From Rubritalea marina DSM 17716 (GTDB lineage Bacteria; Verrucomicrobiota; Verrucomicrobiia; Verrucomicrobiales; Akkermansiaceae), in the NCBI RefSeq assembly GCF_000378105.1, contig NZ_KB899260.1:1-64000 (forward strand): 64,000 bases of DNA, written 5' to 3'. This document shows, in pieces, positions 1-64,000 of the stretch. A program made the translations under genes and the position numbers. Each line of letters begins with the position of its first letter. Position 1 is the stretch's first letter. Under the pieces are notes generated by a model. The model was not told the origin of the DNA. It saw nothing but the letters and a program-made list of their open reading frames with translations, and searched no databases.

Positions 1-276
1 CGTCAAGAGATTGCCAGACTCACAGGCTTAGCCCCTCTTCACTTTGAAAGCGGGAATTACAAGGGAGTGAGAAAAATATACGGTGGACGCGCTCGGCCAC
101 GAACAGCTCTCTACATGGCTGCGGTAGTAGCTTTGAGACATAACCCTGAACTAAAAAGCTTTGGAGCTAGACTTCGTGACGCGGGAAAAGCAGGTCGAGC
201 CATCGTGATTGCTGTTGCTCGGAAACTTCTTATCCATCTCAATTCTTTGGTTAAAAAAGAAATTTACGGAATATAG
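1..276 (+). CDS. IS110/IS116/IS902-family transposase, C-terminal fragment (cut by window edge)
   Basis: The open frame enters from the left edge and ends at 276. It carries the C-terminal signature of IS110-type DEDD transposases: a 'TGLAP' motif, then 'GGRARPRTALYMAA', 'RHNP', and a Lys/Arg-rich tail ending in 'RKLLIHLNSL'. These elements transpose with a RuvC-like catalytic domain that would lie upstream, outside the window. Only about 91 residues are visible, so whether the element is intact cannot be judged. It ends only 165 bases from the 3' end of groEL and is separated from it by a bidirectional terminator. The terminal sequences of the element were not identified. Confidence 0.85.
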   Translation, partial: RQEIARLTGLAPLHFESGNYKGVRKIYGGRARPRTALYMAAVVALRHNPELKSFGARLRDAGKAGRAIVIAVARKLLIHLNSLVKKEIYGI

Positions 277-318
277 TTGCTGGTATGTTGATCGCCCTTG
301 GCGCTTGTTTGATTGTAC

Positions 319-360
319 AAAAAAGCCGATCACGTAGTTACGTGATCGGCTTTGAATTTT
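319..360. terminator. Bidirectional intrinsic terminator between IS110 fragment and groEL
   Basis: A perfect 12-base-pair stem (325-336 with 339-350, arms GCCGATCACGTA/TACGTGATCGGC) is flanked by six A on the left (a T run for the minus strand) and by TTTGAATTTTTTTT on the right. It can end groEL transcription on the minus strand and transposase transcription on the plus strand. Confidence 0.85.
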
Positions 361-440
361 TTTTGAGCACCCTAGGTTTTCATTGTGCTGGAATTGAATA
401 TTTCCAACTGCCAACTGAATACTTGGGAGCGTAGCGGTGA

Positions 441-2096
<1,656 letters not shown>

Positions 2097-2135
2097 TTAA
2101 ATTTGTGATTTGTGATTTAAAATTTGTGATTGGAA

Positions 2136-2426
2136 CTAGCCAATGATGCCAAGGATGTCGGCTTCGTTCATGATGAGGTAGTCATCACCTTCTGACTTCA
2201 CTTCTGTGCCGCCATACTTGGAGATGAGGACTTTGTCGTTCACTGAAACTGCGAACTCAAAGGCTGAGCCATCTTCGTTTCTGCCGCCGGTACCAAGGGT
2301 GACAACGAGTGCTTCCTGTGGTTTTTCCTGAGCGGAGTCTACGAGTACGATACCGCCTGCAGATACTGTTTCGGTTTCTACACGCTTCAAAAGAACGCGC
2401 TGACCGAGTGGTTGGATGTTTGCCAT
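2136..2426 (-). CDS. groS: Co-chaperonin GroES (10 kDa)
   Basis: The heptameric lid of the GroEL chamber. It has 96 residues, beginning 'MANIQPLGQRVLLKRVE' and containing the mobile-loop region 'ETETVSAGGIVL'. 'LISKYGGTEV' and the C-terminal 'ILGIIG' are typical of the family. It is the first gene of the groES-groEL operon. No CIRCE element (TTAGCACTC-N9-GAGTGCTAA) was found in the 188 bases upstream, so HrcA control of the usual kind is not supported. Confidence 0.98.
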   Translation of the reverse strand: MANIQPLGQRVLLKRVETETVSAGGIVLVDSAQEKPQEALVVTLGTGGRNEDGSAFEFAVSVNDKVLISKYGGTEVKSEGDDYLIMNEADILGIIG

Positions 2427-2498
2427 AGTATTAGTTATATTGGTTTTGTTTTGTTGAAATGTGTTTCGGGCGAGTGGTGTATTAGAGCTTTCTCTTTA

Positions 2499-2530
2499 AC
2501 GTTGTGTAACGTCTCTGATCTATCATGATA
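2499..2530 (-). promoter_or_regulatory. Candidate groES promoter and operator
   Basis: On the minus strand a TATCAT hexamer (complement of 2525-2530) resembles a -10 box, with only a weak TTCAAT about 18 bases upstream. Just downstream lies a 14-base inverted repeat, ACGTT-gtgt-AACGT (2499-2512), at roughly +6 to +19, where a repressor could act. This is pattern-based only. Confidence 0.25.
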
Positions 2531-2559
2531 CTGCACTCACATTGTCGAATTGAAGAAAG

Positions 2560-2594
2560 CCATTGATCAGAGTCCTGTTGCTTCTGACCAATGG
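2560..2594 (-). terminator. Probable intrinsic terminator of dnaK
   Basis: CCATTG (2560-2565) pairs with CAATGG (2589-2594), and an inner TCAGA/TCTGA pairing extends the stem with small mismatches. On the minus strand the stem is followed by CTTTCTTCAATT, a T-rich but imperfect tail. It lies 21 bases past the dnaK stop codon. Confidence 0.55.
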
Positions 2595-2614
2595 CTGGTG
2601 ATTGGTTTGTGGTC

Positions 2615-5000
<2,386 letters not shown>

Positions 5001-5723
5001 ATGAAACTTAAGCACAAAAAACATGTCCGTAAGGGGTTCTCGCTCGTGGAACTTCTCGTGGTAATCGCAATTATTGCCAGTCTAGCGGCAATTTCTTTCG
5101 GCCCGATTACGGCTCGAATCAGAGAAGGTTATAAAATCCAAGCTGTTGGTAAGGGAAAGAACTTGCTGGTAGCGCTTCAATCTTTTGCGAAGGACAACGA
5201 TGGGCTGTTTCCAAGTGAAAATACCGCACGTAAAGGTCAATCTGGCGACTCTGCAGAAGCATGTTTCACCCAGCTATTAGCGGGTTCTTATGTGGAAGAA
5301 GAGGCGATTTTCTGGAACAAGGAGAACGCTGAAGTTCTTGCTGAAACTGTTGAAGGTCCGGATGAGGACGGTGAGCTTACTGAAGGTGAGAACGTTTGGG
5401 GTTACGTGGCTGGCATGAGCACTTCATCACGCACCACGAGCCCAGTCATCTTCGACTCAGCAGTTGGACCAGGCCTCTTTAGTACTGGTGTTTGGAATGG
5501 TCGTGCAATCATTGCCAAGCTTGATTCATCAGTGAAAGATTACGAGATTACCGTTTCTAACTATGAAGAAGGTCTGCAAAATGACGATGGTTCCTACAAA
5601 GTGGGCAAAGTCATGGCTAAGAAGGGTAAAAAAGAGTATGACATCTTTGGCAAAGGAGCCCTTCCGCGCAGTGCTAAAGTCTTTGGTCCTGCAGGTCATA
5701 GTGCAGAACTGCCAAGCGAGTAA
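5001..5723 (+). CDS. Prepilin-type N-terminal methylation domain protein
   Basis: A secreted pseudopilin-like protein of 240 residues. The positively charged leader ends in 'RKG', followed by 'FSLVELLVVIAIIASLAAIS'. This is the type III signal cut by prepilin peptidase after Gly, with the conserved Glu at mature position 5. The remainder resembles the large family of verrucomicrobial/planctomycetal pseudopilin-like proteins, of which I expect many copies per genome. It stands alone, flanked by the dnaK leader and a strong terminator, so it is probably transcribed by itself. Whether it enters the pilus machine encoded at 54-64 kb is not known. Confidence 0.8.
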   Translation: MKLKHKKHVRKGFSLVELLVVIAIIASLAAISFGPITARIREGYKIQAVGKGKNLLVALQSFAKDNDGLFPSENTARKGQSGDSAEACFTQLLAGSYVEEEAIFWNKENAEVLAETVEGPDEDGELTEGENVWGYVAGMSTSSRTTSPVIFDSAVGPGLFSTGVWNGRAIIAKLDSSVKDYEITVSNYEEGLQNDDGSYKVGKVMAKKGKKEYDIFGKGALPRSAKVFGPAGHSAELPSE

Positions 5724-5748
5724 GCTAAACTTCTAGCTGAAAAATTTT

Positions 5749-5785
5749 AAAAGCTGACAGGCGATTGCGTCTGTCAGCTTTTTTT
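5749..5785 (+). terminator. Intrinsic terminator after prepilin-like gene
   Basis: AAAAGCTGACAG pairs with CTGTCAGCTTTT around a 10-base loop, followed by a T run (to 5785). It separates the prepilin gene from speA, so speA needs a promoter within about 50 bases. Confidence 0.9.
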
Positions 5786-5838
5786 GTTGTGATGAATTTC
5801 TGACTAGAAATTGGATGATGTGAGAGTATGTTGCGCGC

Positions 5839-7734
5839 ATGTCTTGGACCGTTGATGATGCACGTGACTTGTACGGCGTGAAGCGCTGGGGTAATGAGTA
5901 CTTTGATATTAACGCCGATGGTGACGCTGTGGTGTTGCTGGAGGAAGATGGGGCTGTGCATGAGGTGTCACTTCAGAAAATTGTGGAGGGATTGAGGGAG
6001 CGTGGCTCTGAAATGCCTGTAATTTTACGTTTCAAGAGTTTGCTAGATGGTCAAATTAGGCGTCTCAATGAGGCATTTAATCAGGCAATTGAAGAGGCAA
6101 ATTATGCGGGGAATTACCGAGGGGTCTACCCGATTAAGGTGAATCAGCAGCAGCAAATCATCGAAGAAATTACCAGTTTTGGTGAGCAATACCATTACGG
6201 ACTGGAGGCTGGGTCGAAGCCTGAGCTTATCGCCGCACTGGCTTATATGCACGACAAGGAAGCGTATTTGGTCTGCAATGGGTACAAAGACGATGAGTTT
6301 GTTGACTTGGCGTTGATGGCAAATCAGATGGGGATGCGCGTGATTTTGGTGTTGGAGATGCCGGGTGAGCTGCCGGCGATTATAGCGCGCTCTAAGGCGC
6401 TGGGAATTCGTCCTGAATTGGGGATTCGTTTCCGCTTGTCAACCAAATCGGAAGGGCATTGGGCTGAGTCTGGTGGGGATCGATCTGTCTTTGGTTTAAA
6501 TTCTCCACAGCTGATTGATGCCGTGGAGATTTTAAAGGAAGCCGACATGCTCGATTGCCTCAAACTCTTTCACTACCACCAAGGCTCGCAACTGCCAAAT
6601 ATTCGATCGATCCGGGAGTCGGCTACCGAGGCGGTGCGTGTCTTTGTGAGTCTCGCTCAGGAAGGTGCTCCGATGGAGATTCTGGACATGGGAGGCGGGT
6701 TGGCGATTGATTATGATGGTTCGCATACGAATGCCTCTTCGTCATGCAATTACAGCTTGAGTGAGTACACGACGAACTTGATCGAGGTGGTGAAAATGCA
6801 TTGTGACGAGGCCGGGGTATCACATCCCACGCTGGTGACCGAGTCTGGCCGTGCCGTGAGTGCCTATTACTCTGTGTTGGTCTTTAATATTCTGGATACG
6901 ACCCGATTTGCCTGCCCTGAGGAACCTGAGGCGCCGTCGGCTGATGCACATGACATGGTGCAGAATTTATGGCAAACGCGCCTGAATATCAACGAACGTG
7001 ATCTTCAGGGGTGTTTTAATGATGCGATGTTTTACCGCGATCAAGTACGGGAGCTCTTTCGTCATGGTCTTGTGACCTTGCGTGAGAGAGCGAGTGCCGA
7101 AACCATCTATTGGCATATATGCACGCGGATTGCAGCTCACGCTGATCAGATGGATGAAGTGCCTGAGGACGTGCAGTCACTGCAGGCCAATCTAATCGAT
7201 TTTTATTATGCGAATTTCTCAGTGTTTCAGTCTTTGCCTGACGCTTGGGCGATCGATCAACTTTTCCCGATTATGCCGATTCATAAGCTCGGGCAAAAGC
7301 CGACCAACCGTGCAATTTTAGCCGACATTACGTGTGATTGTGACGGAAAGATAGATCGTTTCATCGATGGTGAGGGAACGTCTCCTTATCTGAATGTGCA
7401 CGATCGCCAACCAGGAGAGGAATACAATATAGGCGTCTTCCTCGTAGGTGCGTATCAGGAGACTTTGGGAGACCTTCATAACTTGTTGGGCGACCCTCAT
7501 GTGGCATCTATTGGGATCAAGAATGGGAAGGTGACATACAATCATGAGCTGGAGGGGGACACTGTGGCGGATGTTTTGTCATATGTAGAATATGATCCTA
7601 AGGACTTGGAGAAGCGCTTCCGCCACTTTGCTGAGGAGGCCGTGACTGAGGGCTTGATTTCTGCGAAGCAACGTAAAGAGATTCTCAATGCCTATCGCGT
7701 AGGGCTCTCTGGGTACACGTACTACGAGGGTTGA
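5839..7734 (+). CDS. speA: Biosynthetic arginine decarboxylase (PLP-dependent)
   Basis: Converts arginine to agmatine, the first step of the agmatine route to putrescine and spermidine. The 631 residues match the SpeA family. Lys100 in 'GVYPIKVNQ' is the expected PLP-binding lysine of the alanine-racemase-fold barrel; 'DMGGGLAIDYDG' is the PLP-phosphate-binding glycine loop; 'CDCDGKIDRF' lies in the C-terminal beta-sandwich. The start 'MSWTVDDARDLYGV' is typical. It is followed by a 100-base gap and an unrelated efflux operon. No agmatinase or agmatine deiminase lies nearby. Confidence 0.95.
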   Translation: MSWTVDDARDLYGVKRWGNEYFDINADGDAVVLLEEDGAVHEVSLQKIVEGLRERGSEMPVILRFKSLLDGQIRRLNEAFNQAIEEANYAGNYRGVYPIKVNQQQQIIEEITSFGEQYHYGLEAGSKPELIAALAYMHDKEAYLVCNGYKDDEFVDLALMANQMGMRVILVLEMPGELPAIIARSKALGIRPELGIRFRLSTKSEGHWAESGGDRSVFGLNSPQLIDAVEILKEADMLDCLKLFHYHQGSQLPNIRSIRESATEAVRVFVSLAQEGAPMEILDMGGGLAIDYDGSHTNASSSCNYSLSEYTTNLIEVVKMHCDEAGVSHPTLVTESGRAVSAYYSVLVFNILDTTRFACPEEPEAPSADAHDMVQNLWQTRLNINERDLQGCFNDAMFYRDQVRELFRHGLVTLRERASAETIYWHICTRIAAHADQMDEVPEDVQSLQANLIDFYYANFSVFQSLPDAWAIDQLFPIMPIHKLGQKPTNRAILADITCDCDGKIDRFIDGEGTSPYLNVHDRQPGEEYNIGVFLVGAYQETLGDLHNLLGDPHVASIGIKNGKVTYNHELEGDTVADVLSYVEYDPKDLEKRFRHFAEEAVTEGLISAKQRKEILNAYRVGLSGYTYYEG

Positions 7735-7810
7735 TTTTGTTGGGGATGAGCAGAGCTAACAGAAAATCTAAAAGGTAGTTTAAGTATTATCATTGTAGGG
7801 AACTAGTATC

Positions 7811-7832
7811 GAGTTAGTTTGTTATCTAACTC
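7811..7832 (+). promoter_or_regulatory. Inverted repeat abutting the start of the efflux operon
   Basis: GAGTTAG (7811-7817) and CTAACTC (7826-7832) form a perfect 7-bp inverted repeat with an 8-base spacer, ending two bases before the ATG of the outer-membrane factor gene. It could be a repressor operator or an RNA hairpin covering the ribosome landing site. No regulator gene is adjacent. Confidence 0.35.
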
Positions 7833-7834
7833 AA

Positions 7835-9295
7835 ATGTTCCCCGTTAGATTATCTAGATTGAGTATTTCCCTCAAGCGTCCTGTATCTCGATCACCATGG
7901 ATGGTGGTCTTGTTCACAGGCTCGCTGATGCTGGTGGCTTGCACGCCCACTGCACCCGAATCTCAGATGAGTCATGTGGGCGATTTAACTCCGCAGGGAT
8001 GGTCTGCTACGAAGAGTGGCAAGGCTGGCCTAGATCGTGATTGGGTCTCGAGCTTTAAAGACAAGGAGCTGAAGCGCTTAGTGCATGAGGCTGTGGCCCT
8101 CAACCCCGATATGCGGGTGGCGGCTGAGCGAGTCTATCAGGCGCAGCGGCGTGCTTATGTGGCGGGTGCTGATGGTCGACCTTCTGTGGTAGCTGAGGTG
8201 CAAGGTGACCGTAGCAAGCGGCAGTTTGTTGGTTTACCATTTGGTGGGGCCACGACTCAGAACGGTCATTATGCGGATTTACGAGTGCAGTGGGAGTTGG
8301 ATTTGTGGGGACGTATTCGTATGGGGCAATCGGCTGCACTTGCTGAGGCTGAATCATCAGGGTTTGATCAACAAGCATCAGAAGTGGCTTTAGCAGGTCA
8401 GGTGTGTAAAGCATGGTTTGCTCTCTGTGAGGGTAACGAGCAGTTAGCCATGGCGAGAGAGGTGGTTCGTATTCGGAAGTCATCCGTGGAGGCGATTGAA
8501 GATCGCTTTGCTAGTAATTTAGGTGGTGATGGAGCCACGGCTAGCCAGTTGCGACTGGCTCAAACAGATCTAGCAAGTGCTGGGGCCTCAGTGGCGCAGC
8601 GTGAGAGCGAAGTGAAGCTGGCGCAGAGCCGCCTAGAGGTGCTTTGTGGCAGATACCCTAGTGCCAACATTCAAGGGAAAGCAAAGTTGGCAAAAGTGCC
8701 TGCACCTCCGCCAAGTGGGATTCCATCGGATGTGTTGATGCGTCGGCCTGACTTGCTATCGGCTGAGCGGCGCTTTGCCGCAGCGATGGCTAGAGAGGAG
8801 GAGGCGCAGCGGGCGATGTTCCCGATGATTACGCTGACAGGTAGCACTGGAACGGCTAGTGACGCACTGGAGCAGCTTGTGAATAATAGCTTTAGTACGT
8901 GGTCGCTGGGGGCTGCAGTGACACAGAATATTTTTCAAGGTGGGCGCATTCGTGGTGAGCGAGACATTCGGAGTTCCAAGTATCGAGAGTCCATGGCTGA
9001 GCTAGAGAGCTCAGTGCTCAAGGCCTTTCAGGAGGTGGAAAACTCATTAATGTTAGATTATTGGTTGATGCGTCGCATGGTCAGCTTAGACAAGGCGTCT
9101 CGTCTGGCTGTGGAAGCAGCAAAAGCTGCGGATGAAGAGTATATTGATGGCACAGGCGATTTGCTGACCTTGTTGGCAGCACAGAGCAGAGCGGTTGAAT
9201 TGACTTCACAGGTTGTGAGTTTAAAGCGCATTCAGCTCGATAACCGGGTGGATTTGCACTTGGCTCTGGGAGGAGAATTTAAGGTGAAACCATGA
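7835..9295 (+). CDS. Outer-membrane efflux factor, TolC/OprM (NodT) family lipoprotein
   Basis: The outer-membrane channel of a tripartite efflux pump. It has 486 residues with an Arg-rich N-region, a hydrophobic stretch and a lipobox 'LMLVAC' (Cys36), as in OprM/NodT lipoproteins. Two Ala-rich coiled-coil repeat halves follow; 'RRPDLLSAERRFAAA' is the family's hallmark. A second ATG at residue 23 would give a leader without basic residues, so the first ATG is preferred. It is first in an operon with the adaptor (22 bases downstream) and the RND transporter. The substrate cannot be read from sequence. Confidence 0.92.
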   Translation: MFPVRLSRLSISLKRPVSRSPWMVVLFTGSLMLVACTPTAPESQMSHVGDLTPQGWSATKSGKAGLDRDWVSSFKDKELKRLVHEAVALNPDMRVAAERVYQAQRRAYVAGADGRPSVVAEVQGDRSKRQFVGLPFGGATTQNGHYADLRVQWELDLWGRIRMGQSAALAEAESSGFDQQASEVALAGQVCKAWFALCEGNEQLAMAREVVRIRKSSVEAIEDRFASNLGGDGATASQLRLAQTDLASAGASVAQRESEVKLAQSRLEVLCGRYPSANIQGKAKLAKVPAPPPSGIPSDVLMRRPDLLSAERRFAAAMAREEEAQRAMFPMITLTGSTGTASDALEQLVNNSFSTWSLGAAVTQNIFQGGRIRGERDIRSSKYRESMAELESSVLKAFQEVENSLMLDYWLMRRMVSLDKASRLAVEAAKAADEEYIDGTGDLLTLLAAQSRAVELTSQVVSLKRIQLDNRVDLHLALGGEFKVKP

Positions 9296-9317
9296 AGATA
9301 GAGAGAGTAGAGATTCG

Positions 9318-10448
9318 ATGAAACGATTTTTAATCATGCTGGCAGTCTTTGCTGCGGGGCTATTTGTTTGGAAGCTTCTGGTGTCAAACCCTGTGCGAGT
9401 GGCTGCAGTGGAGAAGGTGGCAGTCTATCCGGCGGTTACTGTGCATCCTGCGGAACTTGGTGTGACGCAACTCAAGGTATTAGCTCATGGCCAGATTGAG
9501 CCTGTGACGCAGACGATGTTGGTCAGTGAGGTCGGAGGGGCTCTCATCGAGGTTTCTGAGAATCTCAAGGTGGGAGGTGTGTTCCGTAAGGGGGAGAGTA
9601 TGTTAAGGATTGAGCCCATTCGCTATGAGCAGGCGCTAGAGCAGGCTGAGCTTAATGTGGCTGAGGCGGAGCTTCGCGTGATTCAAGAAATAACCAAGTC
9701 TGCGCAGGCAAAGCGTGATTGGGGTAAGCTTGGCCGAAAGGGAGAACCTAGCGAGCTCAGTATGCGTGTGCCTCAGGTGAAGGCGGCCGAAGCATTTTTA
9801 GAGGCTAGTGAGGTGGCGCTGAAGCAGGCTCAGTATGACCTGACGACTGCTGAGCTGAAGGCGCCCTATGACTGTATGGTGGTCGAATCTTCGGTGGATG
9901 ACGGCGGTTATGTGACCAGGGGCAGCCAAGTGGCGAAGATCTATAGTATAGAGAACCGCCAGGTACGTTTGCCTGTGAAGTTGGAGTATTTTTCATTCCT
10001 CTCTGAGGCATTGATTGGCAATGAGGTGGAACTTGTGGCTGATGTGAGCGGGGGGGAGCATCGCTGGCTTGGAAAGGTTGCGCGCTATGAGCAGCTTGTG
10101 GATCGGAGCACGCATTCGATGATGTTGGTGGTGGAGTTAGAGAAAGAACCCAATGCTGATTTACCTCCTTTCGGGTTGTACGTGGATACGATGTTGGATT
10201 TGGGGTCCCTCGAGGATGTGGTCGAACTGCCAGCGACAGGGTTGCGAGCCAATGATAGTGTCTTCGTCGTGGGTGAGGGCAATAGACTTGAAGTTCTAGA
10301 GGTGGAGCTGGCTCATAGACAAGATGGCAAAGTGTATGTTCGTGCCGAGGGGCTAGATGGAGCTCAAGTGATAGTAAGTCCGATGGAATATGCGGTGGCG
10401 GGCATGCAGGTGGAAGTGACTCAAGCCAATGGAAAGGTGACTGAGTGA
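9318..10448 (+). CDS. RND efflux periplasmic adaptor (HlyD/AcrA family)
   Basis: A membrane-fusion protein of 376 residues. A single N-terminal hydrophobic segment (residues about 4-22) anchors it and no lipobox is visible. 'TMLVSEVGGALIEVSENLKVGG' begins the lipoyl-like half, followed by an Ala/Glu-rich alpha-hairpin (about residues 100-180) and the second lipoyl half 'TTAELKAPYDCMVVE'. It would bridge the inner-membrane pump and the outer-membrane factor. Its TGA stop overlaps the ATG of the RND gene by one base, indicating translational coupling. Confidence 0.93.
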   Translation: MKRFLIMLAVFAAGLFVWKLLVSNPVRVAAVEKVAVYPAVTVHPAELGVTQLKVLAHGQIEPVTQTMLVSEVGGALIEVSENLKVGGVFRKGESMLRIEPIRYEQALEQAELNVAEAELRVIQEITKSAQAKRDWGKLGRKGEPSELSMRVPQVKAAEAFLEASEVALKQAQYDLTTAELKAPYDCMVVESSVDDGGYVTRGSQVAKIYSIENRQVRLPVKLEYFSFLSEALIGNEVELVADVSGGEHRWLGKVARYEQLVDRSTHSMMLVVELEKEPNADLPPFGLYVDTMLDLGSLEDVVELPATGLRANDSVFVVGEGNRLEVLEVELAHRQDGKVYVRAEGLDGAQVIVSPMEYAVAGMQVEVTQANGKVTE

Positions 10449-13400
10449 TGGAGGGGGCCATTCGCTGGTTTAGCCGCAATCATGTGGCTGCAAACTTTCT
10501 CATGCTGATCATCGTCTTGGCCGGTGTGATGACTTGGTTTGGCTTGAAGAAGGAGGTTTTTCCGGAGACGAGCCTTGATGCGGTGACTGTGACTGTAGTT
10601 TACCCGAATGCCACTGCTGAGGAGGTGGAAGATGGGGTGATTTTGCCTATCGAAGATGCTGTAGCCGATGTGGACGGGATCAAGAGATACTCTGCCAGTG
10701 CTAGCGAGGGGATGGGGCAGGTTTTCGTGGAGGTGGAAACTGGCTATGACGTTCGGGATGTGATGAGCGATGTGAAGGGCAGAGTGGACGGAATAAGTAT
10801 TTTTCCAGAGCAGATTGAACGGCCTGTGGTCGAAGAACTCATTTTAGCGACACAGGTGATGAGTGTCGCGGTGAGTGCCAACACTGATGAAAAATCGCTG
10901 AAGCAAATGGCGGCCCAGGTGCGTGATGGACTGTTGCGATATCAAGAGCCTGATGCGGATGGTGGTAGCCGTAAGTTAAGGCAAATGTTGCAAGGGAAAG
11001 CGGAGATTACAAAGGCCTCGCTTTCGAATGTGCGGCCTTATGAGTTGTCAATCGAGGTGCCGGAGCGTGCTCTACGTCGCTATGGGCTCGAGCTCGCAGA
11101 CATTGCCAATGCTCTACGGGCTCAATCGGTGGATATTCCGATGGGTAGTATCAAGGAACGTGCAGGAGACTTGGTGCTGAGAGTTCAGGGCAAGCTTCGA
11201 GACGTGGAGGCGGTTCGTAGAGTGGAAGTGGTTAGCTCACGTAGTGGTGAGAAATTGACGCTTGGACAGATTGCGACGGTCGTGGATGGGTTTGGGGATG
11301 TGGACCTTTCGACACGCTTTGACGGGAGGACGGCGGTGATGGTGAATGTGTATCGCTCAGGTGATCAAGACACGACATTGCTCGCCTATGGTGTGAGAGA
11401 TTATATCGAGCGCGTGGCGCCGACTGAGCTCCCTGAGGGGGTGTCTCTTGAAATTTGGAATGATCAGAGCGAAATGCTAGCGGGTCGTTTATCGTTGCTA
11501 GGTCGCAACGGGGCTTGGGGGCTGGGCTTGGTGTTTGTCGTGTTGGCATTATTTTTGCGCCCATCGCTTGCGGCCTTGGTTGCCTTGGGGATTCCAGTAT
11601 CCTTTGCTGGAGGTGTCTGGATGATGCCCCAGCTGGGAGTCAGCGTGAATATGATCTCCTTGTTTGCCTTTATTTTGGTTTTGGGGATTGTGGTGGATGA
11701 TGCGATTGTGGTGGGGGAGAATGTGTATCGACGCATTCGCGATGGTGAGGACCCGAAACTAGCCTCGTGGAAAGGAACGCACGAGGTAGGGGTTGTGGTC
11801 ACCTTTGGAGTGCTGACAACCATGGCTGCTTTTACTCCGATGCTCGGGCTGAGTGGTGTGAGTGGTAAGATTTGGCCGAATATCCCATACGTGGTGATTC
11901 CGGTGCTCTTTTTCTCTTTGATTCAGTCTAAGCTGGTTTTGCCTGCGCACTTGGCCATGTTGAAAAAACGTCGCGCAAGCTCTGAGTATGGTTTGCTGAG
12001 CAAAGTGCAACATCGCGTGGCAGATGGCTTGGAGTGGGTGATTCAGCACGGCTACAAGCCTTTGTTGGAAAAAGTGCTACATGGCCGCTGGGTGGTGTGG
12101 TCTTGTTTTATCGCGATATTTATTATCGCAATCGGACTCGTTTCCAGTGGTCGTGTGCCCTTTGTGTTTATGCCAAAGGTTGAGGGTGATGTGGTTTCAG
12201 CGCAGTTGGAGATGCCTACGGGAATTGCCTTTGAGAGAACCAGCGAAGTGGTGGAGCAGATCGAAGCTGCAGCCATGCAAGTGGGGGCTGAATTGACTGG
12301 GGTGGAGGGTGAAAGCTTGATCAAGCACGCGCTTGTGAGTTCGGGGACTCAGCCGTTTCAGACTGGCTTTACACCATTGGATGCGAATGTGAGCAGCCAC
12401 CTTGGTGAAGTGACTTTGGAATTGATTCCCTCTGGGGAACGTGAAGTGAGTGCCTCAGAGTTTATATCAGCGTGGCGCGATGCATTGGGGCAGATTCCCG
12501 GTGTGGTGAGTTTGAGTTTCAAGCAGGAAACCAATAGTGGTGGTAATGCGATTGATATTGAGATTACTGGTAGCTCGCTAAACGAACTGAAAGCTGCCGC
12601 GGATCACATCACGAGTGAACTGGAAAGCCGCCCTGGTACTACCGACATCTCTACCAATTGGCGATTAGGGAAGAATGAGTTGGTTTTTGACGGTGCTTCG
12701 TTGACGCCGCGTGGACGCGCGATGGGGTTTACTTTGGTAGAGGTTTCTAGGCAATTACGAGCGATGTTCTACGGCGAGGAAGTACAGCGCCTTCAGCGTG
12801 GACGGGATGAGGTGAAGGTGATGGTGCGCTACCCTGAAGCTGAGCGCCAGTCGATGGATGTGCTCGATGAGATTTCTTTGCGCTCACCGAGTGGCGAAAA
12901 GGTGCCGCTCTCCGAGGTTTTGGAAGGGCAGGAAAGTCGAGGGCTATCGACGATCAATCGCGTGGATGGACTGCGCGCTGTTGAGATTTCTGCAGATGTG
13001 GATAGCGAGTCTGGGGTGAATGCCAATAGCTTGGTCGCCTCGTTTAATGATGAGGTCTTGAATGGATTGAGCGAGAAGTTTCCAGGTGTGCAGTGGGGGT
13101 ACCGTGGTGAGCAAGAGGATCAGAATACGAGCGTGAAGGAAATGGGGGTTCGCTTCATCTTTGCCTTGATTATGATTTATGTGCTGATGGCTATCCCGCT
13201 GAAGAGTTATCTGCAGCCGGTGATTGTGATGTCGGTGATCCCATTTGGTTTTGTAGGTGCTCTGGCTGGACACATTTTGCTTGGCCTGGATTTGAGCATC
13301 ATGTCTCTCTGTGGGCTTGTGGCCCTTGCGGGAGTGGTGGTGAATGACTCGCTCGTGCTTGTGGAATATGTGAACCGACATCGCGACGAGCATCGTAGTG

Positions 13401-13657
13401 TATTTCGCGCTGCTTGGCATGCGGGAGCATCGCGCTTTAGACCGATTATCCTGACTTCACTTACGACGTTCGTAGGTTTGATGCCGATGCTTACGGAAAC
13501 CGACATGCAAGCTAAATTTTTGATCCCTATGGCTGTTTCATTGGGCTTTGGAATCCTGTTTGCAACGTTGATTACCCTCTTGTTAGTGCCGAGTGTGTAC
13601 CTGATGCTGGAGGACCTGAAGGCGCTATCTGCAAAGCTATTTACAGGGGAAAAGTGA
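10448..13657 (+). CDS. RND-family efflux transporter permease (AcrB/MexB-like)
   Basis: A proton-driven inner-membrane exporter of about 1069 residues. The N-terminus 'AIRWFSRNHVAANFLMLI' is typical of the RND group seen in environmental bacteria. Two homologous halves are each built from one TM helix, a large periplasmic porter loop and five or six TM helices. The proton-relay pair is in 'LGIVVDDAIVVGENVYRR' of TM4. The start is placed on the ATG overlapping the upstream stop; a GTG three bases earlier is possible. It converges with the hybrid kinase gene, 18 bases away, with no clear terminator between them. Confidence 0.94.
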   Translation: MEGAIRWFSRNHVAANFLMLIIVLAGVMTWFGLKKEVFPETSLDAVTVTVVYPNATAEEVEDGVILPIEDAVADVDGIKRYSASASEGMGQVFVEVETGYDVRDVMSDVKGRVDGISIFPEQIERPVVEELILATQVMSVAVSANTDEKSLKQMAAQVRDGLLRYQEPDADGGSRKLRQMLQGKAEITKASLSNVRPYELSIEVPERALRRYGLELADIANALRAQSVDIPMGSIKERAGDLVLRVQGKLRDVEAVRRVEVVSSRSGEKLTLGQIATVVDGFGDVDLSTRFDGRTAVMVNVYRSGDQDTTLLAYGVRDYIERVAPTELPEGVSLEIWNDQSEMLAGRLSLLGRNGAWGLGLVFVVLALFLRPSLAALVALGIPVSFAGGVWMMPQLGVSVNMISLFAFILVLGIVVDDAIVVGENVYRRIRDGEDPKLASWKGTHEVGVVVTFGVLTTMAAFTPMLGLSGVSGKIWPNIPYVVIPVLFFSLIQSKLVLPAHLAMLKKRRASSEYGLLSKVQHRVADGLEWVIQHGYKPLLEKVLHGRWVVWSCFIAIFIIAIGLVSSGRVPFVFMPKVEGDVVSAQLEMPTGIAFERTSEVVEQIEAAAMQVGAELTGVEGESLIKHALVSSGTQPFQTGFTPLDANVSSHLGEVTLELIPSGEREVSASEFISAWRDALGQIPGVVSLSFKQETNSGGNAIDIEITGSSLNELKAAADHITSELESRPGTTDISTNWRLGKNELVFDGASLTPRGRAMGFTLVEVSRQLRAMFYGEEVQRLQRGRDEVKVMVRYPEAERQSMDVLDEISLRSPSGEKVPLSEVLEGQESRGLSTINRVDGLRAVEISADVDSESGVNANSLVASFNDEVLNGLSEKFPGVQWGYRGEQEDQNTSVKEMGVRFIFALIMIYVLMAIPLKSYLQPVIVMSVIPFGFVGALAGHILLGLDLSIMSLCGLVALAGVVVNDSLVLVEYVNRHRDEHRSVFRAAWHAGASRFRPIILTSLTTFVGLMPMLTETDMQAKFLIPMAVSLGFGILFATLITLLLVPSVYLMLEDLKALSAKLFTGEK

Positions 13658-13674
13658 TTGTCGCGTGGGGCTGA

Positions 13675-16389
13675 TTAAGAGCTCATTTGTTTTGAGTTTT
13701 TACTCGCGTAGTTCGCGATAGTCTCTTGCAGTCTTTCTTTATCGATTGGTTTGGTCATGTAGTCGTTCATGCCGGCATCGATACAGCTTTGTTTATCCGA
13801 CTCGAAGGCGTTTGCAGTGAGAGCAATGATGGGTAAACGATGCCCTAGATCTCGTATTTTGACTGTTGCTTCGATGCCGCTCATATTGGGCATCTGCATA
13901 TCCATGAGGACTAAGTCGAAGTTGGTTGATTCCACTAGGTCAATGGCAGTCTGTCCGCTCAAAGCAGTGGTGACGGTGTGTCCCATGCGGCTTAGGATCA
14001 TCTTGCCGACTAGGATATTGGTGTTGTTGTCGTCTACCAAGAGGATGTGCATAGATACATTCTCTTCGGTCTCCGTATCTTCCTCGGCGCTTTGAGTTTC
14101 AAGGTCAGCATTGAGAATTTCCAGGAGGCTCTTCTTGAGCGATATTTTTCTGATCGGTTTGAATAAATAGCCCGAGAATCCGAGCTCCTTGATCTTGGAG
14201 ATCGTACTAGAACGTAGATCCGAGGTTACTGCTATGAATTGGTAGTCATTGTCTAAGAGAGCTGCCTCTTCGTAGAGATCGAAGCCGTCTTTCCCTGGCA
14301 TCATGAGGTCTGTGAGGACGACCTCGATGTCATGTTGCTTCAGTAATGTGATGGCTTCATCGACATCAGATGCTACATAATGCTCTAGGTCTTCGTCTTT
14401 AAAGTATCGGCTCATGATCATACGGGCAGACGCATTATCATCGACGATGAGGAACTTTTTGCTCTTAAGCGAAGTGATATCCAGTGCCAGTTCGCTGGAT
14501 TTCTTGGCCGAGTAGTTCTTTTTGAATTTCAGTTGAAAGGAAAAGCAGGAGCCTTTCATAGGGGCGCTTTCAACGTGGATTTCTCCACCGAATGCTTCTA
14601 TCAGCTTTTTCGAAATATTGAGACCTAGCCCGGTGCCTCCAAACTTTCTGGTGGTGGTGCCGTCGGCTTGTTTGAATGCATCGAAGATGGACGCAGCTTG
14701 TTCTTTAGTCATGCCGATTCCGGTATCATTGACTGAAAATTCTACGGTTTGAGTGATGTCGTCTTCATACGCCGACTTCATAGAGATCAAGATTTCTCCC
14801 TCTTCGGTAAATTTAGAGGCATTACTGACGAGATTCATGATGACTTGCTTGAGTCGAGTCGGATCGGTGCATAGTTGTGGGAAGACGTCTTGGCTGTCGA
14901 TATTGAGCTCTACTGACTTTTTGGTGGTACTTGAGACCTGAGTTTCAACAACTTCGTAGACGAGGTCTTCGAGGTTGACAGGGATGGACTCGATTGTGAG
15001 CTCGTTGGATTCGATTTTGGCGAGATCGAGAATATCGTTCACCAATGCGAGAAGTGTCCTAGAGCTACTCTTGATAGAGCCCACCATATTGCGCTGTTCG
15101 CGGTTGAGCTCTTCTTCATGCATGATGTTGGTGAATCCAATGATTGAGTTCAATGGAGTGCGGATCTCGTGAGACATATTGGCGAGGAATTGGCTCTTTG
15201 CCTGGTTTGCTTGTTGGGCGACTCTAGTCGCCTCTCCAAGTTCCTGCATGACGTTGCTTTTCTCTATGTCGGACTTTTTAAGGTCGTCGACTACTTTGGC
15301 GAATGTGCCTACTTCATCTTTTCTGTTGAGTCCGGGTGTTGGTCTGGCTTCTCCAGACTCAAGGTACATTTGAGTGTCATCCATTAGAGCGATGAATGGC
15401 GTGAGAACTGTCTTGTAGAACAAGACACATATCCCGAGGCCCAAGGCGATCGAGGATATGAGCAAAGTGGTTGTCATTGAACTAGCTCTCGAGACATAAG
15501 AGAGTAAGCTTGCTTCATGGTCTTTAAGGAAGGTGTCTAGGTAGCTTTCAACTGCAAGGGTGTTGATGTGAAAGGCTGCATAGCTGTTGGTGAAATTGTT
15601 GTATGCTTGTTCGCGTGTGTTTTGATAATCGACGAGGTTTTGGTATTTCTTCTCTACCATCTGAGTGAGTGATTGAAGCCCATTGATGATGGATTCCCCT
15701 CCAACAATTTCTTTTTCAATCCGGGTAACAAGGACTTTTGCCGAGGTGAATGAGCTGAGGATTTCATTGAAGGTCTCGGTGGATCCTTCGTTGGCTGTCT
15801 CAGCAATTAGCAAATGACCATAGGCGAGCTGGTAGCTAGCATCTGATAATTGGCGTTGGATTGGGTCGCCAAGTGAGTTGTTTGCTAGGATGGCTTCACT
15901 GACTTCTACATAAAGAGGGTAGAACTTGGAATTGAACTCTAAATCGATTGGCTTGGTGTTGCTCAGTCGCAATCTCTCGACCGAATGCATAAAGTCCTCT
16001 GTGTTGAGGATGACTTTTTCAATTTGTTGGTTGGCGAGTTCTTCTGTATTCAAGGCTCTACTTTTGGAGAGCTCATGGAGTGTGTTTTTACTATGCTCCA
16101 TGCTATTGAGTAAGGCCTCTACTTCATAATTCTCAGCATTGATATCTGTGTAGTAGTCTAAGTTGAGTGTTGCAAACATGTCTGCAGTCACTGACCGCAG
16201 AGTCTTCGTGGTCACACTCAATGGGATAAATGTTCCAATGGTCGATTCACCTTCTTTTTTTACGTCACTTAGAGCCGACTTAAAATAGACTGAAAATACA
16301 ACTAGAGCAGATATTGATAAAACTAAACCAATAATGATGTTACGACTAATGCGATTAGTACGTCTGGGGGAGGGGGACACACGTATCAT
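13675..16389 (-). CDS. Hybrid sensor histidine kinase with two receiver domains
   Basis: A membrane-bound signalling protein of 904 residues. TM1 is at about 17-37, a helical periplasmic sensor at about 38-305 and TM2 at about 308-330, followed by a HAMP-like linker. The HisKA motif 'MSHEIRTPLNSIIGF' has the phosphoacceptor His407; an HATPase domain follows with N-box 'LVSNASKFTEEG' and 'DTGIGM' and 'GGTGLGL' loops. Two receiver domains have acceptors Asp694 ('LTDLMMPG') and Asp830 ('LMDMQMPN'). No Hpt domain or DNA-binding partner is adjacent, so it is an orphan. A perfect 12-base palindrome (16420-16431) lies just upstream. The signal sensed is unknown. Confidence 0.93.
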   Translation of the reverse strand: MIRVSPSPRRTNRISRNIIIGLVLSISALVVFSVYFKSALSDVKKEGESTIGTFIPLSVTTKTLRSVTADMFATLNLDYYTDINAENYEVEALLNSMEHSKNTLHELSKSRALNTEELANQQIEKVILNTEDFMHSVERLRLSNTKPIDLEFNSKFYPLYVEVSEAILANNSLGDPIQRQLSDASYQLAYGHLLIAETANEGSTETFNEILSSFTSAKVLVTRIEKEIVGGESIINGLQSLTQMVEKKYQNLVDYQNTREQAYNNFTNSYAAFHINTLAVESYLDTFLKDHEASLLSYVSRASSMTTTLLISSIALGLGICVLFYKTVLTPFIALMDDTQMYLESGEARPTPGLNRKDEVGTFAKVVDDLKKSDIEKSNVMQELGEATRVAQQANQAKSQFLANMSHEIRTPLNSIIGFTNIMHEEELNREQRNMVGSIKSSSRTLLALVNDILDLAKIESNELTIESIPVNLEDLVYEVVETQVSSTTKKSVELNIDSQDVFPQLCTDPTRLKQVIMNLVSNASKFTEEGEILISMKSAYEDDITQTVEFSVNDTGIGMTKEQAASIFDAFKQADGTTTRKFGGTGLGLNISKKLIEAFGGEIHVESAPMKGSCFSFQLKFKKNYSAKKSSELALDITSLKSKKFLIVDDNASARMIMSRYFKDEDLEHYVASDVDEAITLLKQHDIEVVLTDLMMPGKDGFDLYEEAALLDNDYQFIAVTSDLRSSTISKIKELGFSGYLFKPIRKISLKKSLLEILNADLETQSAEEDTETEENVSMHILLVDDNNTNILVGKMILSRMGHTVTTALSGQTAIDLVESTNFDLVLMDMQMPNMSGIEATVKIRDLGHRLPIIALTANAFESDKQSCIDAGMNDYMTKPIDKERLQETIANYASKNSKQMSS

Positions 16390-16553
16390 TGTTGCATATT
16401 GGGTTTAATTTCTAGGTTGTTCAATATTGAAATATCTCACACTTCATTAAAGTTGGCGTATTTTATATGACTTAAATGTAATGTGTTATGATGTTTTCGT
16501 CGCTTGTGGCCAACCGCTGTAAGGGATATGGAATGCTTACTCATTGGATTTAC

Positions 16554-17078
16554 TTATTTTTTTCGTGGGCGCTTGTGTTCGTATCCAACGAGTAAATCCT
16601 TTAATTTTTCTAAAGCTTCATGTGTTAGGTCATACATGAGAGGTTTTCTTCCGTCGTAGAAAACGATTTCTCCACATCCATAACAAATTAATGCGTAATA
16701 GGTTTTGGGTCCTTTTTTCCAGGATACACAGTAGTCTGGGTGATAGGCACCGCAGGGTTTGAGCCCTCCGTATACAGTAATGCTCTTCTTGTCTGCTAGA
16801 ACCTGGATGAGCGCCTCTGCGTTGTTTGCTGAGACGCTAGGGATGTAGAATGGAAATCCTGCGAACCTCACCACGTCATCACGCTGGAGTTCTTTTTTGA
16901 GCAGCTTCTTCTCATGGAGTTGGTGAGGAAGGCCTTCGTAAATTTGAAGATCATTAGTTAGGCGTAGCGTGCTACGGTATACTTTGGATCTAGCAAGGGG
17001 TGGAGGAGCAAACTCTTGAGCGAATGTGAAACAAGAGGAGAGAATGAGAATCAGGGCGGTGAATCGAAGGGAGGTCAT
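16554..17078 (-). CDS. Secreted hypothetical protein
   Basis: I do not recognise this 174-residue protein. It has a signal peptide ('LILILSSCFTFAQ', probable cut after Ala-Gln or nearby) and a basic C-terminus 'KRPRKK'. The mature part contains several Cys ('KPCGAYHPDYCVSWKKG' and 'ALICYGCGEIVFYDG'). The layout recalls small secreted proteins that report on fixed-surface values, but no function is claimed. It is transcribed on the same strand as the hybrid kinase downstream, with a 164-base gap. Confidence 0.6.
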   Translation of the reverse strand: MTSLRFTALILILSSCFTFAQEFAPPPLARSKVYRSTLRLTNDLQIYEGLPHQLHEKKLLKKELQRDDVVRFAGFPFYIPSVSANNAEALIQVLADKKSITVYGGLKPCGAYHPDYCVSWKKGPKTYYALICYGCGEIVFYDGRKPLMYDLTHEALEKLKDLLVGYEHKRPRKK

Positions 17079-17228
17079 TATCTAGCAGATTATAACGCAA
17101 CAATGACAGATCCAAGCTGAATCTTAGAATAAATAAAAAATGTTCTATCTCATAGGCGTCTCAAGCTCAATGAGTGGGCCTGTGATGTGGCGTCCTGAGG
17201 ATCACTGAAGCAATTGTAGCTTGGGCAA

Positions 17229-17975
17229 CTAGAGTTGCGGAAGGGGGGGGAGTACAGAGCGTTTGACGTATTCCCAGGCTTCGAGTTCGGCGCAGCAGCG
17301 ATAGCGAATTGGTCCTTGGTGGCTCTCGATAGGCACATGGTAGTGTCCAAAGACTGCGGTACGGGTTTGCGAGGCTTCGACGAGCTGTGCCACGGTTTCT
17401 CTCTCTCGCACAGCGTCAGCTTTGAGTGTTTGATCTACTTTGCCGTAGTGTTCGAATGTCTCGGCATCTCGCTCTGGTCCAGGTTCCGCATTGATCGAGC
17501 CGCAGTGTGTGATCAGGATGTCAGCTCTACCATAGGATTCCACGAATTGTTCGACATGCTTCACTGAGTTGAGGTTCATGCCTTCGCCGTTCCACCAGTT
17601 GAGTCCATCGACGCGACCTGGATGGCTACGGTCGAGAGATATTGCCCCACCGACCATGATGACGTGGATGTTGTCCACTTTCATGCGGTGGATATCATTC
17701 GGAATTCGAATGGAATGAAGAGCCGAGTTCCATTCATGACGATGATTGTGCCAAATGGCTGGGTCATCGTGATTGCCACGCAAGAGCCAGATGGTCTGGC
17801 TCTTGCTTGTGGCGGTGGCATCTACTTCTGCAAGGCAGCTAGGGTCATTGGCGTCAGTGAATCCCAAGCCAATGTCCCCCACACATACGATGGTGGTGTG
17901 GTCTGGTATGTCAGCGATGACTTGATTGAGTCGATCGAACTTACCGTGTATGTCTCCGATGCAGTAGAGAGCCAT
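17229..17975 (-). CDS. Metallophosphoesterase (calcineurin-like)
   Basis: A two-metal phosphoesterase of 248 residues with the full motif set: 'GDIHGKFDRL' (residues 7-16), 'CVGDIGLGF', 'LRGNHDD' and C-terminal 'FGHYH'. It resembles diadenosine-tetraphosphatase/Ser-Thr phosphatase-like enzymes; the substrate is not determinable. The last codons contain a run of eight C on the coding strand (17243-17250) encoding Pro-Pro, a potential slippage site that would change only the tail. It lies 28 bases downstream of tal on the same strand and may be cotranscribed with it. Confidence 0.88.
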   Translation of the reverse strand: MALYCIGDIHGKFDRLNQVIADIPDHTTIVCVGDIGLGFTDANDPSCLAEVDATATSKSQTIWLLRGNHDDPAIWHNHRHEWNSALHSIRIPNDIHRMKVDNIHVIMVGGAISLDRSHPGRVDGLNWWNGEGMNLNSVKHVEQFVESYGRADILITHCGSINAEPGPERDAETFEHYGKVDQTLKADAVRERETVAQLVEASQTRTAVFGHYHVPIESHQGPIRYRCCAELEAWEYVKRSVLPPLPQL

Positions 17976-18003
17976 TTCTTAAATAGCTAAATAACCCTGT
18001 GGA

Positions 18004-18960
18004 TTATGCACGTTCAGCAATGAGGTTCTCAAGCTTGACGATATCAGCGGAGAAGGCGCGGATGCCTTCAGCGGTCTTCTCGGTAGCCATGGCGTCTTCA
18101 TTGTACATGAAACGGAAGGCTTTCTCGTCGAGGCTGATTTTTTCGAGCTCAGAAGCATTGGCATTTTCTGGCGTGAGCTTACATTCAACTGAGCCTGCAG
18201 CATCTTGTAGTTCTTGCAGAAGGTTCGGGCTAATGGTGAGGAGGTCAGAGCCTGCGAGTTCGATGATTTGGGAGGTGTTACGGAATGAAGCACCCATGAC
18301 TTCGGTCTTGTAACCAAACTTTTTGTAGTAGTTGTAGATCTGAGTCACTGACTGAACACCTGGATCCTCAGCACCTGTGTACTCGACACCGTTCTTTGCT
18401 TTGTACCAATCGTAGATACGACCAACAAATGGTGAGATGAGTTGGACGTTTGCCTCTGCACAAGCCACTGCTTGAGCCATTGAGAATAGGAGTGTGAGGT
18501 TGCAGCGGATGCCTTCTTTCTCGAGTTCCTCAGCAGCTTTAATGCCTTCCCAAGTGGAAGCGATTTTAATGAGGACGCGCTCGCGGCTGATGCCTTCTGC
18601 TTCGTATGCTGCGATGAGTTCTTTTGCTTTGGCGACGGTGCCTGCTGTGTCGAACGAAAGGCGTGCGTCAACTTCTGTGGAAACACGGCCAGGTACGACT
18701 TTGAGGATCTCGAGTCCAAAGAGAATGAGGAGACGGTCGATGATGGCCTCAATCTTTGTTCCACCTGTGAGAGTGGAGTCTGCGAATTCTGCTACAGCCT
18801 TGTCAACGATTGCTGAGTATTCAGCTTGTTGGGCTGCTTTGAGAATGAGGGACGGGTTCGTGGTGGCGTCCTGTGGGGTGTATTCCGCAATGGACTGAAA
18901 GTCGCCGGTGTCGGCAACGATTGTAGTGTGCTCCTTGAGTGAGCTGAGTTTGTTAGACAT
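18004..18960 (-). CDS. tal: Transaldolase
   Basis: Transfers a dihydroxyacetone unit between sedoheptulose-7-phosphate and glyceraldehyde-3-phosphate in the non-oxidative pentose phosphate pathway. The start at 18960 gives 318 residues beginning '[21 protein letters not shown]', collinear with TalB; an 11-residue upstream extension is unsupported. '[14 protein letters not shown]' and the Schiff-base lysine, Lys132 in '[12 protein letters not shown]', are present at the same number as in E. coli TalB. It follows plsX by about 48 bases on the same strand. Confidence 0.96.
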
Positions 18961-19008
18961 CGTGGTGTATGTTTGGTTGAGTGATCTCAAATTTCAGAGA
19001 AGACAGGC

Positions 19009-20034
19009 TTAGCTTGCTTCGTCGAGAGATGCAAGTGCAGCTTCAATATGTGGATTGACACTTTGGTCAACTGTTTCTTGGGCCACACGAATGGCGTTTT
19101 TCATAGCGAGGCCAGAGGAGCCGCCGTGAGCGATGATACAAACGCCATTGACTCCCAAGAGTGGGCTCCCGCCATAGGATTCATAGGATGAGCGCTGCTT
19201 CACTGCTTTGAAAACTCCGCGTGACATGGCCGCGCCGAGTGTGCGAAGTGGGGTGCGCTTGAATTCGATTTTCATCCACTTGGACATCGCTTTTGCCGTT
19301 GCTTCGCAAGACTTGAGGATGATGTTGCCCGTGAAGCCGTCACAGAGGGCGACATCGAGCTTTGTGTCGAATAGGTCGTGCCCCTCGACATTGCCTTTGA
19401 AAGAGAATGGGCATTTCCCAGCAGCTTCAAGTTGTTTGAGTAGAGCAAAGGTTTCCTTTGTTAGGCTGTTTCCCTTTTCGTCTTCCTCGCCATTAGACAT
19501 GAGGCCTACCACGGGGTCCTTGACGCCCATGACGTGGTTGGAGTAGATGGCGCCCATTACGGCGTAGGTGACGAGGTGGCGCGCTGTGGCTTCTGGATTG
19601 GCCCCAGCGTCCAGCAAGTTACAGACTCCGTATTCATTTGGGATGGGGGAGGCGATGCCGGCTCGCTCGACACCTTTTAGGGTGCGGAGTTTGAGTGTGG
19701 CTGTAGCGACTGCTGCGCCAGTGTTGCCAGCGCTGACCACGGCGTCAGCTTCGCCTTTTTTCACTAGCTCTGTGGCGATGGCGATGGAGGAATGTTTTTT
19801 ACTTCTGAGGGTCTTGGCTCCAGATTCGTGCATTTCCACTACTTCCTTAGCGTGGACGATCTGGATGCGTGCATCGGTGAGCTTGTGCTCTGCGCAGGCC
19901 TTCTTTAGTGTTTCTTCGTCTCCGACGAGAAAGAGGGTTTCGATAGAAGGATATTCAGCAAGAGCATCTTTGGCTCCTATGATATTGATGGACGGGGCGT
20001 TGTCGCCGCCCATAGCATCTAGTGCGATTTTCAT
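19009..20034 (-). CDS. plsX: Phosphate acyltransferase PlsX
   Basis: Makes acyl-phosphate from acyl-ACP for phospholipid synthesis by the PlsX/PlsY route. It has 341 residues with the N-terminal signature 'MKIALDAMGGDNAP', then 'SAGNTGA' and 'DGFTGNIILK'. It lies downstream of rpmF in the widely conserved yceD-rpmF-plsX order, which links ribosome and membrane synthesis. PlsY is not in the window. Confidence 0.96.
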   Translation of the reverse strand: MKIALDAMGGDNAPSINIIGAKDALAEYPSIETLFLVGDEETLKKACAEHKLTDARIQIVHAKEVVEMHESGAKTLRSKKHSSIAIATELVKKGEADAVVSAGNTGAAVATATLKLRTLKGVERAGIASPIPNEYGVCNLLDAGANPEATARHLVTYAVMGAIYSNHVMGVKDPVVGLMSNGEEDEKGNSLTKETFALLKQLEAAGKCPFSFKGNVEGHDLFDTKLDVALCDGFTGNIILKSCEATAKAMSKWMKIEFKRTPLRTLGAAMSRGVFKAVKQRSSYESYGGSPLLGVNGVCIIAHGGSSGLAMKNAIRVAQETVDQSVNPHIEAALASLDEAS

Positions 20035-20150
20035 AGATGGGAATATCTATATCTAAACACAAAAAACGCGCGATGAAAAAATGTCACCGCAGCGTTTTTA
20101 AAGTATTTGATCAATGGACTCATAAAGTGTGAGTCCGAATGATATATTTA

Positions 20151-20333
20151 TTAGAGTGCGTCTACTTCGAGAACCTGACGGCCATTGTAGTTACCACATG
20201 ATGGGCACGCAATGTGGCCTGGAACGCGGCTGCCGCACTCAGAACAGGTTTGGAGTTTTGGTGCACGCCAACGGTTTGCGCCACGACGCATTTTCTGCTT
20301 CATTTTTGATGTTCTACGCTTTGGAACTGCCAT
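20151..20333 (-). CDS. rpmF: 50S ribosomal protein L32
   Basis: A 60-residue basic protein: '[17 protein letters not shown]' at the N-terminus and a four-Cys zinc knuckle 'CSECG...CPSCG' in the C-terminal half. This zinc-binding form is the common version. It sits 30 bases downstream of the DUF177 gene and about 117 bases upstream of plsX, the normal arrangement. Confidence 0.97.
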
Positions 20334-20363
20334 AATCTTGTGTCTTGTTTAGACGGTTAGTGG

Positions 20364-20858
20364 TTAATCTTTAAATTCGTTAAGGTCGTCGAGCGCACTC
20401 CAGCGAGTGTCATTAGGCGCCTGGGGCGCAGGGTCTACACCAGAAGTGGTGTCTTTGTCTACTGCTAAATAGCGTTTATCGATAATACACTCTTGTGGTT
20501 CGTCGGCTTCGTCGCACCGAGGGTAGTCTGGGAAGGCTGTCAAAACCTCTTCCCGTAAGGGATCTGTGAGGTTTGCTTGGGCTTCTTCGATTTCAAAAGA
20601 GTCTGCAAATTCTTCTATAGAAATTGTTTTGATAAATTGTTTGTTTGTCCTCACGCAGGTGAACTCGAATGGCGATGAGAGGTATCCTCGCACAAGGAGT
20701 TCGTTTTCGAATCGTTGAACATGGAGGTCGTAGTAGAGTGGACCAGTAGGTTGAGCGTCATGTGCAGGGAGTTTGTAGAGCTCTTGGTCTAGCTCGCCTT
20801 CAAATTGTTTCCCCTCTTCAGGGAGGTTGTTGAGGTCGATCGTAAGGTGCTTTTGCAT
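20364..20858 (-). CDS. YceD/DUF177 family protein
   Basis: A small cytoplasmic protein of 164 residues found next to rpmF in most bacteria; in some species it is linked to 23S rRNA metabolism. It shows the family's 'VRGYLSSPFEFTCVRTNKQF' segment with a conserved Cys and a second Cys-containing acidic region 'PRCDEADEPQEC'. The C-terminal residues 'WSALDDLNEFKD' match the usual ending 'FAALAKLK' in position and character. Family assignment rests on both sequence and gene order. Confidence 0.85.
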   Translation of the reverse strand: MQKHLTIDLNNLPEEGKQFEGELDQELYKLPAHDAQPTGPLYYDLHVQRFENELLVRGYLSSPFEFTCVRTNKQFIKTISIEEFADSFEIEEAQANLTDPLREEVLTAFPDYPRCDEADEPQECIIDKRYLAVDKDTTSGVDPAPQAPNDTRWSALDDLNEFKD

Positions 20859-20891
20859 AGTGTTACTGCGGTTTGTTGACGGAGGCTTAGC

Positions 20892-22742
20892 TTATTTGTG
20901 AGCCGGGTCATAGAAAATTTTAATGTCTGCCTTATTGGTCCCTAGAAGTTCTTGTGCGCGGATCAGAGCATCGCGTGTGGAAAGGTTGGGGTTGCTTGGT
21001 GAATAAATGAAGACGTTGGTTTCGCCAAGTGAGCGATCGCAGTCTTTCTGCACTGTTTCTAACACTCCGGAATGCTTAAGAACTTTGTAGACTTCCCTGC
21101 TGGCACCTGAGATAAGGATGAAGCGCCCTTCAGCATGCATGTGTTTCACCAGCCCTTCGAGTGCCATCACAGATGTTGCGTCAAGATGGCGTGCGTTCTT
21201 GAGGCGTAAGATGATGACTTTGAGGTTAGGGTCGGAGGCGGTGCGTTGGACTTGGGTGCTAAATAGTTCAGCGGCTCCGAAGAAGAGGTCGCCTTCGACG
21301 TGTACGATTGAGATTGCAGGGAGCGGGCGTTCTTTCTTTTTATCTAGTTCGCGTAAGTTGCCTTCGTCACTCATCTCGTATTCGATCAGGTGTGGCTTGG
21401 AGGCTCTGCGTAGGAAGAGTGTGATGGATAGTGCCACGCCGGCGAAGATTGCGTAATCTAGCCGTGTGATGAGCGTTGCGGTAAAGGTGGTAAGAATGAC
21501 CAATGCGTCGTCACTTGTGGAGCGTAGGCAGATTTTGATGTTGTGCCAATTGATGAGTGAGATGGCGATGCCGATGACGAGACCGGCTAGGGCGGATTTG
21601 GGGATGTTCTCAACAATGGGTAGCTTGATGAGTAGCCAGAAGCCCGCCAAGCACATCATGGCTGAATAGATGGATGCGAAACGCGATTTGGCACCAGAGT
21701 CAAAGTTTAGTGCCGATCGGGTCAGAGACGCTGATGCTGGCATGGGAGCTAGGAGGGAAGCGAAGATGTTGGACATACCAACAGAAAACATGTCTTGGTT
21801 GACATTGGGGCGCTCACCGACACGTGAGCCTAAAGATTTGCCCATAACGGTGTTTTCCAACGACGCTAGAAATGTGACTGCGATGGCGACGCCGAAGAGA
21901 GAGGACAGGGTGTCGAAGTCAAACAGTGGCAAGGAGGGGGTGAATGCGAAGTTCTGGAATGCGGAAAAGGTGTCGATGTTTTCGAATAGCCTAGGTTGAG
22001 CGATCGCTAGCAATTTTGTGAGAACGCTGACGATGGTTAAGGTGATCGCGAAGTTGGGTAACACGGAGAAGCGCTTCTGGAGGACCAGGTATGCGCTCAG
22101 TGCAATGCCGCCTATAAGAATGGGTTGCCATTGGTAGTGATCCCAAAATTCCACGGTGTATTTGAGGATGGAGAAGAATGTTTTTGCAGACACCTCGCTC
22201 ATTGGTTCAGCGATTCCCACTAGGTGTTTGGCTTGATTGGCTATGATTAGGATAGCGGCACCAGTGATGTAGCCTACTAGTACGCTACGGCTGACGTATT
22301 GCAGCAGGTCTGCTAGTTTGAGGTAGGCTCCCGCGATTGAAAAGAAACCGACCATGAAGACCAATAGAGGCATCATGAGAAGTTTGCTCTGCTGGTCAAT
22401 TTCTGGGTGAGAGATGAAGAAACTGAAGACCATGAAGGCAGTGGCATTCGTGGGGCCTAGTATGGTGAAGCGCGAGCTAGAGAAGAGGGGGGCGATGATC
22501 CCAGCAATGATCGAGCAAACGATGCCGTAGTATATCGGGAGTTCGGCGATGGCGGCATAGGCCATGCCTTGTGGCAGCGTTAATAAGGTGACGTTGAGTG
22601 CGGCTTTGAGGTCGCAGGCTACCGTGCGGGGTTTGAGCTCATGGAACGAGTGCCTGATGGGAAAGAGGTCTAAAGCGTTTTCCCTAAAAAAATCGACGAT
22701 CTTATTTTTTAGATTTCGGATCGGATGAGTGTGTTTAGCCAT
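20892..22742 (-). CDS. SulP-family anion transporter with STAS domain
   Basis: An inner-membrane carrier of 616 residues (SLC26/SulP). The N-terminal signature 'NVTLLTLPQGMAYAAIAELP' marks TM1-TM2, with about 10-14 TM segments up to residue 430. The C-terminal STAS domain ('LPAISIVHVEGDLFFGAAELF', 'LDATSVMALEGLVKHM') spans about 460-590. Substrates of relatives include sulfate, bicarbonate and C4-dicarboxylates; the sequence does not decide between them. It lies 12 bases after the LptF/G permease gene, suggesting cotranscription. Confidence 0.92.
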   Translation of the reverse strand: MAKHTHPIRNLKNKIVDFFRENALDLFPIRHSFHELKPRTVACDLKAALNVTLLTLPQGMAYAAIAELPIYYGIVCSIIAGIIAPLFSSSRFTILGPTNATAFMVFSFFISHPEIDQQSKLLMMPLLVFMVGFFSIAGAYLKLADLLQYVSRSVLVGYITGAAILIIANQAKHLVGIAEPMSEVSAKTFFSILKYTVEFWDHYQWQPILIGGIALSAYLVLQKRFSVLPNFAITLTIVSVLTKLLAIAQPRLFENIDTFSAFQNFAFTPSLPLFDFDTLSSLFGVAIAVTFLASLENTVMGKSLGSRVGERPNVNQDMFSVGMSNIFASLLAPMPASASLTRSALNFDSGAKSRFASIYSAMMCLAGFWLLIKLPIVENIPKSALAGLVIGIAISLINWHNIKICLRSTSDDALVILTTFTATLITRLDYAIFAGVALSITLFLRRASKPHLIEYEMSDEGNLRELDKKKERPLPAISIVHVEGDLFFGAAELFSTQVQRTASDPNLKVIILRLKNARHLDATSVMALEGLVKHMHAEGRFILISGASREVYKVLKHSGVLETVQKDCDRSLGETNVFIYSPSNPNLSTRDALIRAQELLGTNKADIKIFYDPAHK

Positions 22743-22754
22743 TGCGGTGGGAAT

Positions 22755-23849
22755 TTAACGCTTCCGGTAGAACAGAAAGCAGCCAATGAGTAATGCCAGT
22801 AAATTGGGAGCCCAATAAAGAAGTGTGGCAATATCACGCGAATCCACTTTAGTCTGGTTTGCGAAAATGTGGAAGAGGAAGTAGCCCAGGCCTACGGCTA
22901 AGGCTAGGATGAAGCCGCTGGAGCTTTCTCTTCTTTTTGATGTCATGCCTAATGGTATTCCGATGACGGCGAAGGCTAAGCAGGCTAGTGAGTATGAGCG
23001 GCGGTGGATGATTTCGCGCTCGAAATCGTATCGGATCTCAGGAGAGAGTTGCTGGTTCTTTGCCAAGAATGCGTGAATTTCTTCGTTACTCATCGCCGTG
23101 GGTTTCAGTGTGCGCTCCTCATCAATGTTGAAGTCGAAGATCACTGGGTTAATCGCTTCCACCTTAATCGGTGTGTGGAGGCCATTATCGTTAATGGATT
23201 CAAGTGTGGCTTCTTGGAGTTTGAGTTGAAGTTGGCCTAGTTCGATGTCGACGGCGAGCTCGGCTCGCTGTGCAAAGGTGTATTGCTTTTCTGCATACTC
23301 GGTGGAAGGGTCTCCGATTTCATGGATATGCACACCGTATAGGATGTCGCCTTCTCGTCTTTGTACATAGATACGCTTGTCCGCTAGTTGAGTTTGAACC
23401 ACGCCGGGATCGAGAAATTTATTTGGGTTTTCTTTCACCGCAGCTACGAGCAAGGATTGGACTTTTTCCTTCGCTTTAGGAGCAATTTCGATGTTGAGCC
23501 AATAACAAAATGCTGAGAGCACCGCAGCGCTTAGAAAGACGGGGATGGCAATGCGGGGTAGGCTTTGACCCGCCATGCGCATGCTGAGTATTTCATTGTC
23601 TGTAGATAGTCTGCCGAAGACGATCATGATGGCAGCTAAGAAGCTGAATGGTACTGTAAATATCAGGGAAAACGGGAAGATGCTAAAAATGAATTCTAGA
23701 ACGAATTGGGCAGATGGCTGTTGCCCAACAAAAAGTGGTCGCGCTTCTTTAAAAATATTACCAAGTAAAAAGACTCCGCTCAGAATCATTACTGAGGAGA
23801 GTGTGGTGCTGAGAATTTGCTTCCCGATGTAGCGGTCAAACGTGAGCAT
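22755..23849 (-). CDS. LptF/LptG-family lipopolysaccharide export permease (YjgP/YjgQ)
   Basis: An inner-membrane subunit of the Lpt complex that lifts LPS to the periplasmic bridge. The start at 23849 gives 364 residues beginning 'MLTFDRYIGKQIL', the family's standard N-terminus; a longer frame with a Cys/Arg/Lys-rich leader is less likely. TM segments lie at about 12-35, 60-80 and 100-120, then a periplasmic beta-jellyroll domain, then three C-terminal TM helices ('LACLAFAVIGIPLGMTSKRR' at the first of these). The second permease and LptB are not here. It is divergent from aat. Confidence 0.9.
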   Translation of the reverse strand: MLTFDRYIGKQILSTTLSSVMILSGVFLLGNIFKEARPLFVGQQPSAQFVLEFIFSIFPFSLIFTVPFSFLAAIMIVFGRLSTDNEILSMRMAGQSLPRIAIPVFLSAAVLSAFCYWLNIEIAPKAKEKVQSLLVAAVKENPNKFLDPGVVQTQLADKRIYVQRREGDILYGVHIHEIGDPSTEYAEKQYTFAQRAELAVDIELGQLQLKLQEATLESINDNGLHTPIKVEAINPVIFDFNIDEERTLKPTAMSNEEIHAFLAKNQQLSPEIRYDFEREIIHRRSYSLACLAFAVIGIPLGMTSKRRESSSGFILALAVGLGYFLFHIFANQTKVDSRDIATLLYWAPNLLALLIGCFLFYRKR

Positions 23850-23967
23850 CTGTTGACACTTTCTACATAGGTTGAGGGAGTGTCGAGTATAGCTTTTTTG
23901 TTTTTTGAACAATTTATGAGAGCTCGCTACAAATGGCTTGAGCGCAGATTTAAGTGTCGTTAGGTTT

Positions 23968-24543
23968 ATGTTAATGAAAGGGATCTCAGTGGAAATGCTT
24001 CTAAGTGCGTACTGTCAGGGAGTTTTTCCGATGGCCGATCAGGGCGAGATTTTGTGGTTCGAGCCAGTGATGAGGGGGGTGATTCCTCTAGATGAACGAT
24101 TTCATGTGCCTAAGAACCTTAGAAAACTTGTCAGACAGGGGAGGTATGAGCTCCGTGTGGATTTTGATTTTGAGGGGGTGATGCGCGCCTGTGCTGACCG
24201 TCAGGAGACTTGGATCGATGAATGTATTATTGATAGTTATTCAGAGCTTTATGCTATGGGGTTGGCTCATTCCTACGAATGTTGGGATGATGATGGCCTG
24301 CAAGGGGGGCTTTATGGAGTGTCTATTGGTCGAGCCTTTTTCGGTGAAAGCATGTTCAGTAGGAAGGTGAATGCCAGTAAAGTAGCACTGGTGCATTTGG
24401 TGAAGAATTTGCAACGACAAGGTATCGAGTTGCTTGATACACAATGGATGACCGACCACCTCAGGCAGTTTGGTGGGTACGAGGTTTCGCGAGAAGAGTA
24501 TCGAGATATGCTAGAAAATGCCTTGGATGATGTGAAACCTTGA
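23968..24543 (+). CDS. aat: Leucyl/phenylalanyl-tRNA-protein transferase
   Basis: Adds Leu or Phe to proteins with N-terminal Lys/Arg, marking them for ClpS-ClpAP. Motifs are 'LLSAYCQGVFPM', 'WFEPVMRGVIPL', 'QETWIDECIIDSY', 'GGLYGVSIGRAFFGESMFS' and 'LLDTQWMTDHL'. At about 191 residues it is shorter than E. coli Aat (234) and lacks the usual N-terminal 'FPP...GLLAVGGDLS' segment. An in-frame TTG at 23938 would add ten residues without restoring that segment. The catalytic domain looks complete. Confidence 0.9.
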   Translation: MLMKGISVEMLLSAYCQGVFPMADQGEILWFEPVMRGVIPLDERFHVPKNLRKLVRQGRYELRVDFDFEGVMRACADRQETWIDECIIDSYSELYAMGLAHSYECWDDDGLQGGLYGVSIGRAFFGESMFSRKVNASKVALVHLVKNLQRQGIELLDTQWMTDHLRQFGGYEVSREEYRDMLENALDDVKP

Positions 24544-24635
24544 AATCATAGAAACTAGAGAATTCTAAAGAAATGGCTTTACAACATGGTGAGGTCACGT
24601 ATTTTGCGCCTCCCAAAACGAAAGTTTCTCATCCT

Positions 24636-24800
24636 ATGAAAGTTTTATCATCACTCGCCTCAATGAAGCGTCGCCACGAAGATTGCCAAGTGGTTAAGCG
24701 TAAAGGTACACTTTACGTTATCTGCAAGACGAATCCTAAGTTCAAGGCCCGTCAAGGCACAACTCGTGCTACTAAGCTCTCCAAAAAGGGCATCAAGTAA
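24636..24800 (+). CDS. rpmJ: 50S ribosomal protein L36 with C-terminal extension
   Basis: A 54-residue protein. Residues 1-41, from '[20 protein letters not shown]' to 'KFKARQG', match the L36 family form that lacks the four zinc ligands (only Cys17 and Cys30). A 13-residue basic extension '[13 protein letters not shown]' follows. The open frame continues upstream to an ATG at 24573, which would add 21 residues ('[14 protein letters not shown]...') not found in L36; the inner ATG is preferred. It is followed by an intrinsic terminator. Confidence 0.85.
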
Positions 24801-24837
24801 GACAAGGCATTTCGCCCTCTGTCATACAGAAATATTT

Positions 24838-24875
24838 AAGAAGTCATCCAGCATTGCTTGGTTGGCTTCTTTTGT
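24838..24875 (+). terminator. Intrinsic terminator after rpmJ
   Basis: AAGAAGTC (24838-24845) pairs with GGCTTCTT (24864-24871), including G-T wobble pairs, around an 18-base loop and is followed by TTTGTTTGTT. It is weaker than others in the window because of the long loop. Confidence 0.55.
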
Positions 24876-24904
24876 TTGTTAGAATGCGTAAAAACATCTT
24901 GCCA

Positions 24905-24921
24905 ATAGATCAGGAATCTAT
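24905..24921. promoter_or_regulatory. Inverted repeat upstream of polysaccharide export block
   Basis: ATAGAT-cagga-ATCTAT is a perfect 6-bp inverted repeat with a 5-base spacer, about 110 bases before the Ala-rich protein gene. A related repeat (26855-26878, ATAGGT/ACCTAT) precedes the wzc-like gene. Both are operator candidates only. Confidence 0.25.
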
Positions 24922-25030
24922 AGTGTATGGACTATGTTACGCAGATAGAGATGGTTGCATAACTTCATTGGTTGGTGGATAGCTCAATGTAGAGTCGCTG
25001 GCTAAATGTAAATTAACTCAAAAACTACCT

Positions 25031-25537
25031 ATGAAAAAGACACTCAAATTTACTTGCATGGCCGCGATGCTTCTTGCGCCAATCGCGGTCCAAGCTCAAG
25101 GTCAGGGATCCTCAGCTGCTAATGCTGCATCCGCTGTTAAGGCTGCCAATGGTAACAACGCAGCGATCGTTGCTGCTGTGAAAAGTGCGGTTAAAGATGA
25201 TAAGGCCAACGCTGCCGCCATCGTCGGAGCAGCCGTTAAAGCTCTTGGCAAAAACCCATCACCGGCACTCGTGGCTAACATTGTGAATGTTGCTGCAAAG
25301 CAGGCTGGAGCAGGCGCTTCTCAGGCTAGCCTTATTGGTATGTCTGCGAAGAATGCTGCAGGGAACTCAATTCCAGTGGTCACTGCCGTGAATCAAGTCA
25401 TCTTGGCTTTGGTGACAGCTAATCCCCTCGATATTGCCGGTGGGGGTAACAAAGGTATTGGTGGTAACGGTGTGAACAATGTGGTGAATCAAAACAACCA
25501 ATCAGACGGTAAGAAGCCACGTTCGACTCGCGACTAG
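25031..25537 (+). CDS. Secreted Ala/Asn-rich repeat protein
   Basis: I do not recognise this 168-residue protein. It has a clear signal peptide ('MAAMLLAPIAVQAQG'). The mature part is more than one quarter Ala and shows loose helical repeats of about 20 residues ('AAIVAAVKSAVKDDK', 'AAAIVGAAVKALGKN', 'ALVANIVNVAAKQAG'). It then becomes a Gly/Asn-rich linker ('GGGNKGIGGNGVNN') and a basic tail 'KKPRSTRD'. It is first in a run of export genes, 40 bases before the barrel protein, so a role in the cell-surface polymer or matrix is likely. No PEP-CTERM-type sorting tail is present. Confidence 0.7.
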   Translation: MKKTLKFTCMAAMLLAPIAVQAQGQGSSAANAASAVKAANGNNAAIVAAVKSAVKDDKANAAAIVGAAVKALGKNPSPALVANIVNVAAKQAGAGASQASLIGMSAKNAAGNSIPVVTAVNQVILALVTANPLDIAGGGNKGIGGNGVNNVVNQNNQSDGKKPRSTRD

Positions 25538-25577
25538 TTCCCTTGAATAATCTTTCTAGAATAACTACAAAACATAC

Positions 25578-26774
25578 ATGAAATTCACAAAATTCTGCCT
25601 TGTTAGTGCTCTTGCAACTGGATCATTGGCTGCACAAGGTGTATTCGACGTCTCCCCCAACGATGGGTTGGTAGAGGATATTCCACTCGAGTTTAGTGCT
25701 ACGGTGAACCTTGGTTGGGATGACAATGTGACGCCGTCAGTTCCAAGTAATCGCGGTGATTCCCTCGGTTACACCTCGATCAATGTTGGAGCGAACTACT
25801 TGAGCTTCGGCCCTCAGACGAATATTGATTTCAACCTCAAATTGGGTCTTCTTCATTACTTTGATAATGTGGAAAGTTCAGGTGTGAAGGATACTTACAA
25901 TGACACAAAAGGCATCCTCAACATCAAGCACAACGTCAGCGAGCGCCTGTACGTCCAGACTCGTAACTACATTTTCTACGGTTTAGAGCCAGATTACACA
26001 CACGGTGTGGTGAATGATCGTTCCAATGATGATTATTTCCTGTTCTCAACTGACAACTCATTGGGTTACAAGTGGAATGCGCGCTTGGCGACTGTCACTG
26101 GCATTAGTTTCCGTACTTTGAACTATGACAATGAAATTGATCAGGTGAATGACCGCCAAAGCGTGGGCGTGTATCAACAGTTCCGTTATGTTGCAGGCCC
26201 GCAAAGCGTTGCGACATTCGATTACAGATACCTCGCTACAGATGTGAATGGTGGTTTAGACTCACAGAGTCACAAGTTGTTGGTCGGTGTGGAGCACCGT
26301 GTTTCTGAATCAGGTGTGTTCGTTGGTAAGGTGGGTGCTCAGTTCCGTAAAGTGGACACACGCTCGAGTCAGACTGACCCAACATTTGAATTGGCATACA
26401 TCCAGCGTGTGAATGAAGTGTTCCGTGTTCGACTCAATGCTGCATATGACGTCAACGATTACGGTACTTCTTCATCAGGTGCCAATTTTGAGAATAACCA
26501 GGCATTCCGTTTTGCTTCTGCAGGTGATTACCACCTATCACAGGATCTTTACTTCACTGGTGGTGTGAACTTTGTGACGAATGATTACTACGGTGGTCGT
26601 CCTGATGATGATTCACAGGTTCTCAACTTCCACATTGGTGCAACTTATTCCATATTGGACAACTTGAATGCCAATGTGACATACAACTACACCAAGTCCT
26701 ATGACGATGGCGACACACTTAACCGTGAGTATGACCGTAGTCGAGTGCAGGCTGGATTGACTTACATTTTCTAA
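25578..26774 (+). CDS. Outer-membrane beta-barrel protein of polysaccharide export locus
   Basis: A 398-residue protein with a signal peptide ('LVSALATGSLAAQG') followed by alternating amphipathic strands throughout. It ends in Phe after 'VQAGLTYIF', the C-terminal signal for barrel insertion by the Bam complex. The mature start 'VNLGWDDNVTPS' and the 'YLSFGPQTNIDFNLKLGLLHYFDN' strands recall the outer-membrane proteins found beside exopolysaccharide Wzc/Wza genes in Gram-negative bacteria. It may be the outer-membrane porin for polymer exit, which would complement the short Wza-type protein. It ends at a strong terminator. Confidence 0.75.
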   Translation: MKFTKFCLVSALATGSLAAQGVFDVSPNDGLVEDIPLEFSATVNLGWDDNVTPSVPSNRGDSLGYTSINVGANYLSFGPQTNIDFNLKLGLLHYFDNVESSGVKDTYNDTKGILNIKHNVSERLYVQTRNYIFYGLEPDYTHGVVNDRSNDDYFLFSTDNSLGYKWNARLATVTGISFRTLNYDNEIDQVNDRQSVGVYQQFRYVAGPQSVATFDYRYLATDVNGGLDSQSHKLLVGVEHRVSESGVFVGKVGAQFRKVDTRSSQTDPTFELAYIQRVNEVFRVRLNAAYDVNDYGTSSSGANFENNQAFRFASAGDYHLSQDLYFTGGVNFVTNDYYGGRPDDDSQVLNFHIGATYSILDNLNANVTYNYTKSYDDGDTLNREYDRSRVQAGLTYIF

Positions 26775-26803
26775 GATCAGTAGTCTGTTAAAACTTAATT
26801 TTC

Positions 26804-26840
26804 AAAGCCTGCTCTGAAATCAGTCAGAGCAGGCTTTTTT
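26804..26840 (+). terminator. Intrinsic terminator after the barrel gene
   Basis: AAAGCCTGCTCTG (26804-26816) pairs perfectly with CAGAGCAGGCTTT around an 8-base loop, followed by a run of T to 26840. It divides the export block into two transcripts. Confidence 0.92.
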
Positions 26841-26920
26841 ACTTTGCAAGTGTGATAGGTAGCGTTTAATAAACCTATTAACTAAGCACTCGAGCAACGT
26901 CCCTATGGGGCGAAGATATC

Positions 26921-29068
26921 ATGCAAAATAACACCCAATTCAATTCCTCTGAGGCCGCGCTGCACGTCAATGACTACCTGCAGATCATCAAAAATCGATT
27001 CGGAATCATCGTGCTCAGCTTTCTGTTGGTGGTGTTCACAGCGGCAGTTGTGACTTATGTCATGCCGAAGAAGTATGAAGCTACTGCAGTGGTGAAGATC
27101 AACCCACTGGGGTCAAAACATCAAATGATGAATAACCCTGGGTATTCTACGATGATGACGCGCCAGTTCTTCGGTACGCAATTTAAGATTATTGAATCAG
27201 AAGAGAATTTGAAGCGTGCTGCGGAGATGACTCAGTTGCCTCAGAAATTACAACTTTCGATGGCTGAAACTGTGATGGTGCTGAAAGGCGGTCTCTCGAC
27301 TCGTCAGGAGCGAGGCACTGATTTGATCGAAGTTTCTTTAAGAATGCGTAAGGAGCATCGACCATACTTGAAAGACGCCACAGAGGCAGTGGCCAATGCA
27401 TATGCCGAGATTCGAATCGGACATGAACAGCGCCGCCGTGCACAAACGAGACAAGAACTGGATAAAAAGATCCAAAAGAGAGAAGATGTAGTGGAAGATT
27501 ACAGAAATCGCCTTCTTCAATTCTCGAACCGGACGGGAATTATTTACTTTGACCGCTTCAATAAAGGTGGAACCACGGATCTGGTACGTCAGGATGTGAA
27601 CAAAGAAAGCTTTTTGTATGATGAGGCGGTGAAAGACCGTGACGAGTTGGAACTTCAAGTGCGTAACCTTGTGGGCTTAGATGATGAATCGCTGATTTCT
27701 CATGTAGCCGGTCTTAATCGTCCTGAGAGTGCGGTGTTGACCCGCACCTATGAACAATATCAGGAAGCTCAGAGGGAAAAGGCTGGAGCCTTGGCAGAAG
27801 GGCTTGGAGCTAATCACCCTAAGGTGAAGCAATACGAAGCGCAGATTACTATCCTGAAAGAAGATCTATCACAAAAAGTGATAAAGGTGCGCGAAGTTCT
27901 CAAAGTGTTACTGGCTGAAGCTGAGGCTAAAGTGGCTCGCTTAAAGCAATCTAACGAACGGTCGAAGGACGATGCCCGTAATACGGCTGAGGACTATACT
28001 CTCTTCACCACGTATCAGAATGAATACGAAGATGCGGTTGAGACGCTGAATAGTCTTAGGAATAGTCAAGACCTTGAAGAGATTCAGGAGAATATGTCCA
28101 TTGACCCTATTGAGTTTTATGGATACCCAAAAGAGCCTGAGCTAGCTGATTACGTTTCTCCTAATTGGATTTTGAACATGGCATTGGGCTCTGTGGCGGG
28201 GCTCATCTTTGGAGTAGGAATCGCCTTTGCTCTTGAGCTGATGGATAACTCGATTCGCAGTATGGAAGATGTGGAGAGGTACCTTCAGGTGCCCGTGCTT
28301 GCTGTGGTACCTTCTGGAGTGGGGAGTTTGCTGAATATGGCAGGTGGGACGCCAGATGCTGAGGCATACCGAATTTTAAGAACGAACATTGAATTTAACC
28401 GTCCCAATCAAAGTGATAATGCTATCACGGTTGTTTCAGGTGGTGCTGGTGAAGGGAAATCTACCACGCTCGTCAATCTGGCCTACATTTGTGCTCAGGG
28501 GGGCTACTCAACATTAATGATTGATGCTGACCTTCGTCGCCCTCGTCTCCACACATTCTTCGATATGCCAAATACTGTGGGTCTGACGAACTATCTCAGT
28601 AGTAATGTCGCGCTGGAAGACTTGGTTATCCAAACTTCAACCGAGAATCTCTACTTCTTGCCATCAGGCGTGCTTCCTGCTGATGCTGCTGGTATTCTTA
28701 ATTCAAGAAAGATGTCTGAGCTTATTCAAGACGTTAAAGGACGCTTTGATTTGGTTCTCGTCGATTCTCCGCCAATTATTGGTGTGAGTGACGCTTCCGT
28801 AATTAGTGCCGAAGTGGACTTAACTTTGATTGTCGTGCAGCACCGTAAGTTGCCTAAAGAGATCTTGGTCCGTGTGAAGAAGGCTGTTGAGAGTGTGGGG
28901 GGGACTGTATTGGGTGTTGTTCTTAACAACGTCGATGTTCGTAGTGATAGCCAATACCAGTATTACACAAGTTATTATACTTACTATACCCCTGATACTA
29001 AAAAGCCTTCGAAGCCTAAGGTGGTAGCAGCTAGTGAAAATGTGAATGAGGCTGCTGACGTATACTAA
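26921..29068 (+). CDS. Polysaccharide co-polymerase with BY-kinase domain (GumC/Wzc family)
   Basis: An inner-membrane chain-length regulator and tyrosine autokinase of 715 residues. The Wzz domain starts after 'DYLQIIKNRFGIIVLSFLL' (TM1 about 30-52), a long periplasmic coiled coil runs to about 400, and TM2 is at about 416-436. The cytoplasmic kinase has Walker A 'GGAGEGKST' (Lys513), Walker A' 'LMIDADLRRP' and Walker B 'LVLVDSPP'. A Tyr cluster ('YQYYTSYYTYY') near the C-terminus is the expected autophosphorylation site. The polymer and the matching phosphatase are not encoded nearby. Confidence 0.93.
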   Translation: MQNNTQFNSSEAALHVNDYLQIIKNRFGIIVLSFLLVVFTAAVVTYVMPKKYEATAVVKINPLGSKHQMMNNPGYSTMMTRQFFGTQFKIIESEENLKRAAEMTQLPQKLQLSMAETVMVLKGGLSTRQERGTDLIEVSLRMRKEHRPYLKDATEAVANAYAEIRIGHEQRRRAQTRQELDKKIQKREDVVEDYRNRLLQFSNRTGIIYFDRFNKGGTTDLVRQDVNKESFLYDEAVKDRDELELQVRNLVGLDDESLISHVAGLNRPESAVLTRTYEQYQEAQREKAGALAEGLGANHPKVKQYEAQITILKEDLSQKVIKVREVLKVLLAEAEAKVARLKQSNERSKDDARNTAEDYTLFTTYQNEYEDAVETLNSLRNSQDLEEIQENMSIDPIEFYGYPKEPELADYVSPNWILNMALGSVAGLIFGVGIAFALELMDNSIRSMEDVERYLQVPVLAVVPSGVGSLLNMAGGTPDAEAYRILRTNIEFNRPNQSDNAITVVSGGAGEGKSTTLVNLAYICAQGGYSTLMIDADLRRPRLHTFFDMPNTVGLTNYLSSNVALEDLVIQTSTENLYFLPSGVLPADAAGILNSRKMSELIQDVKGRFDLVLVDSPPIIGVSDASVISAEVDLTLIVVQHRKLPKEILVRVKKAVESVGGTVLGVVLNNVDVRSDSQYQYYTSYYTYYTPDTKKPSKPKVVAASENVNEAADVY

Positions 29069-29088
29069 TACTAGATGTTGATTTGAAT

Positions 29089-29685
29089 ATGATGACGAAA
29101 AATAATTTCCTAGCTAAAGTCCTTCTTCTATTGATTGGGTTTTCTCTTTCAGTATCAGCAGGCTATGTGAATAAGGGGGAGAAGTTGACAATCACAATCA
29201 AAGGAGTGCCAACTTCTGAACAGCAAGCAATCAATGGTGAGTATGTGGTCGGGGATTCTGGATTGCTCTACATGCCAATGCTAACCAAGGGGGTCAGTGC
29301 ATCTGGTGGCTCTAGTTCTTCTCTAGCTCGCAGAATCGAGAAGGCATACCGTGATGCTGAGATTTATAATAATCCGCGTATTACGATTATTACTGCTCGT
29401 GACGTCATCAAAGGAATCAATGATCAGAAGCAGTCTAATAGATTTATCACAGTCGCTGGACATGTGAAGCGCCCAGGGCCCGTTCAGTTCACTGACGGGA
29501 TGACAATTTATGCCGCTGTTGCTGCTGCCGGTGATGCTTCAACCTTCGGTGCAATGAACCGTGTTGAGCTGCTTCGTAGCGGCCGTAAAAGTCGATTGGA
29601 TCTAAAGCAAACGAATAATCGTACTTTGAAGGCTAAGCCTGGTGACGTGATCACTGTTCCACAGAAGAACGCCTTCGGTCGTTAG
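29089..29685 (+). CDS. Short polysaccharide export protein (Wza-like, SLBB)
   Basis: A periplasmic export protein of 199 residues. Start chosen at ATG 29089 rather than the TTG at 29083. After a signal peptide ending near 'SVSAG' comes the poly-export domain 'GEKLTITIKGVPTSEQ...YVVGDSGLLYMPML', then one SLBB domain 'ITVAGHVKRPGPVQFTDGMTIYAAVAAAGD' and 'KPGDVITVPQK'. Unlike E. coli Wza it has no lipobox Cys and no C-terminal amphipathic helix to form an outer-membrane pore, so a separate barrel is probably needed. It is 20 bases after the wzc-like gene and cotranscribed with it. Confidence 0.88.
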   Translation: MMTKNNFLAKVLLLLIGFSLSVSAGYVNKGEKLTITIKGVPTSEQQAINGEYVVGDSGLLYMPMLTKGVSASGGSSSSLARRIEKAYRDAEIYNNPRITIITARDVIKGINDQKQSNRFITVAGHVKRPGPVQFTDGMTIYAAVAAAGDASTFGAMNRVELLRSGRKSRLDLKQTNNRTLKAKPGDVITVPQKNAFGR

Positions 29686-29765
29686 GTAATATTTTTGCAA
29701 TCTACTACAAAATAACTAGAGAATTGTATTTGTTAGGTTGCTTGTGTTTCAGGTAGTCTAACTAC

Positions 29766-30485
29766 ATGAAATTCCTCCTATTAATTGTAACGGTCATTAA
29801 CATCTCCTGTGCATCGTTAGTCGCGAGTGAACTTGTTGAGCTAACAAACTATAGCGGTAAAAGTATCGCATGCTCTATTCTTCGGGCGGATAGCGAAGAA
29901 GTGAAAATAAAGGTAAAGGGAAAAGTCTATGTTTTACCTTTAGATAGCCTCGATTTGGCCTCGAGAGATAAGGTGAAAGCTTGGATCGACTCTGGAGCGG
30001 GGCTATCAAAGAAATTGGCTCTAAGGGTCCAATCTGGTAAGACTGAGCGTGTTTCTAAGCGTGAAGGGTATGATGATAGAGATCTTCGATTAAAGCCTTT
30101 CGCAACAATATTGAATGACGACCGTAAACTTCCGACCTCTGAGCTGAACGCTACGTTTATTTTGATAGGTAAGCCAGTTCTTGATGGCAGCCTGTATTAT
30201 GTTTTCTCGCGAGACTATCGGAATTTAGGTGCGATCAAAGAGGGTGGGCAGGTGAAGGTTAATTTCTCGCCTGTTTCTGCTGAATTTGATGACAGGGGTT
30301 ATGCGCAGTACGGGCACAAGTATGCTGGTTATGCCATGGTCGTTAGGGATAAAAATGATGCCGTCGTGGCAGCTAAGTCTGTACCTTCAAATCTGATCAA
30401 AGAGGGGGTTGAGGCGATATTAAAGATGAGGCAGGGTCAATACTACACGAAAAACCTGACTCGTGTCACTGGGGTTGATTACTAA
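29766..30485 (+). CDS. SHD1-domain secreted protein
   Basis: A 239-residue protein with a signal peptide (about residues 1-21). An SLA1-homology-domain-1-like segment follows ('ELTNYSGKSIACSILRADSEEVKIKVKGK', then 'LPLDSLDLASRDKVKAWI'), a fold that is widespread and amplified in Planctomycetota and Verrucomicrobiota. The rest ('LNATFILIGKPVLDGSLYYVFSRDYRN') is unknown. It lies 80 bases after the Wza-like gene, so linkage to polysaccharide export is by position only. Confidence 0.7.
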   Translation: MKFLLLIVTVINISCASLVASELVELTNYSGKSIACSILRADSEEVKIKVKGKVYVLPLDSLDLASRDKVKAWIDSGAGLSKKLALRVQSGKTERVSKREGYDDRDLRLKPFATILNDDRKLPTSELNATFILIGKPVLDGSLYYVFSRDYRNLGAIKEGGQVKVNFSPVSAEFDDRGYAQYGHKYAGYAMVVRDKNDAVVAAKSVPSNLIKEGVEAILKMRQGQYYTKNLTRVTGVDY

Positions 30486-30497
30486 ATGAGTGAACGA

Positions 30498-30536
30498 AAA
30501 AACAGCCCAGCCTCTCGATAAGAAGCTGAGCTGTTT
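30498..30536 (-). terminator. Intrinsic terminator at the convergent SHD1-argG junction
   Basis: AAACAGC pairs with GCTGTTT, and an inner AGC/GCT adds to the stem around a two-base mismatch. The run of A at 30498-30502 makes a T run for the minus strand, so it serves argG best. Confidence 0.7.
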
Positions 30537-30562
30537 GAAAGTGAAGTTAATCGCTGGATTAC

Positions 30563-31861
30563 CTAGAGTTGTTCGCGTTGGCGTGCTGATGCTTTGAGTC
30601 GGAGGGCATTCAGAGCGATGAAACCGGATGCATCATTCTGGTTGTATGCTTCCTCTTTTCCTTCGCCAGCGCCCTCCATGGATGCAACGTCTTCATCGTA
30701 GAGTGATAGTGGAGAACGTCGGCCAGCCTGGAGGCAGTTACCTTTGTATAGTTTTAGTCGGACTTCGCCTGTTACAGTGCGCTGGGTTGACGTGATGAGG
30801 TCTTGAAGAGCTTCACGTTCAGGAGCGTACCAGAAACCATTGTAGATTAGCTGTGCGTATTTAGGAATGAGGCTATCACGAAGGGCTTGAGCTTCACGGT
30901 CGAGTGTCAGGGTCTCGAGGTCTTGGTGCGCAGCTAGGAGGATGGTGCCACCTGGTGTTTCATACACTCCGCGTGACTTCATGCCTACAAAGCGGTTTTC
31001 AACGAGATCCACACGTCCGATTCCATGCTTGCCGCCAAGGAAGTTGAGCGCGCGCATCACTCCATATGGATTCAATAGTGTGTAGCCATCTTGAATACCT
31101 TGGGCATCGACATCGTCGAAACCATCAATGATGGCGTCGAGTTTGTCATATTTGAGGCCAATCACATTACCTTTTTCAAAGAGGAATTGCACGTATTCTG
31201 GAGTGTCTGGAGCCTCTTCTGGTGATACGGAAAGCACATACATGTCTTTATCGTCTTCACCAGTCGCGTCATGCCAGGTGTCTTCCATTGCGCCGGCTTC
31301 AAATGAGATGTGAAGGAGGTTGCGATCCATGGAGTATGGTTTCTTCATGGAGGCTTTCACGGGGATATTGTTTGCCTCTGCGTATTCAATCATTTCAGCA
31401 CGGCCGGGGAATTGAGCACGAAACTCGTCATCACGCCACGGTGCGATACACTGGAGGTGTGGAGCAAGAGCGGCTACTGAGAGCTCAAAACGCACTTGGT
31501 CGTTTCCTTTGCCAGTTGCGCCATGAGCGATTGCGTCTGCGCCTTCTTTGATTGCGACATCCACCATGCCTTTGGAGATGCAGGGACGAGCAATGGAAGT
31601 GCCGAGCAAGTAACGACCTTCATATAGGGCGTTGCCTTGGAACATTGGGAAGATGAAGTCAGAGGCAAACTCTTCCTTGAGATCTCCGATATAACATTTG
31701 GAGGCGCCAGTCGCCAGAGCCTTCGCTTCGAGGCCATCTAGCTCTTCAGCTTGGCCGACGTCGGCGCAATAAGCAATGATTTCAGCATTATACTTATCCT
31801 TCAACCACTTCAGTAGAACTGAGGTGTCGAGGCCACCGGAATAGGCTACAACGATTTTCAT
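30563..31861 (-). CDS. argG: Argininosuccinate synthase
   Basis: Joins citrulline and aspartate using ATP, the penultimate step of arginine synthesis. The N-terminal PP-loop '[12 protein letters not shown]' and '[14 protein letters not shown]' are diagnostic. At 432 residues it is about 30 longer than many ArgG, through a C-terminal extension rich in Glu, Asn and Ala. A stem-loop (31883-31907, arms TTGGG/CCCAA plus flanking pairs) lies in its leader; no ARG-box was recognised. argH is not adjacent. Confidence 0.96.
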
Positions 31862-31997
31862 AATGATTTAAATTGGTGTGCGTGCATTGGGTTGAAGCCC
31901 AACGTGCTCAGATTTCGCAGAAAACTAAGCAGGTAATTTAGCTCTGGGCAAGTGCAATAGCGAAGGCGTAGGGATCCGTAACGGGGAGTCCTCTACA

Positions 31998-32915
31998 TTA
32001 CCAAAGCTGCTGAGGGTATTCTCCGTTTTCTACCAGTGTTTTCAGGCTGGAAACGCAGCTATCTTTGTCATCAGGGTAGGTGACTCCGAACCATGAACTG
32101 CTTGTCTCTAGTACGGTGCATTCCGCACGACCTGATTGGATCATTTCATCGATGACTGTGGGGATGTAGCATTCGGACTTTAGCTCGTTTCCTCGTTCCT
32201 CCAGAAAGCGATCGAAATGAGCTTGGAGATCAGAGATGAGGCTGGGTGGAAAGCCCCAGAAATTCATCGATACGATCGAAGATTTTGGTAGAGGTATTCT
32301 TTCTCCCTGTAAATTTTCGCCACGGCAAACCCCATCATCTTCGGCGGAGATTTCAAGGTGTTCTTCGACGGTGATCAGCAGCTTGTCTTTGAGCGAGCAG
32401 ATCCCGCGGTTCACATTACCGTGCTCGGAGAGAGTGTTCTCAAGACTGTAGCCAACCATTGAGCATTGGGCAATTTCCTCACTGGTGCTTGGCTTGGACG
32501 CGAAGTGCTTAGCCATTTGCTTGAAGGCATCTTGGCCATAGAAGTCATCGGCATTGATGACTGCGAAAGGAGATTCCTGAATGCGTTGGCGGGCAGCCAA
32601 GACGGCATGCGTTGTGCCCCATGGTTTTACCCTGTCGGTAGGAGCGCTGAAGCCGCTAGGTAGGTCATCGAGCTTTTGGTAAGCGTATTCCACCTTTATT
32701 TGTTTGCGGAATTTATCTCCTATTTGCTGCTTGAATAGATCAGAAAAGTCTTCGCGGATAATGAAGATGACTCGATCAAATCCTGCCCTAATGGCATCGA
32801 ATACTGAGTAATCTAATACGGTCTCACCATTTGGCCCCATGGGGTCCATTTGCTTGAGGCCGCCATATCGGCTGCCCATTCCGGCTGCAAGTACTACGAG
32901 TGTTGGTTTATTCAT
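31998..32915 (-). CDS. Sugar-phosphate nucleotidyltransferase-like protein
   Basis: A 305-residue member of the NTP-transferase superfamily (GalU/RmlA fold). The start at 32915 places 'LVVLAAGMGSRYGGLKQMDPMGPNGETVLDY' at the N-terminus; this Gly-rich loop binds the nucleotide. 'FAVINADDFYGQDAF' contains the metal-binding Asp pair. This subfamily is common in Bacteroidota and Verrucomicrobiota and its exact sugar and nucleotide are not known to me. A role in activating a sugar for envelope polymers is plausible given the export block 1.5 kb away. Confidence 0.82.
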   Translation of the reverse strand: MNKPTLVVLAAGMGSRYGGLKQMDPMGPNGETVLDYSVFDAIRAGFDRVIFIIREDFSDLFKQQIGDKFRKQIKVEYAYQKLDDLPSGFSAPTDRVKPWGTTHAVLAARQRIQESPFAVINADDFYGQDAFKQMAKHFASKPSTSEEIAQCSMVGYSLENTLSEHGNVNRGICSLKDKLLITVEEHLEISAEDDGVCRGENLQGERIPLPKSSIVSMNFWGFPPSLISDLQAHFDRFLEERGNELKSECYIPTVIDEMIQSGRAECTVLETSSSWFGVTYPDDKDSCVSSLKTLVENGEYPQQLW

Positions 32916-33079
32916 GGGATGGATGCTTTTCGTGATAGCCAAATGAAACTATAGTAAAGGCTAGTCAGGGCGACGCTATCAACAAGCCCAGGTTTGTGAA
33001 ATGTTTTTTGAGTGGTAGATCGCGAAGGAATCCGAGAATCCTGTTGCTAGAATCAACTCTGTGGCTATAGAGTTTTCTC

Positions 33080-34105
33080 GTGAGCGAAGCATTCGACCCA
33101 ATCATTCAGCATGGTGCCCCCACTCAGGAGTATGTACGTCGCGTGATGTATGCCATGCTAAGGGGGCGTATCATGGAAACTAAGCTGAGTAATCTCTACA
33201 AGGCTGGTAAGATTGTGGGTGGTGTGTATCTGGGCAAAGGCCAAGAGGCTGTGTCTGCATCGTTGGGGGCGGCTTTGCGTATGGGCCACGACGTTTTTGC
33301 TCCATTGATTCGTGATCAAGCTGGGCGAATGGCTTTTGGTGAGGCATCGCTTGATGCTACCCGAACTTACCTTGGCTCAGCCCAAGGGCCAATGCGCGGG
33401 CGCGATGGTAATATTCACCGTGGCCGACCTGATGAAGGCCTCTATGCGATGATTAGCCACCTGGGGGCCGCGGTTTCTCAGGTAGGTGGGGCTCTATTGG
33501 CTAAACGTATTCAAGGGACGCTGGGAGACAGTGTGGGGGCAACATGTGTCGGTGACGGTGCGACCTCGACTGGAGCATTCCATGAAGGTCTCAATTTCGT
33601 AGCTGTTGAGCGATTGCCGATGGTTGTGATCATTGCGGACAACCAATATGCTTATTCTACGCCTAATGAACGGCAGTACGCTTGTGAGGATCTGGTGGAC
33701 CGCGCGAAGGGGTATGGCGTGGCTGGACACTCAGTGGATGGTACTAATGTCCTAGAGTGTGCCAGAGTGATCGGCGGTGCTGTCGCTGCCGCTAGATCTG
33801 GTGAAGGGCCGCAATTGGTGGTTGCCAAGTTGCTAAGGCTTGGAGGTCATGGAGAGCACGATGATGGCTCGTATGTGGAGCCTGAGTTGCGACAGGGCCA
33901 TTTGGGGCGTGATTGTATCGAAGTTGGTAAAGAGCTTCTTATCCAGAATGGTCTTTTGACTGCAGAGCAGTATGATGCTTGGGTGCAAGAAATTAGTGAG
34001 GAATGCCAGGAGGCGGTTGCCGTAGCCCAACGCGAGGAGGGGCCAAACCCCTACAGTGAGGATTGGAGCGCAACATCTAGCCTTAGTCTGAGAGGATTGA
34101 AGTAA
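33080..34105 (+). CDS. pdhA: 2-oxoacid (pyruvate) dehydrogenase E1 component, alpha subunit
   Basis: The thiamine-pyrophosphate-binding half of the E1 heterotetramer. It has 341 residues from a GTG start. The TPP motif begins 'GDGATSTGAFHEGLNF' and ends 'ADNQYAYSTP'; 'GHGEHDDGSYVEP' lies in the phosphorylation-loop region. Gene order alpha-beta-E2 (spacings 7 and 13 bases) is standard for the heterotetrameric enzyme. Pyruvate and branched-chain versions are hard to tell apart by eye, so the symbol is tentative. Confidence 0.88.
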   Translation: MSEAFDPIIQHGAPTQEYVRRVMYAMLRGRIMETKLSNLYKAGKIVGGVYLGKGQEAVSASLGAALRMGHDVFAPLIRDQAGRMAFGEASLDATRTYLGSAQGPMRGRDGNIHRGRPDEGLYAMISHLGAAVSQVGGALLAKRIQGTLGDSVGATCVGDGATSTGAFHEGLNFVAVERLPMVVIIADNQYAYSTPNERQYACEDLVDRAKGYGVAGHSVDGTNVLECARVIGGAVAAARSGEGPQLVVAKLLRLGGHGEHDDGSYVEPELRQGHLGRDCIEVGKELLIQNGLLTAEQYDAWVQEISEECQEAVAVAQREEGPNPYSEDWSATSSLSLRGLK

Positions 34106-34112
34106 CAAATTT

Positions 34113-35087
34113 ATGAGTCAGTCGGTAACATACATTGACGCTATCCGCGAAGCTCAAGAGAGAGCAATGGAGGAGAACCCTAAGGTGTTTCTCTACGGAC
34201 AGGATATCGGCAAGTTTGGTGGAGCATTCAAGGCTACAAAAGGCTTGCAAGAGCGGTGGCCTGAACGAGTGATTGATGCACCAATCAGCGAGGATGCCAT
34301 GATTGGTATGGCTGTGGGAGCTGCATTGGAGGGGATGCGACCTATCGTGGAAATGCAGTTTGCCGATTTTGGTTCGGTGGCCTTCAACCAGATCGTGAAC
34401 CAAGCGTCGACGCATTATTACAGAACGGGTGTTCCTGTACCCCTAGTGGTGCGCATGCCTTCAGGAGGGACCCCAGGTTCAGGTCCGTTCCACAGTCAAA
34501 GTGTTGAGAGCATTTATAGCCACTACCCTGGGTCAGTGGTGGTGACACCAGCTACGGTTGCTGATGCGTATTCGATGCTATTGCAAGCCGTGGAATTGGA
34601 TGATCCAGTGATCTACTGCGAGCACAAGTTTTTGTATCGCTGGCTCAAGAGTGAAAATTATGAAGGTGATGACCTTCCGATTGGTAAAGCGCGTATCACA
34701 CGCAGTGGCAAGCACGCCACTGTGGTGACATATAGTGCGATGGTGCACGAAGCGGTGCGAGCAGCCGATATTCTTCAACAAGAAGGTGGCTGGGAAATTG
34801 AAGTGGTGGATTTGCGTTCCGTAAAGCCTTTGGATACGGATACCGTGATCGCTTCTGTGGCTCGTACCGGTCGCTTACTCGCACTTGGTGAGTCTTTTCC
34901 ATGGGGTGGGGTGACAGCTGAGGTGGTTTCTCGCGTTTGCGCGGATGCTTTTCACCTTCTTGATGCTCCCCCGATGCGCGTGAACGCCAAAAATACTCCG
35001 GTGCCATATCACCCGAAACTGTGGGCTATGCATCGCCCAACACCTGAGTCGATCTGTGTCGCACTGAGGAATCTACTAGCCTACTAA
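34113..35087 (+). CDS. pdhB: 2-oxoacid (pyruvate) dehydrogenase E1 component, beta subunit
   Basis: A 324-residue transketolase-like subunit that pairs with the alpha chain. 'ITYIDAIREAQ'-like N-terminus ('VTYIDAIREAQERAMEENP'), 'LYGQDIGKFGGAFKATKGL', 'DAPISEDAMIGMAVGAALEGMRPIVEMQFADF' region and 'VVDLRSVKPLDTDTV' are standard. It uses lipoamide on E2 as acceptor. It begins 7 bases after pdhA and is surely cotranscribed. Confidence 0.92.
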   Translation: MSQSVTYIDAIREAQERAMEENPKVFLYGQDIGKFGGAFKATKGLQERWPERVIDAPISEDAMIGMAVGAALEGMRPIVEMQFADFGSVAFNQIVNQASTHYYRTGVPVPLVVRMPSGGTPGSGPFHSQSVESIYSHYPGSVVVTPATVADAYSMLLQAVELDDPVIYCEHKFLYRWLKSENYEGDDLPIGKARITRSGKHATVVTYSAMVHEAVRAADILQQEGGWEIEVVDLRSVKPLDTDTVIASVARTGRLLALGESFPWGGVTAEVVSRVCADAFHLLDAPPMRVNAKNTPVPYHPKLWAMHRPTPESICVALRNLLAY

Positions 35088-35100
35088 CATTTTCATAATT

Positions 35101-36348
35101 ATGCCTGAAGTACCCATAGTGATGCCGCAGCTCGGTGAGTCGATAGCTGAAGCGACGATTGTTCAGTTTAACGTTTCAGTAGGTGATACGGTGGATGCCG
35201 AACAGGACCTGATTGAGGTCGAGACCAATAAAGCGACCATGAGTGTGCCAACCTTGTGTGGAGGTGTGCTTAAAGAACTGCACGCAGAAGAAGGGCAAAG
35301 TTATGCAGTGGGCAGTGTTCTTGGAGTCATTGAGGTGACTGAAGAGGAGCTGAAGCGCACTGGCGTCGACACTATCGAGCAAGCGCAGATTGCTTCTGCG
35401 CCATCTTCTTCAGAAGAGTCTTACCAAGCTCAGTCGGAAGAAGAGCAAAACTTACATTTCAAGACCGAAGGTGGAGGCTACTTTGAGCCCAAGACTGTCG
35501 AGCCCAACGTGCAGGGGCTGCCTGTACCGATGGGTAAAAAAGGGGCGCACTATATTTCTCCTCGTATGCGTGCTCGGATGAACGAGCTGGGCCTTCAGGC
35601 GGCAGATATTTCTGCCATTACTGGTAGTGGTACTGGAGGGCGCGTGACAGTAGCGGATCTTGAGCAATTTTTGGATTACATTAGTGCATGGCCGTCGTCC
35701 AAGGCCTCTCCGATGCGCTTGGCTGTGGCTGACGCTATGCGCCGATCGTGGTCCCGGCCGCTGGCGACTGTAGGGCGACCTATCGTGATGGATAAGTTAC
35801 TCAGTTATCGAGCTGCTCAGAACCCTAAACCCGGCCTAACTCTCTACTTGCTACGAGCATTTGCCTTGGCGTTAGCTGAGCACCCAGAGGCTGCAGGTTA
35901 CTTGATCGGTGGGAGTATCGTGCATCCTAGAGCATTTGATATTGGAGTGGCTGTGCAAGTGACGGATGGTGTCATGGTGCCAGTGTTACGCAATGTGGAT
36001 ACCAAATCGGTACGAGAGCTTGCAGCGGACTATGCTGAGCTAGTGGATCTCGCCCGTGCCAAAAAACTCACTCGTGAGCATACGCAGGGTGGCATCGCAA
36101 CCGTTACGAATTTCGGCACATTTGGCCTGACCTGGGGCACACCGATTCCTCTCCCCAATGAGACCTTGATTTTAGGGATGAGTGCAGGTGTGAAAAAGCC
36201 CGTGTGGTCTGATGAGGTGGGTGCCTTTGTCCCTTTCACCGAGGCCGGATTAGACCTCACTTTTGACCACAGGGTCATTGACGGAGGTGACGCTGGAAGG
36301 GTGTTGAATCGTGTGGCTGAGCTCTTAGCCTCACCTCAGCACTTGTAA
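35101..36348 (+). CDS. pdhC: 2-oxoacid dehydrogenase E2, dihydrolipoamide acyltransferase
   Basis: The core of the complex, 415 residues. One N-terminal lipoyl domain carries the lipoylation site Lys44 ('VETNKATMSVP'). A linker rich in Ser, Glu and Gln follows, then the E3/E1-binding domain ('YISPRMRARMNELGLQA', about 155-195). The CAT-like acyltransferase domain ends in 'DHRVIDGGDAGRVLN', containing the catalytic His and Asp. The E3 gene (lipoamide dehydrogenase) is not in this operon and must be elsewhere. A hairpin terminator follows. Confidence 0.93.
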   Translation: MPEVPIVMPQLGESIAEATIVQFNVSVGDTVDAEQDLIEVETNKATMSVPTLCGGVLKELHAEEGQSYAVGSVLGVIEVTEEELKRTGVDTIEQAQIASAPSSSEESYQAQSEEEQNLHFKTEGGGYFEPKTVEPNVQGLPVPMGKKGAHYISPRMRARMNELGLQAADISAITGSGTGGRVTVADLEQFLDYISAWPSSKASPMRLAVADAMRRSWSRPLATVGRPIVMDKLLSYRAAQNPKPGLTLYLLRAFALALAEHPEAAGYLIGGSIVHPRAFDIGVAVQVTDGVMVPVLRNVDTKSVRELAADYAELVDLARAKKLTREHTQGGIATVTNFGTFGLTWGTPIPLPNETLILGMSAGVKKPVWSDEVGAFVPFTEAGLDLTFDHRVIDGGDAGRVLNRVAELLASPQHL

Positions 36349-36400
36349 ATTCTTCTGGTATTACCCCAGAATCTTTACTATAAATCCGATATGCACTGGT

Positions 36401-36426
36401 AAAAGGAATCTTTAGATTCCCTTTTG
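36401..36426 (+). terminator. Intrinsic terminator of the E1-E2 operon
   Basis: AAAAGGAATC-ttta-GATTCCCTTTT: a GGAATC/GATTCC stem with a 4-base loop, flanked by A and T runs. It lies only 9 bases before the AraC-type gene, which therefore needs its own promoter or read-through. Confidence 0.8.
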
Positions 36427-36434
36427 CGTGGTGT

Positions 36435-36851
36435 ATGCTAATCGCCACCGTACCATTTATGCAGGAAACTAAGAAATCAGCCTCCCCCGCAGGATCTGAG
36501 TTGAGTAAGCCATTGCTTCAGCGACTTACAGATTACATGAAGGGGAAGCTAAGTTCCCGCATCTATGTCGAAGATCTGGCTTCGGAGTCTAACATGTCGA
36601 CATTCCACTTCGCGAGAAGCTTCAAGAAGACGACCGGGCACTCCCCCCACAAGTACTTGACTACCATGCGTGTTGAGCAGGCTATTCAGTTACTTCCAAA
36701 TTATGATATGTCGTTGGCCGACGTTGCCTCTGAAAGTGGGTTTTCAGATCAAGCGCACTTCACCCGTGTGTTCAAAAAGCAAACTGGCATGACGCCTGCA
36801 GCGCATCGACGGAAGTTGAAAAAAGAAGCTGCTGAATCCAAGGGAACCTAG
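36435..36851 (+). CDS. Small AraC-type transcription regulator (DNA-binding domain only)
   Basis: A 138-residue protein made up almost wholly of the AraC/XylS double helix-turn-helix: 'SRIYVEDLASESNMSTFHFARSFKKTTG' is the first HTH and 'SLADVASESGFSDQAHFTRVFKKQTGMTP' the second. No ligand-binding domain is present, so activity may depend on its amount or a partner. An ATG at 36459 is an alternative start. Targets are unknown; the upstream dehydrogenase operon and the downstream dtd/MATE genes are neighbours. Confidence 0.88.
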   Translation: MLIATVPFMQETKKSASPAGSELSKPLLQRLTDYMKGKLSSRIYVEDLASESNMSTFHFARSFKKTTGHSPHKYLTTMRVEQAIQLLPNYDMSLADVASESGFSDQAHFTRVFKKQTGMTPAAHRRKLKKEAAESKGT

Positions 36852-36880
36852 GAGCAATAGCCCCTAAGCTACGTTTCCTG

Positions 36881-37333
36881 TTATTCGCGGTTTTGTGTGT
36901 CGATTGTGATCGTGACTGGGCCGTCATTGATCAGCTGTACTTGCATGTCTGCACCAAATTCGCCACTCCCGCATTCTTTTCCCATTTGTTGGGATAAGCA
37001 GCTGAGGAATTGCTCATAGAGAGGAATGGCCATAGCGGGTTTTGCGGCTTTGATGAAGGAGGGCCGATTGCCCTTTTTGGTTTGAGCATGTAGCGTGAAC
37101 TGAGAAACGACTAGAGAATCTCCGTTGATATCTAGCAATGAGAGGTTCATGAGTCCTTGTTCATCGGCAAAGATGCGCATCTTGCAGATCTTGTTGACTA
37201 GCCACTCGATGTCAGACGGAGCGTCGCGCTCTTCAATGCCGAGTAGAACCATGACTCCTTGGCCGATAGAACTTTTTATTTGTTGGTCGATCGAGACACT
37301 AGCTGAAGTAACACGTTGGATGACTGCTCTCAT
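36881..37333 (-). CDS. dtd: D-aminoacyl-tRNA deacylase
   Basis: Removes D-amino acids (and Gly from mischarged tRNA-Ala) to protect translation. The 150 residues start 'MRAVIQRVTSASVSID', and the cross-subunit active-site motifs 'SQFTLHAQ' and 'NDGPVTITID' are both intact. It is divergent from the MATE gene, whose longest open frame would overlap it; that overlap argues for the shorter MATE start. Confidence 0.96.
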   Translation of the reverse strand: MRAVIQRVTSASVSIDQQIKSSIGQGVMVLLGIEERDAPSDIEWLVNKICKMRIFADEQGLMNLSLLDINGDSLVVSQFTLHAQTKKGNRPSFIKAAKPAMAIPLYEQFLSCLSQQMGKECGSGEFGADMQVQLINDGPVTITIDTQNRE

Positions 37334-37417
37334 AAATGGAACTTATGGTTTAGGGGGCGGCTCAGGAACTGTCAAAAGCCTTTTGTAGATCTATTGCATA
37401 GTTGTCCTTTAACGATA

Positions 37418-38890
37418 ATGAGCGATACTGAGTTCGTTAAGCGGGGGCCTATGACTCGTTTTTGCAGGCCTATGAGATTGTTGGAACAAGACGAGCATCA
37501 AGTGGACTTGGGTGGGATGCTCAAGGGCCTTTCTTTGAGTCGGCAGATCATCGCCTTGAGCTTGTGGCCGTTTCTACAGAACATGCTAGGCACATTGGTA
37601 AGTGTGGCGGACCGAGTGATTGCTGGAAGCACGATGAGTGAGAGTGCTTTGCCCGAAGTGTTTGATGCGATGGGTTTGATCGTATACGTGGCATGGTTGA
37701 TGATGATCGTGATGGGCGCTGTAGCAACGGGTGCCCAGGCGTTGGTGTCTCGGGCATTTGGGGCGCAAGACGAAGGCTTAGCCAACAAAGCAAGTGGGCA
37801 GTCTTTAATTTTAGGAGTCATTGCAGGGGGGCTCTCTGGCACTGTGGTTTGGGCTCTCGCTCCTGTGATGGCATCTGTATTTGGTTTGGATGACGCTTCA
37901 ACAGATTACGCTGTCACGTATTTGAGGGTGTTGGTGTGGTCGACTCCCTTCTCAGCGATCATCTTTGTAGCTAATGCTTGCCTGAGAGCTGGTGGTGACA
38001 CGAAGACTCCGTTTGTCATTATGCTTGTGGTGAATCTCGTGAATGTATTCAGCAGTGTGTGTTTGATGCGTGGTTGGTTATTGGCCAGTGAGTATGGGAT
38101 TCTGGGGCTGGCCTGGGGGTCACTCATTGGATGGGCTGCGGGAGCAATGATGATCTTGTATTATTTGTTTGCTAGACGGGTAACGAAGCGTGTTCTAGCA
38201 ATTACTAGGCATGATCTCGTGTGGGATTGGTATGTTGGAAGGCGCATTGTGCGGGTAGGTCTTCCTCAATGTTTTGAGATTATAGGGATGTGGAGTATCC
38301 ACATTTTTGGAGTTTGGGTGATCGCGAATCAAATCAAAGGCGACGGAGTCCTCGGGGCACATGGGCTGGTGGTGATGGTAGAATCCTTGAGCTTCATGCC
38401 AGGTTTTGCTCTGGGCTCAGCCGCTGCGACATTGGCCGGGCAGTATCTGGGTGCCGGCTCTAAATTGGGTGCTTTAAGAGCTGTCCGTGTGTGTTGGGTC
38501 ACAGGTGTTTGCGTGATGGGAGCAAGTGGCTTACTAATTGTGCTTTTTGCTGAGCCCTTGGTGCAGTTGATGTCGCCTGGGGAGGGGGCGCAAAATAAGA
38601 TGGCAGTAGAAGTACTGCGCTATGTTGGGTGGGTTCAGCCATTTTTTGCGACAGCCATGGTTCTGAAGATGGCGATGCGCGGCGCCGGGGCGACAGCTAT
38701 CGTGATGATTGGATCATTTAGCACGATGTTGGTATTCAGGGTGGGGGCTGTGTATGTGGCATCCACCTATTATCCAGAATCTTTGAGTTTATTGCAGGTC
38801 TGGTGGATTATGATACTTGATCTGGTAGCCCAAGCGCTTTTGTTCGCCGCAATATATCGGAGGCGTGCTTGGCTTGATGCTGTGGTGTGA
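37418..38890 (+). CDS. MATE-family efflux transporter
   Basis: A cation- or proton-coupled drug/metabolite exporter of 490 residues with about 12 TM helices in two repeats. The first begins 'SLSRQIIALSLWPFLQNMLGTLVSVADRV'; 'ATGAQALVSRAFGAQDE' and 'NACLRAGGDTKTPF' are MATE signatures. The start at ATG 37418 avoids a 34-residue extension that overlaps dtd. The substrate is unknown. Confidence 0.92.
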   Translation: MSDTEFVKRGPMTRFCRPMRLLEQDEHQVDLGGMLKGLSLSRQIIALSLWPFLQNMLGTLVSVADRVIAGSTMSESALPEVFDAMGLIVYVAWLMMIVMGAVATGAQALVSRAFGAQDEGLANKASGQSLILGVIAGGLSGTVVWALAPVMASVFGLDDASTDYAVTYLRVLVWSTPFSAIIFVANACLRAGGDTKTPFVIMLVVNLVNVFSSVCLMRGWLLASEYGILGLAWGSLIGWAAGAMMILYYLFARRVTKRVLAITRHDLVWDWYVGRRIVRVGLPQCFEIIGMWSIHIFGVWVIANQIKGDGVLGAHGLVVMVESLSFMPGFALGSAAATLAGQYLGAGSKLGALRAVRVCWVTGVCVMGASGLLIVLFAEPLVQLMSPGEGAQNKMAVEVLRYVGWVQPFFATAMVLKMAMRGAGATAIVMIGSFSTMLVFRVGAVYVASTYYPESLSLLQVWWIMILDLVAQALLFAAIYRRRAWLDAVV

Positions 38891-38901
38891 GCCTTGCTTG
38901 C

Positions 38902-39420
38902 TTATTCAGCATCTGCTGGCACGTAACAGGCTCGGTATAATTGGCGTTTGCCGCCCTGCATGTGACTATAGTTACTGTACCAAATTTTACCGTCTCCTTT
39001 TGTTTGCAGGTAAAAGTTGAGTGAACCTTCATGGTCTACGGTCGCGTCTAGAATTTTCAGTTCTAGTGTGTCTTCAGTTTGGTTGACGATTTCGACTGAG
39101 GCCGCTATTTCTGGGTTGTCACCGAAGTAAAACGTTTCCCCATCATAGTGGAAGTAAATGTCCTTTTGGTGCTTTTTGACGAAGTGAGCTCTACTATCGA
39201 GGCTGAGTTGTTTCTGGCTGTTTAGCCAATCTCCAGTGCTTTTCGAGTCTAGCTTGAAATGTCCAATGAACTCGTTGCCTATGGATGGATCTGATTCTTT
39301 AGCGACTTTTTTTAACGGGTCACTGGTCATGGTGGCGACTTCTGGGTTTTGCATTTCTACCCAAAACGTTCCCCCAAAGTATATAGCGACCGCTAATACG
39401 GTGATGATGATGATGCGCAT
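38902..39420 (-). CDS. Hypothetical protein with N-terminal membrane anchor
   Basis: I do not recognise this 172-residue protein. Residues about 3-20 form a single hydrophobic helix; the rest is predicted periplasmic and beta-rich ('GHFKLDSKSTGDWLNSQKQL', 'IYFHYDGETFYFGDNPEIAA'). A C-terminal Cys is present in 'YRACYVPADAE'. The visible pattern (value threshold, mass or size of a field against a reference) resembles lipocalin-like small proteins only loosely. It converges with the MATE gene, 11 bases apart, and is 30 bases downstream of a porin-like gene on the same strand. Confidence 0.6.
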   Translation of the reverse strand: MRIIIITVLAVAIYFGGTFWVEMQNPEVATMTSDPLKKVAKESDPSIGNEFIGHFKLDSKSTGDWLNSQKQLSLDSRAHFVKKHQKDIYFHYDGETFYFGDNPEIAASVEIVNQTEDTLELKILDATVDHEGSLNFYLQTKGDGKIWYSNYSHMQGGKRQLYRACYVPADAE

Positions 39421-39450
39421 TGCACTTATATTGTTTGTCTTGCGGGGAAT

Positions 39451-40176
39451 TTAAAAGCTGACAGCAAAAAATACTCCACCATGGAAGCTATCTTTGCCTG
39501 TGTCGTTGTTATCTAGCAGGGTGGAGTTCCCAATGTAGGGGGTGAGCGAAATAGAATTATTGATATTGTAGGTGTATTCTAGTGTGGCAAAGAAATCGTT
39601 TAGGCCATTACGGCTGTAGTAGTCACTCACGGCGCTAAGTCCTAGCTTGAGGTCTAGATAGGATGATGAACCAAGCGGTATAAGGTAGTTGCCTGCTAGG
39701 TCACTATACCAGCCTTTTGCGCCTGTATCGTAGCTCCCTCGGAGGGTGAATGTGATGGAATCATTGAACCCCCAACCGGCTAGGAGTTCCGCATTCACCC
39801 CGCTTTCAAATAATGAATTTTGGTAATCGCGGTAGCTCAATGAGGCGCCTATTTGAAATTTCTGTATTTGATGGTGAAGCCCAGCCATGAGGCCGGATTC
39901 CGTAAAGTCGCCATCCCCAGTAGCTGAGTTGTACCAAGCCGCCGCTTGAATGCTTGAGTGGTTCGACAGCGCGTAGAGGCTGCTGAGTTGGAATTCAAGT
40001 GTGTCGTCGGCTAGGCTAAATCCGCGATAGCGGTAATCACTACGGTATTGGGCTAGAGCCTCGATTCCATAGGGAACCTCATTGAGCTTGATTTCTTCTT
40101 CGCCAATCGCTGAGACGTTGCCGCTTAACAGAGCTAATAGAAGGGTGAATGTTGTGCGGTTCAAAAAAGGCATCAT
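39451..40176 (-). CDS. TorF-like putative porin (outer-membrane beta-barrel)
   Basis: A 241-residue protein with a signal peptide ('TLLLALLSGNVSAIG'). 'AQYRSDYRYRGFSLADDT' matches the N-terminal signature of the Gcw_chp/TorF family of putative porins. Amphipathic strands fill the rest and the protein ends in Phe ('GGVFFAVSF'), as expected for a barrel inserted by Bam. Two ATG codons sit side by side at the start. It is divergent from the GH13 gene. The solute is unknown. Confidence 0.75.
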   Translation of the reverse strand: MMPFLNRTTFTLLLALLSGNVSAIGEEEIKLNEVPYGIEALAQYRSDYRYRGFSLADDTLEFQLSSLYALSNHSSIQAAAWYNSATGDGDFTESGLMAGLHHQIQKFQIGASLSYRDYQNSLFESGVNAELLAGWGFNDSITFTLRGSYDTGAKGWYSDLAGNYLIPLGSSSYLDLKLGLSAVSDYYSRNGLNDFFATLEYTYNINNSISLTPYIGNSTLLDNNDTGKDSFHGGVFFAVSF

Positions 40177-40304
40177 GGTGAGGCAGGAAAGTGTGCCTAA
40201 TCCATTAGCAGACGGCTTGAGCCTCTGTCAAATGGCATATTTTAGTAGGATTGTATCGATTAGAAAATTTGGAACTAACCATTGCACTCTGAATCGATGG
40301 AACT

Positions 40305-42002
40305 ATGGTCTACCCGTTCCCCATTCCAGTTGTGAGAGTATCTATCTATCAATTATTTGTTCGCCACTTCAGCAATCATAAGAAGTCATCTGTGTATGAT
40401 GGTTCGATTGCTGAAAATGGCTGCGGCACCTTTGACGGAGTTACGACGAGAGCCTTGGAAGGGATCGTTGAGATGGGGTATACTCATGTCTGGCTTACAG
40501 GAGTGTTAGAGCAAATAAGTGCAACTAGTTATCTTGGGATTCCTGGAGATAATGAAGTGCTTCTCAAGGGTAAGGCTGGAAGCCCCTATGCGATCAGAGA
40601 CTACTTTGATGTGAGTGCTGATTATGCCACTGACCCAGAGTACCGATTGGAGGAGTTCGCCGACTTGCTAGAACGCTGTCATCAGCTAGGTCTCACGGTA
40701 TTGATTGATTTTGTGCCAAACCATGTTGCTCGTAGCTACTGCAGTGATGTGAAACCTGAGTTGAATTTCGGAAATGAAGATGAGTGTGATCGTTTCTTTG
40801 CTTGGAATAATAACTTCTTTTATCTGGAAGGGGAAGGGACCATCGAGTTGCCCACGGGAGCATACCCGCATGAAACTCACGGTAGAGTGACTGGGAATAA
40901 TGCCGCTACTTGGTCACCGGGCTTGAGCGACTGGTACGAGACGGTGAAGTTGAACTATGGACATGACTACACCAAGGGGCGAGATACCTCGGAGCTTCCT
41001 GACGCCAATGCAGAGCTGGATGATGTGCCTGATACGTGGGTCAAGATGGACGCGATCCTCGCGCACTGGCAGGAGCTAGGAGTTGGAGGTTTTAGGTGTG
41101 ATATGGCGCACATGGTCCCGATGGAGTTTTGGGCTTGGGCTATCCGCAGGGCGCGCCTACGAGATCCTTCCTGTTATATCTTGGGCGAGGCGTATGATGG
41201 TGATCCAGCTAAAATGACATCGAGCAATGTACTGGATGCTTTGATTGAGGCCGGTTTTGATAGTGTTTACGATGGGGACAGTTATGAACTTATCAAATCC
41301 GTGGTGGAGCAGGGCCGGCCGGCTACGGACCTAGATGAATTGCTGTGGTCGCCGAATCGTCTAGATTTCATGTTACGTTATGCTGAGAACCATGATGAAG
41401 TTCGCTTGGGTTCCAGTCATCACTGGCGCGGACAGGGTGGAATCTTGAATCGGGCCGTGACCGCATTTTTGACAGGAGTGGGGCGGGCCCCATTCATGCT
41501 GTATAATGGACAAGAAGTAGGTGAAGTCGGAGATGGCGCCGAAGGATTTGCCCAAGACGACGGAAGAAGTAGTATTTTTGATTATGGGCACCTTCCTGCA
41601 TTGAGCAAATGGACGAATGAAGGCGCTTTTGATGGTGGCGGGCTGAGTGAAGACCAACGCAGCCTACGTGAGTGGTATGCGGAATGGGGACAGTTAATGA
41701 GAGAGCCAGCCTTCACGTCGGGCGGAGTCTATGGATTAAATACGGCTAATTTTGCAAACGAGACATTCCGTGCTGAAAACGAAGAAATTGCACATCACGT
41801 CTATGCTTTTATTCGACATGAGCGGGCCAGTGGGGAGGCTTTTCTTGTGGTGATCAATTTTCACCCTGAGAAGCAAGTGGAATCGCTTGAGCTCATTCTA
41901 CCTGAGGGTGCTTCAGCTTGGTGCGGCGCAGATCTCGCTCCGAAGCTATTGCTTGGCTCGATTGGGCCGGGAGGGGTCGCTGTATTTTCCCTTGATCTTT
42001 AG
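40305..42002 (+). CDS. GH13-family alpha-amylase-like glycosidase
   Basis: A (beta/alpha)8 glycoside hydrolase or transglycosidase of 565 residues. 'VLIDFVPNHVAR' is conserved region I; the nucleophile is Asp266 in 'GFRCDMAHM', the acid/base Glu295 in 'ILGEAYD', and the stabilising Asp364 in 'AENHDEVR'. A C-terminal beta domain follows. No signal peptide is seen, so it probably acts in the cytoplasm on alpha-glucans such as glycogen or maltodextrin. The exact reaction cannot be assigned. Confidence 0.88.
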   Translation: MVYPFPIPVVRVSIYQLFVRHFSNHKKSSVYDGSIAENGCGTFDGVTTRALEGIVEMGYTHVWLTGVLEQISATSYLGIPGDNEVLLKGKAGSPYAIRDYFDVSADYATDPEYRLEEFADLLERCHQLGLTVLIDFVPNHVARSYCSDVKPELNFGNEDECDRFFAWNNNFFYLEGEGTIELPTGAYPHETHGRVTGNNAATWSPGLSDWYETVKLNYGHDYTKGRDTSELPDANAELDDVPDTWVKMDAILAHWQELGVGGFRCDMAHMVPMEFWAWAIRRARLRDPSCYILGEAYDGDPAKMTSSNVLDALIEAGFDSVYDGDSYELIKSVVEQGRPATDLDELLWSPNRLDFMLRYAENHDEVRLGSSHHWRGQGGILNRAVTAFLTGVGRAPFMLYNGQEVGEVGDGAEGFAQDDGRSSIFDYGHLPALSKWTNEGAFDGGGLSEDQRSLREWYAEWGQLMREPAFTSGGVYGLNTANFANETFRAENEEIAHHVYAFIRHERASGEAFLVVINFHPEKQVESLELILPEGASAWCGADLAPKLLLGSIGPGGVAVFSLDL

Positions 42003-42057
42003 ATCAGAAGAGAAGAGCTTTTCGGCGTTACATACTATCAACACACATAAATAGGAA

Positions 42058-42618
42058 ATGCTACTTAGCCCTCTAAAAATGGCACACGAAATTGTGCGTC
42101 AAACAGTGCAACCCGGAGATACCGTGATCGACGGAACCTTGGGGAATGGTCATGACGCATTATTTCTAGCTCAATTGGTTGGCTCGAATGGGCTCGTCGT
42201 TGGTTTTGACGTGCAGAAAGAAGCGATTGTCGCCTCGCAGTCCCGAATGTACCAAAACGGAATTCATAAGCGTGCTTATCAATTCTATCACGCAGGGCAT
42301 CAGCATATGTTAGAATATGCTAAAGGTCCGATAGCGGCGATCATGTTTAATCTAGGCTACCTGCCATTGGGTGATAAGTCGGTGATTACCCAGGCGGAAA
42401 CCACGCTGATAGCCTTACAGAGAAGTCTTCGGATTTTGCGGCATAAGGGGGTGCTAACTGTGATGTGCTACCCTGGTCACCCTGGTGGTGCCGAAGAGGT
42501 ACATTCTATAGAAAAATGGGTTAAACAGCTTCCTCGCGAATACTTTAGAGTGATGTCCTATACGCCAATGAATGCTCCTAACATGCCAGCATTCATGATC
42601 GCAATTGAAAAAAATTAG
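42058..42618 (+). CDS. mnmM: Class I SAM-dependent methyltransferase, MnmM/YtqB-like
   Basis: A 186-residue Rossmann-fold methyltransferase. 'GDTVIDGTLGNGHDALFLAQLVG' is the SAM-binding motif I and 'GFDVQKEAIVAS' motif II; 'MFNLGYLPLGDKSVITQAETTL' and 'CYPGHPGGAEE' are family hallmarks. Characterised members methylate the 5-aminomethyl-2-thiouridine wobble base in certain tRNAs. It is 56 bases downstream of the GH13 gene. The symbol rests on family resemblance, so the target remains an inference. Confidence 0.82.
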   Translation: MLLSPLKMAHEIVRQTVQPGDTVIDGTLGNGHDALFLAQLVGSNGLVVGFDVQKEAIVASQSRMYQNGIHKRAYQFYHAGHQHMLEYAKGPIAAIMFNLGYLPLGDKSVITQAETTLIALQRSLRILRHKGVLTVMCYPGHPGGAEEVHSIEKWVKQLPREYFRVMSYTPMNAPNMPAFMIAIEKN

Positions 42619-42708
42619 TGAGTAAGTTTGGTTAGGTTTCGACTTTAATTATTCTAACTGACAGATTCAGAGTGACATCGGTGCACATTTTGCTAGGTTC
42701 CCCGCGAA

Positions 42709-43461
42709 ATGAAATTTCACGTATTTAAAAAGAATTCATCGTTGTTTGTTTGCGCTGTTAGTAGCGCATTATTAGTTGGCTCTGTGCAAGCTGAAGACGA
42801 AGTTGTCGAGGCTGCGCCATCATGGGAAAGTTCCGTAGACTTTGGTCTGAGTGCGGCCCAAGGAAATACCGAGAATCTTCTATTTCGTTTTGGTCTCAAG
42901 ACTGAAAAGAAAGACGATATCGATGCTTATTTGGCTGAATTGAGTTATAAGTATGGTGAGGAAAGCGGGACGGCTAACGAGGACGAAATCATAGGTAAAG
43001 CAAAGTGGAACCATATTTTAGAGGGGAAAAACTACTTTGGTTTAGGTTTAGAGGGACGTAGAGACACCTTCGCAGACATCAATTACCGAGTTTCCTTGAA
43101 TGCCACATACGGATACTACTTCATCGACACGGACCGCACAGTTCTCACTGCAGAGGCTGGTCTGGGGGTCACCACAGAAGATTTAGGTCAGGGTGCTGAT
43201 ACATACTTGAACGGTTTGATCGAGCAGAGCTGGAAGCATAAAATCAGCGATTTTGCCAATGTGTACGAGACTCTAAGCTACTCTCCTCGCTTGGATAATT
43301 TGTCTGATTACCGATTAGAGTTAGAAGCTGGTCTAGAGACAAAAATCACTCAAACGATCACACTCAAGTTGGGACTAGAAAATCGATACGCAAGTGTGCC
43401 TGCTACAGATAAGAAGAAAAATGACCTAAAGGTCTTCTCTAGCTTGTCGTATAAGTTTTAA
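42709..43461 (+). CDS. DUF481 (YdiY-like) outer-membrane protein
   Basis: A 250-residue protein with a signal peptide ending near 'GSVQA'. The mature region begins 'WESSVDFGLSAAQGNTENLLFRFG', the typical DUF481 opening, and continues as amphipathic strands to a terminal Phe ('FSSLSYKF'). Family members are salt- or stress-induced outer-membrane barrels of unknown function. Its stop codon overlaps the stop region of the convergent ABC gene by four bases, leaving no room for a separate terminator. Confidence 0.85.
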   Translation: MKFHVFKKNSSLFVCAVSSALLVGSVQAEDEVVEAAPSWESSVDFGLSAAQGNTENLLFRFGLKTEKKDDIDAYLAELSYKYGEESGTANEDEIIGKAKWNHILEGKNYFGLGLEGRRDTFADINYRVSLNATYGYYFIDTDRTVLTAEAGLGVTTEDLGQGADTYLNGLIEQSWKHKISDFANVYETLSYSPRLDNLSDYRLELEAGLETKITQTITLKLGLENRYASVPATDKKKNDLKVFSSLSYKF

Positions 43462-46400
43462 TTTGTACGTCTATTCCATCGCGTCATGATGGCTGTGGCC
43501 ATGATGACGCAGATGATGGAAATCATGGCGAGCACAAGCTTGCACCAGAACAGAGAGGGGAGTTTCTGGTTGAACCAAAACTTCCATTCAGCAAGGAATA
43601 TGGAGCGGTCCTGGGCAGCGTGCATATCCACACGGTGCATTTCAGCTCTCCTTACAAGTAGTTCAGCACGTGTGTTCTGGAAAAAGGACTGCACCGGTTT
43701 AGTTTCATCTTCAGCACCTTGGTAGATATTGATAGCTTCTAGCTCTCTCATGCTACCGTACAGCGATGCTCTGGCAATCGCGTGCGCTAGGATTGCAGCA
43801 TCATCTTGGTTTGTAGCTTCAGCAGCATAGAGGCGCGTGAGGCCTGCAGTGAGAATCTTGATGCGTTCAGCTTCGAAGCCACTTAGGGGGGAGGCATCGG
43901 AAGAGTCATCATTGGACATGGGCTTTTGTTTGAGCCTTTCAATTTCTTTTTGGATGTTGCGCCTTTCCCGTTCGAAGGGGTTTTCAGTCGCTTGGGACAA
44001 GATAATGCCCTCGAAAGAATAGCGCAGTGGCATGAAGATGGCGGGTACAGGCTCAGCTCCGTCATTTCGTGCTGCGTCGCCACCGATGAATAGGCCTCGG
44101 TTCATTTCCCCGAATGGCACGAGAGCTCCGGCCAAGAGTAGTTGGGGGACGAGGAGTAAGGGGATTGAGGAAAGTGCGGCACGTTCACTTTTGACGATGG
44201 TCGAAATAAGGAGCGCCATGGCTGTACCCGTCATGGCGGTGAGGCTGGTCCACAGCCAATGCGAGAGCCACATTTCTTTGATCTCGAGCATGAAGTGGCC
44301 AAGTGAGACAAAAATGGCGCATTGAATGATGGCGAGCAGGCTGAGAGTTGTGAACTTTGCGGCAATGTATAGGCCAGTTCCGTAGCGGGTGTTTCTTTCA
44401 CGTCTCAGTACTGGCATGTCACGTAGAATTTCCGTGGCACTATTGGTGAGGCCCAAAAACATGGCAACGGTAACAGCTAGGAAGAGGTAGGTAACAATGT
44501 GTAGTCCAGTAGAGAACTCATAGCTTCCTTCGGCTGAAGCTCGCAAGGTGAGGGCGATCAAAAGCGATAGAAGCGGGGCTTCCAGAATGGTGGAGTAGAA
44601 GGTGCCTTTATTTCTGACCTTTGCAACTGCAGCTCGCTTGAGGTGGGTGATGAACAGGATAAATTGATCTCTGATTCTACGCGGGCGAGGCACTGGAATC
44701 GGCATGTTGTCATCAGCACGCGGCATGTCGCCGAGCTGTGTTTGGACCTCTTCGTTACCAACTGCAACCTTTTGGATAAGACGGTGGTTTTCATGTCTTT
44801 CTTGCCAAAAGCTAGGAGGGAAACGTCTAGTAAACGACTGGGATTCATGCGTGCCAATCGTACTGAGTAGCGGTGTTTCTAGTACATCGAATACAAAGTC
44901 GGCATTTTGGTTTCCACCTTGATGGCGGTGGTGGTTGGGGATGTGGAGTTCGTTGCTAGCCTGCGCAAAGTAACGGTTCATGCCGCTGGGGCTCCCGAAA
45001 TAAGCTACTTTTCCTCCTTTATCGAGCAGCAATACCTTATCGAAGAGAGCGAGAACTGAGGCGCCGGGGCGGTGCAAGGAAGCGAGCACGATTTTATCAC
45101 GTGCTAGAGCTCTGAGCGTCTCTGTCACGTGCTCGGAGTCCTTCGATGATAAGCCAGAGATTGGTTCATCAAAGAGGAAGATTTCTGCGGCAGATCCTAG
45201 GTCAAGCCCGAGGTTTAGTCTGCCTCGCTCCCCTCCAGAAATTGTTTTGTCGCCAGCTGAGCCAACTTTACGTTCAGCTAGCGGGCTGAGGGCTAGCTCA
45301 GCAAGAATGCTTTCGGTACGGCGCTCATGTTCTGAGATGTCAAGGTGGGGGCGGCGAATGGCGCTTGCATGGATCAGGTGCTCACGCACGGTAAGGTGTG
45401 GATTGAGCGCCTCTTCTTGTGGCATCATTGTGATGAATGGAGCAAGGCGGCTTCTGTGTTGGTAGAGGGAAATACCATTGAATCGGACGTGGCCACGGTC
45501 TGGCTTGAGGTGGCCTGCGATTGTTGCAAGTAATGTGGATTTACCGCAACCTGAAGGCCCCATAATGCAGAGCATTTCGCCGCGCATCACCTTGAAATTG
45601 ATGCTATCTAGAGCTGTAGAGTTCTTGTTGAAACGGTGGCTGATCCCATCCAGATGGAGTTCTTGAATGACGGTTCTTTCCTCATCAATAATTCCCTCAG
45701 AAAAGCGGCAGCGGATCGCTTGGCTGGCACTCAGTCGGATCAGTGCGCCATCGGCGATTTGAGCTCCCGATTTTACTGGGTGGTTGTTAATGAGTAAGGT
45801 GCGCTCCGACTCAATGATTTCGAGTTCACCAATTGAGGTGATGGGGTCGTAGCTGATGCGTATGGTGATTTTTCCTGCTAGGTTGGGAGAGATTAGCAAG
45901 TCTCCTTTGCCGATGGCGAGTGGGTCATTGGATACGATGCAGGTTTGTTTGCCAGGGCTTAGTTTAAAGCGACCGCCTGCTACAATTGCCTTCTGCCGAA
46001 TGTCTTCAAGGGTGACGACAGATCCATTTGAGAGGGTGATGGAGTCGTGGAGCTGGAGTTCGATGGGTTTACTCTCTGAGATAAAGATCCCTTTTGCTTG
46101 GATGCCATTGTTGCGAATCCCGTGTACTTTAGCAGTAGTGCCGAAATCGATGCGCACGCTGGATAGTCGAGTACGAACACGTTCTGCCACCAATCCTGAA
46201 TCTGCCTCGTGAAGAAAAATAGCTCGAGGTTGCTTTGTTTTCTCATAGTTCAGGAAGAAGTTGAGATCGGTGAAGTTGAGTGTCCAGTTGGGTAGAATGA
46301 TCCGCTGGTGTGAGCGCATCCGCACTTTGTGTCCAGGAGGAAGGTTCACTCCGCTGAGCCATAGAGCTTGGCCGCCAGTGTTTCGAATGATGATCACCTC

Positions 46401-47012
46401 GCCACTCTGGTAGAGTCGGAAGGCATAATTATCATTTGAGGCGGGGAGAATGATCTCAGCATGTTCACTGGTCGAACAGATGAGGCGCGTGAAAGGGAGA
46501 GTTTCAGTACCTTCATAACCTTCGCTGAGTTCATGATGGACTAGATCACCAAGAGCTTTTTGTCCAAGGGCGTCGAAGAATTCGTGGAATACTTTGAGCC
46601 CTGTTTCTTTGTTGCTGGAGGCATCGATCAGAACATACAGTTGGAGCGCGAGTTGCGGGTAATAATCTGCATCTAGTAGATAGGTGATGTCTGCGATGAG
46701 GCTCGTAGGAGCCTTGGGAGAATTTAGGGCTTTCTCAAGCCTGTGCGAGAGCCAGTAATGATCAGCTTCGGGGAAGGCATTGCGCAGGAAATCTAAGGCG
46801 ACTTCAGATTCGGATGGGTCGACTTTACGGTCTAATGCGACGAAGGCTGCAAAGACCTCTATGATTGGAATCGCAAGAGGTGTCTTGGGTTTGAGCGGCT
46901 TGCGGACCCATGCCTTCAGGCGGGAAGATGATGGGGTCAACTTCGCTTTCTCTGGTCGCTTTCTGGCATTGCTGGAAGGCATACTTAATTGATAAGCTGT
47001 TTGAATAGGCAT
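43458..47012 (-). CDS. TerB-like/FHA-like/ABCG-type transporter fusion protein
   Basis: A very large half-transporter, about 1184 residues. An N-terminal helical region (about 25-130, 'IPIIEVFAAFVALDRKVDPSE') resembles TerB/co-chaperone-like domains. Several beta-sandwich modules of FHA-like character follow (about 140-450). The ABC ATPase has Walker A 'GPSGCGKST' (Lys491), signature 'ISGGERGRL' and Walker B 'IFLFDEPISGL'; an ABC2-type membrane domain (about 830-1030), a soluble insert and a final TM helix complete it. The start at 47012 is preferred because the longer frame begins at TTG, 26 bases from ftsH. The order NBD-TMD is as in ABCG proteins. The substrate is unknown. Confidence 0.82.
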   Translation of the reverse strand: MPIQTAYQLSMPSSNARKRPEKAKLTPSSSRLKAWVRKPLKPKTPLAIPIIEVFAAFVALDRKVDPSESEVALDFLRNAFPEADHYWLSHRLEKALNSPKAPTSLIADITYLLDADYYPQLALQLYVLIDASSNKETGLKVFHEFFDALGQKALGDLVHHELSEGYEGTETLPFTRLICSTSEHAEIILPASNDNYAFRLYQSGEVIIIRNTGGQALWLSGVNLPPGHKVRMRSHQRIILPNWTLNFTDLNFFLNYEKTKQPRAIFLHEADSGLVAERVRTRLSSVRIDFGTTAKVHGIRNNGIQAKGIFISESKPIELQLHDSITLSNGSVVTLEDIRQKAIVAGGRFKLSPGKQTCIVSNDPLAIGKGDLLISPNLAGKITIRISYDPITSIGELEIIESERTLLINNHPVKSGAQIADGALIRLSASQAIRCRFSEGIIDEERTVIQELHLDGISHRFNKNSTALDSINFKVMRGEMLCIMGPSGCGKSTLLATIAGHLKPDRGHVRFNGISLYQHRSRLAPFITMMPQEEALNPHLTVREHLIHASAIRRPHLDISEHERRTESILAELALSPLAERKVGSAGDKTISGGERGRLNLGLDLGSAAEIFLFDEPISGLSSKDSEHVTETLRALARDKIVLASLHRPGASVLALFDKVLLLDKGGKVAYFGSPSGMNRYFAQASNELHIPNHHRHQGGNQNADFVFDVLETPLLSTIGTHESQSFTRRFPPSFWQERHENHRLIQKVAVGNEEVQTQLGDMPRADDNMPIPVPRPRRIRDQFILFITHLKRAAVAKVRNKGTFYSTILEAPLLSLLIALTLRASAEGSYEFSTGLHIVTYLFLAVTVAMFLGLTNSATEILRDMPVLRRERNTRYGTGLYIAAKFTTLSLLAIIQCAIFVSLGHFMLEIKEMWLSHWLWTSLTAMTGTAMALLISTIVKSERAALSSIPLLLVPQLLLAGALVPFGEMNRGLFIGGDAARNDGAEPVPAIFMPLRYSFEGIILSQATENPFERERRNIQKEIERLKQKPMSNDDSSDASPLSGFEAERIKILTAGLTRLYAAEATNQDDAAILAHAIARASLYGSMRELEAINIYQGAEDETKPVQSFFQNTRAELLVRRAEMHRVDMHAAQDRSIFLAEWKFWFNQKLPSLFWCKLVLAMISIICVIMATAIMTRWNRRTN

Positions 47013-47127
47013 TAGAAGAAAAGCTTTGAGAAAAAAGGATTTCTTTTTTCCGAACCCGCAGTATCTTTCACCAGACCTAGATCTACCTAGCGTGAGGGCC
47101 AAACTCGTACACTTTTAGAAGAATCAG

Positions 47128-49536
47128 ATGTCAGAAGAACAACCACCTCAAGAAGACCCCAAGCAGAATCCACCGCGTAACGGCCAGCCAAGTCCTCCAA
47201 AAGGGCCTAATTGGCGAGTGATGGTTCTTTTCTCTATTGCTCTTGGAGTTCTGGTACTTGCGTATTTTAGTACCAACGAACCAAAAGGTAAGGAAATCGA
47301 TTTTGGGCAATTCCGCCGTGCATTAGAGAGTGAGAAGATTCTCCTGAATCCAATGGCGATCCCTGCTGTGTATGAAGCCGGTGATCAAGCTCAAAAGGCT
47401 CAAGCTCTCAAGGATTTGAAGCTAACCGCTGATAGTGGGCTGAAGTTCGTGACCAAAGACTCTACAACTTCGGGTCAGGTGAAAGGTTTCCTCGATGTTG
47501 CCGAATACCGTGACATGAGTGATAAACCGAAGCTTCAGAGGTTTCGCGTGGCTATTGATACTAGTCTCGATGAAAGCTTTGTCAGTGACCTGCGTGACCA
47601 GTACACTTTACCATTGGTGGCAGTTGACCAACTTCCCACTTCCAACGATGCTGAAGTAGCCACGCTGAAGCAATTGAGGAAGTGGTTGGCCATGAGCGAA
47701 GTGGTGAGCTCTGGGGAGCATTATTTGGTTCTCTTCAAGCAAGCAAATACTAGCGACGCTTTTCTCGAGGGGGTGCGTGAGGTGTACCCAGTGAAGCAAG
47801 GTGTTAGCCCTGATTACAAACCATTCACAGTATCGGTGAACCTTTTTGCCATTAGTGAAGCGGAGCGTAAACTGCTAGAGTCTGCTCGTACCTCTGCAGA
47901 GAGCAACACGATGGGTTTTGTGTTGATGCAGGTATTGCCGATTCTCTTAGTAGTCGGGCTGCTCTTTTTCTTGTTCCGCTTCCAAATGAAGAATGCAGGT
48001 AAGGGAGCAATGAACTTTGGGAAATCAAAAGCAAAGCTCCTTTCCATGGGTAAAGGTAAAGTGACCTTTAAAGATGTTGCTGGGATCCATGAGGCAAAAG
48101 AAGAACTCTATGAAATCGTAGATTTCCTCAAGGCCCCTAAGAAATTTGAGAAGCTTGGGGCGAATATTCCAAAAGGTGTGCTTATGGTAGGCCCTCCTGG
48201 AACCGGTAAGACTTTGTTGGCTCGTGCAATTGCAGGTGAAGCTGAGGTACCGTTTTTCTCCATCAGTGGATCTGACTTTGTAGAAATGTTTGTTGGGGTG
48301 GGTGCTAGCCGTGTGCGGGATATGTTCGAACAAGGGAAAAAGAATGCACCATGTATCGTATTTGTCGATGAAATCGACGCCGTGGGTCGCCACCGTGGCC
48401 AAGGTATGGGGGGAGGCAATGACGAGCGTGAACAAACCCTGAACGCTCTCTTGGTTGAGATGGACGGTTTCGACGCTCGTTCCGGCGTGATTATCATCGC
48501 TGCTACCAATAGACCAGATGTTCTAGACCCTGCGCTGTTGCGCCCAGGGCGCTTCGATCGTCAGGTGCGAGTCTCTCTCCCGGATGTGATTGGTCGTGAG
48601 CAAATCCTTAAAGTGCATGCGAAGAAGGTCAAGATGTCTGCGGATACGGACCTCAGCTTAGTAGCGCGCGGTACTCCTGGGTTTTCTGGTGCGGAGCTGG
48701 CAAATTTGATTAACGAGGCAGCCTTATTGGCCGCTCGTACTGGAAAGAACGAGATCGGAATTGCAGAGCTCGAAGAGGCTCGTGATAAGGTGCGCTGGGG
48801 CCGTGAAAGGCGATCACTAGCGCTCTCGGACAAGGAGAAAGAAAATACAGCGTATCACGAAGCCGGACACGCAATTCTCAACATCCTTTGTGAGCACACC
48901 GATGACCTCCACAAGGTGACAATCATCCCTCGTGGACCATCGCTTGGCATGGCCATGTTCCTGCCTAAAGAGGATAAATTTAGTTACCGTCGTGCGGAAT
49001 TGATCGATCAACTATGCGTGGCTATGGGTGGGCGTGTTGCAGAGGAGATTACCTTTGGCAACCCAACAAATGGTGCCATGGGAGACATCCGTCAGGCCAC
49101 GAGCATTGCACGAAAAATGGTATGCGAATGGGGAATGAGTGACGATCTAGGTATGGTGGAATATGGTAGTGACAATCAGGCTGAGATGTTCATTCCCGGT
49201 GATTCAAAGTCCTATTCTGAAGAAACTGCGAGGAAGATCGATTTTGAAATCAAGAATTTGATCGATTCTGCTTATGATCGTGCCACTCAGCTACTGACTG
49301 AGAAAAAGCAGACACTTGCGATTGTTGCGCAGGCATTGCTTGAGTATGAAACTCTCAATGGTCAGCAGATTCAGGACTTGATTGAAAAAGGCTACATGGA
49401 GAACCCGCCAAGTGAACCAAGCCCTCCCGAGCCACCACTGGCCCCTGCTGAAGATACGGTGGCTAAGGTGAAAGGCGAGGAATCTAAAGACGACGATGAA
49501 CCACTTGCTGGTGAAGTGGTAGGAGCTCCAGCTTAG
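47128..49536 (+). CDS. ftsH: ATP-dependent zinc metalloprotease FtsH
   Basis: A membrane-anchored AAA+ protease that degrades damaged membrane proteins and regulators. It has 802 residues, longer than E. coli FtsH (644). TM1 is at about 33-49 after a Pro/Gln-rich N-terminus, then a periplasmic domain of over 200 residues, then TM2 near 268-288. Walker A is 'GPPGTGKT' (Lys361), Walker B and sensor '[15 protein letters not shown]', and the zinc site 'HEAGH' at 577-581. The acidic/Pro-rich tail is extra. The enlarged periplasmic part is the main source of extra length. Confidence 0.96.
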
Positions 49537-49563
49537 TAATTCTAGTGAATTGATTTAGAAACT

Positions 49564-49594
49564 AAAATGCACGGCTAAATGCCGTGCATTTTTT
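49564..49594 (+). terminator. Intrinsic terminator after ftsH
   Basis: AAAATGCACGGC-taaat-GCCGTGCATTTT with a following T run: a perfect stem with a five-base loop. It also lies between ftsH and the convergent kinase gene; the A run on the left makes it usable in both directions. Confidence 0.93.
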
Positions 49595-49655
49595 ATGTTT
49601 GATGGGCAATACTCTATTTCAACTTATGTATTCAAGCTGGCAATATATCACTCTA

Positions 49656-51407
49656 TCATGGACTCTCGTGAGATTGTAGCAGTGAATCTAACCATTCAGG
49701 TGAATTGCCGCTCAGGAGATTACTTAAAAAATCTAGTTGGGTGGCAAATAGGAAGTCGTCTGGGCTTCTGTGTGATGAGGCATAGAAAAATAGAGCAAAG
49801 CCAAGTAGTTGCAAGATGACTGCTTGCGTTCCTTTTTGTGGTGAGACAATCGCATAAATGATATCAGTGAATACTGGGAGAATGAGCGATGTGAGGACCC
49901 AACGTGTGTCGTCAGCCATCATGCGCATGCGGCTGAAGATCATGCCGCAGATCACTAAGCCCAGAGCCGCTGCTGAGAATGTCATTTGCCACATCTCTGG
50001 GAATAAGTAGAGGAATGCACCTACGCATATCCCCAAACCAATTAAGGTAATGATTTCGATTGGAGAATCAGGCTTCTCTATCATTTCGACCTTCACCTTT
50101 GCGGCTTTGATTGCAGCTTTTTGGGCTCTGATGCGTTGTGAGTTACGGAGTGCAACCTTCTTTTTCTTGGGTGGTCGAGGTGGTTTGACCACGGCTTCTT
50201 GAAATTCCTCTTTAAATTCAGGAATTTCTTTAGCTGGAGTCCATTGGCCAATACGCTGCTGGTAGATTTGGTCGTGTTCTTTGATGTAACCATCGGCAAT
50301 GAGTTCACAGACTTTACTGAAGGGAACTGGTCCCTTTCTGTTGCCGTCGATGGAAAAATACCACATGTTTTGCGGGCGCTGTTGTTCCACTCTATCGGCT
50401 AACGGGGTGCTTTCCGCAGCCATTGGGGCCGTGGCGGGTCCGCCCTTCTTGGATCGATTAAACTCAGCCTCTTGTTGCTTGGATAGTTTGATACTTGTTT
50501 TTGTATGAGAGGATGCGGCATCAAGTGTCGACTCGGTGAGGTTTTGATCCATGTTAACCTCGGCGTAGTGCTTGAGAGCATCGATGCCTTCGATAGAGAG
50601 TAGCTGTCTGAGGGAATCCTGGCACTTGGCGAATCGTTCACTCGGCTCTTGGCTCAGGTGAGTTTCGACCCATTGACAAAGTGCCTCAGGTAACTCTGGT
50701 GCTACTTCTTTGAGTGGGATGAAAGCGTTTCTCATGTGAGCGGCCATGATCAATACGGAGGAGTCTCCATCGAAGGGGTATTTGCCTGTTAGCATGTAAT
50801 AAAATAGGCAGCCTAGGGAGTAGAGATCACTTTGAGCTGATGGAATTTGATTATCCAATACCTCAGGAGCCATGCAATGAATAGAGCCTACCACTGAGTG
50901 ATTGTTGAGTTCTTGCTCAGAGACGTCTTTATCAGAGTTTTTGAAGGACATCCCGAAATCTAGGACCGTGGCGTGGTAGTTTTCATTGTCCAGTTTTGAT
51001 AGTAGGATATTGGCAGGCTTGAGATCGCAATGAAGAACGCCGTGGCTATGGGATGACTCCATTGCGCTCAGCAGTTGGGTGCTAATGTAACAAAAACTTT
51101 CAAGGCTCAGGGGTTTTGATCCAACTACTTTATCGAGGCTTTCACCTTCGATAAACTCCATAATAATGTCCCCGCCTTTGTCGCTCTCGATCACGTCAAA
51201 AACAGAAACAATGCTAGGGTGTTTGAGCCCAGCTAGGATTTTTGCCTCACTCAGGAGCTGATTACTTAATTTATGGCAGGCTCCGTCGTTATTGAGGTCG
51301 AGGCGTTTCAGGGCAACATCACGGTCGAGTTTCGTGTCGTGTGCAAGGTAGACTGAGCCGAAACCTCCGGAACCTAGTTTTCTGATGATTTGATGTCGCT
51401 CACTCAT
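49656..51407 (-). CDS. Ser/Thr protein kinase with GYF_2 domain and C-terminal membrane helices
   Basis: A 583-residue kinase. The Hanks-type domain (about 1-265) has the Gly loop 'LGSGGFGSVYLA', Lys34 in 'VALKRL', catalytic Asp128 in 'HCDLKPANILL', 'DFG' at 150-152 and 'MAPE'. The catalytic loop reads HCD rather than HRD, so it is a non-RD kinase. A GYF_2 domain begins at residue 348 ('MWYFSIDGNRKGPVPFSKV'; also 'GQWTPAKEIPEF'). Three or four hydrophobic helices near the C-terminus anchor it with the kinase inside. It ends the long pilus gene array, 28 bases after the preceding gene, so it probably phosphorylates array products or listens to them. Confidence 0.88.
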   Translation of the reverse strand: MSERHQIIRKLGSGGFGSVYLAHDTKLDRDVALKRLDLNNDGACHKLSNQLLSEAKILAGLKHPSIVSVFDVIESDKGGDIIMEFIEGESLDKVVGSKPLSLESFCYISTQLLSAMESSHSHGVLHCDLKPANILLSKLDNENYHATVLDFGMSFKNSDKDVSEQELNNHSVVGSIHCMAPEVLDNQIPSAQSDLYSLGCLFYYMLTGKYPFDGDSSVLIMAAHMRNAFIPLKEVAPELPEALCQWVETHLSQEPSERFAKCQDSLRQLLSIEGIDALKHYAEVNMDQNLTESTLDAASSHTKTSIKLSKQQEAEFNRSKKGGPATAPMAAESTPLADRVEQQRPQNMWYFSIDGNRKGPVPFSKVCELIADGYIKEHDQIYQQRIGQWTPAKEIPEFKEEFQEAVVKPPRPPKKKKVALRNSQRIRAQKAAIKAAKVKVEMIEKPDSPIEIITLIGLGICVGAFLYLFPEMWQMTFSAAALGLVICGMIFSRMRMMADDTRWVLTSLILPVFTDIIYAIVSPQKGTQAVILQLLGFALFFYASSHRSPDDFLFATQLDFLSNLLSGNSPEWLDSLLQSHESP

Positions 51408-51434
51408 GATTGTGTTCGTGATTAGCTCGTTGAG

Positions 51435-51893
51435 TTATTGGTCAATCGGGGGGAGCAATGGGTTGTTACTAAAGTCGAAGGGAAGCTCACCGTTATCCTG
51501 TGAGGGAGTTCGAGGCTCTGTGCGAAGCGGCCTGAAGCTTGCACTGTGTGTGTCTAGGCGGAATTGAATCGCATTGACTTCACGATTCAATTCGGACTGT
51601 TGTCTCAGCATCATAGATTGCTGTTGCTTGAGTTGGTTTAGTTGCTGGGCGACAGTGTCGTTGGAGTCGGGTGAAGATGGCTTTACGAATGATGGAGCAT
51701 CCTGAGCGTTCTTGGAATCAGGGGTAAAAGCCAAGGTGTCAGTACCATCAGCCTCCTGAAGTACCGCTACTACAGGAAGAGTACCTTCTTCAGCCTTCTG
51801 GATGAGCTGCTCAATCTCCAGGTGGTGTTTGATTCCCACTCCGAGACTAATTCCAGTCAAGCTGGCACAGATACTGGCTAAAAGAACGTTCAT
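51435..51893 (-). CDS. Hypothetical protein with N-terminal anchor and coiled coil
   Basis: An unrecognised 152-residue protein. Residues about 3-22 are hydrophobic with an embedded Cys ('LLASICASLTGISLGVG'). The middle is low-complexity and acidic, and 'QLNQLKQQQSMMLRQQSELNREV' is a clear coiled coil; the C-terminus is Pro-rich ('SNNPLLPPIDQ'). It lies 6 bases downstream of the next gene in the array and 28 bases upstream of the kinase. A periplasmic tether is possible. Confidence 0.6.
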   Translation of the reverse strand: MNVLLASICASLTGISLGVGIKHHLEIEQLIQKAEEGTLPVVAVLQEADGTDTLAFTPDSKNAQDAPSFVKPSSPDSNDTVAQQLNQLKQQQSMMLRQQSELNREVNAIQFRLDTHSASFRPLRTEPRTPSQDNGELPFDFSNNPLLPPIDQ

Positions 51894-51899
51894 GGATGA

Positions 51900-52643
51900 T
51901 TACTTTGGAAGAGTTTCGACCAGGGCGTTGAGTTTTTGAATGCTGGATGCGATGGCATCTACCGCCTGGCCCAGCTGCGTGTTTGTTTTGGTGAGTTGCG
52001 CGGAGATGCTTTGAGTTTGTTTGTATCCTTCATCAATTCTGTAGCCCGGTTCTGAGACTTGAATGACTTTGTTAGATTCTTCAGGTACTAGAACATAGGG
52101 GATCACCTCAAGTGGAAGAGAGTCGTGCTGTGTGGTCTGAACTTCTAGTTGATATGACTGGCTAGAGTGGGCTGGAATATAACGCCAGCCGATCGGAGGG
52201 TTCTGCAGCGGTTTAGGTGACCATGGGCTCAATATTTTAATCGTCGTAGGGTCACCAGAGAAGGAAACCTGTTTTTTGATTTTAACTCGAACGACCACGG
52301 CATCATCTTGAGGTATCTCAGTGTCAGTAAAATCTGAGCTTTCTTCCTCTAGTTGAGGGGCTTCAGTTGCAGATCCTTCTGGGATCGCGGTATCCTCGAC
52401 CTCCGTGGTATCAGAAATGCGATCATCATCTGAGGGTTCAGTTGATGTAGGCTGGTCTTCTGATGATAAATTGGGGATTGGAGGGAATGGAGATTCGTTC
52501 TCAGTTTGGGAATCAGCCTCTTGCGCTGATTGATCGTCGAGTTCGAGTTCGAGTTCGAGTTCGAGTTCGAGATCCTGTGCAGAAGCATGGAAAGCAAGAA
52601 GGAGGCTCACCCCAATGGGTGCGTATGTGTTGAGCGTTTTCAT
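51900..52643 (-). CDS. Secreted acidic hypothetical protein with (Glu-Leu)n repeat
   Basis: An unrecognised 247-residue protein with a signal peptide ('YAPIGVSLLLAFHASAQ'). Just after the cut site it has an alternating Glu-Leu run ('LELELELELELDD') encoded by hexanucleotide repeats. An acidic low-complexity stretch then leads into a folded region ('VVVRVKIKKQVSFSGDPTTIKILSPWSPKP' spans into 'NPPIGWRYIPAHSSQSY') and a C-terminal coiled coil ('AQLTKTNTQLGQAVDAIASS'). Its ATG overlaps the stop of the upstream gene by one base (TAATG), so the two are coupled. Confidence 0.65.
   Translation of the reverse strand: MKTLNTYAPIGVSLLLAFHASAQDLELELELELELDDQSAQEADSQTENESPFPPIPNLSSEDQPTSTEPSDDDRISDTTEVEDTAIPEGSATEAPQLEEESSDFTDTEIPQDDAVVVRVKIKKQVSFSGDPTTIKILSPWSPKPLQNPPIGWRYIPAHSSQSYQLEVQTTQHDSLPLEVIPYVLVPEESNKVIQVSEPGYRIDEGYKQTQSISAQLTKTNTQLGQAVDAIASSIQKLNALVETLPK
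52539..52574. repeat. Hexanucleotide repeat in the acidic secreted protein gene
   Basis: Five perfect GAGTTC units (52539-52568) plus one imperfect unit (GAGATC). The unit length keeps the frame, so slippage would lengthen or shorten the Glu-Leu run without a frameshift. Confidence 0.95.
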
Positions 52644-53341
52644 TACTTTGAGACTTTGATGGTGTTCTTACTCTTTCCTTCGAGGAGGCTAGCGTGATTA
52701 ATCGTTGAATGAGGAAGGGATGGGCTATCGGCACGGAGAGCTTCAATAGGTTGTGAGTCCATGAGTAATTTATCCCAGGCGCGCTGGATGTTCTGGCCAT
52801 CTGTGTGTAACTTCTTAACTTGAGCGTGGTAGATTTTTAGAGCTCGTAGGATACGGCCAGCCTCATTTGCCTCCGCTGGAGAAAATCGAAGACCTCTTGT
52901 TTGGTAGATGACAGGCACTTCTAGAATGACTCGTTCATTGCCTTGGTCGGATTGGACCAGGAGCACGTGCTGAATAGCATCATTGGTTTCTTCGAAGCCG
53001 ACCAGTCGCTCGGTAGAGCTGTCTGAGGGAACGGGAACAGAGTTTTTTCCGGAACTTGGGTCTACAGGCTGGATGGATGGTAGCTCCGCATCCATTCCTG
53101 GGAGAGAGGGGGCATCCACGAGGCTGGAAGCCATACTGCTGGCCTCAGGAGCTTGTGGCGTTGAAGTACCTCCTTCGGTAATCACGCTATCAGATGGAGC
53201 AGATGTGGCTGCTTGCACAATTTCAGTGGGCTTGGTCACATAGAGCCAACAGAAAAAGACTGCTGCCAAGGTGCTGAAAATGAGCAGAAACTTATAGGTG
53301 AGTGAGACATCTCCTCCGGATGAACTGGATTGAGCATTCAT
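52643..53341 (-). CDS. Hypothetical inner-membrane-anchored protein
   Basis: An unrecognised protein of about 232 residues. ATG 53341 ('MNAQSSSSGGDVSLTYKF') is preferred over a TTG at 53413 that would overlap the upstream gene by 29 bases. One TM helix follows ('FLLIFSTLAAVFFCWLYV'), then a Ser/Pro-rich linker and a compact C-terminal domain with beta character ('VLLVQSDQGNERVILEVPVIYQTRG') and a helical end ('ILRALKIYHAQVKKLHTDGQ'). The bitopic layout with a periplasmic domain is like PilN/PilO/GspM proteins in outline, but no homology is claimed. Confidence 0.65.
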   Translation of the reverse strand: MNAQSSSSGGDVSLTYKFLLIFSTLAAVFFCWLYVTKPTEIVQAATSAPSDSVITEGGTSTPQAPEASSMASSLVDAPSLPGMDAELPSIQPVDPSSGKNSVPVPSDSSTERLVGFEETNDAIQHVLLVQSDQGNERVILEVPVIYQTRGLRFSPAEANEAGRILRALKIYHAQVKKLHTDGQNIQRAWDKLLMDSQPIEALRADSPSLPHSTINHASLLEGKSKNTIKVSK

Positions 53342-53384
53342 GTACGTTGACTTTGTATTCTGATCTAGTGGAACTCTAGCTTTT

Positions 53385-53894
53385 TTATTCACCTTTTTCG
53401 ATCTTCTCAGCAACCGTCACCAAGACTGTGTTTGAGAGTGGAGGAAACTCAGTGATGATGAGTGATGCGTTGCTTAATGCAATTTGCTTCGTTGTTTGGG
53501 CAGTGATCATCCGTGCCTGAAGTCCAGGTTGGATCGAGAGGTTGCCGAAGCTATCTAAGTCTGAGACGCCATCATCCCGGTAGATAGTGAAAAGTTGGTA
53601 TGCGTCATCGATCGCAGAATGGTAAATCTTGAGTTCTTGGTTGTTGCTGAAAACCTTGAATGTAAGGCCTGTTGGAGTGCTCTCAATTGATTCAGTAGGC
53701 GTGATTTTCAGCAGACGAACCACCTCAAAATCTCCAATAAAATCAAAGTGCTCCACCACGTCATGGTCAGGCACTACTATGGCTACCGAAGGTTCCTGTG
53801 CTCTAGCCAGCTGATTCAAGGTGCACAAAAAAACTGCCACCATGAAATGCAAGAGGCAAAGAACATGGGGGCAGCGTCTAGAGATTTGGATCAT
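53385..53894 (-). CDS. Hypothetical secreted protein
   Basis: An unrecognised 169-residue protein. A hydrophobic leader ('VLCLLHFMVAVFLCTLNQLARAQ') looks like a signal peptide with a cut after 'ARA'. The mature part has predicted strands ('EVVRLLKITPTESIESTPTGLTF', 'FKVFSNNQELKIYHSAIDDAY') and ends with Lys/Glu. It is 14 bases downstream of the minor prepilin gene. Position suggests a pilus-accessory protein; no function is assigned. Confidence 0.6.
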   Translation of the reverse strand: MIQISRRCPHVLCLLHFMVAVFLCTLNQLARAQEPSVAIVVPDHDVVEHFDFIGDFEVVRLLKITPTESIESTPTGLTFKVFSNNQELKIYHSAIDDAYQLFTIYRDDGVSDLDSFGNLSIQPGLQARMITAQTTKQIALSNASLIITEFPPLSNTVLVTVAEKIEKGE

Positions 53895-53908
53895 TTGTGG
53901 GTTTCAGC

Positions 53909-54310
53909 TCATTTGCCCGCATCCCATTGCCCATCGTCTGTGGAGCCTGATGGGTCAGTGTACCCGGTGATGATCGGGGGACTCACATTGACTGTGATGG
54001 CGTAAACGACTCCGTCCAGTCCAGTAACGGTCGGCATCACCCCCCCGAAAGAATCTGGTAGGTATGGAATGATATCGGCGTTTGTAATAGTTCCTACATT
54101 AGTGGTTGGATTGTCCGCTAAGAAGAGTCTCTGAGCTTGGTACACACCTTTGAGTGTCTCCCCTGCTTCTATGCCTTCTTGCCAATCTCTATAAGCAGTA
54201 ACACTTATCAATACTGTGGAAAGCATGACGAGTATGATCGATATAACGACTGTAAGTTCGATTAGCGTAAGTCCATTTTTTGGGAAGGTAGGTTTGTATA
54301 GTTTTTTCAT
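53909..54310 (-). CDS. Minor prepilin-like protein
   Basis: A 133-residue protein with a type IV prepilin leader: 'FPKNG' then 'LTLIELTVVISIILVMLSTV', with Gly before the cut and Glu at mature position 5. The mature domain ('YQAQRLFLADNPTTNVG', 'IIPYLPDSFGGVMP') lacks Cys. It overlaps the upstream gene by four bases (ATGA). Placement after PilB and PilC, apart from the other prepilin gene, suggests a minor or initiating pilin. Confidence 0.85.
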   Translation of the reverse strand: MKKLYKPTFPKNGLTLIELTVVISIILVMLSTVLISVTAYRDWQEGIEAGETLKGVYQAQRLFLADNPTTNVGTITNADIIPYLPDSFGGVMPTVTGLDGVVYAITVNVSPPIITGYTDPSGSTDDGQWDAGK

Positions 54311-54717
54311 TTTCTCGATTCTATGACTTCTTTGAGGGTGCTTTTGAAGTGGATGAATAAATCTGATTCAGTCAGCAAGGATCTATTCTGTATCGTTACT
54401 ATGATTAATACTAAAATAACTGTTTTCCAGATAACCCTGTACGTGAAGCTGGAGTTCTTTTTGTACAATATACCATTGTACCAGTGAGACCCCTCGACTA
54501 GTGAAGTTTTGTATGTAAAGCCTTGAGCATTTAGTAGTCTAATAAAACGTTCAGCGATTGTTTTATTTTTGATTATCACTAAGTATTCATATTGGCCTGA
54601 TTTTTTATTGAGAACTTTGACGCCTCTTGGGATTTTGTCAGGTACGCGAACGAGCCTTATGTGATGTTCAAATATAAATTGCTCCAAGAGCCAGCGGTCT
54701 AATTTTGTTTGATACAT
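54307..54717 (-). CDS. Hypothetical protein with one membrane helix, between pilC and minor prepilin
   Basis: An unrecognised 136-residue basic protein. The N-terminal half seems cytoplasmic ('MYQTKLDRWLLEQFIFEHHI', 'YEYLVIIKNKTIAERFIRLLNAQGFTYKTS' within), followed by one hydrophobic helix ('VIWKTVILVLIIVTIQNR') and a short tail. It overlaps the prepilin gene by four bases and lies 10 bases after pilC, so it is embedded in the operon. It could be a small assembly factor. Confidence 0.65.
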   Translation of the reverse strand: MYQTKLDRWLLEQFIFEHHIRLVRVPDKIPRGVKVLNKKSGQYEYLVIIKNKTIAERFIRLLNAQGFTYKTSLVEGSHWYNGILYKKNSSFTYRVIWKTVILVLIIVTIQNRSLLTESDLFIHFKSTLKEVIESRK

Positions 54718-54727
54718 CGATCTCGGT

Positions 54728-55873
54728 TCACATTGCAGAATTCATCATTTCTGGTCCCGCCAGGAAAATAGGCATGAAGACACTCATAAATACCAACGCT
54801 ACCATGCTGACTGCTCCAAACATAACGAAAAAACTAAGGAGATTAGAGAAATTTTCCATACTCTCCTGACATTCTTCTTCATACATTTCTGTTAGCATGG
54901 CCAATTGGTCACCCATTGATGCAGATTTTTCACCAATTGATAGCATGTGTACAATCTGGTCATCAACTGAAGTAAACTTGCTAAAGGCAATAGCTAATGG
55001 AACGCCTGAACTTTCATATTGCTCAGCAGCTCTTAAAAGCTCATCATGAAACGGTGTCCCTTTTACTGAGGCTGCCGCAGTTTTGATAGCTTTTGCCATA
55101 TTGATACCATTACCATGTAGCAGCTTGATTACACCCAAAAAAGTGGCTTGCCTTAGCCCTTGGACAAGTTTTCTTAGAACTCGCCACTTGGACATGGCTA
55201 AATTCATCACTAAGTCGCGTAGTTTTTTTGATATTATAAATGCCAACACTATTGAGATGAGTATGGTCAGTGCGAGCGGGTACCACTGGATAGTGAAGTC
55301 ACTTAGAGTAAAGAAGAATTTCACGGGGCCTTTTGGTTCATAGTTGCCACCTCCAACCATTCCTCTAATCTGAGGGACGATACTGATCTGACAGTAGATG
55401 AAAGCCATGATTAATACGGGAAAAACAATACTTGGTATTACAACGATTTTTCTGATTTTCTTGGAAAAAAAAGCTGCGGTTTCGGCTCTAGTTGCAAGGT
55501 CCCTAAAGGCGGAATCCAATTCCCCAGAATCCATTCCAGCTTTGATTAGGCCCAATGTCATGTCATCGAAGTGCTTACTTCTTTTGAATGCATCATAAAC
55601 AGAGATACCACCATGAATATCATCATGGATTTTTAGGAGAGTACCAGCCATGTTTTTGTCTGGTAAACCCTCAGCATAATACTTAAGCGCATCAGCTGTG
55701 TTGATCTGAGCTTTCATCATCGAGGCTAAACCTCGGTAAAGTTTGATAGAATCTTTGGTTTTGAAACGCTTCGGTTTATTAGGAAATAGCTGTATTTCCT
55801 TATTCATTGCCGTTTTTGGCTTCTCTTCTTTAATCGGGGCGTTCTGTCGATTAGGTGATGGGATTGAGCTCAT
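54728..55873 (-). CDS. pilC: Type IV pilus inner-membrane platform protein PilC/GspF
   Basis: The inner-membrane platform that couples the assembly ATPase to pilin extrusion. It has 381 residues with two GspF domains ('LYRGLASMMKAQINTADALKYYA' opening the first, 'LLHGNGINMAKAIKTAAASVKG' the second) and TM helices near 140-160, 195-215 and the C-terminus. 'GLIKAGMDSGELDSAF' and 'MLSIGEKSASMGDQL' are the paired family motifs. The N-terminal 40 residues are Lys-rich and variable. It is 29 bases downstream of the pilB stop. Confidence 0.93.
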   Translation of the reverse strand: MSSIPSPNRQNAPIKEEKPKTAMNKEIQLFPNKPKRFKTKDSIKLYRGLASMMKAQINTADALKYYAEGLPDKNMAGTLLKIHDDIHGGISVYDAFKRSKHFDDMTLGLIKAGMDSGELDSAFRDLATRAETAAFFSKKIRKIVVIPSIVFPVLIMAFIYCQISIVPQIRGMVGGGNYEPKGPVKFFFTLSDFTIQWYPLALTILISIVLAFIISKKLRDLVMNLAMSKWRVLRKLVQGLRQATFLGVIKLLHGNGINMAKAIKTAAASVKGTPFHDELLRAAEQYESSGVPLAIAFSKFTSVDDQIVHMLSIGEKSASMGDQLAMLTEMYEEECQESMENFSNLLSFFVMFGAVSMVALVFMSVFMPIFLAGPEMMNSAM

Positions 55874-55902
55874 ATATGAGTGAGTATACTTTATCTTGAT
55901 CC

Positions 55903-57600
55903 TTAATGGTCATCTGAAGACATATCAATAACCTTGGAGACTGCATCTAGATCAGTCTTTCCAGACTTCAGTAGTTTGAGACCACTACGTCGAAGGTTGG
56001 GAAGAATTCCTTCTGCTTCAATTTGTATTTCGAGATCGTATGGAGAAATTTCGCCTTTTGAAAGTTGATCGGAGATTTTAGGAGTTATTGGTATAATTTC
56101 TACAATCGCGGTACGACCAGCATATCCTGAACTATTGCATTCTTGGCAGCCGTCTTGGTTTCTTTCATAGATTACCTGAGTAGTCCAGCTATCGTCGAGG
56201 TTGTAGGTCTTCCTGTCATACTCTGACACACCTTCAAGTTCAACCTTGCAGTATGGGCAGAGCACTTTGAGTAGGCGTTGGGCACAGGCAGCCTTGAGTG
56301 TTTGTGCGATCTTCCAGCGTTCAATGCCAAGCTGCTCGAAGCGCTCAATAATCTGAGATGCGCGGGCCGTGTGTACGGTAGTCAGCACTTTGTGACCAGT
56401 AACTGCAGCTTCAATTGCCAGTTCTGCGGATTCGATGTCACGCACCTCACCCATAAGTATAATATCTGGATCTGAGCGCATAAACGAAGAAACCATGGGT
56501 TTAAATTCGTCTGCACTTCTAAGGTCACAATGCGTGATGCCAGGCACTTCATCTTCAACAGGGTTTTCTAGTGTGAGAATATTAACTTCAGGACGGTTCA
56601 ATTCACGAAGCATTGCATTCAAGGTGGTCGATTTACCTGAACCTGTCGGCCCAGACATTACGATAATACCTGCAGGCACCTTCATCACCTTCCGCATGGC
56701 AAAGAGGGTTTCGTCATCAAAGGCCAGTGTTCCTTTTCCTAGGGTCACATTCAGGTTGCCTTTGTCAAGTAGACGCATGGTAATGTGGTAGCCACGGTAT
56801 GTTCTGTGGCGCTCGTATCGAATATCAATAGGGCGATGAAAGTAACTGATGGTGAAACGCCCAGAAATACCAATGGCTGTACTTCTAATTTCGGGCGGTA
56901 GGCCCATGAGGTTTAATAGAAATGCATCAATACGATCCTTCAGCTTCATCGGAAGCTCCACTCTAGGAGCAATGTCTCCATTGATACGGAATGCGTAATA
57001 GAAACTCTCTTTTTCGACTTTGAAGTGTATATCAGAGGTGCGCTTTTTAACCGCATCAGACATGATCTGTGCAGTAAGCGCTGCCATGGGTTCGTCGTAT
57101 TCGGTGTTTGTTACATCGAAGTCCTTTTTGAATTCTTCAAAATCTTCTACTTCGATTGATTCCAGTTGTTCCTGATTCGGCCCAGCTGAAGCCGAAGCAT
57201 TTTCAATGGTACGGCTGATCTCAGACTTGATCGTAACAATACGTACAATTTCATGGCCGGGAAAGCGTGAGGCTAAGTACTCATCAGCTTGAGATTGCCA
57301 AGGGTCCACTACGGCAATCAATAAAGTCTGGTGATGTATGCAGAGAGGTGTGAAGTTTCCTCTAGTGAGGGTAGACGGGTCACATTTATCAAGTAATTCA
57401 GAGTCACAAAATTCAGCTACTTTTGGGAAAAACGCCAGACCATTCATTTTGGCTAAGCAAGCCATGAAAACTGATTTTGTTACCCTGTTTTGAACTTGAT
57501 CGTGAGTGATTTCAGCAAAAGCTTGGTCATGCTCACCTAGCGCTTGCATGATTTGTTTACTGATGAGGTCATTGAATTGGAACCCGTCAAAATCAATCAT
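55903..57600 (-). CDS. pilB: Type IV pilus assembly ATPase PilB/GspE
   Basis: The hexameric extension ATPase, 565 residues. An N-terminal GspE_N-type domain (about 1-140) is followed by the ATPase core: Walker A 'GPTGSGKST' (Lys323), Asp box, Walker B 'IILMGEVRDIESAE', and a His box 'LTTVHTARASQIIERF'. A tetracysteine zinc site is at Cys448/451 and Cys485/488 ('CPYC', 'CQEC'), as in PilB and GspE but not PilT. Its ATG overlaps the upstream gene's stop by four bases. Confidence 0.95.
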   Translation of the reverse strand: MIDFDGFQFNDLISKQIMQALGEHDQAFAEITHDQVQNRVTKSVFMACLAKMNGLAFFPKVAEFCDSELLDKCDPSTLTRGNFTPLCIHHQTLLIAVVDPWQSQADEYLASRFPGHEIVRIVTIKSEISRTIENASASAGPNQEQLESIEVEDFEEFKKDFDVTNTEYDEPMAALTAQIMSDAVKKRTSDIHFKVEKESFYYAFRINGDIAPRVELPMKLKDRIDAFLLNLMGLPPEIRSTAIGISGRFTISYFHRPIDIRYERHRTYRGYHITMRLLDKGNLNVTLGKGTLAFDDETLFAMRKVMKVPAGIIVMSGPTGSGKSTTLNAMLRELNRPEVNILTLENPVEDEVPGITHCDLRSADEFKPMVSSFMRSDPDIILMGEVRDIESAELAIEAAVTGHKVLTTVHTARASQIIERFEQLGIERWKIAQTLKAACAQRLLKVLCPYCKVELEGVSEYDRKTYNLDDSWTTQVIYERNQDGCQECNSSGYAGRTAIVEIIPITPKISDQLSKGEISPYDLEIQIEAEGILPNLRRSGLKLLKSGKTDLDAVSKVIDMSSDDH

Positions 57601-58148
57601 CGTTCAAAGTGCTTTTCATTGAGTTTTTTCCATGCATCGTAACCAATTCGGACACAAGTGATGAATGGGGATATCTTAAGAGTTCCCGAAATATAGGCGT
57701 GTGCGGCCTGGGCGAATATTGTCGCAGTCACTGGGTTGATGGACCCAAGACCAATAACGTCTGCATCTTCGTTATAGAGTATAGGACACTTGAATGAGCG
57801 AGCTAAGTCATAAATGGGCTCATGTTTTTCATAAAATGCATTAGGGGTCATCATGCTGCCAGCGAATGGGGCAGGAGGCATGACAGGGCTCACTAAGGAG
57901 GCTAACATCATGTTCCAGCGTTCAATCGTGAATGGATACTGGCTTTCCTCATTCGAATCTTCAACTGCAAGCCGATGAAGGGGTTCAACGGGGAGGTTTT
58001 TGGACCACGCATCCATGCAGTATCGAGTCACCACATCGATGTCGTTGTCACTCGCTATACCTGCTTTTGCAAAAGCAGCAGCACTCTGTTGCATTGAATA
58101 GCTGTGCCACTCTGTGATGTGAGGAGACGAATGAGGTGACTCAGTCAT
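57597..58148 (-). CDS. Hypothetical protein between secretin and pilB genes
   Basis: An unrecognised 183-residue protein without signal peptide. 'AKAGIASDNDIDVVTRYCMDAW' and 'FTIERWNMMLASLVSPVMPPAPFAGSMMTP' are notable segments; the second is hydrophobic but broken by Pro, and 'PFITCVRIGYDAWKKLNEKHF' ends the protein. It is coupled to pilB by a four-base overlap and 26 bases after the secretin gene, so a cytoplasmic partner of the ATPase is a fair guess. Confidence 0.65.
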   Translation of the reverse strand: MTESPHSSPHITEWHSYSMQQSAAAFAKAGIASDNDIDVVTRYCMDAWSKNLPVEPLHRLAVEDSNEESQYPFTIERWNMMLASLVSPVMPPAPFAGSMMTPNAFYEKHEPIYDLARSFKCPILYNEDADVIGLGSINPVTATIFAQAAHAYISGTLKISPFITCVRIGYDAWKKLNEKHFER

Positions 58149-58174
58149 TTATGTTCAGATTTGAATAAGCTCGT

Positions 58175-59914
58175 TTAACGGCGACGTGATCCTGATGGTG
58201 ACTGCTTGTAGGAATTACCACTTGAAGTGTTGGAGCTGCCATTGAATGGTTTACCAACTTCTTTTTTGATGTTCTTCCATGTGCGACTGAGACCCGGGTC
58301 TGCAATGTAGTCATTTTCTTCTCCATCTAGTGCCATTGGCTTTTTAGGAACTTCAAGCTTCGAGTTGACTCGATCGTTAACTCTGTTGTTTGAAGCATGC
58401 GATGTCGGGTCATAGCTTGTGGGGGTGACAACAAAGATTAAGCTAGATTTCTCTTTTTGCGTTGAGGAGCTCTTGAAGAAGAAGTTGATCACAGGGATGT
58501 CTCCAAGGAGGGGTACCTTATTCTTTATTTCAGTTTCTTGTTCGGAGAAGAAACCACCAACTACCAGTGAGTGACCATCTGGGATACGTGCGATTGTGGT
58601 CAGTGAGGACTCTAATACACGAGGGTAGCGGTTAGGAGTTGATCCTGCCTCTGAGGATCCCTCGACGAACTCAGTAATGGAAGCTGCACGTGGACGCATT
58701 TTGAGGCGAATTGTTCCGTCTGGGAGAAGTGTCGGTGTGACGGATATTGTGGTTCCGATTTCACGCGTGTTCTCGGGCTCGTTTGAGTCTTCCTCGTCAA
58801 TCTTATATCTGACTTCCTCCGAAGTAGTTGAAGAGGTGCCAGTCGTAGTGGTTGATGTGATGATTGGTACTCGATCGATGACAGAGATGTTTGCGAGCTC
58901 GTTGTCTTCAGTGATGAGGACAGGATTATTTTGAAGGCGAGTGATGCCAGCATCATTCAGTGCTCTAAGGACTCCAGTAATCTGATCTGGGGTGAAAACT
59001 AGAGCGCCTGCTGCTTCGATATCTCCAAGATCACCAGCAATGGCTTCAGCGCCCGTGCCGATAGGAAGGCCTAGCATGCTATTCAATCCCGCGGTGAGCC
59101 CTGTGCCACCCGTAGCTCCGAGAGCAGATTCCCAGTCTACGCCGATGTTTTGGCCAACTGAATCGATGACTCGGTAGATTTTTACTTCAACAACGATTTG
59201 TCCCTTCGCGCGGTCGATACGAGACAAGAGGCTTTGGACTCGCTCAATCTTGTACGGTGTGTCGATGACGATGAGCGTGTTGGTTTTTTCTTCGTAATTG
59301 ACTACCGCATTAGCACTACATAGCGGACGCACCAGAGATGTGATGTGTTGCTTCATGTTTGCCGAACGAAGATATCGAAGGCTGTATGTCCATTCAGTTG
59401 ATGGAAGTTGATTTAACTGGTCGCCTGTTAGTGCGTAGATGGTATTCCCGCGCCTGTGCAGGGTTAGGCCGTTATTAAATGCTAGGTCTTCCATCTGCGT
59501 GAGAGCATCGCCGTCACGCAGGTAACCATTTACTTTAAATTCTTCTCCAGCAATACGATTGTTGTGGAAATATGACAAATTCGCGCCACGGGCCAAGACC
59601 TCAAAAACGGTGTTCAGATCTGCATCATTCAGACGCATGCCATTTTCCATTTCTGTTTGTTGCGGTTGCTCCTCTGCTAAAGGTTCTTCACCAGGGAGGG
59701 CTGCATCAGCCACTTCTTCTTCTGGCTCAGTGATGCCAGGAAGTTCTGGAGTCACAGGCTCAGGCTCCGGAGTCGGTCCGCTAGCCGGAAAGTCTGCCAC
59801 TGGCTGCGGGGCTTCTGGGGGTGTCTGATCTTGGGCTTGCACAGATGCTGCGTAGACAGCAAATGCTGCAAGCGTAGTTGGTAGTAACTTCATACTTCTT
59901 AGCTTACTTTTCAT
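58175..59914 (-). CDS. Type II/IV secretin (PilQ/GspD family)
   Basis: The outer-membrane gated channel, 579 residues. A signal peptide ('LLPTTLAAFAVYAASVQAQ') and a long Pro/Glu-rich linker lead into an N-terminal STN-like/N1 region ('MRLNDADLNTVFEVLARGANLSYF', 'NYEEKTNTLIVIDTPYKIERVQSLL'). The secretin core ('IVVEVKIYRVIDSVGQNIGVDWES', 'NPVLITEDNELANISV', 'VVGGFFSEQETEIKNKVPLLGDIPVINFFF' region) follows and a Ser/Asn/Gly-rich tail. I take it as the counterpart of Amuc_1098 by family and position. A second ATG at residue 8 is possible. Confidence 0.9.
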   Translation of the reverse strand: MKSKLRSMKLLPTTLAAFAVYAASVQAQDQTPPEAPQPVADFPASGPTPEPEPVTPELPGITEPEEEVADAALPGEEPLAEEQPQQTEMENGMRLNDADLNTVFEVLARGANLSYFHNNRIAGEEFKVNGYLRDGDALTQMEDLAFNNGLTLHRRGNTIYALTGDQLNQLPSTEWTYSLRYLRSANMKQHITSLVRPLCSANAVVNYEEKTNTLIVIDTPYKIERVQSLLSRIDRAKGQIVVEVKIYRVIDSVGQNIGVDWESALGATGGTGLTAGLNSMLGLPIGTGAEAIAGDLGDIEAAGALVFTPDQITGVLRALNDAGITRLQNNPVLITEDNELANISVIDRVPIITSTTTTGTSSTTSEEVRYKIDEEDSNEPENTREIGTTISVTPTLLPDGTIRLKMRPRAASITEFVEGSSEAGSTPNRYPRVLESSLTTIARIPDGHSLVVGGFFSEQETEIKNKVPLLGDIPVINFFFKSSSTQKEKSSLIFVVTPTSYDPTSHASNNRVNDRVNSKLEVPKKPMALDGEENDYIADPGLSRTWKNIKKEVGKPFNGSSNTSSGNSYKQSPSGSRRR

Positions 59915-59991
59915 GTTCGTAGGATGGGAGGAATGATTGTATCATGCACATAATCCATGGGGTTAGCGCAAGGATATTTTTGAAGGCTGTA

Positions 59992-60558
59992 TTATTTATC
60001 TAGATTGATTGTTTTATTTTCACCACTGGGTAGAGCTGGTAAATCGTCGGAGCCAGGGGTGAAGAATGTTCCATTCTGTAGTTTTAGGGTAACTATCGAT
60101 TTGTCAGAGAGATCGAGAAAGGTGATGCGTGATCTGGATATAGAGTTGACCTTTAGGGGGAATTGTTTGCCTTTAACGGAAACGTTAATTTTATTCCCTC
60201 GCTTGTAGGGAGCGCCGTCGACAATGATCATATTCCCTAAAACGGTGATCTTTTTACCAAGTTTGTTGATCTCCTGCTTGATGAGGATTTTTTCTTCCAC
60301 TTTCGGGGCTGCAGCTTGTTTTTTTACCTGTTTTTTAACTACAACTGCCTTGTGCGGGTCTTGAGGTTGGCCAAACGGGTCGTAGGCTCTGTTGTTGATT
60401 GCGAATACCGAAGCCCTCTCATTGATGAAATTATCGATTTGGTTGATTTCGTCTTTTGCTGAAGATAGCTTCGATTTCTCATTTGATGCGAAGACAGAGC
60501 TATGAGAGGATAGTAACAGGAATGTTATAATATGTAGAGCTATTGTTCTGTTTCCCAT
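59992..60558 (-). CDS. PilP-position periplasmic protein (Amuc_1099 counterpart by synteny)
   Basis: A 188-residue protein with a signal peptide ('IALHIITFLLLSSHSSVFAS'). A helical Lys/Asn-rich stretch and a basic linker ('VVVKKQVKKQAAAPKVEEK') precede a small beta domain ('KITVLGNMIIVDGAPYKRG', 'FPLKVNSISRSRITFLDL'), an outline like PilP/GspC, which connect the inner-membrane complex with the secretin. Its N-terminus overlaps the upstream gene by 19 bases. Assignment is by position and shape, not by clear sequence match. Confidence 0.6.
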   Translation of the reverse strand: MGNRTIALHIITFLLLSSHSSVFASNEKSKLSSAKDEINQIDNFINERASVFAINNRAYDPFGQPQDPHKAVVVKKQVKKQAAAPKVEEKILIKQEINKLGKKITVLGNMIIVDGAPYKRGNKINVSVKGKQFPLKVNSISRSRITFLDLSDKSIVTLKLQNGTFFTPGSDDLPALPSGENKTINLDK

Positions 60559-61076
60559 GACGTGTAATTGATTTTAAGTTCGAGTAAGTTGCCTGCTTTT
60601 TGTGGTGCGAGTGACATAGTCTGAACCATGAGGTTTGGGAGTGTGCTCTCTGTTTGTAGCATGACATTCTGTAGTTCGGTGTATGTTCCCTCGATTGTGA
60701 ATGCGCTGCTTGAGGATTTTATATGCGTCAAGCTCCTATTTGGGCTACCTCTCTGAGCGGAAAGGATTTGGAGTGTTTTGGTTGAATCGTTTGTCTCGAT
60801 GGCCTTTCTTAATGCACTGTTGAGGGAATTGAAGCTCTCACTTGTGGTGATTTTTTCCCATGGCTCAATGAATGGGGCGATCTCTACATGTTGTTTTTTG
60901 ATAGGGGGGATTCTGTAGTTGATTGCTGTATCGTTTGTGAATGTTGTTTTACTGAGGTTAAAATCACCCAAAATAGAGTTAGAGGTAATTTTAATTACTA
61001 GTGATACAACAATAGCGATAAGAAAGGGTAGTAATATCGCGATTGCTGATACAGATTGAATGTAATGTTTTTTCAT
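60540..61076 (-). CDS. PilO/GspM-position protein (Amuc_1100 counterpart by synteny)
   Basis: A 178-residue bitopic protein: TM at about 8-32 ('AIAILLPFLIAIVVSLVIKI'), then a periplasmic region with helices ('FNSLNSALRKAIETNDSTKTLQIL') and a ferredoxin-like beta-alpha-beta outline ('FTIEGTYTELQNVMLQTESTLPNLMVQTMSLAP' region) typical of PilO/GspM. In Akkermansia this slot holds Amuc_1100 (about 317 residues as I recall), so the present protein is far shorter and would lack much of its folded part. It starts 11 bases after the PilM/N-like gene. Confidence 0.6.
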   Translation of the reverse strand: MKKHYIQSVSAIAILLPFLIAIVVSLVIKITSNSILGDFNLSKTTFTNDTAINYRIPPIKKQHVEIAPFIEPWEKITTSESFNSLNSALRKAIETNDSTKTLQILSAQRGSPNRSLTHIKSSSSAFTIEGTYTELQNVMLQTESTLPNLMVQTMSLAPQKAGNLLELKINYTSWETEQ

Positions 61077-61086
61077 CGTGTGATCC

Positions 61087-63036
61087 TTATTTAGAAATCA
61101 AGGCCAGAGGGTCCTCGTCTGAGATAGTTTGGTATACTGTCATCGTGAATTCATAGAGATGAGCTCCTTGTACATTTTTAAGCTTTCGAGCATTACGTGA
61201 TAATTTGATGCGTATATCAGAGCGAGGAGTTCGAGATCTATAAGATTCTATGTCGAATGAAGGATCGTGTGTTCCTTCGAACGTGTGCTGGAAAACTTTT
61301 GAAATTCCTGCGGTGCTGTTCAGCTTGTCCAGATATTCTCGGGCTGCTGAGCTAGCAGAGCCTGTAATTGTCCATTGTCTTTTGATCGGTTGGATGTTGT
61401 TGATCGCGCTGTTTGTGTCGATGGAAGTTGTGAAGTTGACGCTATCAATTTTGATCGAGTTAACATCAGGGAATAGACGAGTAATCAATTCCATGGTGCT
61501 CCATGCTCGCGCTCTGTCAGAGAGTTTATTGTCTAGATAGTGGTACTTTTGGATGTCTTTCTTTAGGCTAGTGAGTAAGAAATTAGGGTTGGTGGATTGA
61601 TAGTTCCATGCTGGGTCTTGAGTCGCTTTGAATATGCTAATGCTACTACTAATTAGGGTCATCGCAATGATGACTGCTGCAGCAATTTTAATATACTTGC
61701 TCCATAGAAGCAGCTTCATCTCTAGTTGTTGCGGAATAGGTGCTTGTTCGTCTTCTGAGGGGGGGAGGAAATCTTGAAGTGGCCACATTTCCTCCACAAG
61801 TGTGCTAAATGTATAATTGTTGGCTAGTTCGGACCCTGAAGAAGAAGGGGGTGTGGTAGTGGATATCACCTCGAGTCGTACCTGCGAGAGCATGGCTACA
61901 GCTTCCATGTCACTGAGTTTCCATGGGCGAGTAACTCCTGGGATGGCTGTGTCATCAGCATTGCCATTTGAGTTGAGAGGGTCAGACGTGAGTTCTGTTT
62001 GGGCGGTTAGGTCTGACCATTTCCAGGGGCGTGTTACACCTAGATCGCTTTGCTTGTTCGCTGCACTCGGGGCAGTAGGAATGTGAAGGGCTGAGCTTGT
62101 GGGGCTTAAGGTGGAGACTTCAGAGCCTTGGAGCATGCTAGACAGTGAGTCGCTCATGCCCATTGGGGTGGCGCCTGCCATCGGAATAATATAGACATTG
62201 GGGGATGTGATCTCCATGGAAGCCGCTGCAGACATAATCGCGCTTGCTGTCTGGGGGGAGAAAGGAAGTCCACTGTGGTGTTGGAGAGTTCGAATAAGGA
62301 CGAGATCGCCATTGTTATTGAAGAAACCTAATACAGTAAATCTTGGGTAATGATATACAGTAATAAAGCCATTATCCGGTTTTTCCTTAAGAAGCCATGG
62401 AAGCGCAGCTATGGCGCAAAGTGGGGCGCTTATTGCGCGAGTCCGGATTGGAATGTTATTATCATTTCCCCAACCTCTGAATTGCTTCATGAGAGCTTCG
62501 TGGCGACGAGTGAAGGCTATCGCTGTTGCAAAATTTTGATCACTGTTTGCCCCTGGGTAGGGAAAGAGGCGCCATGCATGAGATTCATTCGAGACAGTTT
62601 GGTCTTCGAGAATAGAGGCTGGATTTTCTTTGATGAGCTTTCTAAGTTCATCGATCGCCCTAGGGTTCTGATGTTCAGGGCCTAGCTCGCAAGTGGAGAA
62701 TTCATCAGCAATGTATAGAACGACCCCTAGGCCAGGACGTTTTGATTCAGTAAAGTATTCCGTGCGAATGCCCTCAAGTACTGGGATGAGTAGGCTTGTG
62801 TCTTCCTCCATCTCTGGAGAAATATTTGGTCCTTTTGCCCATTCGTTCGTTTCTACGTTTCGGATATAGGAGATCGCTCCAGTGTCACTTCCAACAAAGA
62901 TATGTAGCTGAATGTTCACTGCCAGCGCATCACTATACCAAAAGGGGTTGGTGCGGCGACTGGTGTTCTTGGCAAGCAGTTTTGCTTGCTTGTAGCGGCT
63001 AATAAAATTAAGCTGATCTGGAGGTGTTAGGTCCAT
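61087..63036 (-). CDS. Fused PilM/PilN-like (GspL-like) pilus protein (Amuc_1101 counterpart)
   Basis: A 649-residue inner-membrane protein from ATG 63036 (a TTG at 63057 is possible). The cytoplasmic part (about 1-440) has an actin-like outline ('FGTAIAFTRRHEALMKQ'-type segment 'FATAIAFTRRHEALMKQF', then 'GFITVYHYPRFTVLGFFNNNGDLVLIRTL' region). Two copies of 'GVTRPWK' lie at 333-339 and 367-373 in a low-complexity linker. One TM helix at about 446-468 leads to a periplasmic domain with coiled coil and a PilN-like ending. This is the GspL layout, with PilM and PilN fused. It follows the major prepilin gene across a terminator. Confidence 0.72.
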   Translation of the reverse strand: MDLTPPDQLNFISRYKQAKLLAKNTSRRTNPFWYSDALAVNIQLHIFVGSDTGAISYIRNVETNEWAKGPNISPEMEEDTSLLIPVLEGIRTEYFTESKRPGLGVVLYIADEFSTCELGPEHQNPRAIDELRKLIKENPASILEDQTVSNESHAWRLFPYPGANSDQNFATAIAFTRRHEALMKQFRGWGNDNNIPIRTRAISAPLCAIAALPWLLKEKPDNGFITVYHYPRFTVLGFFNNNGDLVLIRTLQHHSGLPFSPQTASAIMSAAASMEITSPNVYIIPMAGATPMGMSDSLSSMLQGSEVSTLSPTSSALHIPTAPSAANKQSDLGVTRPWKWSDLTAQTELTSDPLNSNGNADDTAIPGVTRPWKLSDMEAVAMLSQVRLEVISTTTPPSSSGSELANNYTFSTLVEEMWPLQDFLPPSEDEQAPIPQQLEMKLLLWSKYIKIAAAVIIAMTLISSSISIFKATQDPAWNYQSTNPNFLLTSLKKDIQKYHYLDNKLSDRARAWSTMELITRLFPDVNSIKIDSVNFTTSIDTNSAINNIQPIKRQWTITGSASSAAREYLDKLNSTAGISKVFQHTFEGTHDPSFDIESYRSRTPRSDIRIKLSRNARKLKNVQGAHLYEFTMTVYQTISDEDPLALISK

Positions 63037-63064
63037 CTTCGTTGTGTTTTGGGCCAAGTGAAAT

Positions 63065-63104
63065 GTAAAAATCCCTCCACCTAAGTGCTATAGGGGAGGG
63101 ATTT
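63065..63104 (-). terminator. Intrinsic terminator inside the pilus array, after the major prepilin gene
   Basis: On the minus strand a perfect 10-bp stem (AAATCCCTCC/GGAGGGATTT; 63095-63104 with 63069-63078) is followed by a T run. It lies between the prepilin stop (63125) and the PilM/N-like start (63036), so it should hold back most transcripts while letting some through. Confidence 0.88.
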
Positions 63105-63124
63105 GAGTGATTAGAGAATGCTTT

Positions 63125-63499
63125 TTACCATGCTGTCTTGTCGCCTGCTGCTGCATTGTGGGCCGCGCCGTCTGTGGCGTCTGCGCAGCCAACGATTTCA
63201 CCTGTGAGTGTGTATGCTGTCTGAGTAGATGGGCAAACTGGGATGGCTGTCATTGCGCCAGCAGTAACTGCTTCTGCGAGTGTTGGTGATGTGTCAGATG
63301 AGAGGTTTTGGTAACTGCGAAAAGCTTTCTGTGTGGATGACTGGTTGACCACACAGGCTGCTTGATCAGCATTGGTTTTGTAGTAGGAGGCCCCAACGAA
63401 TAGTACTGAGATGAGTACGAGGAGGATGGCGATAACAACTGTCAATTCGATAAGTGTTACACCTTGGCGGTTCTTAATGGAGTATGTATTTTTTTTCAT
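63125..63499 (-). CDS. Major prepilin-like protein (Amuc_1102 counterpart by position)
   Basis: A 124-residue prepilin: leader 'NRQG' then 'VTLIELTVVIAILLVLISVLF', with Gly before the cut and Glu at mature position 5. The mature domain is small (about 110 residues) with three Cys ('AACVV', 'IPVCPS', 'IVGCAD'), two of which could form the D-region disulfide. The start is preceded on the coding strand by an eight-C tract about 28 bases upstream. It lies just after the PilT-like gene and before a terminator, as expected for a highly expressed main pilin. Confidence 0.88.
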   Translation of the reverse strand: MKKNTYSIKNRQGVTLIELTVVIAILLVLISVLFVGASYYKTNADQAACVVNQSSTQKAFRSYQNLSSDTSPTLAEAVTAGAMTAIPVCPSTQTAYTLTGEIVGCADATDGAAHNAAAGDKTAW

Positions 63500-63526
63500 T
63501 ATTTTATGTATTATGTTTGTGTTTAT

Positions 63527-63534
63527 GGGGGGGG
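63527..63534. repeat. Homopolymeric tract upstream of the prepilin gene
   Basis: Eight G on the plus strand (eight C on the coding strand) in the 42-base gap between the PilT-like and prepilin genes, 28 bases before the prepilin ATG. Such tracts can slip and alter promoter spacing or leader structure. Confidence 0.9.
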
Positions 63535-63541
63535 AGAATGC

Positions 63542-64000
63542 CTAGTCGTCGGATTTGGCGAGTTTAGCATTCTCAAAGGTTTCTTGGTCAATTAAGCCGT
63601 TTTGGTGTAGCCTGAGGAGATTGTTGTCCCATTGGATATTACCAGATCTGCGGATAGCATCTTCCAGAGCACTGACACCTCTATCATAAGCTGCAACAGC
63701 TGCGCCAACAGAATCGTCATTATTGTTTAGAAATTCGTAATTCAAAACTCTGCCGTGAATCCCATTTAGCAGACCTTGAGAGTGGATGAAGATCATGATT
63801 TCGCCAAGCCTGTTCAAGATGGAAGCGTGTTTCTCTTTCGGGTACATCTCCAAAATACGGCCCATAGTCTTGACCGCTCCAGTGGTGTGGAGGGTTGACA
63901 GCACGAGGTGGCCGGTTTGTGCTGCTTCTAGGCAGGTATCCATAGCCTCGCGGTCACGAATCTCCCCTAGGAGGATGATGTGAGGCGCTTTACGGAGAAC
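63542..64000 (-). CDS. PilT-like retraction ATPase, C-terminal part (cut by window edge)
   Basis: The open frame runs in from the right edge and ends at 63542; 152 residues are visible. 'HIILLGEIRDREAMD' is the Walker B region, 'TGHLVLSTLHTTGAVKTMGRIL' the His box of PilT/PilU, and 'YPKEKHASILNRLG' continues the PilT C-terminal domain. No tetracysteine site is present, unlike PilB. It would power pilus retraction. It is the most upstream visible gene of the array; its beginning is outside the window. Confidence 0.88.
   Translation of the reverse strand, partial: VLRKAPHIILLGEIRDREAMDTCLEAAQTGHLVLSTLHTTGAVKTMGRILEMYPKEKHASILNRLGEIMIFIHSQGLLNGIHGRVLNYEFLNNNDDSVGAAVAAYDRGVSALEDAIRRSGNIQWDNNLLRLHQNGLIDQETFENAKLAKSDD

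Follow-up and report, generated by a model that had tools for sequence, protein, structure and literature searches.

Four protein families tied to a type IV pilus locus of Verrucomicrobiales, followed by a kinase confined to Rubritalea

Organization of the locus

The window analyzed here, i.e. the whole 64,000-nucleotide stretch, belongs to a Rubritalea genome of 3.0 Mb, whose nearest named relative is R. profundi. It carries a type IV pilus locus which continues into four genes for envelope proteins, designated D, C, B and A, and a gene for a GYF_2 Ser/Thr kinase, designated KIN. The features of this region are as follows:

49564-49592, no strand assigned: 12-pair hairpin between KIN and the convergent ftsH
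49656-51407, minus: KIN, Ser/Thr kinase with GYF_2 domain and C-terminal membrane segments
51435-51893, minus: A, N-terminally anchored coiled-coil protein
51900-52643, minus: B, exported acidic protein
52643-53341, minus: C, bitopic protein (ATG start; a TTG at 53413 would lengthen it)
53385-53894, minus: D, exported protein, predicted small calycin-like beta-barrel
53909-54310, minus: terminal (minor) prepilin
54307-54717, minus: E136, small membrane protein encoded between PilC and the prepilin
54728-55873, minus: PilC/GspF platform protein of a divergent pilus type
55903-57600, minus: PilB/GspE extension ATPase with MshEN domain
57597-58148, minus: F183, conserved protein upstream of PilB, not assigned to a family
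58175-59914, minus: secretin
59992-60558, minus: P188, small exported protein, PilP-like by position and appearance, no family match
60540-61076, minus: O178, PilO/GspM-like (weak T2SSM_b match in 7 of 15 homologues)
61087-63057, minus: M656, large protein in the PilM/PilN position, no family match
63125-63499, minus: first prepilin
63542-64000, minus: PilT-like ATPase, continuing beyond the window edge

Reading along the minus strand, the end of the array has the order terminal prepilin, D, C, B, A and KIN. The original prediction described the last five of these as a tight array behind the minor prepilin, with gaps of 6-43 bases and a single 1-base overlap, and the coordinates, the common strand and the spacing were all confirmed (43 bases for D-C, counted from the ATG start of C, -1 for C-B, 6 for B-A and 27 for A-KIN); the prepilin and D are separated by 14 bases. 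The ATG at 53341 was preferred to the TTG at 53413 as the start of C because the proteins of the Rubritalea relatives begin at that ATG. The hairpin at 49564-49592 is a probable shared terminator of KIN and ftsH, and terminator-like and promoter-like sites inside the array are no commoner than in shuffled sequence. As the reading frames and the gene order are kept in dozens of genomes, the array is not a product of chance.

A secretion-type ATPase, a PilC/GspF platform protein, prepilins and a secretin are encoded together here, which places the locus in the type IV filament superfamily (T2SSE 3e-77, T2SSF 2e-29, N_methyl 2e-4 and 9e-7, Secretin 2e-34). The type IV pilus is encoded in a single locus, and we found pili of this type only in Verrucomicrobiales. 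The terminal and the first prepilin are clearly homologous (hhalign probability 98.5%). F183, encoded just before pilB, is conserved wherever the cluster could be read and has no family match; it may represent an N-domain that became separated from the ATPase.

Proteins encoded by D, C, B and A

Searches of Pfam, NCBIfam and PDB sequences with D, C and B, both as single sequences and as alignments, gave no usable match, and A (sequence and alignment) produced only generic coiled-coil matches in Pfam and NCBIfam. The earlier statement that the four envelope proteins match no known pilus family is borne out by these searches, and their recognition as novel protein families tied to the pilus is supported. 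The protein types originally assigned agree with the hydropathy of D, C, A and KIN; B is indeed acidic, but shows no strong hydrophobic segment in this profile.

The AlphaFold2 model of D contains an all-beta domain of eleven strands, with block-averaged pLDDT values of 92-98 across residues 51-160 and a barrel spanning residues 51-165 (pLDDT mostly above 92). In structure comparison the best VIA match was to a SusCD-associated chain (Z 9.1), followed by FABP barrels at Z 7-9, values of 7-8 being common by chance in VIA, and Foldseek returned no significant match (E 0.02 at best). The term calycin-like is a description of the predicted fold of D, not an assignment to the calycins or to the lipocalin-FABP group.

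Protein C consists of a membrane segment (YPWLL..TKPV), a Pro-rich linker and a C-terminal domain ending with RADSPSLP. Its N-terminal tail is short in the four pilus-bearing Rubritalea and composed of Ser/Thr in 39-73%, versus 0-33% elsewhere, by a crude count that missed some of the tails; this composition is only a hint of a link to the kinase. In the sequences read from a Roseibacillus-like clade (L077, L088-L094), the tail bears a cluster of Cys residues (e.g. CTCQRCG) right before the membrane segment. This is the same clade that lacks both B and the C-terminal domain of C.

Protein B is strongly acidic (net charge -28) and has a signal-peptide-like N-terminus ending with ASA-Q, a low-complexity linker, a four-stranded beta element (residues 153-187) and a C-terminal helix (213-244). 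Its model, with a low pTM of 0.29, comprises a disordered acidic half, four short strands and one confident long helix. Protein A is recognized by the conserved motif ETNRDL-x-EL-x-FRVDTHS-x-SFRPL and a C-terminal LLPP. Paralogy among the four proteins was considered and rejected: D and B, the only suggestive pair (hhalign p 0.0009, score 29.5, whereas 60 column shuffles reached 19.0 at most, strands roughly matching), fail correction for the about 80-90 pairs tested.

The distribution of B follows that of the C-terminal domain of C. Among all 98 loci with A, a count in which some loci are one genome under two names, both were present in 76 and both were absent from 22, with no discordant case. 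The Roseibacillus-like clade, in which the membrane part of C is kept, accounts for 19 of the 22 loci, and in the other three (two genomes) C and B are lost altogether. Since a single clade supplies most of these cases, the co-loss corresponds to about two independent events, which is good, but not overwhelming evidence. Judging from this joint presence and absence, B probably works in partnership with the C-terminal domain of C.

Conservation of the envelope genes with the pilus

Divergent PilC proteins of this pilus type were called at E below 1e-90, their relatives sharing about 45-70% identity, as compared with about 22% for an ordinary PilC. Of 97 genomes examined in the family, 42 had both D and this PilC, 53 had neither, one had PilC only and one had D only (Fisher p 3e-25, uncorrected for phylogeny); the distance between the two genes is 0.83-1.10 kb in 39 of the 42. 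A scan of named genomes with a single PilC sequence found nothing, and the loci of named genomes were obtained by a scan with a PilC alignment, the alignment of D being too poorly conserved for this purpose. The order from the PilT-like gene to A is identical in the full-cluster genera and in most of the 80 named loci, with B missing in one clade, and it is kept over genera g1, g7 and g11-g16, as well as in the named Haloferula, Luteolibacter, Roseibacillus, Persicirhabdus and Rubritalea. In every readable locus with D, the terminal prepilin gene directly precedes it.

In more distant Verrucomicrobiales (named loci L188-L197) and in genome G029 the core ends at the prepilin and, at the locus itself, unrelated genes follow. 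As some core-bearing genomes thus have no D-C-B-A nearby, these genes are not essential to all pili of the type. Genome G029 (L103 / L187 and L198) carries two copies of the divergent PilC and no D. Over the whole phylum, D was detected in 9 of the 289 genomes sampled, all in Akkermansiaceae, with a profile that can miss distant members, as the divergent D of family f65 demonstrates. Conservation is therefore layered: the core up to the prepilin, the prepilin with D, then C-B-A, and finally the kinase.

Linkage to the other pilus genes is not universal. The prepilin-D-C-B-A block stands apart from them in three g12 genomes (G025, G035, G044) and in G521. A search for C in 289 genomes of the order found it outside Akkermansiaceae only in three genomes of family f65, i.e. 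in two families altogether, both of them pilus-bearing. In two of the three (G369 and G371) the C-B-A trio stands alone, and the pilus cluster, which includes the prepilin and the divergent D (E about 1e-21 to 1e-24), is located about 1.04 Mb away in G369 and on another contig in G371; the third (G374, assembly 82% complete) has C fragments only and no such PilC. Co-occurrence of C-B-A and the pilus without linkage argues for a functional tie between them.

The original prediction proposed co-occurrence of all five genes with the pilus genes as its check, and their separation from the pilus in most relatives as a reason to abandon it. D, C, B and A do travel with the pilus and are not separated from it in most relatives, but the kinase does not share this behavior.

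The genes located behind A differ between genera. A convergent PilX-like gene of 635-690 aa starts just behind A in Roseibacillus, Persicirhabdus and their relatives (L090:13617-17170, L099:2877-5770, L123:15220-17184 and others), and in most of them prepilin genes come next; the PilX-like protein and these prepilins are probably minor pilins of this pilus. The convergent minor-pilin operon of other genera was not found at C8 of our genome, where it was looked for.

The kinase

KIN is a Ser/Thr kinase with a GYF_2 domain, both domains scoring above the cut-off (Pkinase E 4e-47, 161 bits; GYF_2 E 4e-12, 46 bits) and the catalytic motifs LGSGGFG, ALKR, HCDLKPAN, DFG and APE being present. Its hydropathy profile shows hydrophobic segments only beyond residue 450, from which we infer that the domains are cytoplasmic.

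The gene lies directly after A in three Rubritalea genomes only (our genome, G066 and G009). It is absent from this position in 33 other loci of the family that were read, and also in G032, the fourth pilus-bearing Rubritalea, whose closest KIN homologue is located on another contig beside unrelated genes; the branching of the kinase tree neither confirmed nor refuted this copy as a KIN orthologue. KIN is a lineage-specific addition confined to Rubritalea, and its absence from most loci means that D-C-B-A exists without the kinase in most hosts. KIN is not conserved with D-C-B-A across genomes, as would be expected of one functional unit, and the original idea of five genes forming a single regulatory arm that ends in phosphorylation is not supported. 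An arm leading from a sensor to the kinase is unsupported in general, and would be possible in Rubritalea only.

The genome encodes eleven Pkinase genes, three of which (C14:50628, C3:90130, C1:144235) are placed no more than about 5 kb from genes for type IV filaments, namely this pilus, a T2SS-like pseudopilin operon and a pilB-pilB-pilC locus (rough binomial p about 0.008, post hoc).

Possible role of the envelope proteins

Based on our observations, we consider it somewhat more probable than not that D-C-B-A forms an accessory subassembly in the envelope that serves a pilus of Verrucomicrobiota, and that a kinase was added downstream in Rubritalea only. In this arrangement C and A would be inner-membrane proteins whose bodies lie in the periplasm, and exported B would dock on the C-terminal domain of C, both partners contributing a long helix as well as a short beta element. 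D, a putative secreted beta-barrel encoded next to the prepilin, would work at the pilin or secretin side, where it might serve in pilin handling, as a secretin gate or in binding a surface ligand. Together, the four proteins would most likely brace or gate the passage of the pilus through the periplasm. They would act in addition to a PilM/N/O/P-like set, for which the locus already encodes a PilO/GspM-like protein and probable equivalents of PilM/N and PilP. In Rubritalea, KIN is probably co-transcribed with the array and may modulate the machine on its cytoplasmic side, e.g. PilB, PilT or the Ser/Thr-rich N-terminal tail of C.

It is also conceivable, though rather unlikely, that D-C-B-A is a part of the pilus and KIN just an unrelated lineage-specific neighbor behind the operon. 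The variable gene content after A, the number of kinases encoded in the genome and the occupation of the slot behind A by something else in G032 are consistent with this. However, KIN follows on the same strand after a short gap, the strong hairpin appears only after it, and three Rubritalea species whose FtsH proteins are 67-74% identical have kept the gene.

We are considerably more doubtful that D-C-B-A senses the state of the pilus or envelope and signals to the GYF_2 kinase, which then phosphorylates its targets. The gap of only 27 bases between A and KIN and the intact catalytic motifs would suit such a pathway, and so would the fact that close KIN homologues occur in exactly the four pilus-bearing genomes of the 12 Rubritalea examined, the eight pilus-free ones having more distant kinases only. 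However, these four genomes fall on one side of a single branch of the FtsH tree (82/90 support), and the match may therefore reflect one event; in addition, no kinase gene adjoins D-C-B-A in G032 or in any genus other than Rubritalea, and KIN has no sizeable periplasmic part. A bolder proposal is that of a new envelope subassembly of type IV filaments, to date seen in Verrucomicrobiales only, in which D, as a pilin-linked secreted beta-barrel, accompanies a periplasmic scaffold of C-B-A with two anchors, and the Rubritalea kinase reads or controls the pilus via the short, Ser/Thr-rich tail of C in the cytoplasm; we hold it to be equally doubtful. A separate export or surface-attachment system, with the pilus locus as a mere genomic neighbor, is very improbable: C-B-A does stand alone in family f65 and D is predicted to resemble small ligand-binding beta-barrels, but C was found only in two pilus-carrying families, and its readable unlinked copies are in pilus-bearing genomes.

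Whatever the part played by KIN, an accessory pilus subassembly as the favored explanation of D-C-B-A would define four protein families without known relatives as components of a pilus widespread in aquatic Akkermansiaceae. Particles are enriched in members of this family, and the locus that has drawn attention in the literature is a different one, MUL2 (PMC13174399). In the literature searched we found no description of the present locus in Rubritalea, Haloferula or Luteolibacter. The layers of conservation indicate how genes might be grouped for knock-out studies (the prepilin with D; C with B; A), and separate the question of the pilus from that of the kinase.

Comparison with known systems

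MSHA loci are composed of a PilM/N/O/P-like set, a secretin, an MshEN ATPase, PilC, a small membrane protein, a prepilin and further genes, in this order. The pilus described here is likewise encoded in a single locus with the MSHA gene order through the prepilin, and E136 occupies the MshF position. On the other hand, D-C-B-A follows the prepilin instead of minor pilins or MshQ, and the locus is headed by a PilT-like ATPase. The secretin scored 122 bits against the MshL model (cut-off 250). According to the published MSHA model, mshA, E, G, L and M are mandatory (PMC6668835), and as no MshM-type AAA ATPase is encoded among the genes at 49.6-64 kb, we did not file the locus as MSHA.

The type IVa systems (PilBTC, PilMNOPQ) are similar in possessing extension and retraction-type ATPases, a platform protein, a secretin and prepilins. 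As regards the PilO component of this type, O178 gives a weak T2SSM_b match in 7 of its 15 members; M656 and P188 differ from their type IVa counterparts in matching no Pfam family. We know of no T4aP counterpart of D-C-B-A.

MUL2 (Amuc_1098-1102) is a pilus-like envelope system of Akkermansiaceae, known from Akkermansia (PMC13174399). Its secretin belongs to another family than that of the window, which scored 84 bits against the Amuc_1098 family (cut-off 750), and the two loci are distinct. The PilC type of the window is absent from the sampled genomes of genus g3, which is probably Akkermansia.

Finally, KIN shares the combination of Pkinase, GYF_2 and C-terminal membrane segments with GYF_2 Ser/Thr kinases, a related one being encoded elsewhere in the same genome (C3); what distinguishes KIN from these is its location behind a pilus operon.
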